Shown: one piece after another, positions 1-36,170 of the stretch
Layout of the letters: every line of letters starts with the position of its first letter
How positions within the stretch are numbered: position 1 is the stretch's first letter
Source of the DNA: a virus
Length of the DNA stretch: 36,170 bases
IMG/VR virus record: IMGVR_UViG_3300009009_000028
Location: 1 to 36,170 of that record
Direction: 5' to 3' (one strand)
Translations under genes and position numbers: made by a program
Notes under the pieces: model-generated
What the model was told of the DNA's origin: nothing
Databases searched by the model: none
Seen by the model: the letters and a program-made list of their open reading frames with translations, nothing else

Positions 1-5
1 ACCAT
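1..5 (-). CDS. Start codon of a gene running off the left edge
   Basis: On the minus strand an ATG occupies 3-5 and the reading frame leaves the window after two more bases. An AAGGG Shine-Dalgarno-like stretch lies about six bases upstream of it, inside the 32-base gap after the ThyX-like gene. Nothing can be said about the product. It is listed because it suggests the leftward unit continues beyond the window. Confidence 0.35.
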
Positions 6-32
6 AATAGCCCTTGATTTTTAAAATCGGAT

Positions 33-560
33 TTAGTTTTTTGCGTACTTATCCCCAATGACAGTATAGCCGTCTTTCCCTTCACTTTTCTCAATATCTC
101 CCCACACTTCTTTAAAACCTAAAATATTAAAGAGTGCAAAAAGATTATGAAAAAAGAATCTGATCTCTTTGTCTTGTGAGACATTAAGACCTCGGATAAC
201 AGCTACATACCAATCTGCCATTGAAGCTGTAACAATAATAAGATACTCGGTTGGGCCTTTGTGGACAAGAAATTTAAGATTAGAGAATTTGGTGAGAAGA
301 TCTGCGGTGAGAGTCGGGGAGAGGGAACAAATAAAACTTACACTAAAATGTTCAAAAGTACTATTTAAAAAATGTCCCCGTCTTAAATGTTGGAGTGGAC
401 GATTTTCAAAATCTAAAGTTGCTAAATATGCAACAGGTGAATCCATTTTTATAAAAGTCCTGCCCAATCCGACACTCGGACTAAACCCCAGAGTCGTCTC
501 TACCATTTTAATATATGTTTCCCAATCTGGTTGGGTTACTGCTAATGGTAAAATTTTCAT
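33..560 (-). CDS. ThyX-fold-like protein lacking the ThyX signature motif
   Basis: This 175-residue protein resembles flavin-dependent thymidylate synthase (ThyX) in layout. A GHxxxxxFEH block (HFLNSTFEHFSVSF) matches the ThyX stretch where a helix ends in 'H-x-x-x-FEH-x-x-x-x-F'. A later SQDKEIRFFF block matches the ThyX 'AQWEIR' region before a final helix. The ThyX signature RHRxxSxNxxSxRY, which binds FAD and dUMP, is absent and is replaced by a short stretch (KFSNLKFLVHKGPTEYL). If the relation is real, this is a non-catalytic relative. The frame stays open to 647, but its upstream part only translates a hairpin. The ATG at 560 starts just after that hairpin, without a clear Shine-Dalgarno. 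It is last in the leftward ParB unit. The fold assignment rests on pattern similarity only. Confidence 0.4.
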   Translation of the reverse strand: MKILPLAVTQPDWETYIKMVETTLGFSPSVGLGRTFIKMDSPVAYLATLDFENRPLQHLRRGHFLNSTFEHFSVSFICSLSPTLTADLLTKFSNLKFLVHKGPTEYLIIVTASMADWYVAVIRGLNVSQDKEIRFFFHNLFALFNILGFKEVWGDIEKSEGKDGYTVIGDKYAKN

Positions 561-569
561 AATAGGCCC

Positions 570-593
570 AGCGGGGGACCGAAGTCCCCCGCT
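570..593 (-). promoter_or_regulatory. Intercistronic hairpin with C(UUCG)G tetraloop
   Basis: A perfect 10-bp stem closes a four-base loop that reads UUCG on the transcribed minus strand, flanked by C and G. This is the exceptionally stable C(UUCG)G tetraloop. It begins 10 bases after the stop of the 220-residue gene and ends 9 bases before the next ATG. No U-tract follows, so it is not a standard intrinsic terminator. An mRNA-stabilising 3' end, a processing site or translational control are the likely roles. Confidence 0.8.
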
Positions 594-603
594 CATATAG
601 ATT

Positions 604-1266
604 TTACCGTACGCGGTCGGACTTTTCCTCCTCAGAGACTCTCTCAACGGTCTTCTTCGGAGGACTCATGAATTTCTTGTACTCCTCTTCCATCTGATCT
701 TGCTCCTCGTTCTCAGGGAGCCGAAAGATTGTTGTGCAGCGTTCAGCCTTCGGGGAAAACCAAGTATACTTGGAATTTTGAATCTTTGCGGGTTTGAGGG
801 TGATACTCTTCTCCAGATGATCCTGGACAACCGAGGCTTCACGCCGCATTGATTTTGTCCCCATGAAAAATGTCGCGAAGCATTCCGCGCCACCAATCCA
901 GACCAAATATTCCGGCCCATACATGGCCTTGGAGTCTTTCACCGTAGAAAGTTCGCGAATCCTTGCAAATTCGGGGTCTTTTGTATCAAAGACAGAAATG
1001 ATTTCGTCGCCCATCTGCAACGCCTTCGGACGCCAGGCGAGAACGAGCAGATTGACTTCGGTGCCGAGATCCTTGTAGTTCTGATCCCTGACCAGTGCAA
1101 AATGATTCACCGGAAAATCCCCCGCTTTGCAGACGTCTGAAGAAGAAGTCATCAGCTGGAGTCTCGGGAGATATGCTCCGGTTTTGGTTGATTCGTCGAA
1201 ATCCGATTCATTGAAGACTGTCGGAACTTCACCCTTCGGCAACGTAATCAAGGTTTTATCTTCCAT
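604..1266 (-). CDS. Conserved-looking phage protein, possible ssDNA-binding role
   Basis: A 220-residue protein of unknown function. The N-terminal third contains GAYLPRLQLM, the middle is rich in aromatic and beta-type residues (EYLVWIGGAECFATFFMG), and the last 45 residues are charged and low in complexity with many Glu and Lys. It starts at an ATG preceded by AAGAAGGAG at good spacing, between the ParB-like and ThyX-like genes. A compact beta domain plus a charged tail beside replication genes would fit a single-stranded DNA-binding protein. The C-terminal end (EEEKSDRVR) is not the usual acidic SSB tip, so this is only a guess. The gene is visibly more GC-rich than the plus-strand replication genes. 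Confidence 0.7.
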   Translation of the reverse strand: MEDKTLITLPKGEVPTVFNESDFDESTKTGAYLPRLQLMTSSSDVCKAGDFPVNHFALVRDQNYKDLGTEVNLLVLAWRPKALQMGDEIISVFDTKDPEFARIRELSTVKDSKAMYGPEYLVWIGGAECFATFFMGTKSMRREASVVQDHLEKSITLKPAKIQNSKYTWFSPKAERCTTIFRLPENEEQDQMEEEYKKFMSPPKKTVERVSEEEKSDRVR

Positions 1267-1289
1267 CAGAAATCTCCTTCTTAAAGAGT

Positions 1290-1316
1290 GCAGAAGACCC
1301 CAACGGAGTCTTCTGC
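1290..1316 (-). promoter_or_regulatory. Intercistronic hairpin after the ParB-like gene
   Basis: As minus-strand RNA this folds into a 12-bp stem (9 Watson-Crick pairs, one G-U, then two G-C) with a three-base GUU loop. It begins 7 bases after the ParB-like stop codon and lies upstream of the AAGAAGGAG ribosome-binding site of the next gene. The downstream bases are not a clean U-tract, so a stabiliser or attenuator is more likely than a terminator. Confidence 0.7.
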
Positions 1317-1323
1317 GTTAGGG

Positions 1324-2373
1324 TTAAGTGGTGACGAGGGCCGGGGCTTCCGGGGCTGCGGCTTTCTTGAGATCGGGATACGGGAGGGGTTCCCCTTTCG
1401 TGGTGGCTTCGGCATTTGCCATCGCCTTGCGGGCGTAATCGGCCTTTTCCTCGGCAGCCTTGACGCGCTTCTTCTCGCGTTCGACTTTCCGCTTGTTGGC
1501 CTCGTCCTTCTTGGCCTGTTCTCTGGCCTCGAAGTCTGCCTTCTGGAGCTCAACCGACTGGGCATCCAGATGCAGCATCCACTGAATCGCGACATTGAAG
1601 GCATCTGCCGGAGTCTTGATTTTCAAAATCTTGACCAGCTCCGGGCCGATCTCCTTCTTCTCCATCTCGTCCTTCAGCTCTTTCAGCTTCCGGAGATGGG
1701 CCACCGGCTGAAACTGAACCTGCGCCGCATCCTGGCCTTCGCGCTTCGCCTTCTTGATCTCGGCGACCCGGCTATTAACCAGTGGGATAAACTCATCCGG
1801 AGCCTGGGTCATGGCGCGGTCGATGAAGTTCGCCATTTCTTCGGGCGGGAGTTTGGCCAAGGCGTAGGCGTTCGAGAGGGTGATCTGACCGTTGTTGATG
1901 AGTTCGAGAATTGTGGTGTTGTCGATGCTGTTGAGTCCGAGACGCTGAGAAATCCACTGTGCTGATTTCCCCAATCTGCGGGCCAGCTCGGCCTCGGTCA
2001 TGAGGGGATTGCGCGCGAGGATGCGTTTGAGCTGTTGGCTGTATTCCGCCGGCCGGGTCTCGATCTTGTGGATGTTGGCGACAATCTGGGCTTCGAGAAC
2101 CTGATCCTCATTGAGAGGAACCACGTCCACGCCGATTTCCGAAATCCCGGCGTCCTTTGAAGCACAGAAACGGTGAAGGCCGTCGACCAGCTCAAAATAC
2201 TCCTCCTTCGTCTCCTCATCCGTGCGCGCCCGTACCGTGATTGCGCCCATGAATCCTTTTTCTCGGATTGAGGCGACCAGTCCCAGATAGTCCTCGGACT
2301 GTCTGTTCACAGTCCGTAGGGCCACCGGGTTCTCCCTGATCTGCGAAATCAAAACCTTACGAAGTTCTCCCAT
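1324..2373 (-). CDS. ParB/Srx-fold DNA-binding protein (ParB-like)
   Basis: A 349-residue protein of the ParB/RepB/Spo0J superfamily. Residues about 5-105 form the ParB/sulfiredoxin-fold domain: 'I--NP' near 10-16, the loop motif DGLHRF at 64-69 and VANIHKIETRP after it. Residues about 125-146 (MTEAELARRLGKSAQWISQR) form a KorB-type helix-turn-helix. From about 235 on the chain is highly charged and alpha-helical (Lys/Glu/Ala coiled coil). The ATG at 2373 is chosen because AGGAGG sits 8 bases upstream; the frame is open 26 codons further but without a ribosome-binding site. In phages such proteins act in partition, gene regulation or as nucleases. No ParA is visible here, so regulation of the adjacent divergent region is a reasonable inference. 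Confidence 0.88.
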   Translation of the reverse strand: MGELRKVLISQIRENPVALRTVNRQSEDYLGLVASIREKGFMGAITVRARTDEETKEEYFELVDGLHRFCASKDAGISEIGVDVVPLNEDQVLEAQIVANIHKIETRPAEYSQQLKRILARNPLMTEAELARRLGKSAQWISQRLGLNSIDNTTILELINNGQITLSNAYALAKLPPEEMANFIDRAMTQAPDEFIPLVNSRVAEIKKAKREGQDAAQVQFQPVAHLRKLKELKDEMEKKEIGPELVKILKIKTPADAFNVAIQWMLHLDAQSVELQKADFEAREQAKKDEANKRKVEREKKRVKAAEEKADYARKAMANAEATTKGEPLPYPDLKKAAAPEAPALVTT

Positions 2374-2437
2374 AAAAACTACCTCCTGTAAATGATTTTT
2401 GGCCCCGAGGCCGTTTAATAAATGATTCCCAAAATCA

Positions 2438-2473
2438 ATTATGGAAATCAAATCATGATTTGATTTCCATAAT
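2438..2473. repeat. 36-bp perfect palindrome containing TGATTTGATTT
   Basis: An uninterrupted perfect palindrome of 2 x 18 bases centred between 2455 and 2456. Each half contains AAATCAAATC/GATTTGATTT. It lies about 65 bases upstream of the ParB-like ATG, inside the predicted leader of that transcript. It could be an operator for a dimeric DNA-binding protein, plausibly the ParB-like protein itself, or a leader RNA hairpin. Confidence 0.85.
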
Positions 2474-2492
2474 CGTAAAGTAGGGAATATCC

Positions 2493-2525
2493 ATTTATAT
2501 ATACGGTTTTTTCCGCTTTTTGTCC
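2493..2525 (-). repeat. Left arm of 33-bp mirrored inverted repeat
   Basis: This arm matches the reverse complement of 2693-2725 at 30 of 33 positions. The three mismatches cluster in the middle (arm positions 20, 22 and 23). The conserved blocks are ATTTATATATACGG, a T-run and CTTTTTGTCC. Confidence 0.85.
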
Positions 2526-2526
2526 C
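2498..2526 (-). promoter_or_regulatory. Candidate leftward promoter for the ParB unit
   Basis: On the minus strand GGGACA (2521-2526) and TATATA (2498-2503) are separated by exactly 17 bases, matching sigma70 TTGACA/TATAAT at 4 of 6 positions in each box. Transcription would begin near 2491, giving a leader of about 118 bases that contains the 36-bp palindrome. A further upstream TATATATA copy at 2543-2550 may mark a second weak promoter. Confidence 0.5.
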
Positions 2527-2691
2527 AAAAGTTTTTTTACCTTATATATAGGCCGTTTGCCGTTTTATGACTAACTGCTTTTTAGTTCTTCTATATTTTT
2601 CTGATAACTTCATTCTTGAAAACGTGAAGTAATTAAAAAGTAGTCAGTAAGTAAATAGTAAGTATTCAGAATTATTCAAAAAATTTTTTAA

Positions 2692-2720
2692 CGGACAAAA
2701 AGTAGTAAAAACCGTATATA
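2692..2720 (+). promoter_or_regulatory. Candidate rightward promoter for the primase unit
   Basis: CGGACA (2692-2697) and TATATA (2715-2720) are 17 bases apart, the mirror image of the leftward candidate. Predicted start is near 2727, with a leader of about 97 bases that holds the TGATTTGATTT dyad. It is supported mainly by conservation of both boxes and spacing between the two arms. Confidence 0.5.
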
Positions 2721-2725
2721 TAAAT
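2693..2725 (+). repeat. Right arm of 33-bp mirrored inverted repeat
   Basis: Partner of 2493-2525 in inverted orientation, 167 bases away, 30/33 identical. Identity covers GGACAAAAAG at one end and AACCGTATATATAAAT at the other; the middle has drifted. This pattern suits protein contacts at both ends rather than a simple transposon end, as no target duplication or transposase is present. Confidence 0.85.
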
Positions 2726-2751
2726 ATAGCTCGCTTTATCCTACCATATAA

Positions 2752-2788
2752 TGATTTGATTTATATAACTGTTCTGCAAATCAAATCA
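2752..2788. promoter_or_regulatory. Inverted repeat of the TGATTTGATTT motif (operator candidate)
   Basis: TGATTTGATTT (2752-2762) and its reverse complement AAATCAAATCA (2778-2788) flank a 15-base spacer. The same 11-mer forms the core of the palindrome at 2438-2473 on the other side of the control region. A further, shorter dyad ATTTGACAAAT (2804-2814) lies just before the primase ribosome-binding region. As DNA these are repressor/activator-type sites; as RNA the pair would form a leader hairpin. Confidence 0.65.
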
Positions 2789-2823
2789 AAATTAAAAAAA
2801 TCGATTTGACAAATCAAGAGATT

Positions 2824-5505
2824 ATGCCAACTAAAACAGAAGCCATAAAAAGATTTCTAACTGCGAAGACCCATCCTGATTTAGCAAATCTCTATTCATA
2901 CGAAATGGAGTGCCAAGTCAACGTTGCCCAAGACGGTGGCTCCAGAATTGAAGGAGATTTTCAAGGTCGTAAGTGGCGGGGCTGGACAGACGACTTAACG
3001 ACTTGGAAACCTTTTCGGATTCCAAGAAATGCTTCAACAAATCCAGAATACTTCGATTCTGATATGTCTTTTTCCCTCGAAGAACATGTCGAGGGAATCG
3101 GGATGACTGGATGGAATTGGGTTAAAAAAGTTAGCTGTTGGGTTGCTTTTGATTTTGATGCCATCGTTGGACATTCAGATAAGCATAGTAAAAAATTAAC
3201 AGAGATACAGTTAACCCAAATTAAGGAAACGGCTTTTAAGGTTCCGTGGGTTACGATTCGAAAATCAACCAGTGGAACTGGTTTGCATATTTATGTCTTT
3301 TTAGACAATGTCCCAACAGAAAATCATAATGAACATGCTGCGCTTGGTCGAGCCATAATAGGTGTATTGTCTGCAATCACAGGACAAGATTTTAAAAATC
3401 AAGTAGATATATGCGGCGGAAATATGTGGGTCTGGCATCGAAAGATGCAAGGAACAGATGGACTCACTGTAATAAAACAGGGTGAAATCTTTTATGACAC
3501 GCCAAAGAATTGGCGGGATCATATTAAAGTTATAACTGGTCACCGTAGAAAAAATCTTCCTCAAAATATAGAGTCAATAGATTCTTTCGAAGAACTATCC
3601 GGGCAGTATCCAAGAGTACCGCTTGATGATGAACACAAAAAATTAATAGACTATCTTAGTAAAGAAAATGCACTTTGGTGGTGGGATCAAGATTACCATG
3701 CTCTTGTAACCCATACAGTATGTCTTAAACGCGCACATGAAGCCTTAAGTCTTAAAGGTATTTTTGAAACAAATAGTCCGGCGTCAAATTTAAATGAGCA
3801 GAATGTTTTTGCATATCCATTACGCAAAGGTGGGTGGGTTGTTCGAAGATTCACTCCAGGCGTCAAAGAACACGATTCTTGGGATCAGGATGGGGCCGGA
3901 TGGACTCGATGTTACTTAAATAGGCCACCAACGTTTGCTTCCGCCTGTAAGAGCTTCGGAGGAATTGAAGACCCTTCAGGAGGATTTATTTTTAGAGAAG
4001 CAGAAAGTGCTATTCAAGCTGCCCAATCTTTAGGTGTCCATCTAAATGTTGGAACACCACAGCGTGGAAGAGAAACAAAGTTAAATTTGCATAAAGATGG
4101 ACGATTGATTGCGGAAATCGAATATAAAGCTGCCGACCGCATCGAAGAAATGAGCGGATGGCTTCCAAAGAAAGGAAAGGTTTGGGTTAAGATTCAAAAT
4201 CTTCAATCAGTTTCCCCGAATGAAAGTGAACATCAAAGCTACGATGATCTTGTTCGACATTTGGTTACAACAACAAATGAAGATTACGGGTGGATGATTA
4301 AGAGTGACAATATCTGGAGACTTGAACCCCTCGCCCATATTAGAGTTGCTCTTGGGGCGATGGGACTAAATACAAAAGACATAACAAACGTTCTTGGGTC
4401 AAGTGTTTTTAAATGCTGGAATATTGTCAATAAACCCTTTCAGCCTGAATACCCTGGAGACAGAGAGTGGAATCGTAATGCGGCAAGATTGCGATTTGTT
4501 CCTTCTCAATATAGTGATTCTTTACATTATCCTCACTGGAAAAAAATTCTGGATCATTGTGGGAATGGTCTTAATGATGCTATAAGAAGGAACGGGTGGT
4601 GTAAAGCAAATGGTATTTTAACCGGCGGAGACTATCTTAAATGTTGGATAGCTTCTCTCTTTAAGGAACCACATGAACCTCTCCCATACCTATTTCTTTA
4701 TTCAATGCAGCAAGGAACTGGAAAATCAGTCTTTCATGAGGCTCTTTCCCTTTTGCTTACGCGAGGTTATCAACGTGCAGATGCTGCTCTTATATCCCAA
4801 GCAGGATTTAATGCAGAGCTTGAGGGATCTATTATCTGCGTTGTGGAAGAGACAGATCTCCGTAAAAACCAGCAAGCCTATAATAGAATTAAGGATTGGG
4901 TTACAAGTCGCGATCTTTTGGTACACTGTAAAGGAAAAACACCTTACCATATCCCTAACACTACCCACTGGATTCAGTGCTCCAATAATCATCAGGCTTG
5001 CCCGATCTTCCAAGGGGACACTCGAATTACGATGGCATACGTTGAACCTTTAGATCCTCTTGATTTAATCCCTAAGAAAAGGCTTATTCCTCTTCTTGAA
5101 AAAGAAGCGAGTGACTTTCTCGGGGCTATAATGAATTTGGATATACCACCATCTGTGGACAGATTAAATGTACCTGTTATTGAAACCGAAGATAAGTTAA
5201 TGCTCCAAAAACTTAATGAGACACCTCTTGAACGATTTATGGCCGACGAGTGTATTCAAAAGCCTGGAATCATGATAAAATTTTCAGAGTTTTATGAAAG
5301 ATTTAATGAATCACTTGACCCGAGTGACGCTTCAATGTGGTCTAAAATTAGGACGCGGCGGGAACTTCCTTCAAACTTTCCATATGGAAGACATCATGGA
5401 ACTGGTCAATTCTATATTGGAAACATCGCCTGGAAAGATGATTCTGATCCACCGGGACAGAGATTTATCTTAAAAGATAACTACCTTGAAAATGAAAACA
5501 ATTAG
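2824..5505 (+). CDS. Primase-helicase: AEP-type primase fused to SF3/D5-like helicase
   Basis: An 893-residue replication protein. The N-terminal half has archaeo-eukaryotic primase (prim-pol) marks: a metal-binding DFD in WVAFDFDAI (110-112), then RKSTSGTGLHIYVF with the SGxGxH motif (His about 155), and NMWVWHRKM around 200-208. The C-terminal half has a superfamily 3 / poxvirus D5-like helicase: Walker A QQGTGKS (GTGKS 631-635), Walker B IICVVEET (about 670) and sensor motif THWIQCSNN (about 716). It would make primers and unwind DNA at the phage origin. A TTG at 2806 is in frame, but the ATG at 2824 has AAGAG just upstream and is preferred. It is the first gene of the rightward unit and directly adjoins the putative origin. 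Confidence 0.9.
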   Translation: MPTKTEAIKRFLTAKTHPDLANLYSYEMECQVNVAQDGGSRIEGDFQGRKWRGWTDDLTTWKPFRIPRNASTNPEYFDSDMSFSLEEHVEGIGMTGWNWVKKVSCWVAFDFDAIVGHSDKHSKKLTEIQLTQIKETAFKVPWVTIRKSTSGTGLHIYVFLDNVPTENHNEHAALGRAIIGVLSAITGQDFKNQVDICGGNMWVWHRKMQGTDGLTVIKQGEIFYDTPKNWRDHIKVITGHRRKNLPQNIESIDSFEELSGQYPRVPLDDEHKKLIDYLSKENALWWWDQDYHALVTHTVCLKRAHEALSLKGIFETNSPASNLNEQNVFAYPLRKGGWVVRRFTPGVKEHDSWDQDGAGWTRCYLNRPPTFASACKSFGGIEDPSGGFIFREAESAIQAAQSLGVHLNVGTPQRGRETKLNLHKDGRLIAEIEYKAADRIEEMSGWLPKKGKVWVKIQNLQSVSPNESEHQSYDDLVRHLVTTTNEDYGWMIKSDNIWRLEPLAHIRVALGAMGLNTKDITNVLGSSVFKCWNIVNKPFQPEYPGDREWNRNAARLRFVPSQYSDSLHYPHWKKILDHCGNGLNDAIRRNGWCKANGILTGGDYLKCWIASLFKEPHEPLPYLFLYSMQQGTGKSVFHEALSLLLTRGYQRADAALISQAGFNAELEGSIICVVEETDLRKNQQAYNRIKDWVTSRDLLVHCKGKTPYHIPNTTHWIQCSNNHQACPIFQGDTRITMAYVEPLDPLDLIPKKRLIPLLEKEASDFLGAIMNLDIPPSVDRLNVPVIETEDKLMLQKLNETPLERFMADECIQKPGIMIKFSEFYERFNESLDPSDASMWSKIRTRRELPSNFPYGRHHGTGQFYIGNIAWKDDSDPPGQRFILKDNYLENENN

Positions 5506-5704
5506 AGAAATACTCGATTCACTTAGAGAACACGAAAGACAACAGCTCATGTATGGCTTCGAGCATGAGTTTTCCCAATACGTGTGCCTTCCGGATGGTA
5601 AATTTATTGGTGTAAATATTCGAGGAATCAAACATCTTGAAGTTGAGCAGGAGGCTGGTGTATGGGCGGTAGGAAGAATAAAGGGAACATGCAGTCTAAT
5701 GTAA
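5492..5704 (+). CDS. Small hypothetical protein
   Basis: A 70-residue protein with no recognised family. The N-terminal 25 residues look like an amphipathic helix (IREILDSLREHERQQLM), followed by a beta-like segment. The ATG at 5492 overlaps the primase stop by 14 bases and has no good Shine-Dalgarno, so translational coupling to the primase is likely. A TTG two codons upstream is also possible. It overlaps the next gene by 43 bases. Confidence 0.6.
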   Translation: MKTIREILDSLREHERQQLMYGFEHEFSQYVCLPDGKFIGVNIRGIKHLEVEQEAGVWAVGRIKGTCSLM

Positions 5705-5943
5705 CATATCGCTTTGCAAAGGAGCAGAAGATTGTCTCTAAAGTCATTTACGAATGGCTAAAAAGTACACATGCTTCAATAAAGCAAAAAGGAATTCTTC
5801 TAAGACAGTGGCAGCGCGGAGAAGTTTTACTCATGATTGATTTTAAAAATCTGAGAGGGAATCCTTCAACAAAAAATTCCGAACGTGATCATTTTCTTAG
5901 AAAATATATGACAAAGTATTTTAAACTGGAGGGAAAAAGATGA
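5662..5943 (+). CDS. Small basic hypothetical protein
   Basis: A 93-residue Lys/Arg-rich protein without a recognised domain. AGGAGG lies 7 bases before the ATG, a strong site that supports a real gene. It overlaps its upstream neighbour by 43 bases, and its stop overlaps the next start as ATGA. The charge and position between primase and lytic enzyme hint at nucleic-acid binding, but no motif proves it. Confidence 0.65.
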   Translation: MGGRKNKGNMQSNVTYRFAKEQKIVSKVIYEWLKSTHASIKQKGILLRQWQRGEVLLMIDFKNLRGNPSTKNSERDHFLRKYMTKYFKLEGKR

Positions 5944-6407
5944 TTAATGAGATTGCAGAAAGTTACAATTTGGACCCGGCTCTTGTATACGGTGTTTGTA
6001 AGCGAGAGTCAGGTCTCAATAAATTTGCTGCAAGATATGAGCCAGTATACAAATATTTGTATTTTCCTGAAAAAGTAAAACCAGAAAACTGTTCGCTTGC
6101 AACTGAGATAGTTTTTCAAAAAATGAGTATTGGCATTATGCAAGTCATGGGAGCCGTTTTTAGAGAATATGGATATAGTGGCTGGCTCTCGACTATTTTT
6201 CCGGATCTTAAAACTCAATTAACATACGGATGTAAGCACCTTTCAATTAAAATAAAAAAATATGGAATCACAAATGGGATTGCGGCCTATAATTCTGGTT
6301 ATCCAAGATACATTGATAACGGGATTTTGCAAAATCAAAAATATGTGAATGACATTCTTATTTACGCTGGAGAATACAAAAATGTCCGACTTGATGACTT
6401 TATTTAA
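5940..6407 (+). CDS. SLT-type lytic transglycosylase (candidate endolysin)
   Basis: A 155-residue single-domain protein of the lysozyme-like SLT family, which cleaves the MurNAc-GlcNAc bond of peptidoglycan with formation of 1,6-anhydroMurNAc. Visible motifs in order are KRESGLN with the catalytic Glu at 23, SIGIMQVMG (63-71) corresponding to the 'GLMQI' motif, and IAAYNSG (114-120) with a final KYVNDIL helix. There is no signal peptide, so export would need a holin or another route. GGAGG precedes the ATG and the start overlaps the previous stop. It sits in the early/replication unit, away from the membrane-protein cluster at 8.3-9.6 kb, which is unusual for lysis genes. Confidence 0.88.
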   Translation: MINEIAESYNLDPALVYGVCKRESGLNKFAARYEPVYKYLYFPEKVKPENCSLATEIVFQKMSIGIMQVMGAVFREYGYSGWLSTIFPDLKTQLTYGCKHLSIKIKKYGITNGIAAYNSGYPRYIDNGILQNQKYVNDILIYAGEYKNVRLDDFI

Positions 6408-7266
6408 TGATCTTGATAGGCAATCAACAGCCCCAAGAGACCAGAATATTTTAAAGGCTCCGTTTGGATACCCAGGAGGAAAAACGAGAAGCCTTCCAAA
6501 TATTCTTAAACATCTTCCCTATAAACCCACATATGTTGAAGCCTTTGGTGGATCAGGAGCACTCCTTCTCGCTCGTCAACCTGTTACCTTAGAAGTCTTG
6601 AATGATCGTTACGCCGGGGTTGTAGACTTTTATAGATGCTTAAGGCATCCGGAAAACTACAAAAAACTAATAGACTATCTCTCTCTTTGTCCACATAGTA
6701 GAGAAGATTTTGTTGAAGCTAAGATGACCTGGTGCGACGAACCCGATCCAGTCATTAGGGCAGCAAAATGGTATTATATGGTTCGATACAGTTTTGGAAG
6801 TCTTGGTAGAAATTTTGGGAGGGCAACCAAGGCCGCCGGAATAATTTCTGGTAAAATTGCCAACAGCTTAGATATTTTTCCAGATTTACATGCACGACTC
6901 CGAAAAGTCCAGATAGAAAATCAAGACTGGAGAGATTGTCTCTTAGATTATGACTCATATGAAACAGTTTTTTATCTTGATCCTCCGTATATTGACACCC
7001 ACCAAGGGACATTTAAACATAATATCCTGAGAAAAGACCACGAAGATTTACTAAATCTTATTTTTAGATTAAAAGGTTTTGTTGCCCTTTCGGGCTATTC
7101 AAATCCTTTTTATGAAAATCATCCTTGGGACGCAAGATATTCCTGGGATTCATTCGTTAGCATCGACAGCTGTTCTTTTACAGAGAATAACAGGAAAGAA
7201 TGTTTCGAGGGGCTTGTCAAGAGACAGAAAGCCAAGGAGGTTTTGTGGATAAAAGAAATCCATTAA
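6382..7266 (+). CDS. Dam-like N6-adenine DNA methyltransferase (D12 class)
   Basis: A 294-residue MT-A70-unrelated, Dam/DpnM-type enzyme that transfers methyl from S-adenosylmethionine to adenine N6 in a short DNA site. Motifs: APFGYPGGK (26-34, motif X), VEAFGGSGALLL (52-63, SAM-binding motif I), VLNDRY (72-77) and the catalytic YLDPPY (198-203, motif IV). No restriction enzyme gene is nearby, so it is an orphan methylase, probably for evasion of host restriction or replication timing. The ATG at 6382 has GGAG 9 bases upstream; the frame is open 11 codons further. It overlaps the SLT gene by 26 bases. Confidence 0.92.
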   Translation: MSDLMTLFNDLDRQSTAPRDQNILKAPFGYPGGKTRSLPNILKHLPYKPTYVEAFGGSGALLLARQPVTLEVLNDRYAGVVDFYRCLRHPENYKKLIDYLSLCPHSREDFVEAKMTWCDEPDPVIRAAKWYYMVRYSFGSLGRNFGRATKAAGIISGKIANSLDIFPDLHARLRKVQIENQDWRDCLLDYDSYETVFYLDPPYIDTHQGTFKHNILRKDHEDLLNLIFRLKGFVALSGYSNPFYENHPWDARYSWDSFVSIDSCSFTENNRKECFEGLVKRQKAKEVLWIKEIH

Positions 7267-7376
7267 AAGTTATAAATTTTAGGGAATATAAGGAAAAAAA
7301 GCTTGAGGAACTTAAAGATGAAACAAGACAAAAAATCAAAGCGGCAATAGCGAGAATCCCTAAGGAGGAAAAATAA
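7245..7376 (+). CDS. 43-residue basic protein starting with GTG
   Basis: A short gene beginning GTG at 7245, with AAGGAGG four bases upstream, and ending TAA at 7374-7376, directly before the exonuclease ATG. It overlaps the methylase end by 22 bases. The product (begins MDKRNPLKVINFREYKEKK) is almost all Lys, Glu and Arg with helix-forming residues. No family is recognised. The strong ribosome-binding site and tight packing between two real genes are the support. Confidence 0.65.
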   Translation: MDKRNPLKVINFREYKEKKLEELKDETRQKIKAAIARIPKEEK

Positions 7377-7377
7377 A

Positions 7378-7995
7378 ATGCAACACTGGAACGGGCATCT
7401 TTTGTGTGCCATTGATATTGAAGCGTCTGGTCTGGACCCATTTTATCATGAGATTTTACAAATCTGTATTCTTCCTCTTGATTCAACCATTGAGCCGCTT
7501 AAAACTGTTCTTCCTTTTTATCTAAATTTTATCCCAGAGTTTCCAGAAAGAGCAGATCCAGAGGCAATGAAACACAATAAGCTTAGTCTTGCAGACTTAA
7601 CTTTAAGAGGGATTGATAAGCTAAAGGCGATTGACTATTTCGAAGAGTGGATTAAAAAACTTAATCTCCCATGTACAAAATATGGAACTCCAAAACAATT
7701 AATGCCTCTCGGGCAAAATTACTCTTTTGACAAAGCCTTTATTATGCGATGGCTTGGAACAGATTTATACAATCAGTATTTTAATTATCATCATCATGAT
7801 ACAATGGTAGCTGCACACTATCTTAATGATAGAGCAGGCTATCATAATGAAAAAGTACCATTTAATAAAACTAATCTTGTTTGGCTTTGTAAAATTTTAA
7901 ATGTTCCCACTGTCCGAGCACATGATGCTCTTTCAGATTGTTTATCTGTTGCTGGAGTATATAAAAAGATGCTTGCTTTCGGTGTTATTGGCTAA
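7378..7995 (+). CDS. DnaQ-like DEDDh 3'-5' exonuclease
   Basis: A 205-residue exonuclease of the DnaQ/RNase T superfamily. All DEDDh residues are visible: Asp13 and Glu15 in CAIDIEASGLDP, Asp118 in LGQNYSFDKAF, then His182 and Asp187 in RAHDALSDCLS. It would remove 3' nucleotides, acting in proofreading or DNA repair beside the primase-helicase. AAGGAGG lies before the ATG, inside the end of the 43-residue gene. It is the last gene of the rightward unit and faces the leftward late unit across 115 bases. Confidence 0.92.
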   Translation: MQHWNGHLLCAIDIEASGLDPFYHEILQICILPLDSTIEPLKTVLPFYLNFIPEFPERADPEAMKHNKLSLADLTLRGIDKLKAIDYFEEWIKKLNLPCTKYGTPKQLMPLGQNYSFDKAFIMRWLGTDLYNQYFNYHHHDTMVAAHYLNDRAGYHNEKVPFNKTNLVWLCKILNVPTVRAHDALSDCLSVAGVYKKMLAFGVIG

Positions 7996-8110
7996 CTCCG
8001 CATCCTGCGAAGTGTTTTTGCCAAAGCTCACTGTCTTTTTGTCCTTGTCGAGAGTCCTGATTTTTGACAATAACGGGAGATACTCATCCCGGCAGCTTTT
8101 GCTTTTCTTG

Positions 8111-8392
8111 TCAAAGCCCCTGGCCGTTTAATGGCTTTTTGAATCCAACCTTTTGGCATAGTGAACACTCCTTTTGTGAGACTTCTCTCCCTAATTCTGA
8201 GCATTCGATGATTTTTAAAATCTTACCACAAGAGAGTGTTTCTGTTCCAATAAATCTGGCTTCACACTCCGGGAGACAGGGATGAGCCAAAAACGGATCA
8301 TTCCTGTCTCTATAATATCCTTCCGGAGGACACGGTGGAGTCCCTCTTTTTGGAGCAAAAAGATCACCGTTTGGTCTTATTCTCCATCGCAT
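8111..8392 (-). CDS. Cysteine-rich small phage protein
   Basis: A 93-residue protein with seven cysteines (21, 39, 43, 55, 64, 76, 79), including CLPEC and CSLC pairs that could bind zinc. The 'CPPEGYYRDRNDPFLAHPC' type of segment is the sort seen in small phage structural or lysis-region proteins. It overlaps the upstream holin-like gene by 29 bases. It is the last gene of the leftward late unit. The opposite strand is also open here, but those frames have no continuity or ribosome-binding site. Function unknown. Confidence 0.6.
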   Translation of the reverse strand: MRWRIRPNGDLFAPKRGTPPCPPEGYYRDRNDPFLAHPCLPECEARFIGTETLSCGKILKIIECSELGREVSQKECSLCQKVGFKKPLNGQGL

Positions 8393-8633
8393 ATCGCGCT
8401 TTCCTGAGTCGAATGATTTCTTGAATCTGTGCCGTCGAGAGACGTTTTTCTAACTCTGGAATAATAATTTTGTCTCTATTTTTGCAAACAGTTTCCAGAG
8501 CCTGGACAATTCCATCATCGACTTTTGTTGGTGTTTTGTCTGCCAGAAATTTAATAAAAGGAAGAACAGACGCACCACCAGCAAAATAAAGAATAATGGC
8601 AATCAGGATTGGGTGTTGTTCGATCCACTCCAT
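8364..8633 (-). CDS. Holin-like single-TM membrane protein
   Basis: An 89-residue protein with one N-terminal transmembrane segment (about 9-28, ILIAIILYFAGGASVLPFI) and a charged cytoplasm-like tail with a coiled stretch. Size, topology and position after two membrane/lipoprotein genes fit a holin or holin-like factor that would release the lytic transglycosylase. Its start codon shares an A with the stop of the 58-residue gene (TAATG). Families of holins are too varied to name one. Confidence 0.7.
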   Translation of the reverse strand: MEWIEQHPILIAIILYFAGGASVLPFIKFLADKTPTKVDDGIVQALETVCKNRDKIIIPELEKRLSTAQIQEIIRLRKARYAMENKTKR

Positions 8634-8809
8634 TAGAAAGCCTCATATTCTGCCATCAAAAGATCATGGCGTTTCTGTTCATTAAGAATCAAGTCGTTCA
8701 TTTCTTCTTCAGAGACTTCTTTGTTGAGCTGGTGATTAAAAGCAGCATAGGCTTTGTCAACAGCCGTCCCGAGAAGGGTCAACAATAATGCCGATTGAGT
8801 GGGGGTCAT
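8633..8809 (-). CDS. 58-residue helical protein
   Basis: ATG at 8809 is preceded by GGAGG, and the frame ends in a TAA that overlaps the next ATG (TAATG). The product has a hydrophobic N-terminal helix (SALLLTLLGTAVDKAYAAF) and an acidic, helix-forming C-terminal half. No family is recognised. Translation coupling with the holin-like gene suggests a related role, for example a small membrane-associated partner. Confidence 0.65.
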   Translation of the reverse strand: MTPTQSALLLTLLGTAVDKAYAAFNHQLNKEVSEEEMNDLILNEQKRHDLLMAEYEAF

Positions 8810-8823
8810 TTTTTACCTCCTTT

Positions 8824-9174
8824 CTACTTAGTGAATTGCATATAAAGGAATGTGATTAGTTCTTGTTTCGCCTCCATGAAAGCCTGCTGTGACTCTGCAA
8901 CCTTATTAATATCCGCGATATTTAAAGCAAGTTTCCAGGAATCCAGTCCCCTTTTTGCAGGGAGAATATATTTGTCATACTCCTTTTTTAAGGCTGCTCG
9001 CTGAGCCTCTGGAGTATTTTTGAGACTCATGTTGACTGTCACTATCAGGTCATTGAATTGATGCAAAGCCTCCAGATACACGCCTTTGGAGACGGTGACC
9101 GGATTTTCTGACTTGACAGTGTAAGCACAGGCAATCAAAGACCCCAAGAGCAAAAATACCAAAAACTTTTTCAT
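8824..9174 (-). CDS. Lipoprotein, possible outer-membrane spanin partner
   Basis: A 116-residue protein with a classic type II signal: MKKF, a hydrophobic run, then lipobox L-I-A-C with the lipidated Cys at 16. The residue after Cys is Ala, so outer-membrane sorting by the Lol system is expected rather than inner-membrane retention. The mature part is helical, with no recognised domain. AAAGGAGG precedes the ATG, which overlaps the stop of the TM protein as ATGA. The pair resembles an i-spanin/o-spanin arrangement, though the mature domain is long and not Pro-rich as in Rz1. Confidence 0.8.
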   Translation of the reverse strand: MKKFLVFLLLGSLIACAYTVKSENPVTVSKGVYLEALHQFNDLIVTVNMSLKNTPEAQRAALKKEYDKYILPAKRGLDSWKLALNIADINKVAESQQAFMEAKQELITFLYMQFTK

Positions 9175-9566
9175 TGTGTTCCTCCTTTATTATTGTGATA
9201 TTTTTCGATTTTTGACTCAAGTTTCTCGACTCTTCGATCCATTGATCCAGTTGCATTCCGAATTTCAGTGGCAAGGGATTCCGTTTTGGCCACACTAATT
9301 GCTGCACTGATTTTAAGATCATTCAGCATGTCTTTGAAACTCCAAAGCATTCCACCAAGTAGAACAAAGCAAACAAAAGCTAATCCACCAACGCACCAAT
9401 AGAAAAGCTTTTGAGAAGTTTTTTGTTTTACACATAGCCAAATGGCGTCTAACTTTTTATCGACAGGCTCACAAATCACCTTGCAATTATGTACCATTGG
9501 CGGAGCAATCCTCCTCTCAACCTTACGGCGCTCTTCTACTACTTCAGCAGCATCAGATTGTTCCAT
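9171..9566 (-). CDS. Single-TM protein with periplasmic coiled coil (i-spanin-like)
   Basis: A 131-residue protein. Residues 1-53 are charged with two Cys, 54-77 form one transmembrane helix, and 95-125 look like a coiled coil rich in Glu, Lys and Arg. Topology would be N-in, C-out. It overlaps the preceding gene by 28 bases, and its stop overlaps the lipoprotein start (ATGA). The architecture is that of an inner-membrane spanin or a hemolysin XhlA-like accessory. No sequence motif proves either. Confidence 0.7.
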   Translation of the reverse strand: MEQSDAAEVVEERRKVERRIAPPMVHNCKVICEPVDKKLDAIWLCVKQKTSQKLFYWCVGGLAFVCFVLLGGMLWSFKDMLNDLKISAAISVAKTESLATEIRNATGSMDRRVEKLESKIEKYHNNKGGTQ

Positions 9567-10720
9567 GTTTCGTTTCCTGGTATTGGGGGTCCATCCATAA
9601 AGAATCTTGCATACTCGACGCCCTGAACAGGATTTGTTGGAACCATTGGTAGATTTGTAAAATCAGTATATTCATCTGTTACAGGATTCCAGTTTCTAAA
9701 TTTCCAGATTGACCCGTCGCTTTTCCTCCGGACATACGCATATTGCATATCAGGTTCGGCACATGAACCATCATATGCCCAGTCCCAAATTGAATTTTTC
9801 AGAAAATTTATATTTGAACTATCTACTTGATCTGGCAAATCTCTCCATTTATTTGGAGCCTGAAAAAGAATATAAGAATCATAAACAGGATACCAGTAGC
9901 TTGTCTCTGGATTAGAACCAGCATGATACACTTGATGAAATGTACAGGCTATAAAGAATAAATTTGAACGGAGCCAGTGTATGTTATACGGAAAATAACT
10001 GGCCCTCGAATCAGGTATTGACCAATCTGACCCAAAAGGTGGAATAGAAATTGTTGAAGAATATGCCCAAGGAACATCATCATACTGACTTGATGGATAG
10101 AAGATTACTGGTTGCCTTGTATATTGATGTTCACTATTTTTACCAGTATATATAGCCCCAACGAGTCTATTTAATGTTCCAGGGAATGGTGGAATTAAGT
10201 CCATTACGGATGAAGGGGCAAACCCATACTCCATAGTATATTCTCTAAAAGAATAAAATCTATCGTCCCAACAAAATGTTTCTGAATAGTCACCGGGTTC
10301 CCATTCCCACTTCCAACGGTCATCGGCATAAACGATACCTGCAACCTCATCATAGATTCCTTTTCCTCCAAATGTCACATCACTTGAATAACCTTGCCCA
10401 GCCGTAGAACCTAAAATTTCCCAATTTTCGTCAAGATAATTTGGAGTTCTGTGTCCGGATTTTCCTTCTGGAATCCTCTGTCCAGTATGCCTAAATCTTA
10501 GCATTCTAAGCCGGTCGTTACTTGAAGTATATGCCCAAACAATATGCCAACCTTTTTCAAGGCCCCAACGTTGTCTTGGTAGTTGAATTTGAAAGGGCTT
10601 TGTATTTATAGTAGCAGTACCTTGTTTAAAAAGCAACCCTCGATTAATCCACTTACCGTTTTTAAAATGCCAAATTGTTGTATCTGGCTCATGACTTACT
10701 ATTGATGGGTCGAATGACAA
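9539..10720 (-). CDS. Tail-associated protein of unknown fold (393 aa)
   Basis: A 393-residue protein rich in Trp, Tyr, Asp, Pro and Ser, with no recognised catalytic motif. Its composition and place directly after the tail hub suggest an exposed tail-tip or receptor-binding part. WHFKNGKWINRG near the N-terminus and a similar WKFRNWNPVTDEY near the C-terminus look like beta motifs. The only in-frame start near the gap is TTG at 10720, which lies in the loop of a hairpin. A separate 13-codon ATG frame with AGAAGG before it starts at 10715 in another phase. The true start is therefore uncertain. Confidence 0.7.
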   Translation of the reverse strand: MSFDPSIVSHEPDTTIWHFKNGKWINRGLLFKQGTATINTKPFQIQLPRQRWGLEKGWHIVWAYTSSNDRLRMLRFRHTGQRIPEGKSGHRTPNYLDENWEILGSTAGQGYSSDVTFGGKGIYDEVAGIVYADDRWKWEWEPGDYSETFCWDDRFYSFREYTMEYGFAPSSVMDLIPPFPGTLNRLVGAIYTGKNSEHQYTRQPVIFYPSSQYDDVPWAYSSTISIPPFGSDWSIPDSRASYFPYNIHWLRSNLFFIACTFHQVYHAGSNPETSYWYPVYDSYILFQAPNKWRDLPDQVDSSNINFLKNSIWDWAYDGSCAEPDMQYAYVRRKSDGSIWKFRNWNPVTDEYTDFTNLPMVPTNPVQGVEYARFFMDGPPIPGNETWNNLMLLK

Positions 10721-10737
10721 ACAAAGACATTCGACCC
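10707..10737 (-). promoter_or_regulatory. Hairpin between tail hub and the 393-aa gene
   Basis: GGGTCGAATG (10707-10716) and its exact reverse complement (10728-10737) form a 10-bp stem with an 11-base loop. It begins three bases after the tail-hub stop codon. The TTG start of the next gene falls in the loop and an ATG of a 13-codon mini-frame falls in the stem, so folding should affect initiation. There is no U-tract. Confidence 0.7.
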
Positions 10738-10740
10738 TTC

Positions 10741-13122
10741 TCAGAAAGGGCGGTATTGGTTCCTTCCACCTTTGCGACCGATTGCAACAAATCCGGTTCC
10801 ACCTTCTTCAAGCTGTGTGCTTCCGGCACGAGTTCCAAATTCTGAACCAAGTGCCGTTGGAGCTGCACCAGTGATAAATGGAGAAACATCGAAAGCGTTA
10901 TATCCACGGCCCTTTTCACCGGCGGCCAAACTCGTCACCGGAAAAGCAATTTTACCGGGCGGAAGATTATCCGCAGATGGTATCCTTACAAGAGTATAAT
11001 CTTCTTCGTATCCATAGATTTCAGCAGGAGAAAAAAGAGGAATTGGATCTGTTGATTTAAGTTTCTCAAGTTTTTTATCTATAGAGCTACTTTCAACTGC
11101 AACTTTTCCTCCACTTATCCCCTGCACAACAAACCCTTGTCGGCTTTTGCTTAAAACCTGTGAATTTTTTAGAGTTCCAACATTGTCTCCTATTTTTGTA
11201 ACTGGACTATCAAAGTAATTAGGATGATTCTGTGGATTTAAATCATAATTACACCAGACATCTTCACCAGCATGGAAGCCATATCCATAGTATCCTACTG
11301 TTGTTTCTTTTGTAAAAAGAATCTGACCTGGCTCAATATTATCATCTCTGGGTGTCCCAACGTGATAAAGATCAATATCTCCAGTCCCCGTTTTATGATG
11401 ATTTTTTTCTACCCAGTAGATTTCATAGGCATTATATGGTGTAATGCTACCGGACTCAATATGTATATTAACGCCTCCCTCAGTGTCCTCCATCGTTGAG
11501 ATCGTTTTATCTAAATCTGAATCACACTCAGATTTAGCGAGTCTGGCAGCAATAGGGCCATTATATCCATTCGTTTTGCCATCGCCACCAAGCCAGTATT
11601 TTGGATCCTCGATAGGCTGGCCTCCGGAATGATCTCCAGCTTTGGAGCCAAGCTCCGCCTCAATGGTAATTTGATTATCTTCAAGATTGTGTTTTACTGA
11701 TTCCGCAAATCCACGAATTGCATGTGTGCTGAGTGTTGGATGAGAAAACTGTACCAGATCGTAGGCTTCAGTTTTTAAAGATGTCAAAAATGTTTGGGCA
11801 ACAATCTTTCTCCAAGAATTTGCATATCTGTATGCCCAAAAAAGAGAAGCAATCTGTATAGATTTCAAAGTTGTATAAATAAAAAAGTCATAATCTTGCG
11901 ATATAACACCATAGCGTATAAGATTATTTTTTATAGTGGTTGTTTGTTCTGCTTCTTTTTGTCCACTATAGTCTTTTTTCCATTTTGCATTAAAAACAGT
12001 CACAATATCTTCTGTCTCTGTGAAAGAGAGTTCTACACTTTTTAACTTAGTTTCATTTAGGGTTATAGCTGCATCCGTCACAGTATTAGTGAAAAGCGTC
12101 CGGATATACGCTGTGCCATTTTTTAGAAAAAGAAGACACCTTGCCTGCCAGGCAATCTTTTCACAAAGAGGAACAGCATCTTCTTGGGTAAATAATGCAT
12201 AATGTGCAGGAGTCACAGCTGTTGCTGTTTTTGCAGCAGTAAAAGAAGCTGAATCAATATTTAAATCTGTAAAAGTATCCAAAATCCATTCTATTTGAGA
12301 TATTGGATTACTTGAAAGGCCACCGCCACAATCAACAAAAATCTCGTCACTCCATCCTCCGTCTTTAATAGAACTCAAAGGTGTCGGGAAAGATAGTATT
12401 GTTACAGCATGGCTGTCAATAGTGTCATTCCTGATTGAATAAAATCCAGCAGGAACAATAAAAAGATCATCGTCTTTTCCACCGTAACATTGACGATGTG
12501 CATAGGCGGCAAAGACTGTTACTGTTGAAAAAACAGAAACAACATATTCAGCGGGGTCTTCCTTTATCCTGACTGTAGGCACCCTTAAAGGGGAGCCAAA
12601 GATGCTTGGAAAAGGACTATTATATGCTGAAGCTAAAAGATCAGCAACATAATTGTCATTATTTGGATCGTCCGAAGGAGAAAAGCCAATCTCACCCTTT
12701 CCTTGAATAGACTCGACACTCCCAGAAAAGATTCTTGTTTCCTCGCTCCAGCTTAAAGGCCCGGCCATTTTTCCATAGTGGACAATTGTCGCATCACTGG
12801 AAGCCAAATCATAATAATGGTGCCAGAGGACACAAATAGTTCCTTCAAGAATTTCAGTGTTTACTTTAGTCTTTAAGGAGCTGTCTGTATCATCAAGCTC
12901 AAAATTTATACTCGCGACTTCTCCGCTTGATCCAATCTTCCCGGATGAAGAAACATCACTGACATGGATAAGCGCAACCTTACATGCCTGTGAATTAAAA
13001 GTGTAGTCTACTTCACTATAATAAATAACTCCACTCTCCCAACGGATTTCCAAAATCTTAATGGGTTGTGTTCCCTTAGGAGTATTTGATTTTGTTTTTG
13101 TATTCGGAGTAAGAGTTCTCAT
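10741..13122 (-). CDS. Tail hub / tail-tip protein
   Basis: A 793-residue protein with the build of a siphovirus tail hub (gp27/Dit-Tal neighbourhood). The N-terminal 130 residues carry beta elements and ASINFELDDTDSSLK, typical of hub proteins that begin with a surface-integral-like domain. The central part has alternating beta and helical segments, and the C-terminal 250 residues are fibre-like with many Gly. No lytic motif was seen. It overlaps the protease gene by four bases (ATGA). Order after tape measure and tip genes fits a hub or connector that carries receptor-binding proteins. Family name not certain. Confidence 0.75.
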   Translation of the reverse strand: MRTLTPNTKTKSNTPKGTQPIKILEIRWESGVIYYSEVDYTFNSQACKVALIHVSDVSSSGKIGSSGEVASINFELDDTDSSLKTKVNTEILEGTICVLWHHYYDLASSDATIVHYGKMAGPLSWSEETRIFSGSVESIQGKGEIGFSPSDDPNNDNYVADLLASAYNSPFPSIFGSPLRVPTVRIKEDPAEYVVSVFSTVTVFAAYAHRQCYGGKDDDLFIVPAGFYSIRNDTIDSHAVTILSFPTPLSSIKDGGWSDEIFVDCGGGLSSNPISQIEWILDTFTDLNIDSASFTAAKTATAVTPAHYALFTQEDAVPLCEKIAWQARCLLFLKNGTAYIRTLFTNTVTDAAITLNETKLKSVELSFTETEDIVTVFNAKWKKDYSGQKEAEQTTTIKNNLIRYGVISQDYDFFIYTTLKSIQIASLFWAYRYANSWRKIVAQTFLTSLKTEAYDLVQFSHPTLSTHAIRGFAESVKHNLEDNQITIEAELGSKAGDHSGGQPIEDPKYWLGGDGKTNGYNGPIAARLAKSECDSDLDKTISTMEDTEGGVNIHIESGSITPYNAYEIYWVEKNHHKTGTGDIDLYHVGTPRDDNIEPGQILFTKETTVGYYGYGFHAGEDVWCNYDLNPQNHPNYFDSPVTKIGDNVGTLKNSQVLSKSRQGFVVQGISGGKVAVESSSIDKKLEKLKSTDPIPLFSPAEIYGYEEDYTLVRIPSADNLPPGKIAFPVTSLAAGEKGRGYNAFDVSPFITGAAPTALGSEFGTRAGSTQLEEGGTGFVAIGRKGGRNQYRPF

Positions 13123-14246
13123 ATCACATTCCCAAAAAGAGTATTTGCACTTTGGTTTGAAAGACAGTCCTCACAGTTGTCAAAAATGCGATCAGGAGAA
13201 TGTGTGATTATCCCTGCTGCCTCTTCTTCAGCATTATAATAACAGACACCGTCAACAAGAATAACGTCACCGCTACCGTCTGGGACATTAATAGCCCCAT
13301 CCCATTCTTCAATATATAGGAGATCGGCAATGTCACTGATATGTGAAACAAGTGCTATTAGTCCATCGTCACTTCCGGCAAAAAGAATTCCGATTAATTT
13401 CCACTGCCCACCAGTTTTGATAAAGACACCGCTGCCTGAATCTCCACCAGATGTAAATCGCTCAGTAGCAGTTATTGCAATGACATTTTCATAATAAGCA
13501 GTATTCTCAGGAGTTTCTGCCCCAAAATAAACATTTCCATTCGCTTCTGTACTAAGAATAGTTCCTATCGAACGGCCTGTTGTTCTGCCAACCTTCTCGA
13601 CAGTATTTCCAGCAGCATATTCTAATTTTTCTGCGAATGGAAAAACTCCACCGCGAACAAGATCTTGGATACCAGGTCTAAAGATATTAGAACCTTCTAA
13701 GGTTCCGATTGCAACATCAACAGTATTTACTCCATCAGGGCCAAAAATCGTTCCAACAGCTCGCTTCCCGGTTCCGACCATATCTCGTGGATATTCTCCG
13801 CCATCAAGCGGTGAAGGCTGTAACATATCAACATCTAAAACATTAGAAACCCAATAAAAAGGTAGCAGTGATCCAGGGCCTAATTCTGGGCCAATAACAT
13901 GGTTACATGTTAAGGCAACAATAGATTGATCAAAAGAATCTTTAACAAAAACTCCAAGAGTCCCGGCTCCAGAATCTGAAGGAGCGTAGCTAACACCACC
14001 AACAACTGGTCGGTGTCTAATGCTATGAATATCACAGCCTCCATTTTCTTGATTACAGTATGTTAGATTCCGCATTTTAGGGATTACAATAACATCTGTT
14101 TTTGTCCCATCTGAAAGGACTTTTGGAATCCTATCGCTTTCTTTGAGAAAAGATAGCGGAACTTTCTTTTCAACCCCGACAATTAATTCTTTGCCGCGGC
14201 GAAAAGAAACCGTCACATTCTTCATTTTATGGATTTCTCGAATCAT
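13119..14246 (-). CDS. Trypsin-like serine protease in the tail module
   Basis: A 375-residue protein with a complete chymotrypsin-fold catalytic triad: His116 in VALTCNHVIG, Asp177 in VDVAIGTLEG, Ser270 in SGGDSGSGVF. The KVGRTTGRSIGTI block (219-231) before the Ser loop is typical of bacterial and plant NAL1-like trypsin peptidases. The first 75 residues are a non-protease extension, and the last 75 are acidic with several Cys. There is no signal peptide. It is sandwiched with four-base overlaps between a repeat protein and the tail hub, so it is probably a virion or assembly protease: maturing tail proteins or cutting a host surface protein. A start at MKNVTV (ATG 14225) is possible. Confidence 0.88.
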   Translation of the reverse strand: MIREIHKMKNVTVSFRRGKELIVGVEKKVPLSFLKESDRIPKVLSDGTKTDVIVIPKMRNLTYCNQENGGCDIHSIRHRPVVGGVSYAPSDSGAGTLGVFVKDSFDQSIVALTCNHVIGPELGPGSLLPFYWVSNVLDVDMLQPSPLDGGEYPRDMVGTGKRAVGTIFGPDGVNTVDVAIGTLEGSNIFRPGIQDLVRGGVFPFAEKLEYAAGNTVEKVGRTTGRSIGTILSTEANGNVYFGAETPENTAYYENVIAITATERFTSGGDSGSGVFIKTGGQWKLIGILFAGSDDGLIALVSHISDIADLLYIEEWDGAINVPDGSGDVILVDGVCYYNAEEEAAGIITHSPDRIFDNCEDCLSNQSANTLFGNVI

Positions 14247-14677
14247 AGCCCCGAGTTCTCATTATGGCAGAGTCTATAAATATTTATAGCTGGCCCACCA
14301 AAAGCATACATATAAAATTCTTCCATAGTACAAACTGCTTTTGGAAGATTCGATCCATTAGCAAAAATCTCCAAAGCTGGAAGATATACTTCTATAGATA
14401 CCTCTTGGGAACCAGCAGCCTCTATCTGGAATTGTGGAAACTGAATTTCTGTTGTTGTAGCATTTCGTCCATCAACACTAAAAAATGGGAGTGTAATTGT
14501 TCCTTTTACAACATTTTCTCCGAGAGCCTCTATAACAAAATCTGAAAAATAAACAAGTCCATAGTTAGCATCAAGGCCAAAAGCCTCCATTTCAAAATCA
14601 AAGAAACAGAGAATAGAGCCTTCTTCTGCGGCACCACTATTTTCTAAAAATTTAAAATAGTCTTTAAAAGTCGGCAT
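14243..14677 (-). CDS. Small beta-repeat tail protein
   Basis: A 144-residue protein with about four diverged repeats of 25-30 residues following 'F-x-hydrophobic-E-A-x-G ... LP-x-F/L'. Examples are FEMEAFG, FVIEALG, FQIEAAG and LEIFANG, alternating with ITLPFF and VYLPAL. This resembles the 'LPAL-T-x-x-A-x-G' beta repeats often seen in phage tail-tip proteins. It overlaps the protease start by four bases and begins one base after the propeller stop. Function is likely structural. Confidence 0.6.
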   Translation of the reverse strand: MPTFKDYFKFLENSGAAEEGSILCFFDFEMEAFGLDANYGLVYFSDFVIEALGENVVKGTITLPFFSVDGRNATTTEIQFPQFQIEAAGSQEVSIEVYLPALEIFANGSNLPKAVCTMEEFYMYAFGGPAINIYRLCHNENSGL

Positions 14678-17139
14678 TAGAAGTCTCTTTCATATAGCAA
14701 TATTTTAGAAAGTTCTTCTTCTGTCCCGTTGGAATATGGAAAAATACTGGCACAAAACTTTGTGTCTTTAAGATCTGGTCCAAAGGAACTCCGATAAGAA
14801 TTATAATTCTGTGGATAGATAAAAGATTCATATTCAACAGTCTTTGTTGCAATGTCATATATTGCAAATTGTGCCTGTTCATTGAAGCAGTACAGTTTTT
14901 CATTCTTATAATAAATTTTAATATTTGATCCTTTAAGTTGGACTGGAAAATATTCTGTTATCCAAGAGCCATTTTCGTATGTGGCTAAACGTACTAATAG
15001 TTCACTACTATATACAATTAAAATTTTTCCATCAGAAGTTTTTATAGTATGTGGTTGAATTGTTGCTGTCCAAGTTGTTTCTGAAGCTTTTTCAACAATG
15101 ATATCTGTCCAGACTCCAGAAGCATTTGTTGAATACCGTAAATTATATGCAGACGTACCATCTTCTGCATTTGAATAATAAGCAAAATGAAGCTTTTCAT
15201 TTTCATCTAAATAAATCATCCCAACAGTATGAATCCTTAAATAGGGGGAACGGGCTTCTCGCGTCCAGAGTCCTAAAATTGATCGCTTAAAGATTGAAAA
15301 ATAAGTATCACACCTATAGATTGCATAAATCTCTCCAGACGGAGTTACCATTGCCTGAGTGAAATATCCAGGATAATCTTCTGGCTGCTCTCCTTGGGTT
15401 ATTTTTCTAAAATTATCGCCCGTTCGTTTATAAATTTCCATACAAGGAAAATATGAGCTTAAAGATAAAAAATAGACTCCATTTGCCGAAACGGCTTGTT
15501 TGGATGAGATGTTTATAACTTTATCTATATTTAATGAAATATTTGTAAAAACACCGCCAATATTCTTAAAAATATAGCTGCCAATTAAAAGATACACTGA
15601 ATCCGGTGACCATGCTGCTCCCTGCGCGTAATATGGGCCTTGAAAAGTCATCTTTGTAAAAGTGTCCCCGGATCTTGAATAAAGAGTACTCGCTGTTCCA
15701 CTGACAACAGCAAGAAAATTTGAATCAGGAGAAAATGCAACCTCATCATTATTCGAATTGGCACCAACTGGATCTGTTAATCTTGTAAAAGTATCCCCAG
15801 ATCTCTTATAAACAACCACACCTGGAGAGGTGTTACAAGAGCACGCAAGATATATTCCATCTGATGACCAAGAAACACCGGAGACATTACTTGGTGGAGG
15901 GTTAACAGGGTCGCTTAATTTTGTAAATGTGTCTCCTGACCGTTTATAAATTGTTAAATAAGGATAAACAGCATGTCCTACAGCTAAATAGAGATCGTCA
16001 TTCGAGAAAGTACAAGATTTTCCTGTTCCTGTTGGAAGAGTCGCTGGATCACTTAATTTTGAAAAAGAGTCCCCAGAGCGTTTATAGATAACAATGTGTG
16101 GATAAACTGTAAAAGCAACAGCAAGATACGTTGAAGATGATTTTGAAAAATCAACATCATTCATGCCAGAAGGGATATAGTCAGGATCTCCTAATCTTGT
16201 AAAAGTATCCCCGGCTCGTTTGTAAATTCTTATTGGAAGATCTGTACAGGCAACATAGAGATTATCCGAACTCATTTCAATAGCAAATGCGCCGGTCGTT
16301 TGCTCAAAAGCTTCTTCATTTGGATTTTTCGGAGGATTCAAAATCTCTTCAAAAACCCAATCATAGGCGTAATTTTGATAAGCAAAGATACATTTAGTCT
16401 TGAGGCATGATGATATAAAAGCTTTTCTATTATTAAAGAGAAATGGTACAATATACTTATCATGCATGTCATCCGGGTCACTACCCTCCCGAATTTTTGT
16501 AATAGACCCATCTTGAAGAATTTCAAAAAGACTATAAAGATCTTCACCATATCCAATACGCACAGCAAAAGGCTGATTATTCCAAATCGCAATCTTACTT
16601 CCATAGTAATTCTCTATTGGAAATAAATAATTAGATTTATACTCCCAAGAAAGATCCTGTTGGATTGGTGACATCATAAATTCTATTTTTGAGACTCTAA
16701 AATTTGCATCATCAACCCTGACATCAAACTCCATTCTGTATCCATAGCCATAGTTTGTTTCAAAAAGCTCACCAGAAATTGGGTAAAAGATATTCCATTT
16801 ATATCCTGAAGGTATAAGCACCCATCTATATCTGTATTCATTTTCGGTATAAAGATATAGATAAAAATACTTTGGGCCAGTAAATGTTAGCCTAACGGCA
16901 TAGGGATATCTATTTTTAAAAAAATTACCTTGACTTGTTAAAATAAAGTCTGCTGTTTTGCCAGCCTTTGACTGCCACTCAGCACCGTTCCAAAAAAGAT
17001 TATTTGGAACCCAATTTACTGGATTTGTCAAATCTTCCCATAGCTCAAGTTTCGAAGGATTCAAAACAGAAAACTCCTCAAAAGTCCTTACAAGAACTTC
17101 TTCTTGATAATATGGGAAGTCATCCAGATTGTTTGGCAT
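14677..17139 (-). CDS. Tail-tip protein with beta-propeller repeats
   Basis: An 820-residue protein. The first 290 residues are a beta-rich, Tyr/Phe-rich domain. Then come seven to eight units of about 46 residues with the pattern 'IYKRSGDTFTKL-x-DP ... F/WS-x-D-x-x-YLAV', the WD40-like repeats common in phage tail proteins. The C-terminal 200 residues continue propeller-like with 'G-x-x-Y/W' strands. A closed seven-bladed propeller, or two, would make a binding surface, so receptor or glycan binding is inferred. It is the largest protein between the tape measure and the hub. No enzymatic motif was seen. Confidence 0.8.
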   Translation of the reverse strand: MPNNLDDFPYYQEEVLVRTFEEFSVLNPSKLELWEDLTNPVNWVPNNLFWNGAEWQSKAGKTADFILTSQGNFFKNRYPYAVRLTFTGPKYFYLYLYTENEYRYRWVLIPSGYKWNIFYPISGELFETNYGYGYRMEFDVRVDDANFRVSKIEFMMSPIQQDLSWEYKSNYLFPIENYYGSKIAIWNNQPFAVRIGYGEDLYSLFEILQDGSITKIREGSDPDDMHDKYIVPFLFNNRKAFISSCLKTKCIFAYQNYAYDWVFEEILNPPKNPNEEAFEQTTGAFAIEMSSDNLYVACTDLPIRIYKRAGDTFTRLGDPDYIPSGMNDVDFSKSSSTYLAVAFTVYPHIVIYKRSGDSFSKLSDPATLPTGTGKSCTFSNDDLYLAVGHAVYPYLTIYKRSGDTFTKLSDPVNPPPSNVSGVSWSSDGIYLACSCNTSPGVVVYKRSGDTFTRLTDPVGANSNNDEVAFSPDSNFLAVVSGTASTLYSRSGDTFTKMTFQGPYYAQGAAWSPDSVYLLIGSYIFKNIGGVFTNISLNIDKVINISSKQAVSANGVYFLSLSSYFPCMEIYKRTGDNFRKITQGEQPEDYPGYFTQAMVTPSGEIYAIYRCDTYFSIFKRSILGLWTREARSPYLRIHTVGMIYLDENEKLHFAYYSNAEDGTSAYNLRYSTNASGVWTDIIVEKASETTWTATIQPHTIKTSDGKILIVYSSELLVRLATYENGSWITEYFPVQLKGSNIKIYYKNEKLYCFNEQAQFAIYDIATKTVEYESFIYPQNYNSYRSSFGPDLKDTKFCASIFPYSNGTEEELSKILLYERDF
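15270..16310 (-). repeat. Tandem propeller repeats inside the 820-aa gene
   Basis: Coding repeats of about 46 codons. The conserved core is IYKRSGDTFTKL followed by DP, with diverged first and last copies (IYKRAGDTFTRL, IFKNIGGVFTNI, IYKRTGDNFRKI). DNA identity is partial, so copies have drifted. Confidence 0.75.
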
Positions 17140-17148
17140 TTTTAACCT

Positions 17149-18039
17149 CTAATAATCAAGATAACGAATCCAGTCAATCCCACGGTATGTAAGAGACGAC
17201 CAAACAAATAGATCTTCAATAAAAAACTCTGTCCCAAAAAATGTTATTGTCGGATTACAAAATACAACATATTTTTGGGCTATTAATGGACTATTAAAAT
17301 ATAGAACGGCACTATATGTAACATCATTGAATCCATCCTCATAGCCGGCATAGTAATAATAATTATTTTGAAGATATTCTGCTGTAATGTTATTTATTGG
17401 GACACGAGCTCTTGTTACATATACTGGTTCATATTTTGAATAGCGTCCAATCGTTCTACCAATCCAAGTATTTCTCGAAATCTGATTAAGAGCAAATCTC
17501 TCAAAGAAATTTTTAGCGAGAATATCATGGACTTTTTGATGATCTGGAGGAATCATCGTCGGAGGAGGCGGCTCCGGAGTCGGAGGCACCTTCGGTGGTG
17601 GTTTTGGTGGTGGCGTTGGTGGTGGATTCGGCGGAATCGGCGTGTCTCTCGGAATATTCGTGTAGATTAAATCTTGGGATGTAAATACAAGATGTTTCCC
17701 ATTGTATCCAGAAACGATTTCAAAAATCTTATTATTTGAAAGCTTCCAGTTACCACTGTCTCCTTCATAAAAGAAACCGTGTCCACTAACGCGCAAAAAG
17801 ATATTATAATCAGATTCTGATCCTGTATCTGAATATCGGACGCTATATTCGGGCAAAAGTGCTCCATCAAAATATGGGCCAATTTGCACCTTGGATAAAG
17901 GAGTCTGAAAAAAGTAAATGACAGACCCCTCGACCCACGGCCCATTAAGCTCTGTGATATTTGGACCACAGATGACCCGCAAGACCGTGGGGTATCCAGC
18001 ATACGAATGATTCAATGTATTGGGGTATGTTAGTCTCAT
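17149..18039 (-). CDS. Two-domain tail protein with proline-rich linker
   Basis: A 296-residue protein. An N-terminal beta domain (1-130) and a C-terminal Tyr-rich domain (175-296) are joined by a Pro-rich linker of about 35 residues (131-165) with PPTPPPKPPPK-type repeats. Such linkers make extended, flexible spacers in phage tail and receptor-binding proteins. No family was recognised. Its start overlaps the previous stop by four bases. Confidence 0.7.
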   Translation of the reverse strand: MRLTYPNTLNHSYAGYPTVLRVICGPNITELNGPWVEGSVIYFFQTPLSKVQIGPYFDGALLPEYSVRYSDTGSESDYNIFLRVSGHGFFYEGDSGNWKLSNNKIFEIVSGYNGKHLVFTSQDLIYTNIPRDTPIPPNPPPTPPPKPPPKVPPTPEPPPPTMIPPDHQKVHDILAKNFFERFALNQISRNTWIGRTIGRYSKYEPVYVTRARVPINNITAEYLQNNYYYYAGYEDGFNDVTYSAVLYFNSPLIAQKYVVFCNPTITFFGTEFFIEDLFVWSSLTYRGIDWIRYLDY

Positions 18040-18770
18040 GCTGTCGGTAGTATCATGTCAAAGGCTGTGATTATAAAATCTGTTCCTGTGGCTATTGCCA
18101 GAGTCGGGACAACCAACTCCGCGCCACTAAGCCCAACGGCACCATCAAATCGGACAGCTGTTGAATTTGCCCCCTCGACACCTTCCTGGGCATAAAAACG
18201 AAACCATCCGGCATTACCAGAAGCCGCTGGACTGCCTTTCCAGACTTGCCCGGTTAGTTTGCTCAGTCTTCCTGAGGCGGCATCATCATTAAACTGAAGA
18301 CCATTTACGCCTGTCCCAGTGTTATGTGTCCCACCATTGTCTGTAATAGTGACGAGGAGTGTTCCGGTTTCAACTGCATCCGCATTTACAGGCTGTGAAC
18401 CAGTATAAATTTTGATGTATCCGAATTTCAAAAGGTCAATGAGACTCCCGCCCTTTGCCGAAACAACACATGTCGTCGCGGCAAATGTTTCAGCCGTATT
18501 AATTGAGCCTGTTGCAACGTCCAAATCTGAAGCGGTGACGGCCAGAATCTTTTTTAAAAAATTATTCGCCGAAGTAGTTGCCCCAAAAACCTGCACCCAG
18601 TCTCCAACTTGAAAGCCATCTGTGACAAATGATCCCGAGTCCCGATGAATTTGGTCATTCCCTGCCCCACCATCGACGAAAGAAAAGACTGTTCCTACCG
18701 CGGCTGCCTTGGGAATCCCTGGGTTCTCCAGAATGTCATCAATAAATCCACTACTTAGTCTGAGTGTCAT
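18036..18770 (-). CDS. Phage tail structural protein
   Basis: A 244-residue protein of a type common in siphovirus tail-tip operons. The N-terminal half (FVDGGAGNDQIHRDSGSF ... DGFQVGDWVQVFGATTS) looks like a small beta-barrel domain that recurs in phage tail proteins. The C-terminal half has YIKIYTGSQPVNADAVETG and AGWFRFYAQEG, typical of a virion surface domain. It is more GC-rich than its neighbours. GGAGG before the ATG at 18770 supports the start. Confidence 0.75.
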   Translation of the reverse strand: MTLRLSSGFIDDILENPGIPKAAAVGTVFSFVDGGAGNDQIHRDSGSFVTDGFQVGDWVQVFGATTSANNFLKKILAVTASDLDVATGSINTAETFAATTCVVSAKGGSLIDLLKFGYIKIYTGSQPVNADAVETGTLLVTITDNGGTHNTGTGVNGLQFNDDAASGRLSKLTGQVWKGSPAASGNAGWFRFYAQEGVEGANSTAVRFDGAVGLSGAELVVPTLAIATGTDFIITAFDMILPTA

Positions 18771-18782
18771 TAAGATTTCCTC

Positions 18783-19322
18783 CTATTCTTCTGGGTCGAA
18801 TTTGCCATAAACACTATAGCCACGAGTTTCTTTAAGCCAATTATTAATGTCATTCGGAGCAGGACAGGTCTTATCGAGGTCATACCGACGATCTATATAT
18901 TTTAAATAGTTTGCTCGCTCACTACAAATATTTGTATGTGGATTCTGAAGAAAAGGTATTCCTAAAAAATGACCGACGATTGCCAACCAATCATATCGAG
19001 TTTTCCAAATAGGCTGTTTAAGATCCTGGTTGATTTGATAAATCAGAATATCTCTTACTTGTTGAGAAATTCCTTCAATATACCAAAATTTTAATAAATT
19101 AAGTGCTTTTAGGTATTTGTCTACTGGAATTTCCCTGAACCAAAACTGTTGTGAAGCAAAATACCCCGGACGATGGAGCCACATAAAATGTGAATATTTA
19201 GAATCTTTAACCATCCTCACGCCAAATGCAAAAAGACTAATCATCGAGCCACTGAGAACAGGCATGGGCAACATCTCCTGTGGGATATTCCTAACGTCCT
19301 CTGCTGTAAGATACTTATACAT
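18783..19322 (-). CDS. Permuted NlpC/P60-like (papain-fold) protein
   Basis: A 179-residue protein matching the circularly permuted papain-like layout, where the His comes first and the Cys last: YSHFMWLH with His45, YDWLAIVGHFLGI (110-122), then NICSERAN with Cys133 and PAPNDINNW near the end. In phages such domains often hydrolyse peptidoglycan peptides at the tail tip, which helps DNA entry; some relatives act on lipids or thioesters. The position in the tail-tip block supports wall penetration. The usual 'SHVGI' is changed to SHFMW and the third catalytic residue is not obvious, so activity needs proof. Confidence 0.65.
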   Translation of the reverse strand: MYKYLTAEDVRNIPQEMLPMPVLSGSMISLFAFGVRMVKDSKYSHFMWLHRPGYFASQQFWFREIPVDKYLKALNLLKFWYIEGISQQVRDILIYQINQDLKQPIWKTRYDWLAIVGHFLGIPFLQNPHTNICSERANYLKYIDRRYDLDKTCPAPNDINNWLKETRGYSVYGKFDPEE

Positions 19323-19971
19323 TGTTCACCGTGAGAGCAATCGAGAGTCCAGTTGGAGGAGTTGCTGTCAACTCATCAATATCAGCATAAATTTGGTCAC
19401 CAGTGAGAAGATCGTCATTCGAGGTATTAATAATCCCGTCATTTGCAAAATATTCACCAACTCCCACGGTAACTTTTGTGCTCAGCATATCGGCATTGAT
19501 TCCTGCTCTCCTACGTCGAATCTGAATAGCGGTTGCTCCACTCCCAGTTCCTGGCGTATGCACAGAAACAAGAACATCTGTCAAATTATACCCATTAAGA
19601 AGAGCCGGGACGGTGAAAGCGATTGTCCCTTCTTTTATATGAACATTAAAGTCACTCTCCACAGGAGCAAATGTAATTACCTTTGCTGGACTGTGGGCCG
19701 CAATAAAATCGTCAATCTCAATATGAGAATTTATCCCGATATCATCCAAAGAAGTATGACTTTTTGTTACCAGATCTGCTAAATCAGACCCAGTCTTATT
19801 GACAGCCGTCCAGGCAATAGTGTCAGCTGTAACGAGAGATAAGAGGCTGCTTAAAAAATTATCAACAGCTGCCCGTACCTCTGTATAGTTTCCACCACCC
19901 ACAGGACGAATCATAAAGACTTCGTCATCGTCATTTAGAGAAAGGATTAAAGCAGCATCTGAAAATTTCAT
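19315..19971 (-). CDS. Fibre-like tail protein
   Basis: A 218-residue protein. The first part has a short hydrophobic-acidic start (SDAALILSLNDDDEVFMIRPVGG) seen in phage fibre proteins, followed by a trimerisation-type helix-turn motif (KSHTSLDDIGINSHIEIDDF) that recurs in fibres and tail appendages. The C-terminal half is beta-rich, with RRRRAGINADMLSTKVTVG. It overlaps neighbours by four and eight bases. No enzymatic motif. Confidence 0.7.
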   Translation of the reverse strand: MKFSDAALILSLNDDDEVFMIRPVGGGNYTEVRAAVDNFLSSLLSLVTADTIAWTAVNKTGSDLADLVTKSHTSLDDIGINSHIEIDDFIAAHSPAKVITFAPVESDFNVHIKEGTIAFTVPALLNGYNLTDVLVSVHTPGTGSGATAIQIRRRRAGINADMLSTKVTVGVGEYFANDGIINTSNDDLLTGDQIYADIDELTATPPTGLSIALTVNNV

Positions 19972-20333
19972 ACTTTTCTTCCTTTAAATTCAAGTGTAAT
20001 TGCTCCAAATGACCTATGTCTATTTGACTGTTCAAAGGGATCATTTATAAAAATCCCTCTCCACTGAACAGAAGAATGATCCTTATATCCACTTGTATTA
20101 TTAACAGCAGCATATAAAAAGAGTTTCAAATTTGCTCGCTCTGTAAAAGAAAGATTATCAAATGTTAATAACAATTTATAGCCGCCGGATGCTTTTTTAT
20201 AGGTGTAGATTCTTCCTGAACCACTATAATCAAGAGAAAAAGGCTCTTCAATTTGAATGGCATCTCCTAATACTGGATTAGGTAATTGTAGTGTATATGA
20301 TGGAGAGACATATGGATATGTTAAAGTGACCAT
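19968..20333 (-). CDS. Small tail-tip protein (121 aa)
   Basis: A 121-residue beta-rich protein with no named family. FDNLSFTERANLKLFLYAAV is a helix flanked by strands, resembling the small proteins that follow the tape measure and form the distal tail ring. It starts with GTTAC context and overlaps the next gene by four bases. The role is inferred from size and location. Confidence 0.65.
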   Translation of the reverse strand: MVTLTYPYVSPSYTLQLPNPVLGDAIQIEEPFSLDYSGSGRIYTYKKASGGYKLLLTFDNLSFTERANLKLFLYAAVNNTSGYKDHSSVQWRGIFINDPFEQSNRHRSFGAITLEFKGRKV

Positions 20334-20875
20334 TAGTAACTCTCCCTAAAGACATAGGCTCCAGCCTCAGACTGCATTCTCTCTGACCCCAATTCATTCC
20401 AAAATTGATAATAAAAATCATTCTCAAGAGTACCATGAAATTCAGGGTCACCTGGCTCTGGAGTCACAGCTGTGTAATTAGGATCTTCAACACATTCTCC
20501 AGTAAGGTAACTTACTACTGTTGCGAGAAACTCAAATTCAAGATCATAACTACAAAGATCTTTTATTGTAAGAATCTCAATCGTAGGGTTCATAATAAAA
20601 CCAGTGAGTGTGACCCCATAGCTCTCTTGCAAAAGAATTGAAAGTCCGATTGAAGCTCTATATAGATTTTCAAAATCTGTTATCTGAGTCTTACTTAAAT
20701 GTCTAAAACTATATTGTCGGATCTCAATAACGGGCCAGAGTGGGTCCTTGAAAATTTTTGGCAATCCGCCTTTTAACTGTCTTGTAATAGCCTGCGAAGA
20801 AAAACGCAGAATATCATCAAGCTCAGGGCTCCTTAGAACAACTGTCGTTGTATTATATGTAAGACTAAGTGGCAA
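20333..20875 (-). CDS. Tail protein, distal-tail-like
   Basis: A 180-residue protein directly after the tape measure gene, where siphoviruses place the distal tail protein. The middle (QYSFRHLSKTQITDFENLYRASIG) is a helix with strands, similar in style to the 121-residue protein that follows, so the two may be an ancient duplication with a shared core fold. The C-terminal 40 residues are acidic and aromatic. It overlaps the tape measure gene by 11 bases. Confidence 0.65.
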   Translation of the reverse strand: MPLSLTYNTTTVVLRSPELDDILRFSSQAITRQLKGGLPKIFKDPLWPVIEIRQYSFRHLSKTQITDFENLYRASIGLSILLQESYGVTLTGFIMNPTIEILTIKDLCSYDLEFEFLATVVSYLTGECVEDPNYTAVTPEPGDPEFHGTLENDFYYQFWNELGSERMQSEAGAYVFRESY

Positions 20876-23800
20876 GATTTAGTCTCCCGAGTCTTAGTTG
20901 TTTGCGAATCCCCTTACCTATCCTAATAATGTTTTGATCGACATTCTGAGAAATGCCATTAAGATTAACGTCACCGATATTGTATGTCGTCCCGCTACTT
21001 CCACTGCTAAATCTTCTTTGACTACTATTTAATGCCACAAGAGTACTGTAGAATTTTCTACTTGCAGCAGGATTCATTACCATTTCTTGTGGGGAAAGCC
21101 AAGCAGCCTGTGTGTCGATTCCAGCTGAACGCCCGCTCGCTTGTCTTGGGGCTGCATTCCTCCCCATTGTTGAATCTTCTATTGCCATTTTAAGCCAAGC
21201 CTGTCGAACAGATTGAGAAGCATCCTGAGCGAACTTGACATAATCTATCCAAATCTGTCTATTTCTCTCTAATTCCTCATCTTGCCGCTTTTTTATTTCT
21301 GTTGCAATTTGCTGTTGAGCAGTAATAGCAAATTCTTGTTGTTTTAGACCAATGAGATGTTCCGTATTAATTTTTTCGACAGCGAGCTGTGCCTCTCTAT
21401 AAAAATCTACACCGTATTTTGCTCCATATTGTTCCAGAGCTTTTAAAGCCTCTTTCTGTTCTTCAAAAACTTTTGTAAATTTTTCAGCATCTTCGATTTT
21501 TTGTAAATCTGTCCAAGAAGTTTTAGTTATAATATTTGCTAAGTCTTTTACTCTTGAGGCTTCATCTTGAAGAGCCTGATGCCTTTCTGCTTGTACAGCT
21601 GCCTGGACGGCTGCGTTTCCCTCCAAAATCCTTTTATACCTATTGGCCTCACCAACCCAATATCTATAAAAAGATTCTCCATGTGCTATTAATTGTCTTC
21701 CGGGGCCTTTTTCTTCTGTATATTGATCTGAATAGTCAATAGCCTTTTTTACTGTTTCAATTAATTTTGCACTGATTGTGTCAAATCGGTCTTCATTTAT
21801 ATTTATAGTTGCTTGACGTAGTTCGTCTTCAAGAATAGTAATTTGGCCAGCAACAAATTTAAATTTTTCTTCAATATCCGGTTCTTTTCGGTCAGTCCGA
21901 TCGAGTCCGGTAAGACGACGTTCCATAATATAGTCAAGATGTTGGGCTTCTTTATTGAAGTCCTTCATCTTTTTTGCAGCAATATTCGAGAATCTATTTA
22001 ATTCTTCTTTTGTTTCATTGAGTTGTTCCCGAATTTTATCAATGACTTTTTCTTCTAAACGTCCTGTAGATTCTATGAACTCTTTATATGGTTCTTCATA
22101 ACTATCAATACTCGAAGCAATTAACCCTTTCAATAGAGCCAATTTTGATGCATGATTTTGATAGATTTCATCTTCTTTCTTTTTCCTTGCATCATAGGCA
22201 GTATTAATAGCCGCCAACTCTTGATCTAACCATTTTTTCTGATTTGCGGTTGTTAATCTATCAATTTCATCTGCTCGCTCTGCATCCATTCTGATTTGAT
22301 AACGTCGAACAAAGAAAGCGGAAAGCCCTAATGTAATCCCGGCAAGAATAGGATTTAAAGTTAGTAAAGATTTGAGTAATGCCAAGACAGCAACAACAGC
22401 ACCAAACATCACTGTGTCAGAGAAAGCTTTTACTCCAGCCGTAATAGCTGTAAGACTTATCCCAAGCTGATCTATCGAATCAACAAGACCCTTTCCGATA
22501 TCAACAGTAAAAAAGTTTTTAATCCTTTCCATCATTATGGCGAGTCTTTTTTCAGTAGACTCCATAATAAATTTCATTTTTTCATTATATGTTTCAATAG
22601 CTTTAGTAATCTCAACATAGTCTTTTTGGACGTCCTGAAGATTTTTTCCAGTGATGGACATTGTACCTTGCATAGCACGAAGGCGGCCCATCAATTTACC
22701 AATTTCAGCGGTATTATCATTAAATTTTTCAGAGAGCATGGTCAAAAGATTCATGAATCCAAAAGTTTCAATAGCAGCTTGACCAGTCTCAACACCAATC
22801 TCTCTGAAGTATTTCTGCATCTCCTCGGTCGGTTTAATAAGTTTCAAGAAAACGTTTCTAAGATACGTGGCTGTCGTATTATATTTTATACCTTGTCTTG
22901 ATGCTACTGTAATCATCGACTGCAACTCATTAAGGGAAACCCCTAATTGACTTGCAGGGACAGCAAGTTGCCCGAATGTTTGGGCCATTTCAGATGCACG
23001 AACACGTCCTAAGTCAATCGTTGCAAAGAATGACGCAGCGATCTCATTGGCACGCGAAGTGTCTAATTTAAAAGCATTGATTGTTGCATCAAGAAGCTGG
23101 ACAGCTTCTGTTGTTGTGGAAACAGCTGTTACAGCAAACTGATTGACTTCTTGCAAATATTTAAATGTATCTGAACCTTCGACAATCTGATCCGAAATTG
23201 CTTCATAACCAGCAGCAACCTGGTCAAGAAGTGGGCCTCCCCATGTATCTGAAAGTTGCCGAAAACCAGCAACCCATTGATTTACAGTCAATGGGAGTTT
23301 CTGTGAAATAGTTTGGATTTCGCCAATCCGGATACCAAGCTCGATAACAGTCCCAATTCCGTCTCTAATAGTTCTCATTAAAGCCGAAATCGCTTGGTGC
23401 AAAACTTGAACGGCAACAAGTCTTGTAAAACTTTTCCAAGAAACTGTTAGTTCTTCAACGTGATCTTTTAATTGTTTTGTCTGTTTAGAAGCATTTACAG
23501 AGACTAAATGTGTTCTTGCAAAAGCAGCTGCTTGTTGATCTACAGCTTTTGTCCAAGAAGCCCCAAGTTGATTTTGGGCTGTTTTAACTTTCAGCATGGC
23601 AGTTTGAACATCACTCAAACCACCAACATAAGATTTAATTGCTCCACGTCCGAGATCTGCCCACATGCTCGCAATCTGCTTATAGGCGATATTATGCTGC
23701 GCGCGGAGTTCTCGGACTCTCGTTATTGCATTTTTATAATTAAGGATTTCCTCAGGAGAGGATTGTTTTGTTTTTATATCAGCTGTTGTAACACCCTGCT

Positions 23801-24542
23801 GCAGAAGGAGTGATGTGGCAGAATCGGCTTTACGAGAAGCCACATTTCTGGCCTGCATGATAGCAGCTTGGCGCTGGATTGCTTTTGTTGCTGCTTCAGT
23901 TTTTAATCTAACCTGTTCTTGGGCATCTGCAGAGGCTTTTAAAACTGCTTGGGATTTTCTCTCAGCTTCACCAAGCTTTTCTCTTGCTACTTTTGTTTCA
24001 ATAAGGGCGTTTCGTACTTTTCTTAAGGCTCCTGTGTATGCTTGTGTTTCTCCGCGCCCTATCTCTTCCCACATCTTTTGAATCTGTTCTCTTGCAATGC
24101 CGTGCGAAGCAACAAGTTCACGGAGTCTTCCAATAGTATTTTTGTAATTAGCTTGTTCTCCAAAAGTTGCTCCGATGCCCGTCATTGAAGCTTGTGTCAT
24201 GCCTCTTTGGACAAGATCACCGGCATATTTAGCATTGGATTTAGAAATACTGTCTAAGGCAACTTTTTGTTTCTGGATTGCTGAAGTTGTGGAATTTACT
24301 TGAGTGGCCAATGCCTGTTGGGAACGCAGGATATCGTTAAAGCCTTTGACAGCTTGGTTAACGGATTTTGCTAAATCAGAGACAGTTTTTGAGGTATCGC
24401 CGAGTTTCGTTAAAACTTTTTCGACACTCGTCGCAGCTTTTTCCTGGGCTTTGGCAATATTCTCCCATTTTTTAACGAGCTTATCAAGCTCTTTAAAAAC
24501 GGCAGAAAAATTGGCTTTTGGCTCAACAGTTTCAGCAACCAT
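20865..24542 (-). CDS. Tail tape measure protein
   Basis: A 1225-residue protein and the largest gene in the window. It is mostly helical with heptad stretches. Residues about 400-620 match the TP901-type tape measure core (GYEAISDQIVEGSDTFKYLQ, SELGVSLNEL-like SQLGVSLNELQSMI, RLRAMQGTMSITGKNLQ). A hydrophobic segment lies near 715-750 (AVVAVLALLKSLL ... LGLSAFFVRR), as in tape measures that insert into membrane. The C-terminus ends with a beta/Gly segment. Residues 132-191 and 268-327 are an internal duplication. By the usual rule of about 1.5 angstrom per residue, the tail would be near 180 nm. Confidence 0.93.
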   Translation of the reverse strand: MVAETVEPKANFSAVFKELDKLVKKWENIAKAQEKAATSVEKVLTKLGDTSKTVSDLAKSVNQAVKGFNDILRSQQALATQVNSTTSAIQKQKVALDSISKSNAKYAGDLVQRGMTQASMTGIGATFGEQANYKNTIGRLRELVASHGIAREQIQKMWEEIGRGETQAYTGALRKVRNALIETKVAREKLGEAERKSQAVLKASADAQEQVRLKTEAATKAIQRQAAIMQARNVASRKADSATSLLLQQGVTTADIKTKQSSPEEILNYKNAITRVRELRAQHNIAYKQIASMWADLGRGAIKSYVGGLSDVQTAMLKVKTAQNQLGASWTKAVDQQAAAFARTHLVSVNASKQTKQLKDHVEELTVSWKSFTRLVAVQVLHQAISALMRTIRDGIGTVIELGIRIGEIQTISQKLPLTVNQWVAGFRQLSDTWGGPLLDQVAAGYEAISDQIVEGSDTFKYLQEVNQFAVTAVSTTTEAVQLLDATINAFKLDTSRANEIAASFFATIDLGRVRASEMAQTFGQLAVPASQLGVSLNELQSMITVASRQGIKYNTTATYLRNVFLKLIKPTEEMQKYFREIGVETGQAAIETFGFMNLLTMLSEKFNDNTAEIGKLMGRLRAMQGTMSITGKNLQDVQKDYVEITKAIETYNEKMKFIMESTEKRLAIMMERIKNFFTVDIGKGLVDSIDQLGISLTAITAGVKAFSDTVMFGAVVAVLALLKSLLTLNPILAGITLGLSAFFVRRYQIRMDAERADEIDRLTTANQKKWLDQELAAINTAYDARKKKEDEIYQNHASKLALLKGLIASSIDSYEEPYKEFIESTGRLEEKVIDKIREQLNETKEELNRFSNIAAKKMKDFNKEAQHLDYIMERRLTGLDRTDRKEPDIEEKFKFVAGQITILEDELRQATININEDRFDTISAKLIETVKKAIDYSDQYTEEKGPGRQLIAHGESFYRYWVGEANRYKRILEGNAAVQAAVQAERHQALQDEASRVKDLANIITKTSWTDLQKIEDAEKFTKVFEEQKEALKALEQYGAKYGVDFYREAQLAVEKINTEHLIGLKQQEFAITAQQQIATEIKKRQDEELERNRQIWIDYVKFAQDASQSVRQAWLKMAIEDSTMGRNAAPRQASGRSAGIDTQAAWLSPQEMVMNPAASRKFYSTLVALNSSQRRFSSGSSGTTYNIGDVNLNGISQNVDQNIIRIGKGIRKQLRLGRLNLAT
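23562..23741 (-). repeat. Tape measure internal duplication, copy 2
   Basis: Codes residues about 268-327 (from NYKNAITRVREL to the LG of QNQLG). It aligns over its whole length with copy 1, with conserved NYKN-x-I, RVREL, MW, LGRG and SYVGGL-type positions, at an offset of 136 residues. It marks growth of the tape measure by duplication. Confidence 0.7.
23970..24149 (-). repeat. Tape measure internal duplication, copy 1
   Basis: Codes residues about 132-191 (from NYKNTIGRLREL to the LG of REKLG). Protein similarity with copy 2 is clear while the DNA has diverged, so the event is old. Confidence 0.7.
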
Positions 24543-25078
24543 CAGTAATTTACCCCGCCAGTGAATTTAAAAAGTTTGTTCAATCCAGCTGGTAGATATT
24601 TTGAATAATTATTTTCAATAAAAACTTCTGCGTCAATCTGGGCATTTAAAAGGCTCTGCCACCGAGACTCCCAAAACATATATTGCCAAACTTTAATAGA
24701 AAATCTAAAAGACATATATGGGCGATCTTTTGTTCCAAAGTTAAATCTATATGCTGTTTTTCCAGCTTTTAATCCTTCTGGAATTGACTTGAATCTATTT
24801 TTATAATAAAATCCTGAAATTGAGGTCATTCCTTTTCTAACTCTACGAGGAGCAACCTGACCTATAATAGATGTTTTTGCAGCTTTAGCAAAAGGTTCAA
24901 GAGATGCGGCCGACATTCCCGTGTCAACGTGTACCCTCTGGATAGCACTTTCGGCGAAGACGCCAGCCGCATCCATCATTAACCGTTTCATTGCTAAATA
25001 ATACTTATACTTATAGTCCCGAACAGAAGACTTCACATTGCTAATGCTTACTTGCCCATATATCAGCGTAGGTCTCAA
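24542..25078 (-). CDS. Tail assembly or HK97 gp10-like minor protein
   Basis: A 178-residue basic protein. The segment AESAIQRVHVDTGMSAASLEPFAK resembles the 'H-x-DTG-x-x-x-x-SL' signature of HK97 gp10-like head-tail completion proteins, which organise the head-tail interface. It sits between the chaperone GT gene and the tape measure, not with the other connectors, so a tail assembly role is also possible. Its start lies 38 bases inside the chaperone extension. The stop overlaps the tape measure start by one base (TGATG). Confidence 0.6.
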   Translation of the reverse strand: MRPTLIYGQVSISNVKSSVRDYKYKYYLAMKRLMMDAAGVFAESAIQRVHVDTGMSAASLEPFAKAAKTSIIGQVAPRRVRKGMTSISGFYYKNRFKSIPEGLKAGKTAYRFNFGTKDRPYMSFRFSIKVWQYMFWESRWQSLLNAQIDAEVFIENNYSKYLPAGLNKLFKFTGGVNY

Positions 25079-25708
25079 TTTCTTCTACTGTCCTTAACTG
25101 ATTGTAAGCAATTATTGAAGCCTGAATCCAAATATTACACTCATCCCAAGATTTCTTTACTTCAGGAGGAAAAATTCCTAAGCGTTCACAACCTCGCCAG
25201 ATGGCGTATCGCTCTGATCGGAATTTTGGGATAATGGCTTTTCTTTCTCCTCCTGAAGACCAGCTAAAAAACTGTTTGTTGCTTGAGAAATCTTGTCATC
25301 ATCAAGACCCTGGACTTCAATGTATTCTTTGAGAAGCCGGAGCCTTTCAGATTCTGTTAATCCTGCCTTTTGAAGTTCTTCATCGTAATTCTTCCAAGTA
25401 TCAGGATTTGCGGAATCAACAGTTTCCCACTCAAGTCCGGGTGTTGCACTTATAGACTGTAGAAAAACCCAGTGGGCTTTAAGTTCCCCCCATTTCTGTA
25501 ATTCTTCCCCGTATTTTTTGTCTTCTGTAACTGCAACTTTCCCACCACCAGGAAGTTTTTTGACTGGAGGCTTCGGTGGAGGATAAATCTTATTGAACTC
25601 ATCGGTGTTTAAGACAGCCTGAAAAGTAAAAACAAGATTACCATTTTGGCGTGGAAGAACAATAGTTTTAGTGGCTGGCCCCTGAAGTTTTATACCATGC
25701 AATTTCAT
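25041..25708 (-). CDS. GT-type tail assembly chaperone, -1 frameshift product
   Basis: A predicted fused product of 222 residues: 148 from the G frame, then 74 from the -1 frame reached at the slippery heptamer U UUU UUA (25271 down to 25265). The -1 frame is open from there to a TAG at 25041-25043. It codes a gene-like, Trp-rich, helical sequence (RYAIWRGCERLGIFPPEVKK ... VEEIETYADIWASKH) with no start codon or ribosome-binding site of its own. In lambda the rare gpGT product, together with gpG, chaperones the tape measure before tube assembly. Location between tail tube and tape measure is canonical. Confidence 0.85.
25178..25708 (-). CDS. G-type tail assembly chaperone
   Basis: The 176-residue unshifted product. 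It has an N-terminal beta-type segment (IVLPRQNGNLVFTFQAVL), a Pro-rich stretch (PPPKPPVKKLPGGGKV), then a helical acidic C-terminal part with many Glu and Gln, typical of tail chaperones that bind the tape measure. ATG at 25708 has GAGG a few bases before. It follows the tail tube after a C(UUCG)G hairpin. The zero-frame tail after the slip site is 28 residues (from AGLQEEKEKPL). Confidence 0.82.
   Translation of the reverse strand: MKLHGIKLQGPATKTIVLPRQNGNLVFTFQAVLNTDEFNKIYPPPKPPVKKLPGGGKVAVTEDKKYGEELQKWGELKAHWVFLQSISATPGLEWETVDSANPDTWKNYDEELQKAGLTESERLRLLKEYIEVQGLDDDKISQATNSFLAGLQEEKEKPLSQNSDQSDTPSGEVVNA
25265..25271 (-). promoter_or_regulatory. Programmed -1 frameshift site U UUU UUA
   Basis: On the minus strand the heptamer T TTT TTA is in the exact phase X XXY YYZ with respect to the G frame (codons AGT TTT TTA GCT). 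It is the textbook slippery sequence. It is followed by an 87-base overlap of both frames. An AGGAGG lies downstream at about 12 bases; a stimulatory RNA structure was not established. Confidence 0.85.
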
Positions 25709-25728
25709 ACGCCCCTCATTTCTGAGTA

Positions 25729-25752
25729 TGGAGCGGGCCGAAGCCCGCTCCA
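25729..25752 (-). promoter_or_regulatory. Intercistronic hairpin with C(UUCG)G tetraloop after the tail tube
   Basis: A perfect 10-bp stem with UUCG loop closed by C-G on the minus strand. It begins 7 bases after the tail tube stop and ends about 20 bases before the chaperone start. It would allow more tail tube than chaperone by protecting the upstream mRNA end or dampening read-through. No U-tract follows. Confidence 0.82.
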
Positions 25753-25759
25753 GAAGAAG

Positions 25760-26251
25760 TTAAGTAGTTTGTGCCGCTCGTACTGCTGCCGGGGAGAGAA
25801 CATTACACTTCCCGGCGCAACTGACTGTCCCGTTTCGGAGGTCATGGTCGATTGACTCATAGCGAAAATCAGGAAACGTGATTGTTTCCTTGTCTCCGCA
25901 TGTTGCGGGAGTCGGAAGATATTCCAGAACGAGATCAACAGCTTTCGGACGGCAGGCATCCGTGTCCGTCGAAACCCATCCGGGGGCTGTCCCCTTGAGG
26001 GCTTCTTCGAGACCCGGCGCCGACGAAGACGATCCCATGATGTATTCCCAAATGAAGTCAAAATTGACCTCAAGTGGAACCTGATCACCTTCCTTGACGT
26101 TGTCGAGGAGACCACGGTCGAGCACATATTCCATGTTCCTCTTTTCGGAAAAAGTGAGATTTCCTTCGCCGATCTTGACCGTCAAGGAGTTTGGAGTCGT
26201 CGATCCATCTTGAACCTTGAGTGTTGCCTTTTTCAGATCGATCGCTGCCAT
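25760..26251 (-). CDS. Major tail tube protein
   Basis: A 163-residue protein with the build of siphovirus tail tube subunits: an N-terminal beta strand pair (KATLKVQDGSTTPNSLTVKI), a long hairpin with VLDRGLLDNV, a helical YIMG segment, and a beta C-terminus. Such subunits stack as hexamers round the tape measure. It is GC-rich compared with its neighbours, has AAGGAG 10 bases before the ATG and is followed by a stable hairpin. These are signs of high expression. Four Cys in the C-terminal half are notable. Confidence 0.85.
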   Translation of the reverse strand: MAAIDLKKATLKVQDGSTTPNSLTVKIGEGNLTFSEKRNMEYVLDRGLLDNVKEGDQVPLEVNFDFIWEYIMGSSSSAPGLEEALKGTAPGWVSTDTDACRPKAVDLVLEYLPTPATCGDKETITFPDFRYESIDHDLRNGTVSCAGKCNVLSPAAVRAAQTT

Positions 26252-26265
26252 GTATGCATGTCTCC

Positions 26266-26730
26266 TTATCCAAGTTGAATTTTAAAATGTCCCTCAACAG
26301 TTGCCTGCTGAAGCAATTTGTCTGGAGCGAGTTGACCAAAATGGCTGATTACCAAAAGCTGTCGATCCTTTTTGTTCTGTAATAATTCAAGACACCCTAA
26401 GAGAGATTGATCATCCTGAAGGCCCGTCCCATACTTATATATCTGGAGACCATCGATAAAAGCCGCTGCAACAATTCCAGTCATAGTATGAATTTTATGA
26501 AGATTTGTAAAATCTATCGCTGACTGGATTAAAATATTGACTTCGATCATTGCCTCCCAAACAGCTGCATCAAGTTGAGTAAAATATGGGCCGTCCATCC
26601 GGATCTCAATAAAATCTTTTTCACTCCAAGTAAGTCTTGGCTCTCCTTCAACAAATGTTTTGTAGCTTGTCGCGGAGGCAAAATGATCCGTAACAGAAGC
26701 ATAAATCCATCTTGGCCAATTTGAATCCAT
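26266..26730 (-). CDS. Tail completion / tail terminator-like protein
   Basis: A 154-residue protein between the head-closure-like gene and the tail tube, the usual place for the tail terminator that caps the tube. It has a helix-rich N-terminal part (WPRWIYASVTDHFASATSYK) and beta strands, with no diagnostic motif. Its ATG overlaps the region right after the previous stop (TAAATG). Function is by position. Confidence 0.65.
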   Translation of the reverse strand: MDSNWPRWIYASVTDHFASATSYKTFVEGEPRLTWSEKDFIEIRMDGPYFTQLDAAVWEAMIEVNILIQSAIDFTNLHKIHTMTGIVAAAFIDGLQIYKYGTGLQDDQSLLGCLELLQNKKDRQLLVISHFGQLAPDKLLQQATVEGHFKIQLG

Positions 26731-27153
26731 TTATGGCTCCGAAGTTGTTAGCGCGGTGACTGTCAACAGGAAGCCCAAGTTTTCTACAAGCTTCTCGATC
26801 GATTTGAGAACATACGCTTGATTTTTAAAGACGACTTGAAGACCTTCTTCGATCTTAAAGAGTGAAGGAATGTCTCTTCCGTCAACAATCACCACGCGGG
26901 TGCTGGCTCCAAACAAACCACCATAAGTAAAGTTTTTGCTGGCGGCAATAAAAGACAGGTCATAAATAAAAGAAGGCTTGAGAATGGCCGGGAGCAAAAT
27001 GGCTCTCCGAACACTGATGACTTCAAAGGATTTCGAAATCACTCCAGTCTTCTTGTTCGATTCAGACAGAGAGATATTGCGCAGAAGAATTTCACAAGGA
27101 AAATCCCGCTTCAACTGATACAATATCCCTCTGACCAGCCTTAAATTGCTCAT
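26731..27153 (-). CDS. Head-tail connector / head closure-like protein
   Basis: A 140-residue protein two steps from the coat protein. The start MSNLRLVRGILYQLKRDF and the Arg-rich middle resemble head-closure and neck proteins (gpFII/gp16 class) that link portal complex and tail. It has predominantly beta character, with 'VVIVDGRDIP' and 'VFKNQAYVLKSIE'. AGGGG precedes the ATG. Position is the main support. Confidence 0.65.
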   Translation of the reverse strand: MSNLRLVRGILYQLKRDFPCEILLRNISLSESNKKTGVISKSFEVISVRRAILLPAILKPSFIYDLSFIAASKNFTYGGLFGASTRVVIVDGRDIPSLFKIEEGLQVVFKNQAYVLKSIEKLVENLGFLLTVTALTTSEP

Positions 27154-27164
27154 AGATTCCCCTA

Positions 27165-28547
27165 CTACGACAGCAGACAGATCCCGAGATTTGTGTCCAG
27201 CACCTTGATGCCACAGAGCATGTCAACCGTCACCCGATGCCCCTGTTTGACGCCGTCATAGGTCACGACGACACGGATCGAGAGGCCATTGTAATTCGCG
27301 ACAAAGGCTTCGGCTCCGCGGGAAATCGGGGTTGGCAGCGGCCGGGAAACAACGGCGATGGCGTTTGGATGCAGGCAAAGACCGAAGTTTCCGGAGGGGC
27401 CGACGGCGACAATGCCATTGTCCACTTTATCCTCTGCCAAAGGAACATCGAGCAGAAGACCCGTGGTACTTGCCTGGAGGGCAGCATACTGATCCAGGTT
27501 CCAGGCGCGATGTGTCCCTGCGGAAAGCGGCCCGATGGAAAGGAGCTGGCCGACCTGCGGAGCAACAGAGTAGCCGTCGATGACGATGGGCTTCAGCCAC
27601 CCGGTGGCATATCCTGCACCGAGATTGATGGCTCCCGGTACATAGATGGTCACAACGGCCGTGCTTACTGCCGCGTACTTCAGACCCGGAGAAATGGTCA
27701 GGGTCTCTGCCGCGGCGTCGATGGCCGTGATTTTCTGTGGGGTCATATCCCCTGCGACAGTCAGCCAGGCCCCGCGGTGGACGTCATGCTCTGCGACAAA
27801 GGCCGTCACGGCGAGGGTTGTTGCTCCAGCCGCGGCATTGGCCGTCAATGCGGTGGCATAGGTTGTATTCCCGGCCGCGATCGAACAGCCATTTTGGGCC
27901 ATGATCCAGTTGGTTCCGAGCAGCAAGCCCAGAGAGCCTGTCCGGACGGCCGTGCCGCTGTCCCCGATCTTTTCGGCGTTCGTGAAATCCGCGACCATCG
28001 AAAGATCACCCTTCTGCTGTGGGGTCAGAAGGCCATACCGGGCGTTCATGGGGACTTTCAGAGTGTTGAACTTCGTCTCAACATCGACGATTGCCTGCTT
28101 GCCGAGAGCGGTGCCGAGTTTCCCGACGGAGTTCCCCAGGAACTTGTAGGCCTGGGACAGGATCATCCTGTCCACACCCTGGGCAATGCTCTCGACGGCC
28201 GGGATGAGATACATGTTCCGCAGCTGTTTGAAGGACAGGGCTTCCTCACCGTCCTTGATGATGAAGGTTGTGTAGAGATGCTGATTCAGGGCGACCGGAA
28301 CATTCGTCGCCGTGGCATCCTGATCCTCGACGGAGTCGGCGTGCCACTTGCGCTTCATCGTGAAAGATCCCGGACGATGGGCATTCACGATATCCCCGTA
28401 GTTGGCGACGGCGTCATCGAAATCGCGATAGACGAAGTTCAAACCGACCGTCTGAGCCTCAAGAACCATCAAGGCTTCTTGCGCCCAGACCTCAGGATAG
28501 AGAGCATCGAGGGAGTTGTCGAAAACTGGAACCCAGATCTTTTTCAT
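27165..28547 (-). CDS. Major capsid protein, P22 coat-like
   Basis: A 460-residue coat protein. The N-arm (YPEVWAQEALMVLEAQTVGL, DAVANYGDIVNAHRPGSF), helix LIPAVESIAQGVDRMIL and the C-terminal RVVVTYDGVKQGHRVTVDML with GIKVL match the P22-type HK97 fold. Residues about 225-310 (AATTLAVTAFV ... TPQKITAIDAAAETLTI) look like the inserted beta domain of P22 coat proteins. It lies downstream of a coiled-coil scaffold gene, as in P22-type heads. It is strongly GC-rich relative to the window, consistent with codon selection for high output. The opposite strand contains a long open frame that is only a by-product of this. Confidence 0.88.
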   Translation of the reverse strand: MKKIWVPVFDNSLDALYPEVWAQEALMVLEAQTVGLNFVYRDFDDAVANYGDIVNAHRPGSFTMKRKWHADSVEDQDATATNVPVALNQHLYTTFIIKDGEEALSFKQLRNMYLIPAVESIAQGVDRMILSQAYKFLGNSVGKLGTALGKQAIVDVETKFNTLKVPMNARYGLLTPQQKGDLSMVADFTNAEKIGDSGTAVRTGSLGLLLGTNWIMAQNGCSIAAGNTTYATALTANAAAGATTLAVTAFVAEHDVHRGAWLTVAGDMTPQKITAIDAAAETLTISPGLKYAAVSTAVVTIYVPGAINLGAGYATGWLKPIVIDGYSVAPQVGQLLSIGPLSAGTHRAWNLDQYAALQASTTGLLLDVPLAEDKVDNGIVAVGPSGNFGLCLHPNAIAVVSRPLPTPISRGAEAFVANYNGLSIRVVVTYDGVKQGHRVTVDMLCGIKVLDTNLGICLLS

Positions 28548-28565
28548 GATTCAGTAAATCCTTTC

Positions 28566-29417
28566 TTAAAAGGTTAGTTGTCCTTTTTTTCTGGCCTCCC
28601 GATAAGCCGCAGGATCTTTCGCAATCTCCCGTACAGGAATCTCTTTTCCTTTTCCTGCGCGAAAGCGACCAAAACCTTGCTGCCCATCGGCACTGAATAG
28701 GTTAAAATGTTCTTCCATTTCAGACATTCTCTTGACCGCATCCTCGGGAGAAAGATCAAGAACGATAGTCTTCTTGTTCTTGTCCTTGTCTACAAAAGAA
28801 ACTTTAGGAATAAATTCTCCGGTTGGTTTGCCGTCTTCACCGAGTTCCTCGACGAGTCGAGTCTTTGGCTGCAGAATAATCAGAATTTGCTCCGGATTAA
28901 TTACCTTTGGAGTTGATCCGGCAGCAGCCGACAAAATAGTATTTTTGATCGTTGATTCAGTGTAGCGTTTCTTCCAAGAGTCACGCTCAAGAGAAAGAGA
29001 CTCCCGTTCAGCATTGTGCTTTTTGACGAGTTTCTCACGCTCTTGAGCAGACGTTTCTTCCTTCGTTCTGAGAAGAGATTGAGTTTCCGAAATTCTTCTT
29101 TCCAGTTCATCCCTCTCTTCTTTCGAGAGGTTGGCCTTGGCCTGGATAGCCTGTAACTCTTCCAAGGTTGAACGATGGGCCTCTTGATGCTTCCTCTTGT
29201 CATCGGCCAAAAGAGAATTGACTTTCTCTTGAGGAAGATATTTCCCCTGTTTCACATCAACGGCCAGCCGCGCGGCTGTAAGAAGCTTTGTCGTCTTTTT
29301 ATAGTCTGCTGAGTTCTGATCAGAAATCTTTGAGAGTTGGCCCTCAAGCTCAGAAACAATAGCAGCATCATCATCGCCATCAAAAACCGTCACCCAAATT
29401 TTAAAATAAAAATTCAT
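28566..29417 (-). CDS. Scaffolding protein
   Basis: A 283-residue, mostly helical and highly charged protein. Residues about 15-160 form a long coiled coil with repeated Glu/Lys/Gln (RDELERRISETQSLLRTKEE). A C-terminal basic helix (YREARKKGQLTF) is typical of coat-binding tails. It would guide procapsid assembly and then leave or be degraded. AGGAGG lies before the ATG at 29417. It is placed between adaptor and coat, as in P22-type and many siphoviral head operons. No protease domain was seen in it. Confidence 0.85.
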   Translation of the reverse strand: MNFYFKIWVTVFDGDDDAAIVSELEGQLSKISDQNSADYKKTTKLLTAARLAVDVKQGKYLPQEKVNSLLADDKRKHQEAHRSTLEELQAIQAKANLSKEERDELERRISETQSLLRTKEETSAQEREKLVKKHNAERESLSLERDSWKKRYTESTIKNTILSAAAGSTPKVINPEQILIILQPKTRLVEELGEDGKPTGEFIPKVSFVDKDKNKKTIVLDLSPEDAVKRMSEMEEHFNLFSADGQQGFGRFRAGKGKEIPVREIAKDPAAYREARKKGQLTF

Positions 29418-29425
29418 AATGCCTC

Positions 29426-30100
29426 CTAAGACACCCTACTTAGTTGTACTCCCTTTGAAACATCAAGATAAGGCTTTATAAGTCTCCAAGCTGTAATACT
29501 TGGGACGCCTGCCTCAATATGTTCCATCGGAAATGAACGGTCGTAGGTTGACCGCACACTTGAGTATTGACTGGTAACGAGATTGAGATTTTCAAAATCG
29601 TCATCAGGATTCCTACCGTCTAACAATGAATAGGCAATCTCACAAGTAGCATCTTTCAAATCTTGAGGAATCGTGGTAAGAGAACATAGCTGTAGCCTAT
29701 CAATAATCTTTGTCCCCATCGTTAAGGCTTTTTCTTTTTCCCTGTCAAGGGCTTCTTCCCAAGCTTTAATAGAGAGCCTATCATTAAAATAAACATCTGC
29801 ATCTGGCCGACTAACAAGAGATTTTCCTTCTTCGACTAATCCAGGGCCATCTATAGAGGAGAGGACGTATGTATAGACACCAAGGGAATACTCAATCTTG
29901 AAACAATAATCATACTCTAAATCGTATGCCGGATCATCAAAAGAATATTGATAATTCAAGGCATCTATAGCCGTAACAGCTGTCCCCGGCAAAGCAATAA
30001 CAACATTATTGTCGGCTCTCTTTATACCATACAAGGCGTCCTGGTCAGAGAGAACAATGCTCAACGGCTGAGAAAGAGTCGTGATACTAATTATTGTCAT
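29426..30100 (-). CDS. Head-tail adaptor, DnaT-like fold
   Basis: A 224-residue protein between portal and scaffold. The C-terminal half (KIIDRLQLCS, LKDATCEIAYSLLDGRNP, and the end GVPSITAWRLIKPYL) matches the alpha-helical pattern of the phage 'DnaT-like' adaptors that sit under the portal. The N-terminal 100 residues are beta-rich. It begins 14 bases before the portal stop, with GGAG upstream. The role is head completion rather than replication, despite the family name. Confidence 0.7.
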   Translation of the reverse strand: MTIISITTLSQPLSIVLSDQDALYGIKRADNNVVIALPGTAVTAIDALNYQYSFDDPAYDLEYDYCFKIEYSLGVYTYVLSSIDGPGLVEEGKSLVSRPDADVYFNDRLSIKAWEEALDREKEKALTMGTKIIDRLQLCSLTTIPQDLKDATCEIAYSLLDGRNPDDDFENLNLVTSQYSSVRSTYDRSFPMEHIEAGVPSITAWRLIKPYLDVSKGVQLSRVS

Positions 30101-31778
30101 CAGAAGCTCCCCGACGATTTTTGTCTATCTTATCAAGATCATCGTCATTGAGATTTTGTAAATCTTTTACTCCACGGTTTGCAACGCGAGATTGGGCTTC
30201 AGCAATTCTTGAAGCTCTTTCAGCATGATCTTTTTTAGCTTGCTCAACGTCACCGTCTGGGTAACCAAGGGCAGTCGAAGCAACTTTGTCTGAAACAAGA
30301 CCTTCTTTATGGTCTTCTCGAACTGTTTCATGATCTGTCACTGTGACAATCGCTGTGTCAATTTCTCCCTTAATTTTTTCAAGAGTCTCAAAAGAAACTT
30401 TGTTTTCAAGGACAATTGTTACAACTTGCTTATCGATTTCTTTCTTACCGGTTTTGGATGGGACTGTTTCCTTGATCTTGATGAGTTCTTTGGCTTCTTC
30501 AACACGCTCTTTCTCAGATTTTAGACTATATTTTTTAGGATATTTGATAATAGCTGGTTTGTCTTTTTCATAAAGTGCCCAGATTTCTGAAATCTCACGT
30601 TCTGCCCTTTCGAGTTCCATTCCGATATATGATAGACCTGCTTCAAGACCTTGTTCATCTGTCAAGTCAGCAGATTGTGAACCAGCCGGACGAGCAAGAT
30701 TTCTTAGAGAAAGATTAACAAGCTTTCGGATATCCTCCTTAAGCTGGTCTTCTTTTTCCATGCTGGCTCTAAGCGGCTCAGAAGATGGATTTATAAAAGA
30801 AGGCCTTTCAAGCCCCTTTGCGTATTTTCGACCATGTGTAACACCGACTCTCGCGTCTTCGATGCCATCTGCTGTAACATTTTCCCTGGCTGGTTCGCCT
30901 GTTTCCGTATTGTCAGCCTGAAAAACTTTCATAAAAGATTCAGACTGTGGATTAAATTGTTCCACATAAAAAGGAAAATTACTTTTCAAGGAATAGCCAA
31001 TATCCGAACTCTCTAAGTTCAAGAGAGCAATTTGGTAATCAGCAACATCAGTCAAAAGACTTTGGCTAATTTTTGCAATTACAAAAGGAATCCTTGAAAG
31101 AGGACGAATGATGGTCTCTCCTTCTTGCTTTCCATCGGCATTATAGAGGGTCATGCTCACGCCGTTTTCTAAAAGACGAAGATACCGATACTTTTCTTGT
31201 TTCCCAATGATAAGGTTTGTAGCAGGATCGGCAACCTCAACATAATCCTTCAACAAAATAGCTGTAAGAATATTATCTTCATATGTCCAAGAGTGAATAT
31301 CCTCAGTCGGATAGCAGTACAAATAAGGAGAAATATCTTGGGAATCTAATTTTGTTGGCCCAGAGTACAAACCCTTGTCAATAAAAATACCGACTTTTGA
31401 TAAAGCAATTAACTCTGGCAAAACTTCAGTACCAATAAAGGTGGTCATTGTCATCCCGGCTTTATTGACACCACCTTTTCCTCCATTAATAGAAATTTTA
31501 TATGACTCTGGCCCATTGATTCGCTGAATCTCTACGAGTCGTTGGTAGATTGCATTTTTAATGTCAACAATTGCCGCTTTTGCGTGAGCCGGACAATAAG
31601 TAATTAATTTTCTTGTAGCAAAGTCATTGCTGTCTTCTCTGATCGAAAACTTCTTCAAATATTCATCTACAAAGGCTTTGCCGCCTTCGAAAGTCAAACG
31701 ATATTTCCGCCATTCGAAAGCATTCGCTCGATAGTCTGGATGAAAAATCTCATTAATTTTAATTTTTCTCGTAGCCAT
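30087..31778 (-). CDS. Portal protein
   Basis: A 563-residue protein right after the large terminase, overlapping it as TAATG. It has the portal layout: helical N-terminus (HPDYRANAFEWRKYRLTFEG), an alpha/beta wing (residues about 100-300), then a central helix LRNLARPAGSQSADLTDEQG, and an unusually long, acidic and basic C-terminal coiled coil (430-563, EKERVEEAKELIKIKE). Twelve copies would form the DNA gate at one vertex. The LRNLARPAGSQSADLT stretch is like portals of the DUF4055 type. The long C-terminal tail could make a barrel in the capsid. Confidence 0.85.
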   Translation of the reverse strand: MATRKIKINEIFHPDYRANAFEWRKYRLTFEGGKAFVDEYLKKFSIREDSNDFATRKLITYCPAHAKAAIVDIKNAIYQRLVEIQRINGPESYKISINGGKGGVNKAGMTMTTFIGTEVLPELIALSKVGIFIDKGLYSGPTKLDSQDISPYLYCYPTEDIHSWTYEDNILTAILLKDYVEVADPATNLIIGKQEKYRYLRLLENGVSMTLYNADGKQEGETIIRPLSRIPFVIAKISQSLLTDVADYQIALLNLESSDIGYSLKSNFPFYVEQFNPQSESFMKVFQADNTETGEPARENVTADGIEDARVGVTHGRKYAKGLERPSFINPSSEPLRASMEKEDQLKEDIRKLVNLSLRNLARPAGSQSADLTDEQGLEAGLSYIGMELERAEREISEIWALYEKDKPAIIKYPKKYSLKSEKERVEEAKELIKIKETVPSKTGKKEIDKQVVTIVLENKVSFETLEKIKGEIDTAIVTVTDHETVREDHKEGLVSDKVASTALGYPDGDVEQAKKDHAERASRIAEAQSRVANRGVKDLQNLNDDDLDKIDKNRRGASDDNN

Positions 31779-33481
31779 TAAAAGATTCTCCCAATATTAT
31801 AATTGGCAGCCAGACTTGCGGCAAGCGGCAAAGCTATTTCTGCGTAGTTTCCACTATGTGCAAAGTGGTCATCATCGTGCTCACTTTTAACATAGCGTCC
31901 AATCGGATTCCCGTCTTTATCTTTTTCATAAATACGAACAAGAGACTTTAAATGAGTTTTATATTCGGTACTTAAGTCGATTGGAAGAAAGATTTTTTTA
32001 TTTTTGAATCTTGAAAATCTCATATCTAACCAAGAAGTTCTGTCTACAGTAATAGTATATTCTTCTTCCGGATGAATATTAATCTGTTTAGAGTTATTTT
32101 GACTATTGCCATAGTAACAGAGCTTGACATGGCCTTTGTGTCTTTGAGCAAATTCAAGAGCTTTTCGTTTTTCAGGGTGGGCGTCAATCACACAGAAACT
32201 GATGTTAAAACGACGCATCAATTCATCGAGCTTTTCAAAATCAAGGACTTTCCCCTCATTGATAAGCTTACAAATAGCCGACACACTCAAATCAGACTGT
32301 AAATCTTCTGGTTTGAAAAACCACTGGTCAATTTCAAAATGAAGCCATTTTCCGACATCAATACCCATTGTAAAAAGGCCATCTTTTGCAAAAGTGACAG
32401 TCTTTTTATGCTGAGCAGTACAGTCAATAATATTTTGATCAGTTATTCTTGCCCCTTCGACAATGTGTGTAATCCCTAATTTAGAATTATAAAACTCCTG
32501 TTCGTCAGCTGGATTGCTTTGTGCTTTAATATAAGATTTTGCAATCTCATCTGGACGCACCGTCATTGAATATAGTTGACTAATATGATAGCCGAAGACG
32601 TCTCGATCATCATATGTTGGAATCCACTTAGCATTTGAGAGACTTAGAAATTCTTGTTTTGCTTTATGTTCGAGAATATGTTTGCACTCTTTACAAATAA
32701 GATGAGAATTTTTGAGATTCTGATCAGTGATTTCTTCTCCAGTTATAATCAAACATTCTGGGAAAATCAAATGAGTCCACCTACTACAGTGTGGACATTT
32801 GAAATAATAAAGGTGTTGAGTGCTGGTTTTAAAATCTGCATTAATCCCATAGTTGTCAATCGTCGGAGTAGAGATTTGAAAAATCTGTTTATTCAATTGT
32901 CCAGACATACGTTCAAAGATCATTGGGACATTTTCTTGAACCATTTCATCTTTTTCATCCACAATGACCAACCCAACAGGAATACTTTTCAACTGGCTCC
33001 GGCTTCTTGAACCGCGGATATATAAATTGGCATTCCCGGCCCGTTTATGTCCAATATTTTTTACATCTGTAAAAAGAGTCCTTAAATGTGGACTCATTTC
33101 AAGAGCTGGATCAAACCGAGCCGTGGAAAAATCATTAGCATCTGGCGTTGAGGCTGGCAAAACATATAGGACGCTAATCATATCTACATCTATAGCCTTG
33201 AAAACTTTATTTAAGGCTGCTTCAGTATATCCCATCTGTGCAGCTTTTTGCCCAATAACAGTTTCAGCTTCGCAATCATGGAGGTCTAAGAGCCAAGGAT
33301 GATGATCAAATGTCCATCTTCCAGTGAAAGGTTGCCCCATTTCTCTATATGTCAATGCCCATCGCGAGGCTTTAGAGATAGCCTTCCGCTGAAGACCAGC
33401 AACAAGAGAATTATATAGGAGTAATTCTAACTTATGCAAAACGGGCACCCTTGGGGTTTGTATTGTATACCAAAAATTCAA
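31778..33481 (-). CDS. terL: Terminase large subunit, GpA-like
   Basis: A 567-residue packaging motor. Walker A-like QKAAQMGYTE (78-87, compare lambda gpA KSARVGYSK), Walker B GLVIVDEKDEM (170-180), and a zinc site CPHC...CKEC (229/232 and 263/266) are all present. The nuclease domain has GIDVGKW, VIDAHPEKR and HDDDHFAHSGNY with a cluster of acidic residues. It cuts and translocates DNA into the head via the portal. The lambda-type ATPase suggests cos-like cutting, although the coat is P22-like. The start is uncertain: TTG at 33481 is the longest frame, overlapping the upstream gene by 50 bases. A TTG at 33439 has AAGGG upstream and gives an 8-base overlap. Confidence 0.9.
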   Translation of the reverse strand: MNFWYTIQTPRVPVLHKLELLLYNSLVAGLQRKAISKASRWALTYREMGQPFTGRWTFDHHPWLLDLHDCEAETVIGQKAAQMGYTEAALNKVFKAIDVDMISVLYVLPASTPDANDFSTARFDPALEMSPHLRTLFTDVKNIGHKRAGNANLYIRGSRSRSQLKSIPVGLVIVDEKDEMVQENVPMIFERMSGQLNKQIFQISTPTIDNYGINADFKTSTQHLYYFKCPHCSRWTHLIFPECLIITGEEITDQNLKNSHLICKECKHILEHKAKQEFLSLSNAKWIPTYDDRDVFGYHISQLYSMTVRPDEIAKSYIKAQSNPADEQEFYNSKLGITHIVEGARITDQNIIDCTAQHKKTVTFAKDGLFTMGIDVGKWLHFEIDQWFFKPEDLQSDLSVSAICKLINEGKVLDFEKLDELMRRFNISFCVIDAHPEKRKALEFAQRHKGHVKLCYYGNSQNNSKQINIHPEEEYTITVDRTSWLDMRFSRFKNKKIFLPIDLSTEYKTHLKSLVRIYEKDKDGNPIGRYVKSEHDDDHFAHSGNYAEIALPLAASLAANYNIGRIF

Positions 33482-33791
33482 CCCCCTCGTTCAAAGGAAG
33501 ACCGGCTCCGAGCGTACTTGTATACGTCGCCATAATAATAAGCCGACGTACCTCTGAGACATTTCGCTGATCTCGTAGAATCAAGTCAGCTCCAGAGAGA
33601 ACAATATCCACTTCGTGATCCGGGATTGGAATAACAACATCCTCTTTTGAATTTATGACAACTTCTTGGTCATCTTGCAGAGTCCATTTTAAGGTATCTG
33701 GGATGATCTCTCCATCGTCCTCATCAAAAAAAGATGCCCGGACCACGAAAGTGGACCGCTCAACAGCAAATGTTGTAGCTCTAATAGGCAT
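33432..33791 (-). CDS. Small beta-sandwich-like virion protein
   Basis: A 119-residue protein with an Ig/fibronectin-like run of strands: RASFFDEDDGEIIPDTLKWTLQDD, then VDIVLSGADLIL and RRLIIMATYTSTLG. Such small domains are commonly seen as accessory proteins in phage structural operons. It lies between the 173-residue structural protein and the terminase. The C-terminal end overlaps the terminase frame. No enzymatic motif. Confidence 0.65.
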   Translation of the reverse strand: MPIRATTFAVERSTFVVRASFFDEDDGEIIPDTLKWTLQDDQEVVINSKEDVVIPIPDHEVDIVLSGADLILRDQRNVSEVRRLIIMATYTSTLGAGLPLNEGVEFLVYNTNPKGARFA

Positions 33792-33801
33792 AAAGCACCA
33801 T

Positions 33802-34323
33802 TTAGCTGAGCGTGATTGCGATATCGACCGTCCAGGTCTGGCCGCTGGCTTTGGTTCCCTGCGCCGAAACCTTGCGGTTCATGTTCTTGTCTGCTGTGCC
33901 ACCATTCCGCACACTGAATTCGGCCCAGGCATAGTTGGCTTCTGCGGAGCCAAAAACTGACCGGAAAGTCATGGTCTGGTTGGTGCGCGACGGGTAGCCG
34001 GATTCCATCGCTTTAAAAAGTTTGTTCGTGGAGGCCTGGAGATCCGTCTGAGTTGCGGCCTCAGCTGCGCTGGAATCTCCGACTCCGATCTGGGCATTGG
34101 CGTTGCTGTAGGCCGCCGGGCTGCCGATGCCACAGACCAGATCCCACATTGCCTGAATACCTTCATTCAGGAGCAGGTTGCCTTCGAACTCACTGACCGC
34201 CGGGAGTTCTTTTCCCATTGCGTCGATGACGGGCGTCGCGCGTCCTTCCAAGAAGGCGAGTTCATCGGCATAGCGGGTGATCGTGTACTTCGGTTTCCAG
34301 TTGATTCTGTCTGCTACTTGCAT
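33802..34323 (-). CDS. Phage structural protein (173 aa)
   Basis: A 173-residue protein with recurring features of a phage virion family: GNLLLNEGIQAMWDLV, NAQIGVGDSSAAEAATQTDL, a GYPSRTNQTMTFRSVF strand, and YAWAEFSVRNG followed by TWTVDIAITL at the end. The exact role (decoration, fibre base) is not known to me. It is GC-rich compared with the AT-rich genes beside it, as are the coat and tail tube, which suggests an abundant protein. Confidence 0.72.
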   Translation of the reverse strand: MQVADRINWKPKYTITRYADELAFLEGRATPVIDAMGKELPAVSEFEGNLLLNEGIQAMWDLVCGIGSPAAYSNANAQIGVGDSSAAEAATQTDLQASTNKLFKAMESGYPSRTNQTMTFRSVFGSAEANYAWAEFSVRNGGTADKNMNRKVSAQGTKASGQTWTVDIAITLS

Positions 34324-34338
34324 CTTAGACTCCTTTCA

Positions 34339-36042
34339 TTAGTGTAGTGTCACACCCGGTTTTCGGGTTGTGAAGGTTGCACCCGGTCGCCGGGTAGTGA
34401 ATGTGACGCGAACTCGGCCCTGTGCCAAAAAAGTCATAACAACAACAAGATCAACACCGAGGCCAGAATCTGTTAGACCAAAAACATTTTGGATTTGTGA
34501 AATCAATTCTAAAGCTGTTCCGGCATCTGGTACTGTAACATTTGCTGTGATACTTGTTAAAACGTCGTCCCCTGATCCGGCATCAAGAATAGAAACATAT
34601 TCACCTAATTGTTCGATAGTTGCTTCATCAAAGCCGGAACCAGAATCAAGAATGCTTATAGTATTTAGTAATTGTTGAATTAAATCTTCGCCTGATCCTG
34701 TATCGAGAATACTAAAAATATTTTGTAACTGTTGGATTAAATCCCCACCGGTGCCAGAGTCTGAGATTGATAGTGTTACTGTGGCCCCAAGAGTTTCTGC
34801 TCCTGAACCAGAATCATAAATAGTTTTAAGCTCGCCCTCTTGAACAACACTTATAGACTCAATACCGACGCCAGAGTCTAAGATACTTAAAGATACCAAC
34901 AGCTGTGTAAGAGTATCGACACCGGAACCAGAGTCTATAATATTTAAAGCGGCGGAGATCTGATTTACTAAATCTGTTCCTGAGCCAGAGTCCGAAAGAG
35001 TTATTAGGATGTATGATGAAACACTATCGACACCTGCTCCTGAGTCTGGGATATTTAAAGAAGCTAAAATACTGCTGACAGTATCTACTCCAGCACCCGA
35101 GTCTAAAAGATTTAAAACATCTTGAAAAACGCTAACGACATCGTCACCGGAGCCTGAATCCAAAATAGTTTTTAAAAGAGCAACAAGAACATCTACTACA
35201 TCGACCCCGGCTCCAGAGTCTAAGATACTTAAAGATGCCAAAAGCTGAGAGACTAAATCTGAGCCGGCTCCGGAGTCCGAAATATTTAAAGAGGCTAAAA
35301 GCTGATTTAATAAATCCGTTCCGACTCCAGAGTCAGAAACATTTAATGAAGCCAGAATATCGCTAACAGCATCTTCACCAGCGCCGGAGTCTGTAATCTC
35401 TTTAAAGAGTAAAATAAAAATATCTATAGCATCGAGACCAGAGCCAGAGTCTGAAAGGCTCAATAAAGCTGAAATACTTATTGCTTCGACTCCTGAGCCA
35501 GAGTCTATTAGAGATATAAGAGCCTGTACTTGGGCTTCATCAAGACCAGAACCGGAATCCGAGAGGCCAAATAAAGCCGAAATACTTATTGCTTCGGTAC
35601 CAGAACCGGCATCCAGAATCCCTTTTAAAATAAAAAGAGATATTTCATCGACTCCTGATCCTAAGTCTGAAAGACTTAAAGATGCTGAAATACTTGCTAC
35701 TTCTGTCCCGGCTCCAGAATCTTGAAGACCTAAAGAGGCTAAAAGCTGATTCAATAAATCCGCCCCAGAGCCGGAGTCAGAAATATTTAAAGATGCCAGG
35801 ATATTTGCAATCGAGTCAGCACCTGAACCACTTTCTTGTAACGGGAGACTTGCAGCTCCTGAAAAAGTCTCGGCACCCAATCCTGAGTCTGAAAGAGCAA
35901 GGACATTACTAATGCCACCGATGATATCCGCTCCGGAGCCTGCGTCCGTGAGGCTAACCAAAACAGGCTGTGGCGCGGAAAACGGAAATCGTATCCCGCC
36001 GCGAGAGGTATAGTTGAATGGCCGTCTAAAAACGTGAGCCAT
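34339..36042 (-). CDS. Fibre-like protein of 27 DSGSG repeats
   Basis: A 567-residue protein, nearly all tandem repeats. After a basic N-terminus (MAHVFRRPFNYTSRGG) come about 27 units of 18-21 residues with the core 'DSGSGxD-h-h-x-x-h-x-x-x-L-x-h-x'. The last 25 residues carry a doubled motif, TFTTRRPGA / TFTTRKPGV. The unit would form a beta-solenoid or strand-turn rod. Charge pattern and Gly/Asp turns could bind Ca2+, though this is not RTX. It is upstream of the terminase, not with the tail tip, so it may be a head fibre or decoration. The ATG at 36042 lies just after the previous stop. Confidence 0.8.
   Translation of the reverse strand: MAHVFRRPFNYTSRGGIRFPFSAPQPVLVSLTDAGSGADIIGGISNVLALSDSGLGAETFSGAASLPLQESGSGADSIANILASLNISDSGSGADLLNQLLASLGLQDSGAGTEVASISASLSLSDLGSGVDEISLFILKGILDAGSGTEAISISALFGLSDSGSGLDEAQVQALISLIDSGSGVEAISISALLSLSDSGSGLDAIDIFILLFKEITDSGAGEDAVSDILASLNVSDSGVGTDLLNQLLASLNISDSGAGSDLVSQLLASLSILDSGAGVDVVDVLVALLKTILDSGSGDDVVSVFQDVLNLLDSGAGVDTVSSILASLNIPDSGAGVDSVSSYILITLSDSGSGTDLVNQISAALNIIDSGSGVDTLTQLLVSLSILDSGVGIESISVVQEGELKTIYDSGSGAETLGATVTLSISDSGTGGDLIQQLQNIFSILDTGSGEDLIQQLLNTISILDSGSGFDEATIEQLGEYVSILDAGSGDDVLTSITANVTVPDAGTALELISQIQNVFGLTDSGLGVDLVVVMTFLAQGRVRVTFTTRRPGATFTTRKPGVTLH
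34417..35946 (-). repeat. DSGSG tandem coding repeats
   Basis: About 27 direct repeats of 54-63 bases in frame, conserved at the Asp-Ser-Gly-Ser/Ala-Gly core and diverged elsewhere. Length varies by whole codons, with some units inserting one or two codons, so the array has been shaped by unequal recombination and selection for the frame. Confidence 0.9.
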
Positions 36043-36044
36043 TG

Positions 36045-36170
36045 CTATCCGCCGATTTCCTCAAAGGTAATCGTGCCCGAAACGGTTATTGCATCCGCCG
36101 GGGCGACTGGCAACTCGACGCAGCAGCGTCTGCTCGGCGATAGGATCGGCCGGCACTCTGGAGTCCAGAT
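36045..36170 (-). CDS. Partial gene at the right edge (C-terminus)
   Basis: The last 41 codons of a minus-strand gene enter from the right and stop with TAG at 36045-36047, two bases before the next ATG. The end reads VELPVAPADAITVSGTITFE, a beta-type sequence suggestive of a virion protein. It is GC-rich. Neither length nor function can be judged. Confidence 0.6.
   Translation of the reverse strand: MWTPECRPILSPSRRCCVELPVAPADAITVSGTITFEEIGG

Follow-up and report, generated by a model that had tools for sequence, protein, structure and literature searches.

The window analysed here is the whole IMG/VR record IMGVR_UViG_3300009009_000028, a stretch of 36,170 bases. Its leftward unit is headed by a gene for a 349-aa ParB/Spo0J/KorB-like protein (1324-2373, minus strand), with an ATG at 2373 behind an AGGAGG, and its rightward unit is headed by a gene for a primase-helicase-like protein (2824-5505, plus strand). 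The ParB-like product matched the Pfam families ParB_N (1.7e-9) and HTH_ParB (4.6e-7), a profile search added the structures of Spo0J, ParB, Noc, and KorB, and its AlphaFold2 model (pLDDT 82) retrieved ParB and KorB with Foldseek. It is a true ParB/Spo0J/KorB homologue with a helix-turn-helix (HTH). The primase-helicase-like protein matched DUF5906 and a PHROG annotated as 'DNA primase', and was 36-85% identical to its relatives. These matches confirmed the divergent pair of neighbours named in the original prediction, which was made from the sequence of the window. The primase genes of two relatives, L035:5001-8720 and L142:5001-8714, contained an in-frame insert of ~350 codons at the same place (after NTTHWIH and NTAHFVH), whose first residue is Cys and whose terminal His-Asn is followed by Cys; judged by its sequence, it looks like an intein. 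The window had no tRNA or tmRNA gene. No DNA match to it was found among deposited phages (50,697 records, in which the phage group has no close relative), and as to cultured relatives the deposited phages yielded just distant protein matches.

The region between the two genes contains two inverted 33-nt arms, 2493-2525 and 2693-2725, located 167 nt apart and complementary at 30 of 33 positions (91%). Each has an outward -35/-10-like pair, as originally described. On the left, GGGACA (2526-2521, minus strand) is followed after a 17-base spacer by TATATA (2503-2498, minus strand); on the right, CGGACA (2692-2697, plus strand) precedes TATATA (2715-2720, plus strand) with a spacer of the same length. 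Aligned with each other, the left and right sides of the region scored 55; the best of 100 dinucleotide shuffles reached 30. The hexamer pairs of the window are themselves weak relative to the sigma-70 consensus, and a consensus scan did not list them; we treat them as predicted promoters, from which the putative transcription starts were placed.

Beyond each arm lies a dyad. The dyad of the parB leader (2438-2473, minus strand) is a perfect 36-bp palindrome (18+18) with the word GATTTGATT in sense orientation at 2446-2454 (minus strand) and its inverted partner at 2457-2465 (plus strand). In the dyad of the primase leader (2752-2788, plus strand), the sense copy of GATTTGATT is at 2753-2761 (plus strand) and the inverted partner at 2779-2787 (minus strand). 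The 11-mer TGATTTGATTT has exactly four copies in the 36 kb, at 2445-2455 (minus), 2456-2466 (plus), 2752-2762 (plus), and 2778-2788 (minus), so that, as had been claimed, the same 11-mer builds both dyads, and its copies are limited to them. The 9-mer GATTTGATT was confined to the same four places; of 100 shuffled versions of the window, 3 had four or more copies of it, a count that leaves their clustering out of account. With b standing for TGATTTGATTT on the plus strand, the left dyad reads b'-b and the right one b-b'. Therefore, the mirror image that the original prediction saw in the region holds for the arms and fails for the dyads, whose halves come in opposite order on the left and on the right.

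Two smaller dyads with the same core, overlooked earlier, stand by both start codons: GATT(TTGGG)AATC on the minus strand near the parB start (2424-2436) and, immediately ahead of the primase gene, GATTT(GAC)AAATC (2803-2815, plus strand). In the window alone the small dyads are not significant, as ~60 such matches occur per 36 kb. The 2300-2900 interval had no terminator-like site; a pair of intrinsic terminators or attenuators was rejected for lack of a G+C-rich stem with a T run.

Relatives were collected by searches with the ParB-like and the primase proteins. The resulting non-redundant set comprised 85 intergenic regions of the divergent parB-primase type, of which 67 did not exceed 720 bp. 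Some loci of the pool came from the pattern GATTTGATT N3-33 AATCAAATC in viral contigs, among the matches listed; every region that was kept, the pattern-derived loci included, had to have both parB and primase homologues. The layout persisted down to a ParB divergence of ~45% identity, and the two-sided control region belongs to a widespread, uncultivated phage group. An assembly artefact was considered and dismissed: the arms are imperfect, differ from phage to phage, and recur at one place in many independent metagenomes. A ParB profile search found no host genome among the GTDB representatives, which restricts bench work to synthetic reporters.

We observed that the left and right halves of one phage resembled each other far more than the halves of different phages, with median alignment scores of 42 and 19, respectively. 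A phage's own right half was ranked at the top in 31 of 42 phages. For the excised arms, the own score exceeded every comparison with another phage in 25 of 29 cases; the exceptions were L030, L031, L033, and L035, which are mutually close relatives. In the 17 phages where both arms aligned over the -10 box, the 17-base spacer was 81% identical within a phage, compared to only 28% between phages. The -10 boxes of relatives were often good (TATAAT, TATAGT). Since the arms match within a phage and not between phages, they change together, including bases that a promoter does not need. Either one phage-specific factor that reads both arms or a conversion process could produce such matching, or both could act. 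A palindrome CGTAAGTC...GACTTACG of ~28-31 bp was seen in or beside the arms of L030, L031, L033, L035, L088, L093, L094, L010, and L114; GTAAGTC, which belongs to the context of this palindrome, was present in 26 halves with 1.8 expected.

The 9-mer most enriched in the region across relatives was again GATTTGATT, found in 76 of 134 outward-read halves versus 0.6 expected and nearly missing outside the region (5-36 kb were read per phage). The leader word can be described as a tandem 4-base word of the form x-Y-x, mostly GATTTGATT, in sense orientation. Of 67 phages, 46 had it in this orientation on both leaders and 57 on one side or both; the other 10 regions had no recognised word. Among leaders with one orientation, 52 were sense-only and 2 antisense-only. 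Where both orientations occurred, the antisense copy came first on the parB side (23:3) and second on the primase side (24:1). The first word started a median of 36 nt past the predicted -10 on both sides, and words typically lay ~30-50 nt past the -10 box, between the promoter arm and the start codon. Thus the related promoters and related leader elements noted originally on the two units recur in other members of the group, where the two sides of a phage change jointly, and this partly supports the original interpretation; the comparison with related phages proposed at that time revealed paired change of arms and leader elements, and no relatives with a single arm and no paired change.

Such likeness might come from homogenisation only, i.e., gene conversion or template switching that keeps the inverted halves alike without any joint regulatory meaning. 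The identity of spacer bases outside the promoter consensus (81%, with arm likeness reaching 41/42 in L107) goes beyond the need of a promoter and fits such a process, as does the extension of left-right likeness through the dyad in L116, L123, and L145. On the other hand, the same word was retained in phages whose two arms share nothing, the words hold their sense orientation and their position in the leader, and the layout outlasts the ParB divergence given above. We consider homogenisation as the sole explanation very unlikely.

An inverted partner (within 70 nt, with at most one mismatch) accompanied 30 of 52 left words and 31 of 51 right words, where ~1 was expected; ~40% of the words had no partner within one mismatch. 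The dyads had spacers from 0 to 31 nt and two polarities, and the spacers showed no helical phasing (Rayleigh p ~0.08 and ~0.91). Bases flanking the word paired within the dyad in 15 of 22 cases on the left (5.8 expected) and in 12 of 18, plus 3 G-U pairs, on the right (4.8 expected). The pairing flank base varied, even between the sides of one phage; for example, it was A on the left and T on the right in L081. A signature of RNA was sought in the mismatches beside the stems, with a null result (23 G-U and 24 A-C).

The core of the word is variable as well. Alternative cores GATG, GAAG, GGTC, GAGT, and GATA kept the tandem x-Y-x build with a period of 5 or 6. Among the phages with the GATT core, 40 of 44 had a GATT word on both leaders. 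In 13 of the 23 non-GATT phages the two leaders had one sense tandem word in common, compared to 3.0 expected from cross pairs, where part of the shared words may fall in the arms. On a tree built from ParB and primase the core switched at least six times.

Relatives had the small dyads by the start codons as well. Of 55 GATT phages, 18 had a hairpin GATT(n3-8)AATC no more than 48 nt from the parB start, where the next unrelated 4-mer reached 4, and 30 had one equally close to the primase start, where unrelated 4-mers reached ~4. In GATG and GATA phages, the core of this hairpin tracked the core of the word, the off-diagonal counts being near zero. L025 has an extra gene (152 codons) ahead of the primase, and the words and the small hairpin precede that gene, so these elements go with the beginning of the unit and not with the primase. 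The end of the extra gene (L025:4543-4998) reads like a helix-turn-helix (KTKKEAAEWLGLGVAYVYNLLRK); it had no Pfam match.

A shared reader of the two leaders could account for these patterns. From two outward promoters in matched inverted arms, the parB unit would be transcribed to the left and the primase unit to the right, presumably early in infection. Each transcript would open with a leader bearing the common directional word, a 4-base core with a period of 5-6 bases; the inverted partner, present in ~60% of cases, would allow a leader hairpin, and the core would often recur in a hairpin at the start codon. One trans-acting factor would read both leaders, probably in RNA, and would set elongation or translation of both units together, either upward or downward. 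A change in the specificity of this factor would force a change of both leaders and so give rise to the paired core switches.

The appeal of this model is that one step explains why the cores switch in pairs, why the words stand in sense orientation in the leaders, and why they are nearly confined to this region. It is favoured by the paired change of the arms together with the sense word on both leaders (46/67), and by the word common to both leaders of 13/23 non-GATT phages (3.0 expected) with the six or more core switches. The repetition of the core in the start-codon hairpin, the place of the L025 elements before the extra gene, the unphased dyad spacers of 0-31 nt, and the pairing of word-flanking bases point the same way. 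Against a reader at the RNA level, G-U is no commoner than A-C beside the stems, so nothing marks pairing in RNA over pairing in DNA. The ~40% of words without a partner and the 10 of 67 regions without a recognised word also count against the model. The sense orientation could have been inherited from an ancestral inverted duplication, and the pairing of flanking bases could be a product of template-switch correction of palindromes. On balance, this is the likeliest of the readings considered, with slightly less than an even chance that the word on the two leaders is read at the RNA level by a single trans-acting factor of the phage.

The main alternative is that the words are a set of DNA operators of the ParB/KorB-like neighbour. 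On either leader the protein would bind the words as DNA, repressing or clamping onto both promoters, and the core switches would follow changes of its HTH. The neighbour has the domains to be expected of such a protein (ParB_N and HTH), the dyads are palindromic, and an RNA-specific signature is absent. KorB of plasmid RK2 is a ParB-family CTPase sliding clamp that acts from a palindromic operator and silences promoters at varying distances (PMC11790492); silencing of this type would tolerate variable spacing, and KorB shares its superfamily with the neighbour in the window. However, the OB operator of RK2 is a palindrome of fixed spacing with the core TTTAGCGGCTAAA (PMC11790492), whereas the dyads here have spacers of 0-31 nt, two polarities, and frequent single half-sites. 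The 52:2 bias towards sense-only leaders, the many single words without a partner (ParB sites being palindromes), and the absence of helical phasing also speak against operators. The best ParB alignment columns tracked the split into GATT and non-GATT phages no better than the best columns of the primase control, and copies of the core at start codons would be superfluous for an operator. The operator reading is in our judgement a distinct possibility, if not a probable one.

Related operator copies at two early promoters, specific to the immunity of each phage, are well known from OL and OR of lambda. The elements here are likewise related, phage-specific copies at two promoters, here predicted ones; unlike OL and OR, which overlap the promoters, the words follow the promoter and lie in the predicted transcribed leader. 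Neither a repressor gene nor an integrase was recognised among the genes scanned.

The centre of the region has an AAGTA/CAGT tandem repeat, two copies of 22 nt, at 2627-2669 (plus strand). Among relatives, AGTNAGT was found between the arms of many phages (36 of 134 outward halves, 9.2 expected), and AGT-type tandem repeats are possibly a melting or binding region. The region might accordingly be viewed as a bidirectional replication origin, with an AT-rich CAGT/AAGT centre that melts and with the outward words as loading or initiator sites for the primase-helicase. The adjoining primase-helicase gene, the AT-rich centre with its tandem AGT repeats, the outward symmetry, and the GC skew, which becomes positive to the right of the region, are all in keeping with an origin. 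Still, the change of skew also tracks gene direction, the words sit beyond the promoters, and an origin would have no need of start-codon hairpins with the same core. We find an origin unlikely.

Returning to the shared reader, a close parallel is with phage lambda, where the N protein, a phage factor, reads the matched sense elements nutL and nutR on the leaders of two early operons, and where nut-type element and factor change together between phages. Here, too, matched leader elements in sense orientation stand on two operons; unlike nut, their core repeats recur at start codons. Family scans of the genes examined detected no N-like arginine-rich protein. The original prediction held that no described system has this layout, which goes too far: paired leader elements on divergent early operons are known from lambda (nutL/nutR) and from HK022 (putL/putR, PMC9378689), so that the class of layout, in which two divergent operons have matched leader elements, is a known one, while the element itself had no match in Rfam or in the papers found. 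The RNAs of putL and putR are related, ~70 nt long, and hairpin-forming; they are located downstream of the early promoters PL and PR and suppress pausing and termination (PMC9378689). Each put RNA consists of two stem-loops that act on the host RNA polymerase without a phage factor (PMC9378689). This precedent indicates that a pair of leader RNAs can serve two early phage operons (PMC9378689). Similarly to put, the elements here are related, potentially hairpin-forming, and phage-specific, and lie beyond both divergent promoters, in this case predicted ones (sense word on both leaders in 46/67). Unlike put, which is longer and has two stem-loops, they are built from a short tandem word whose partner is optional, and both divergent promoters here lie in one 450-bp region.

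No part of the window matched an Rfam family at gathering score, a result that bears on put only if Rfam includes a put model. Literature searches on nut-like divergent regions, phage ParB operators, concerted inverted repeats, and DUF5906 together with ParB yielded nothing on this system. No family or paper was found to match the element, the switching of its core, the second copy at the start codon, or the phage-specific matching of the arms. We tentatively propose, as less likely than not, that these leader elements form a new family, in which a 4-base word, repeated in tandem, stands in the RNA of the two divergent transcripts and again at start codons, with a predicted phage-encoded reader and with at least six specificity switches copied onto both leaders. 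The set offers dozens of natural variants of one control region, with at least six independent core switches. With leader changes that are matched, the putative reader could be found by covariation, and the coupling of the divergent operons is directly testable. If based on RNA, the system would be another architecture beside nut and put.

Three other genes of the window may be mentioned. A D12-class (Dam-like) adenine methyltransferase is encoded within the rightward unit (6349-7266, plus strand). A gene on the minus strand among the structural genes (13119-14246) had a weak match, below cut-off, to a trypsin-like peptidase (Trypsin_2). Finally, a 567-aa protein (34339-36042, minus strand) contains many repeats of the SDSGSGxDxxxxxLASLxx type and had no Pfam match.
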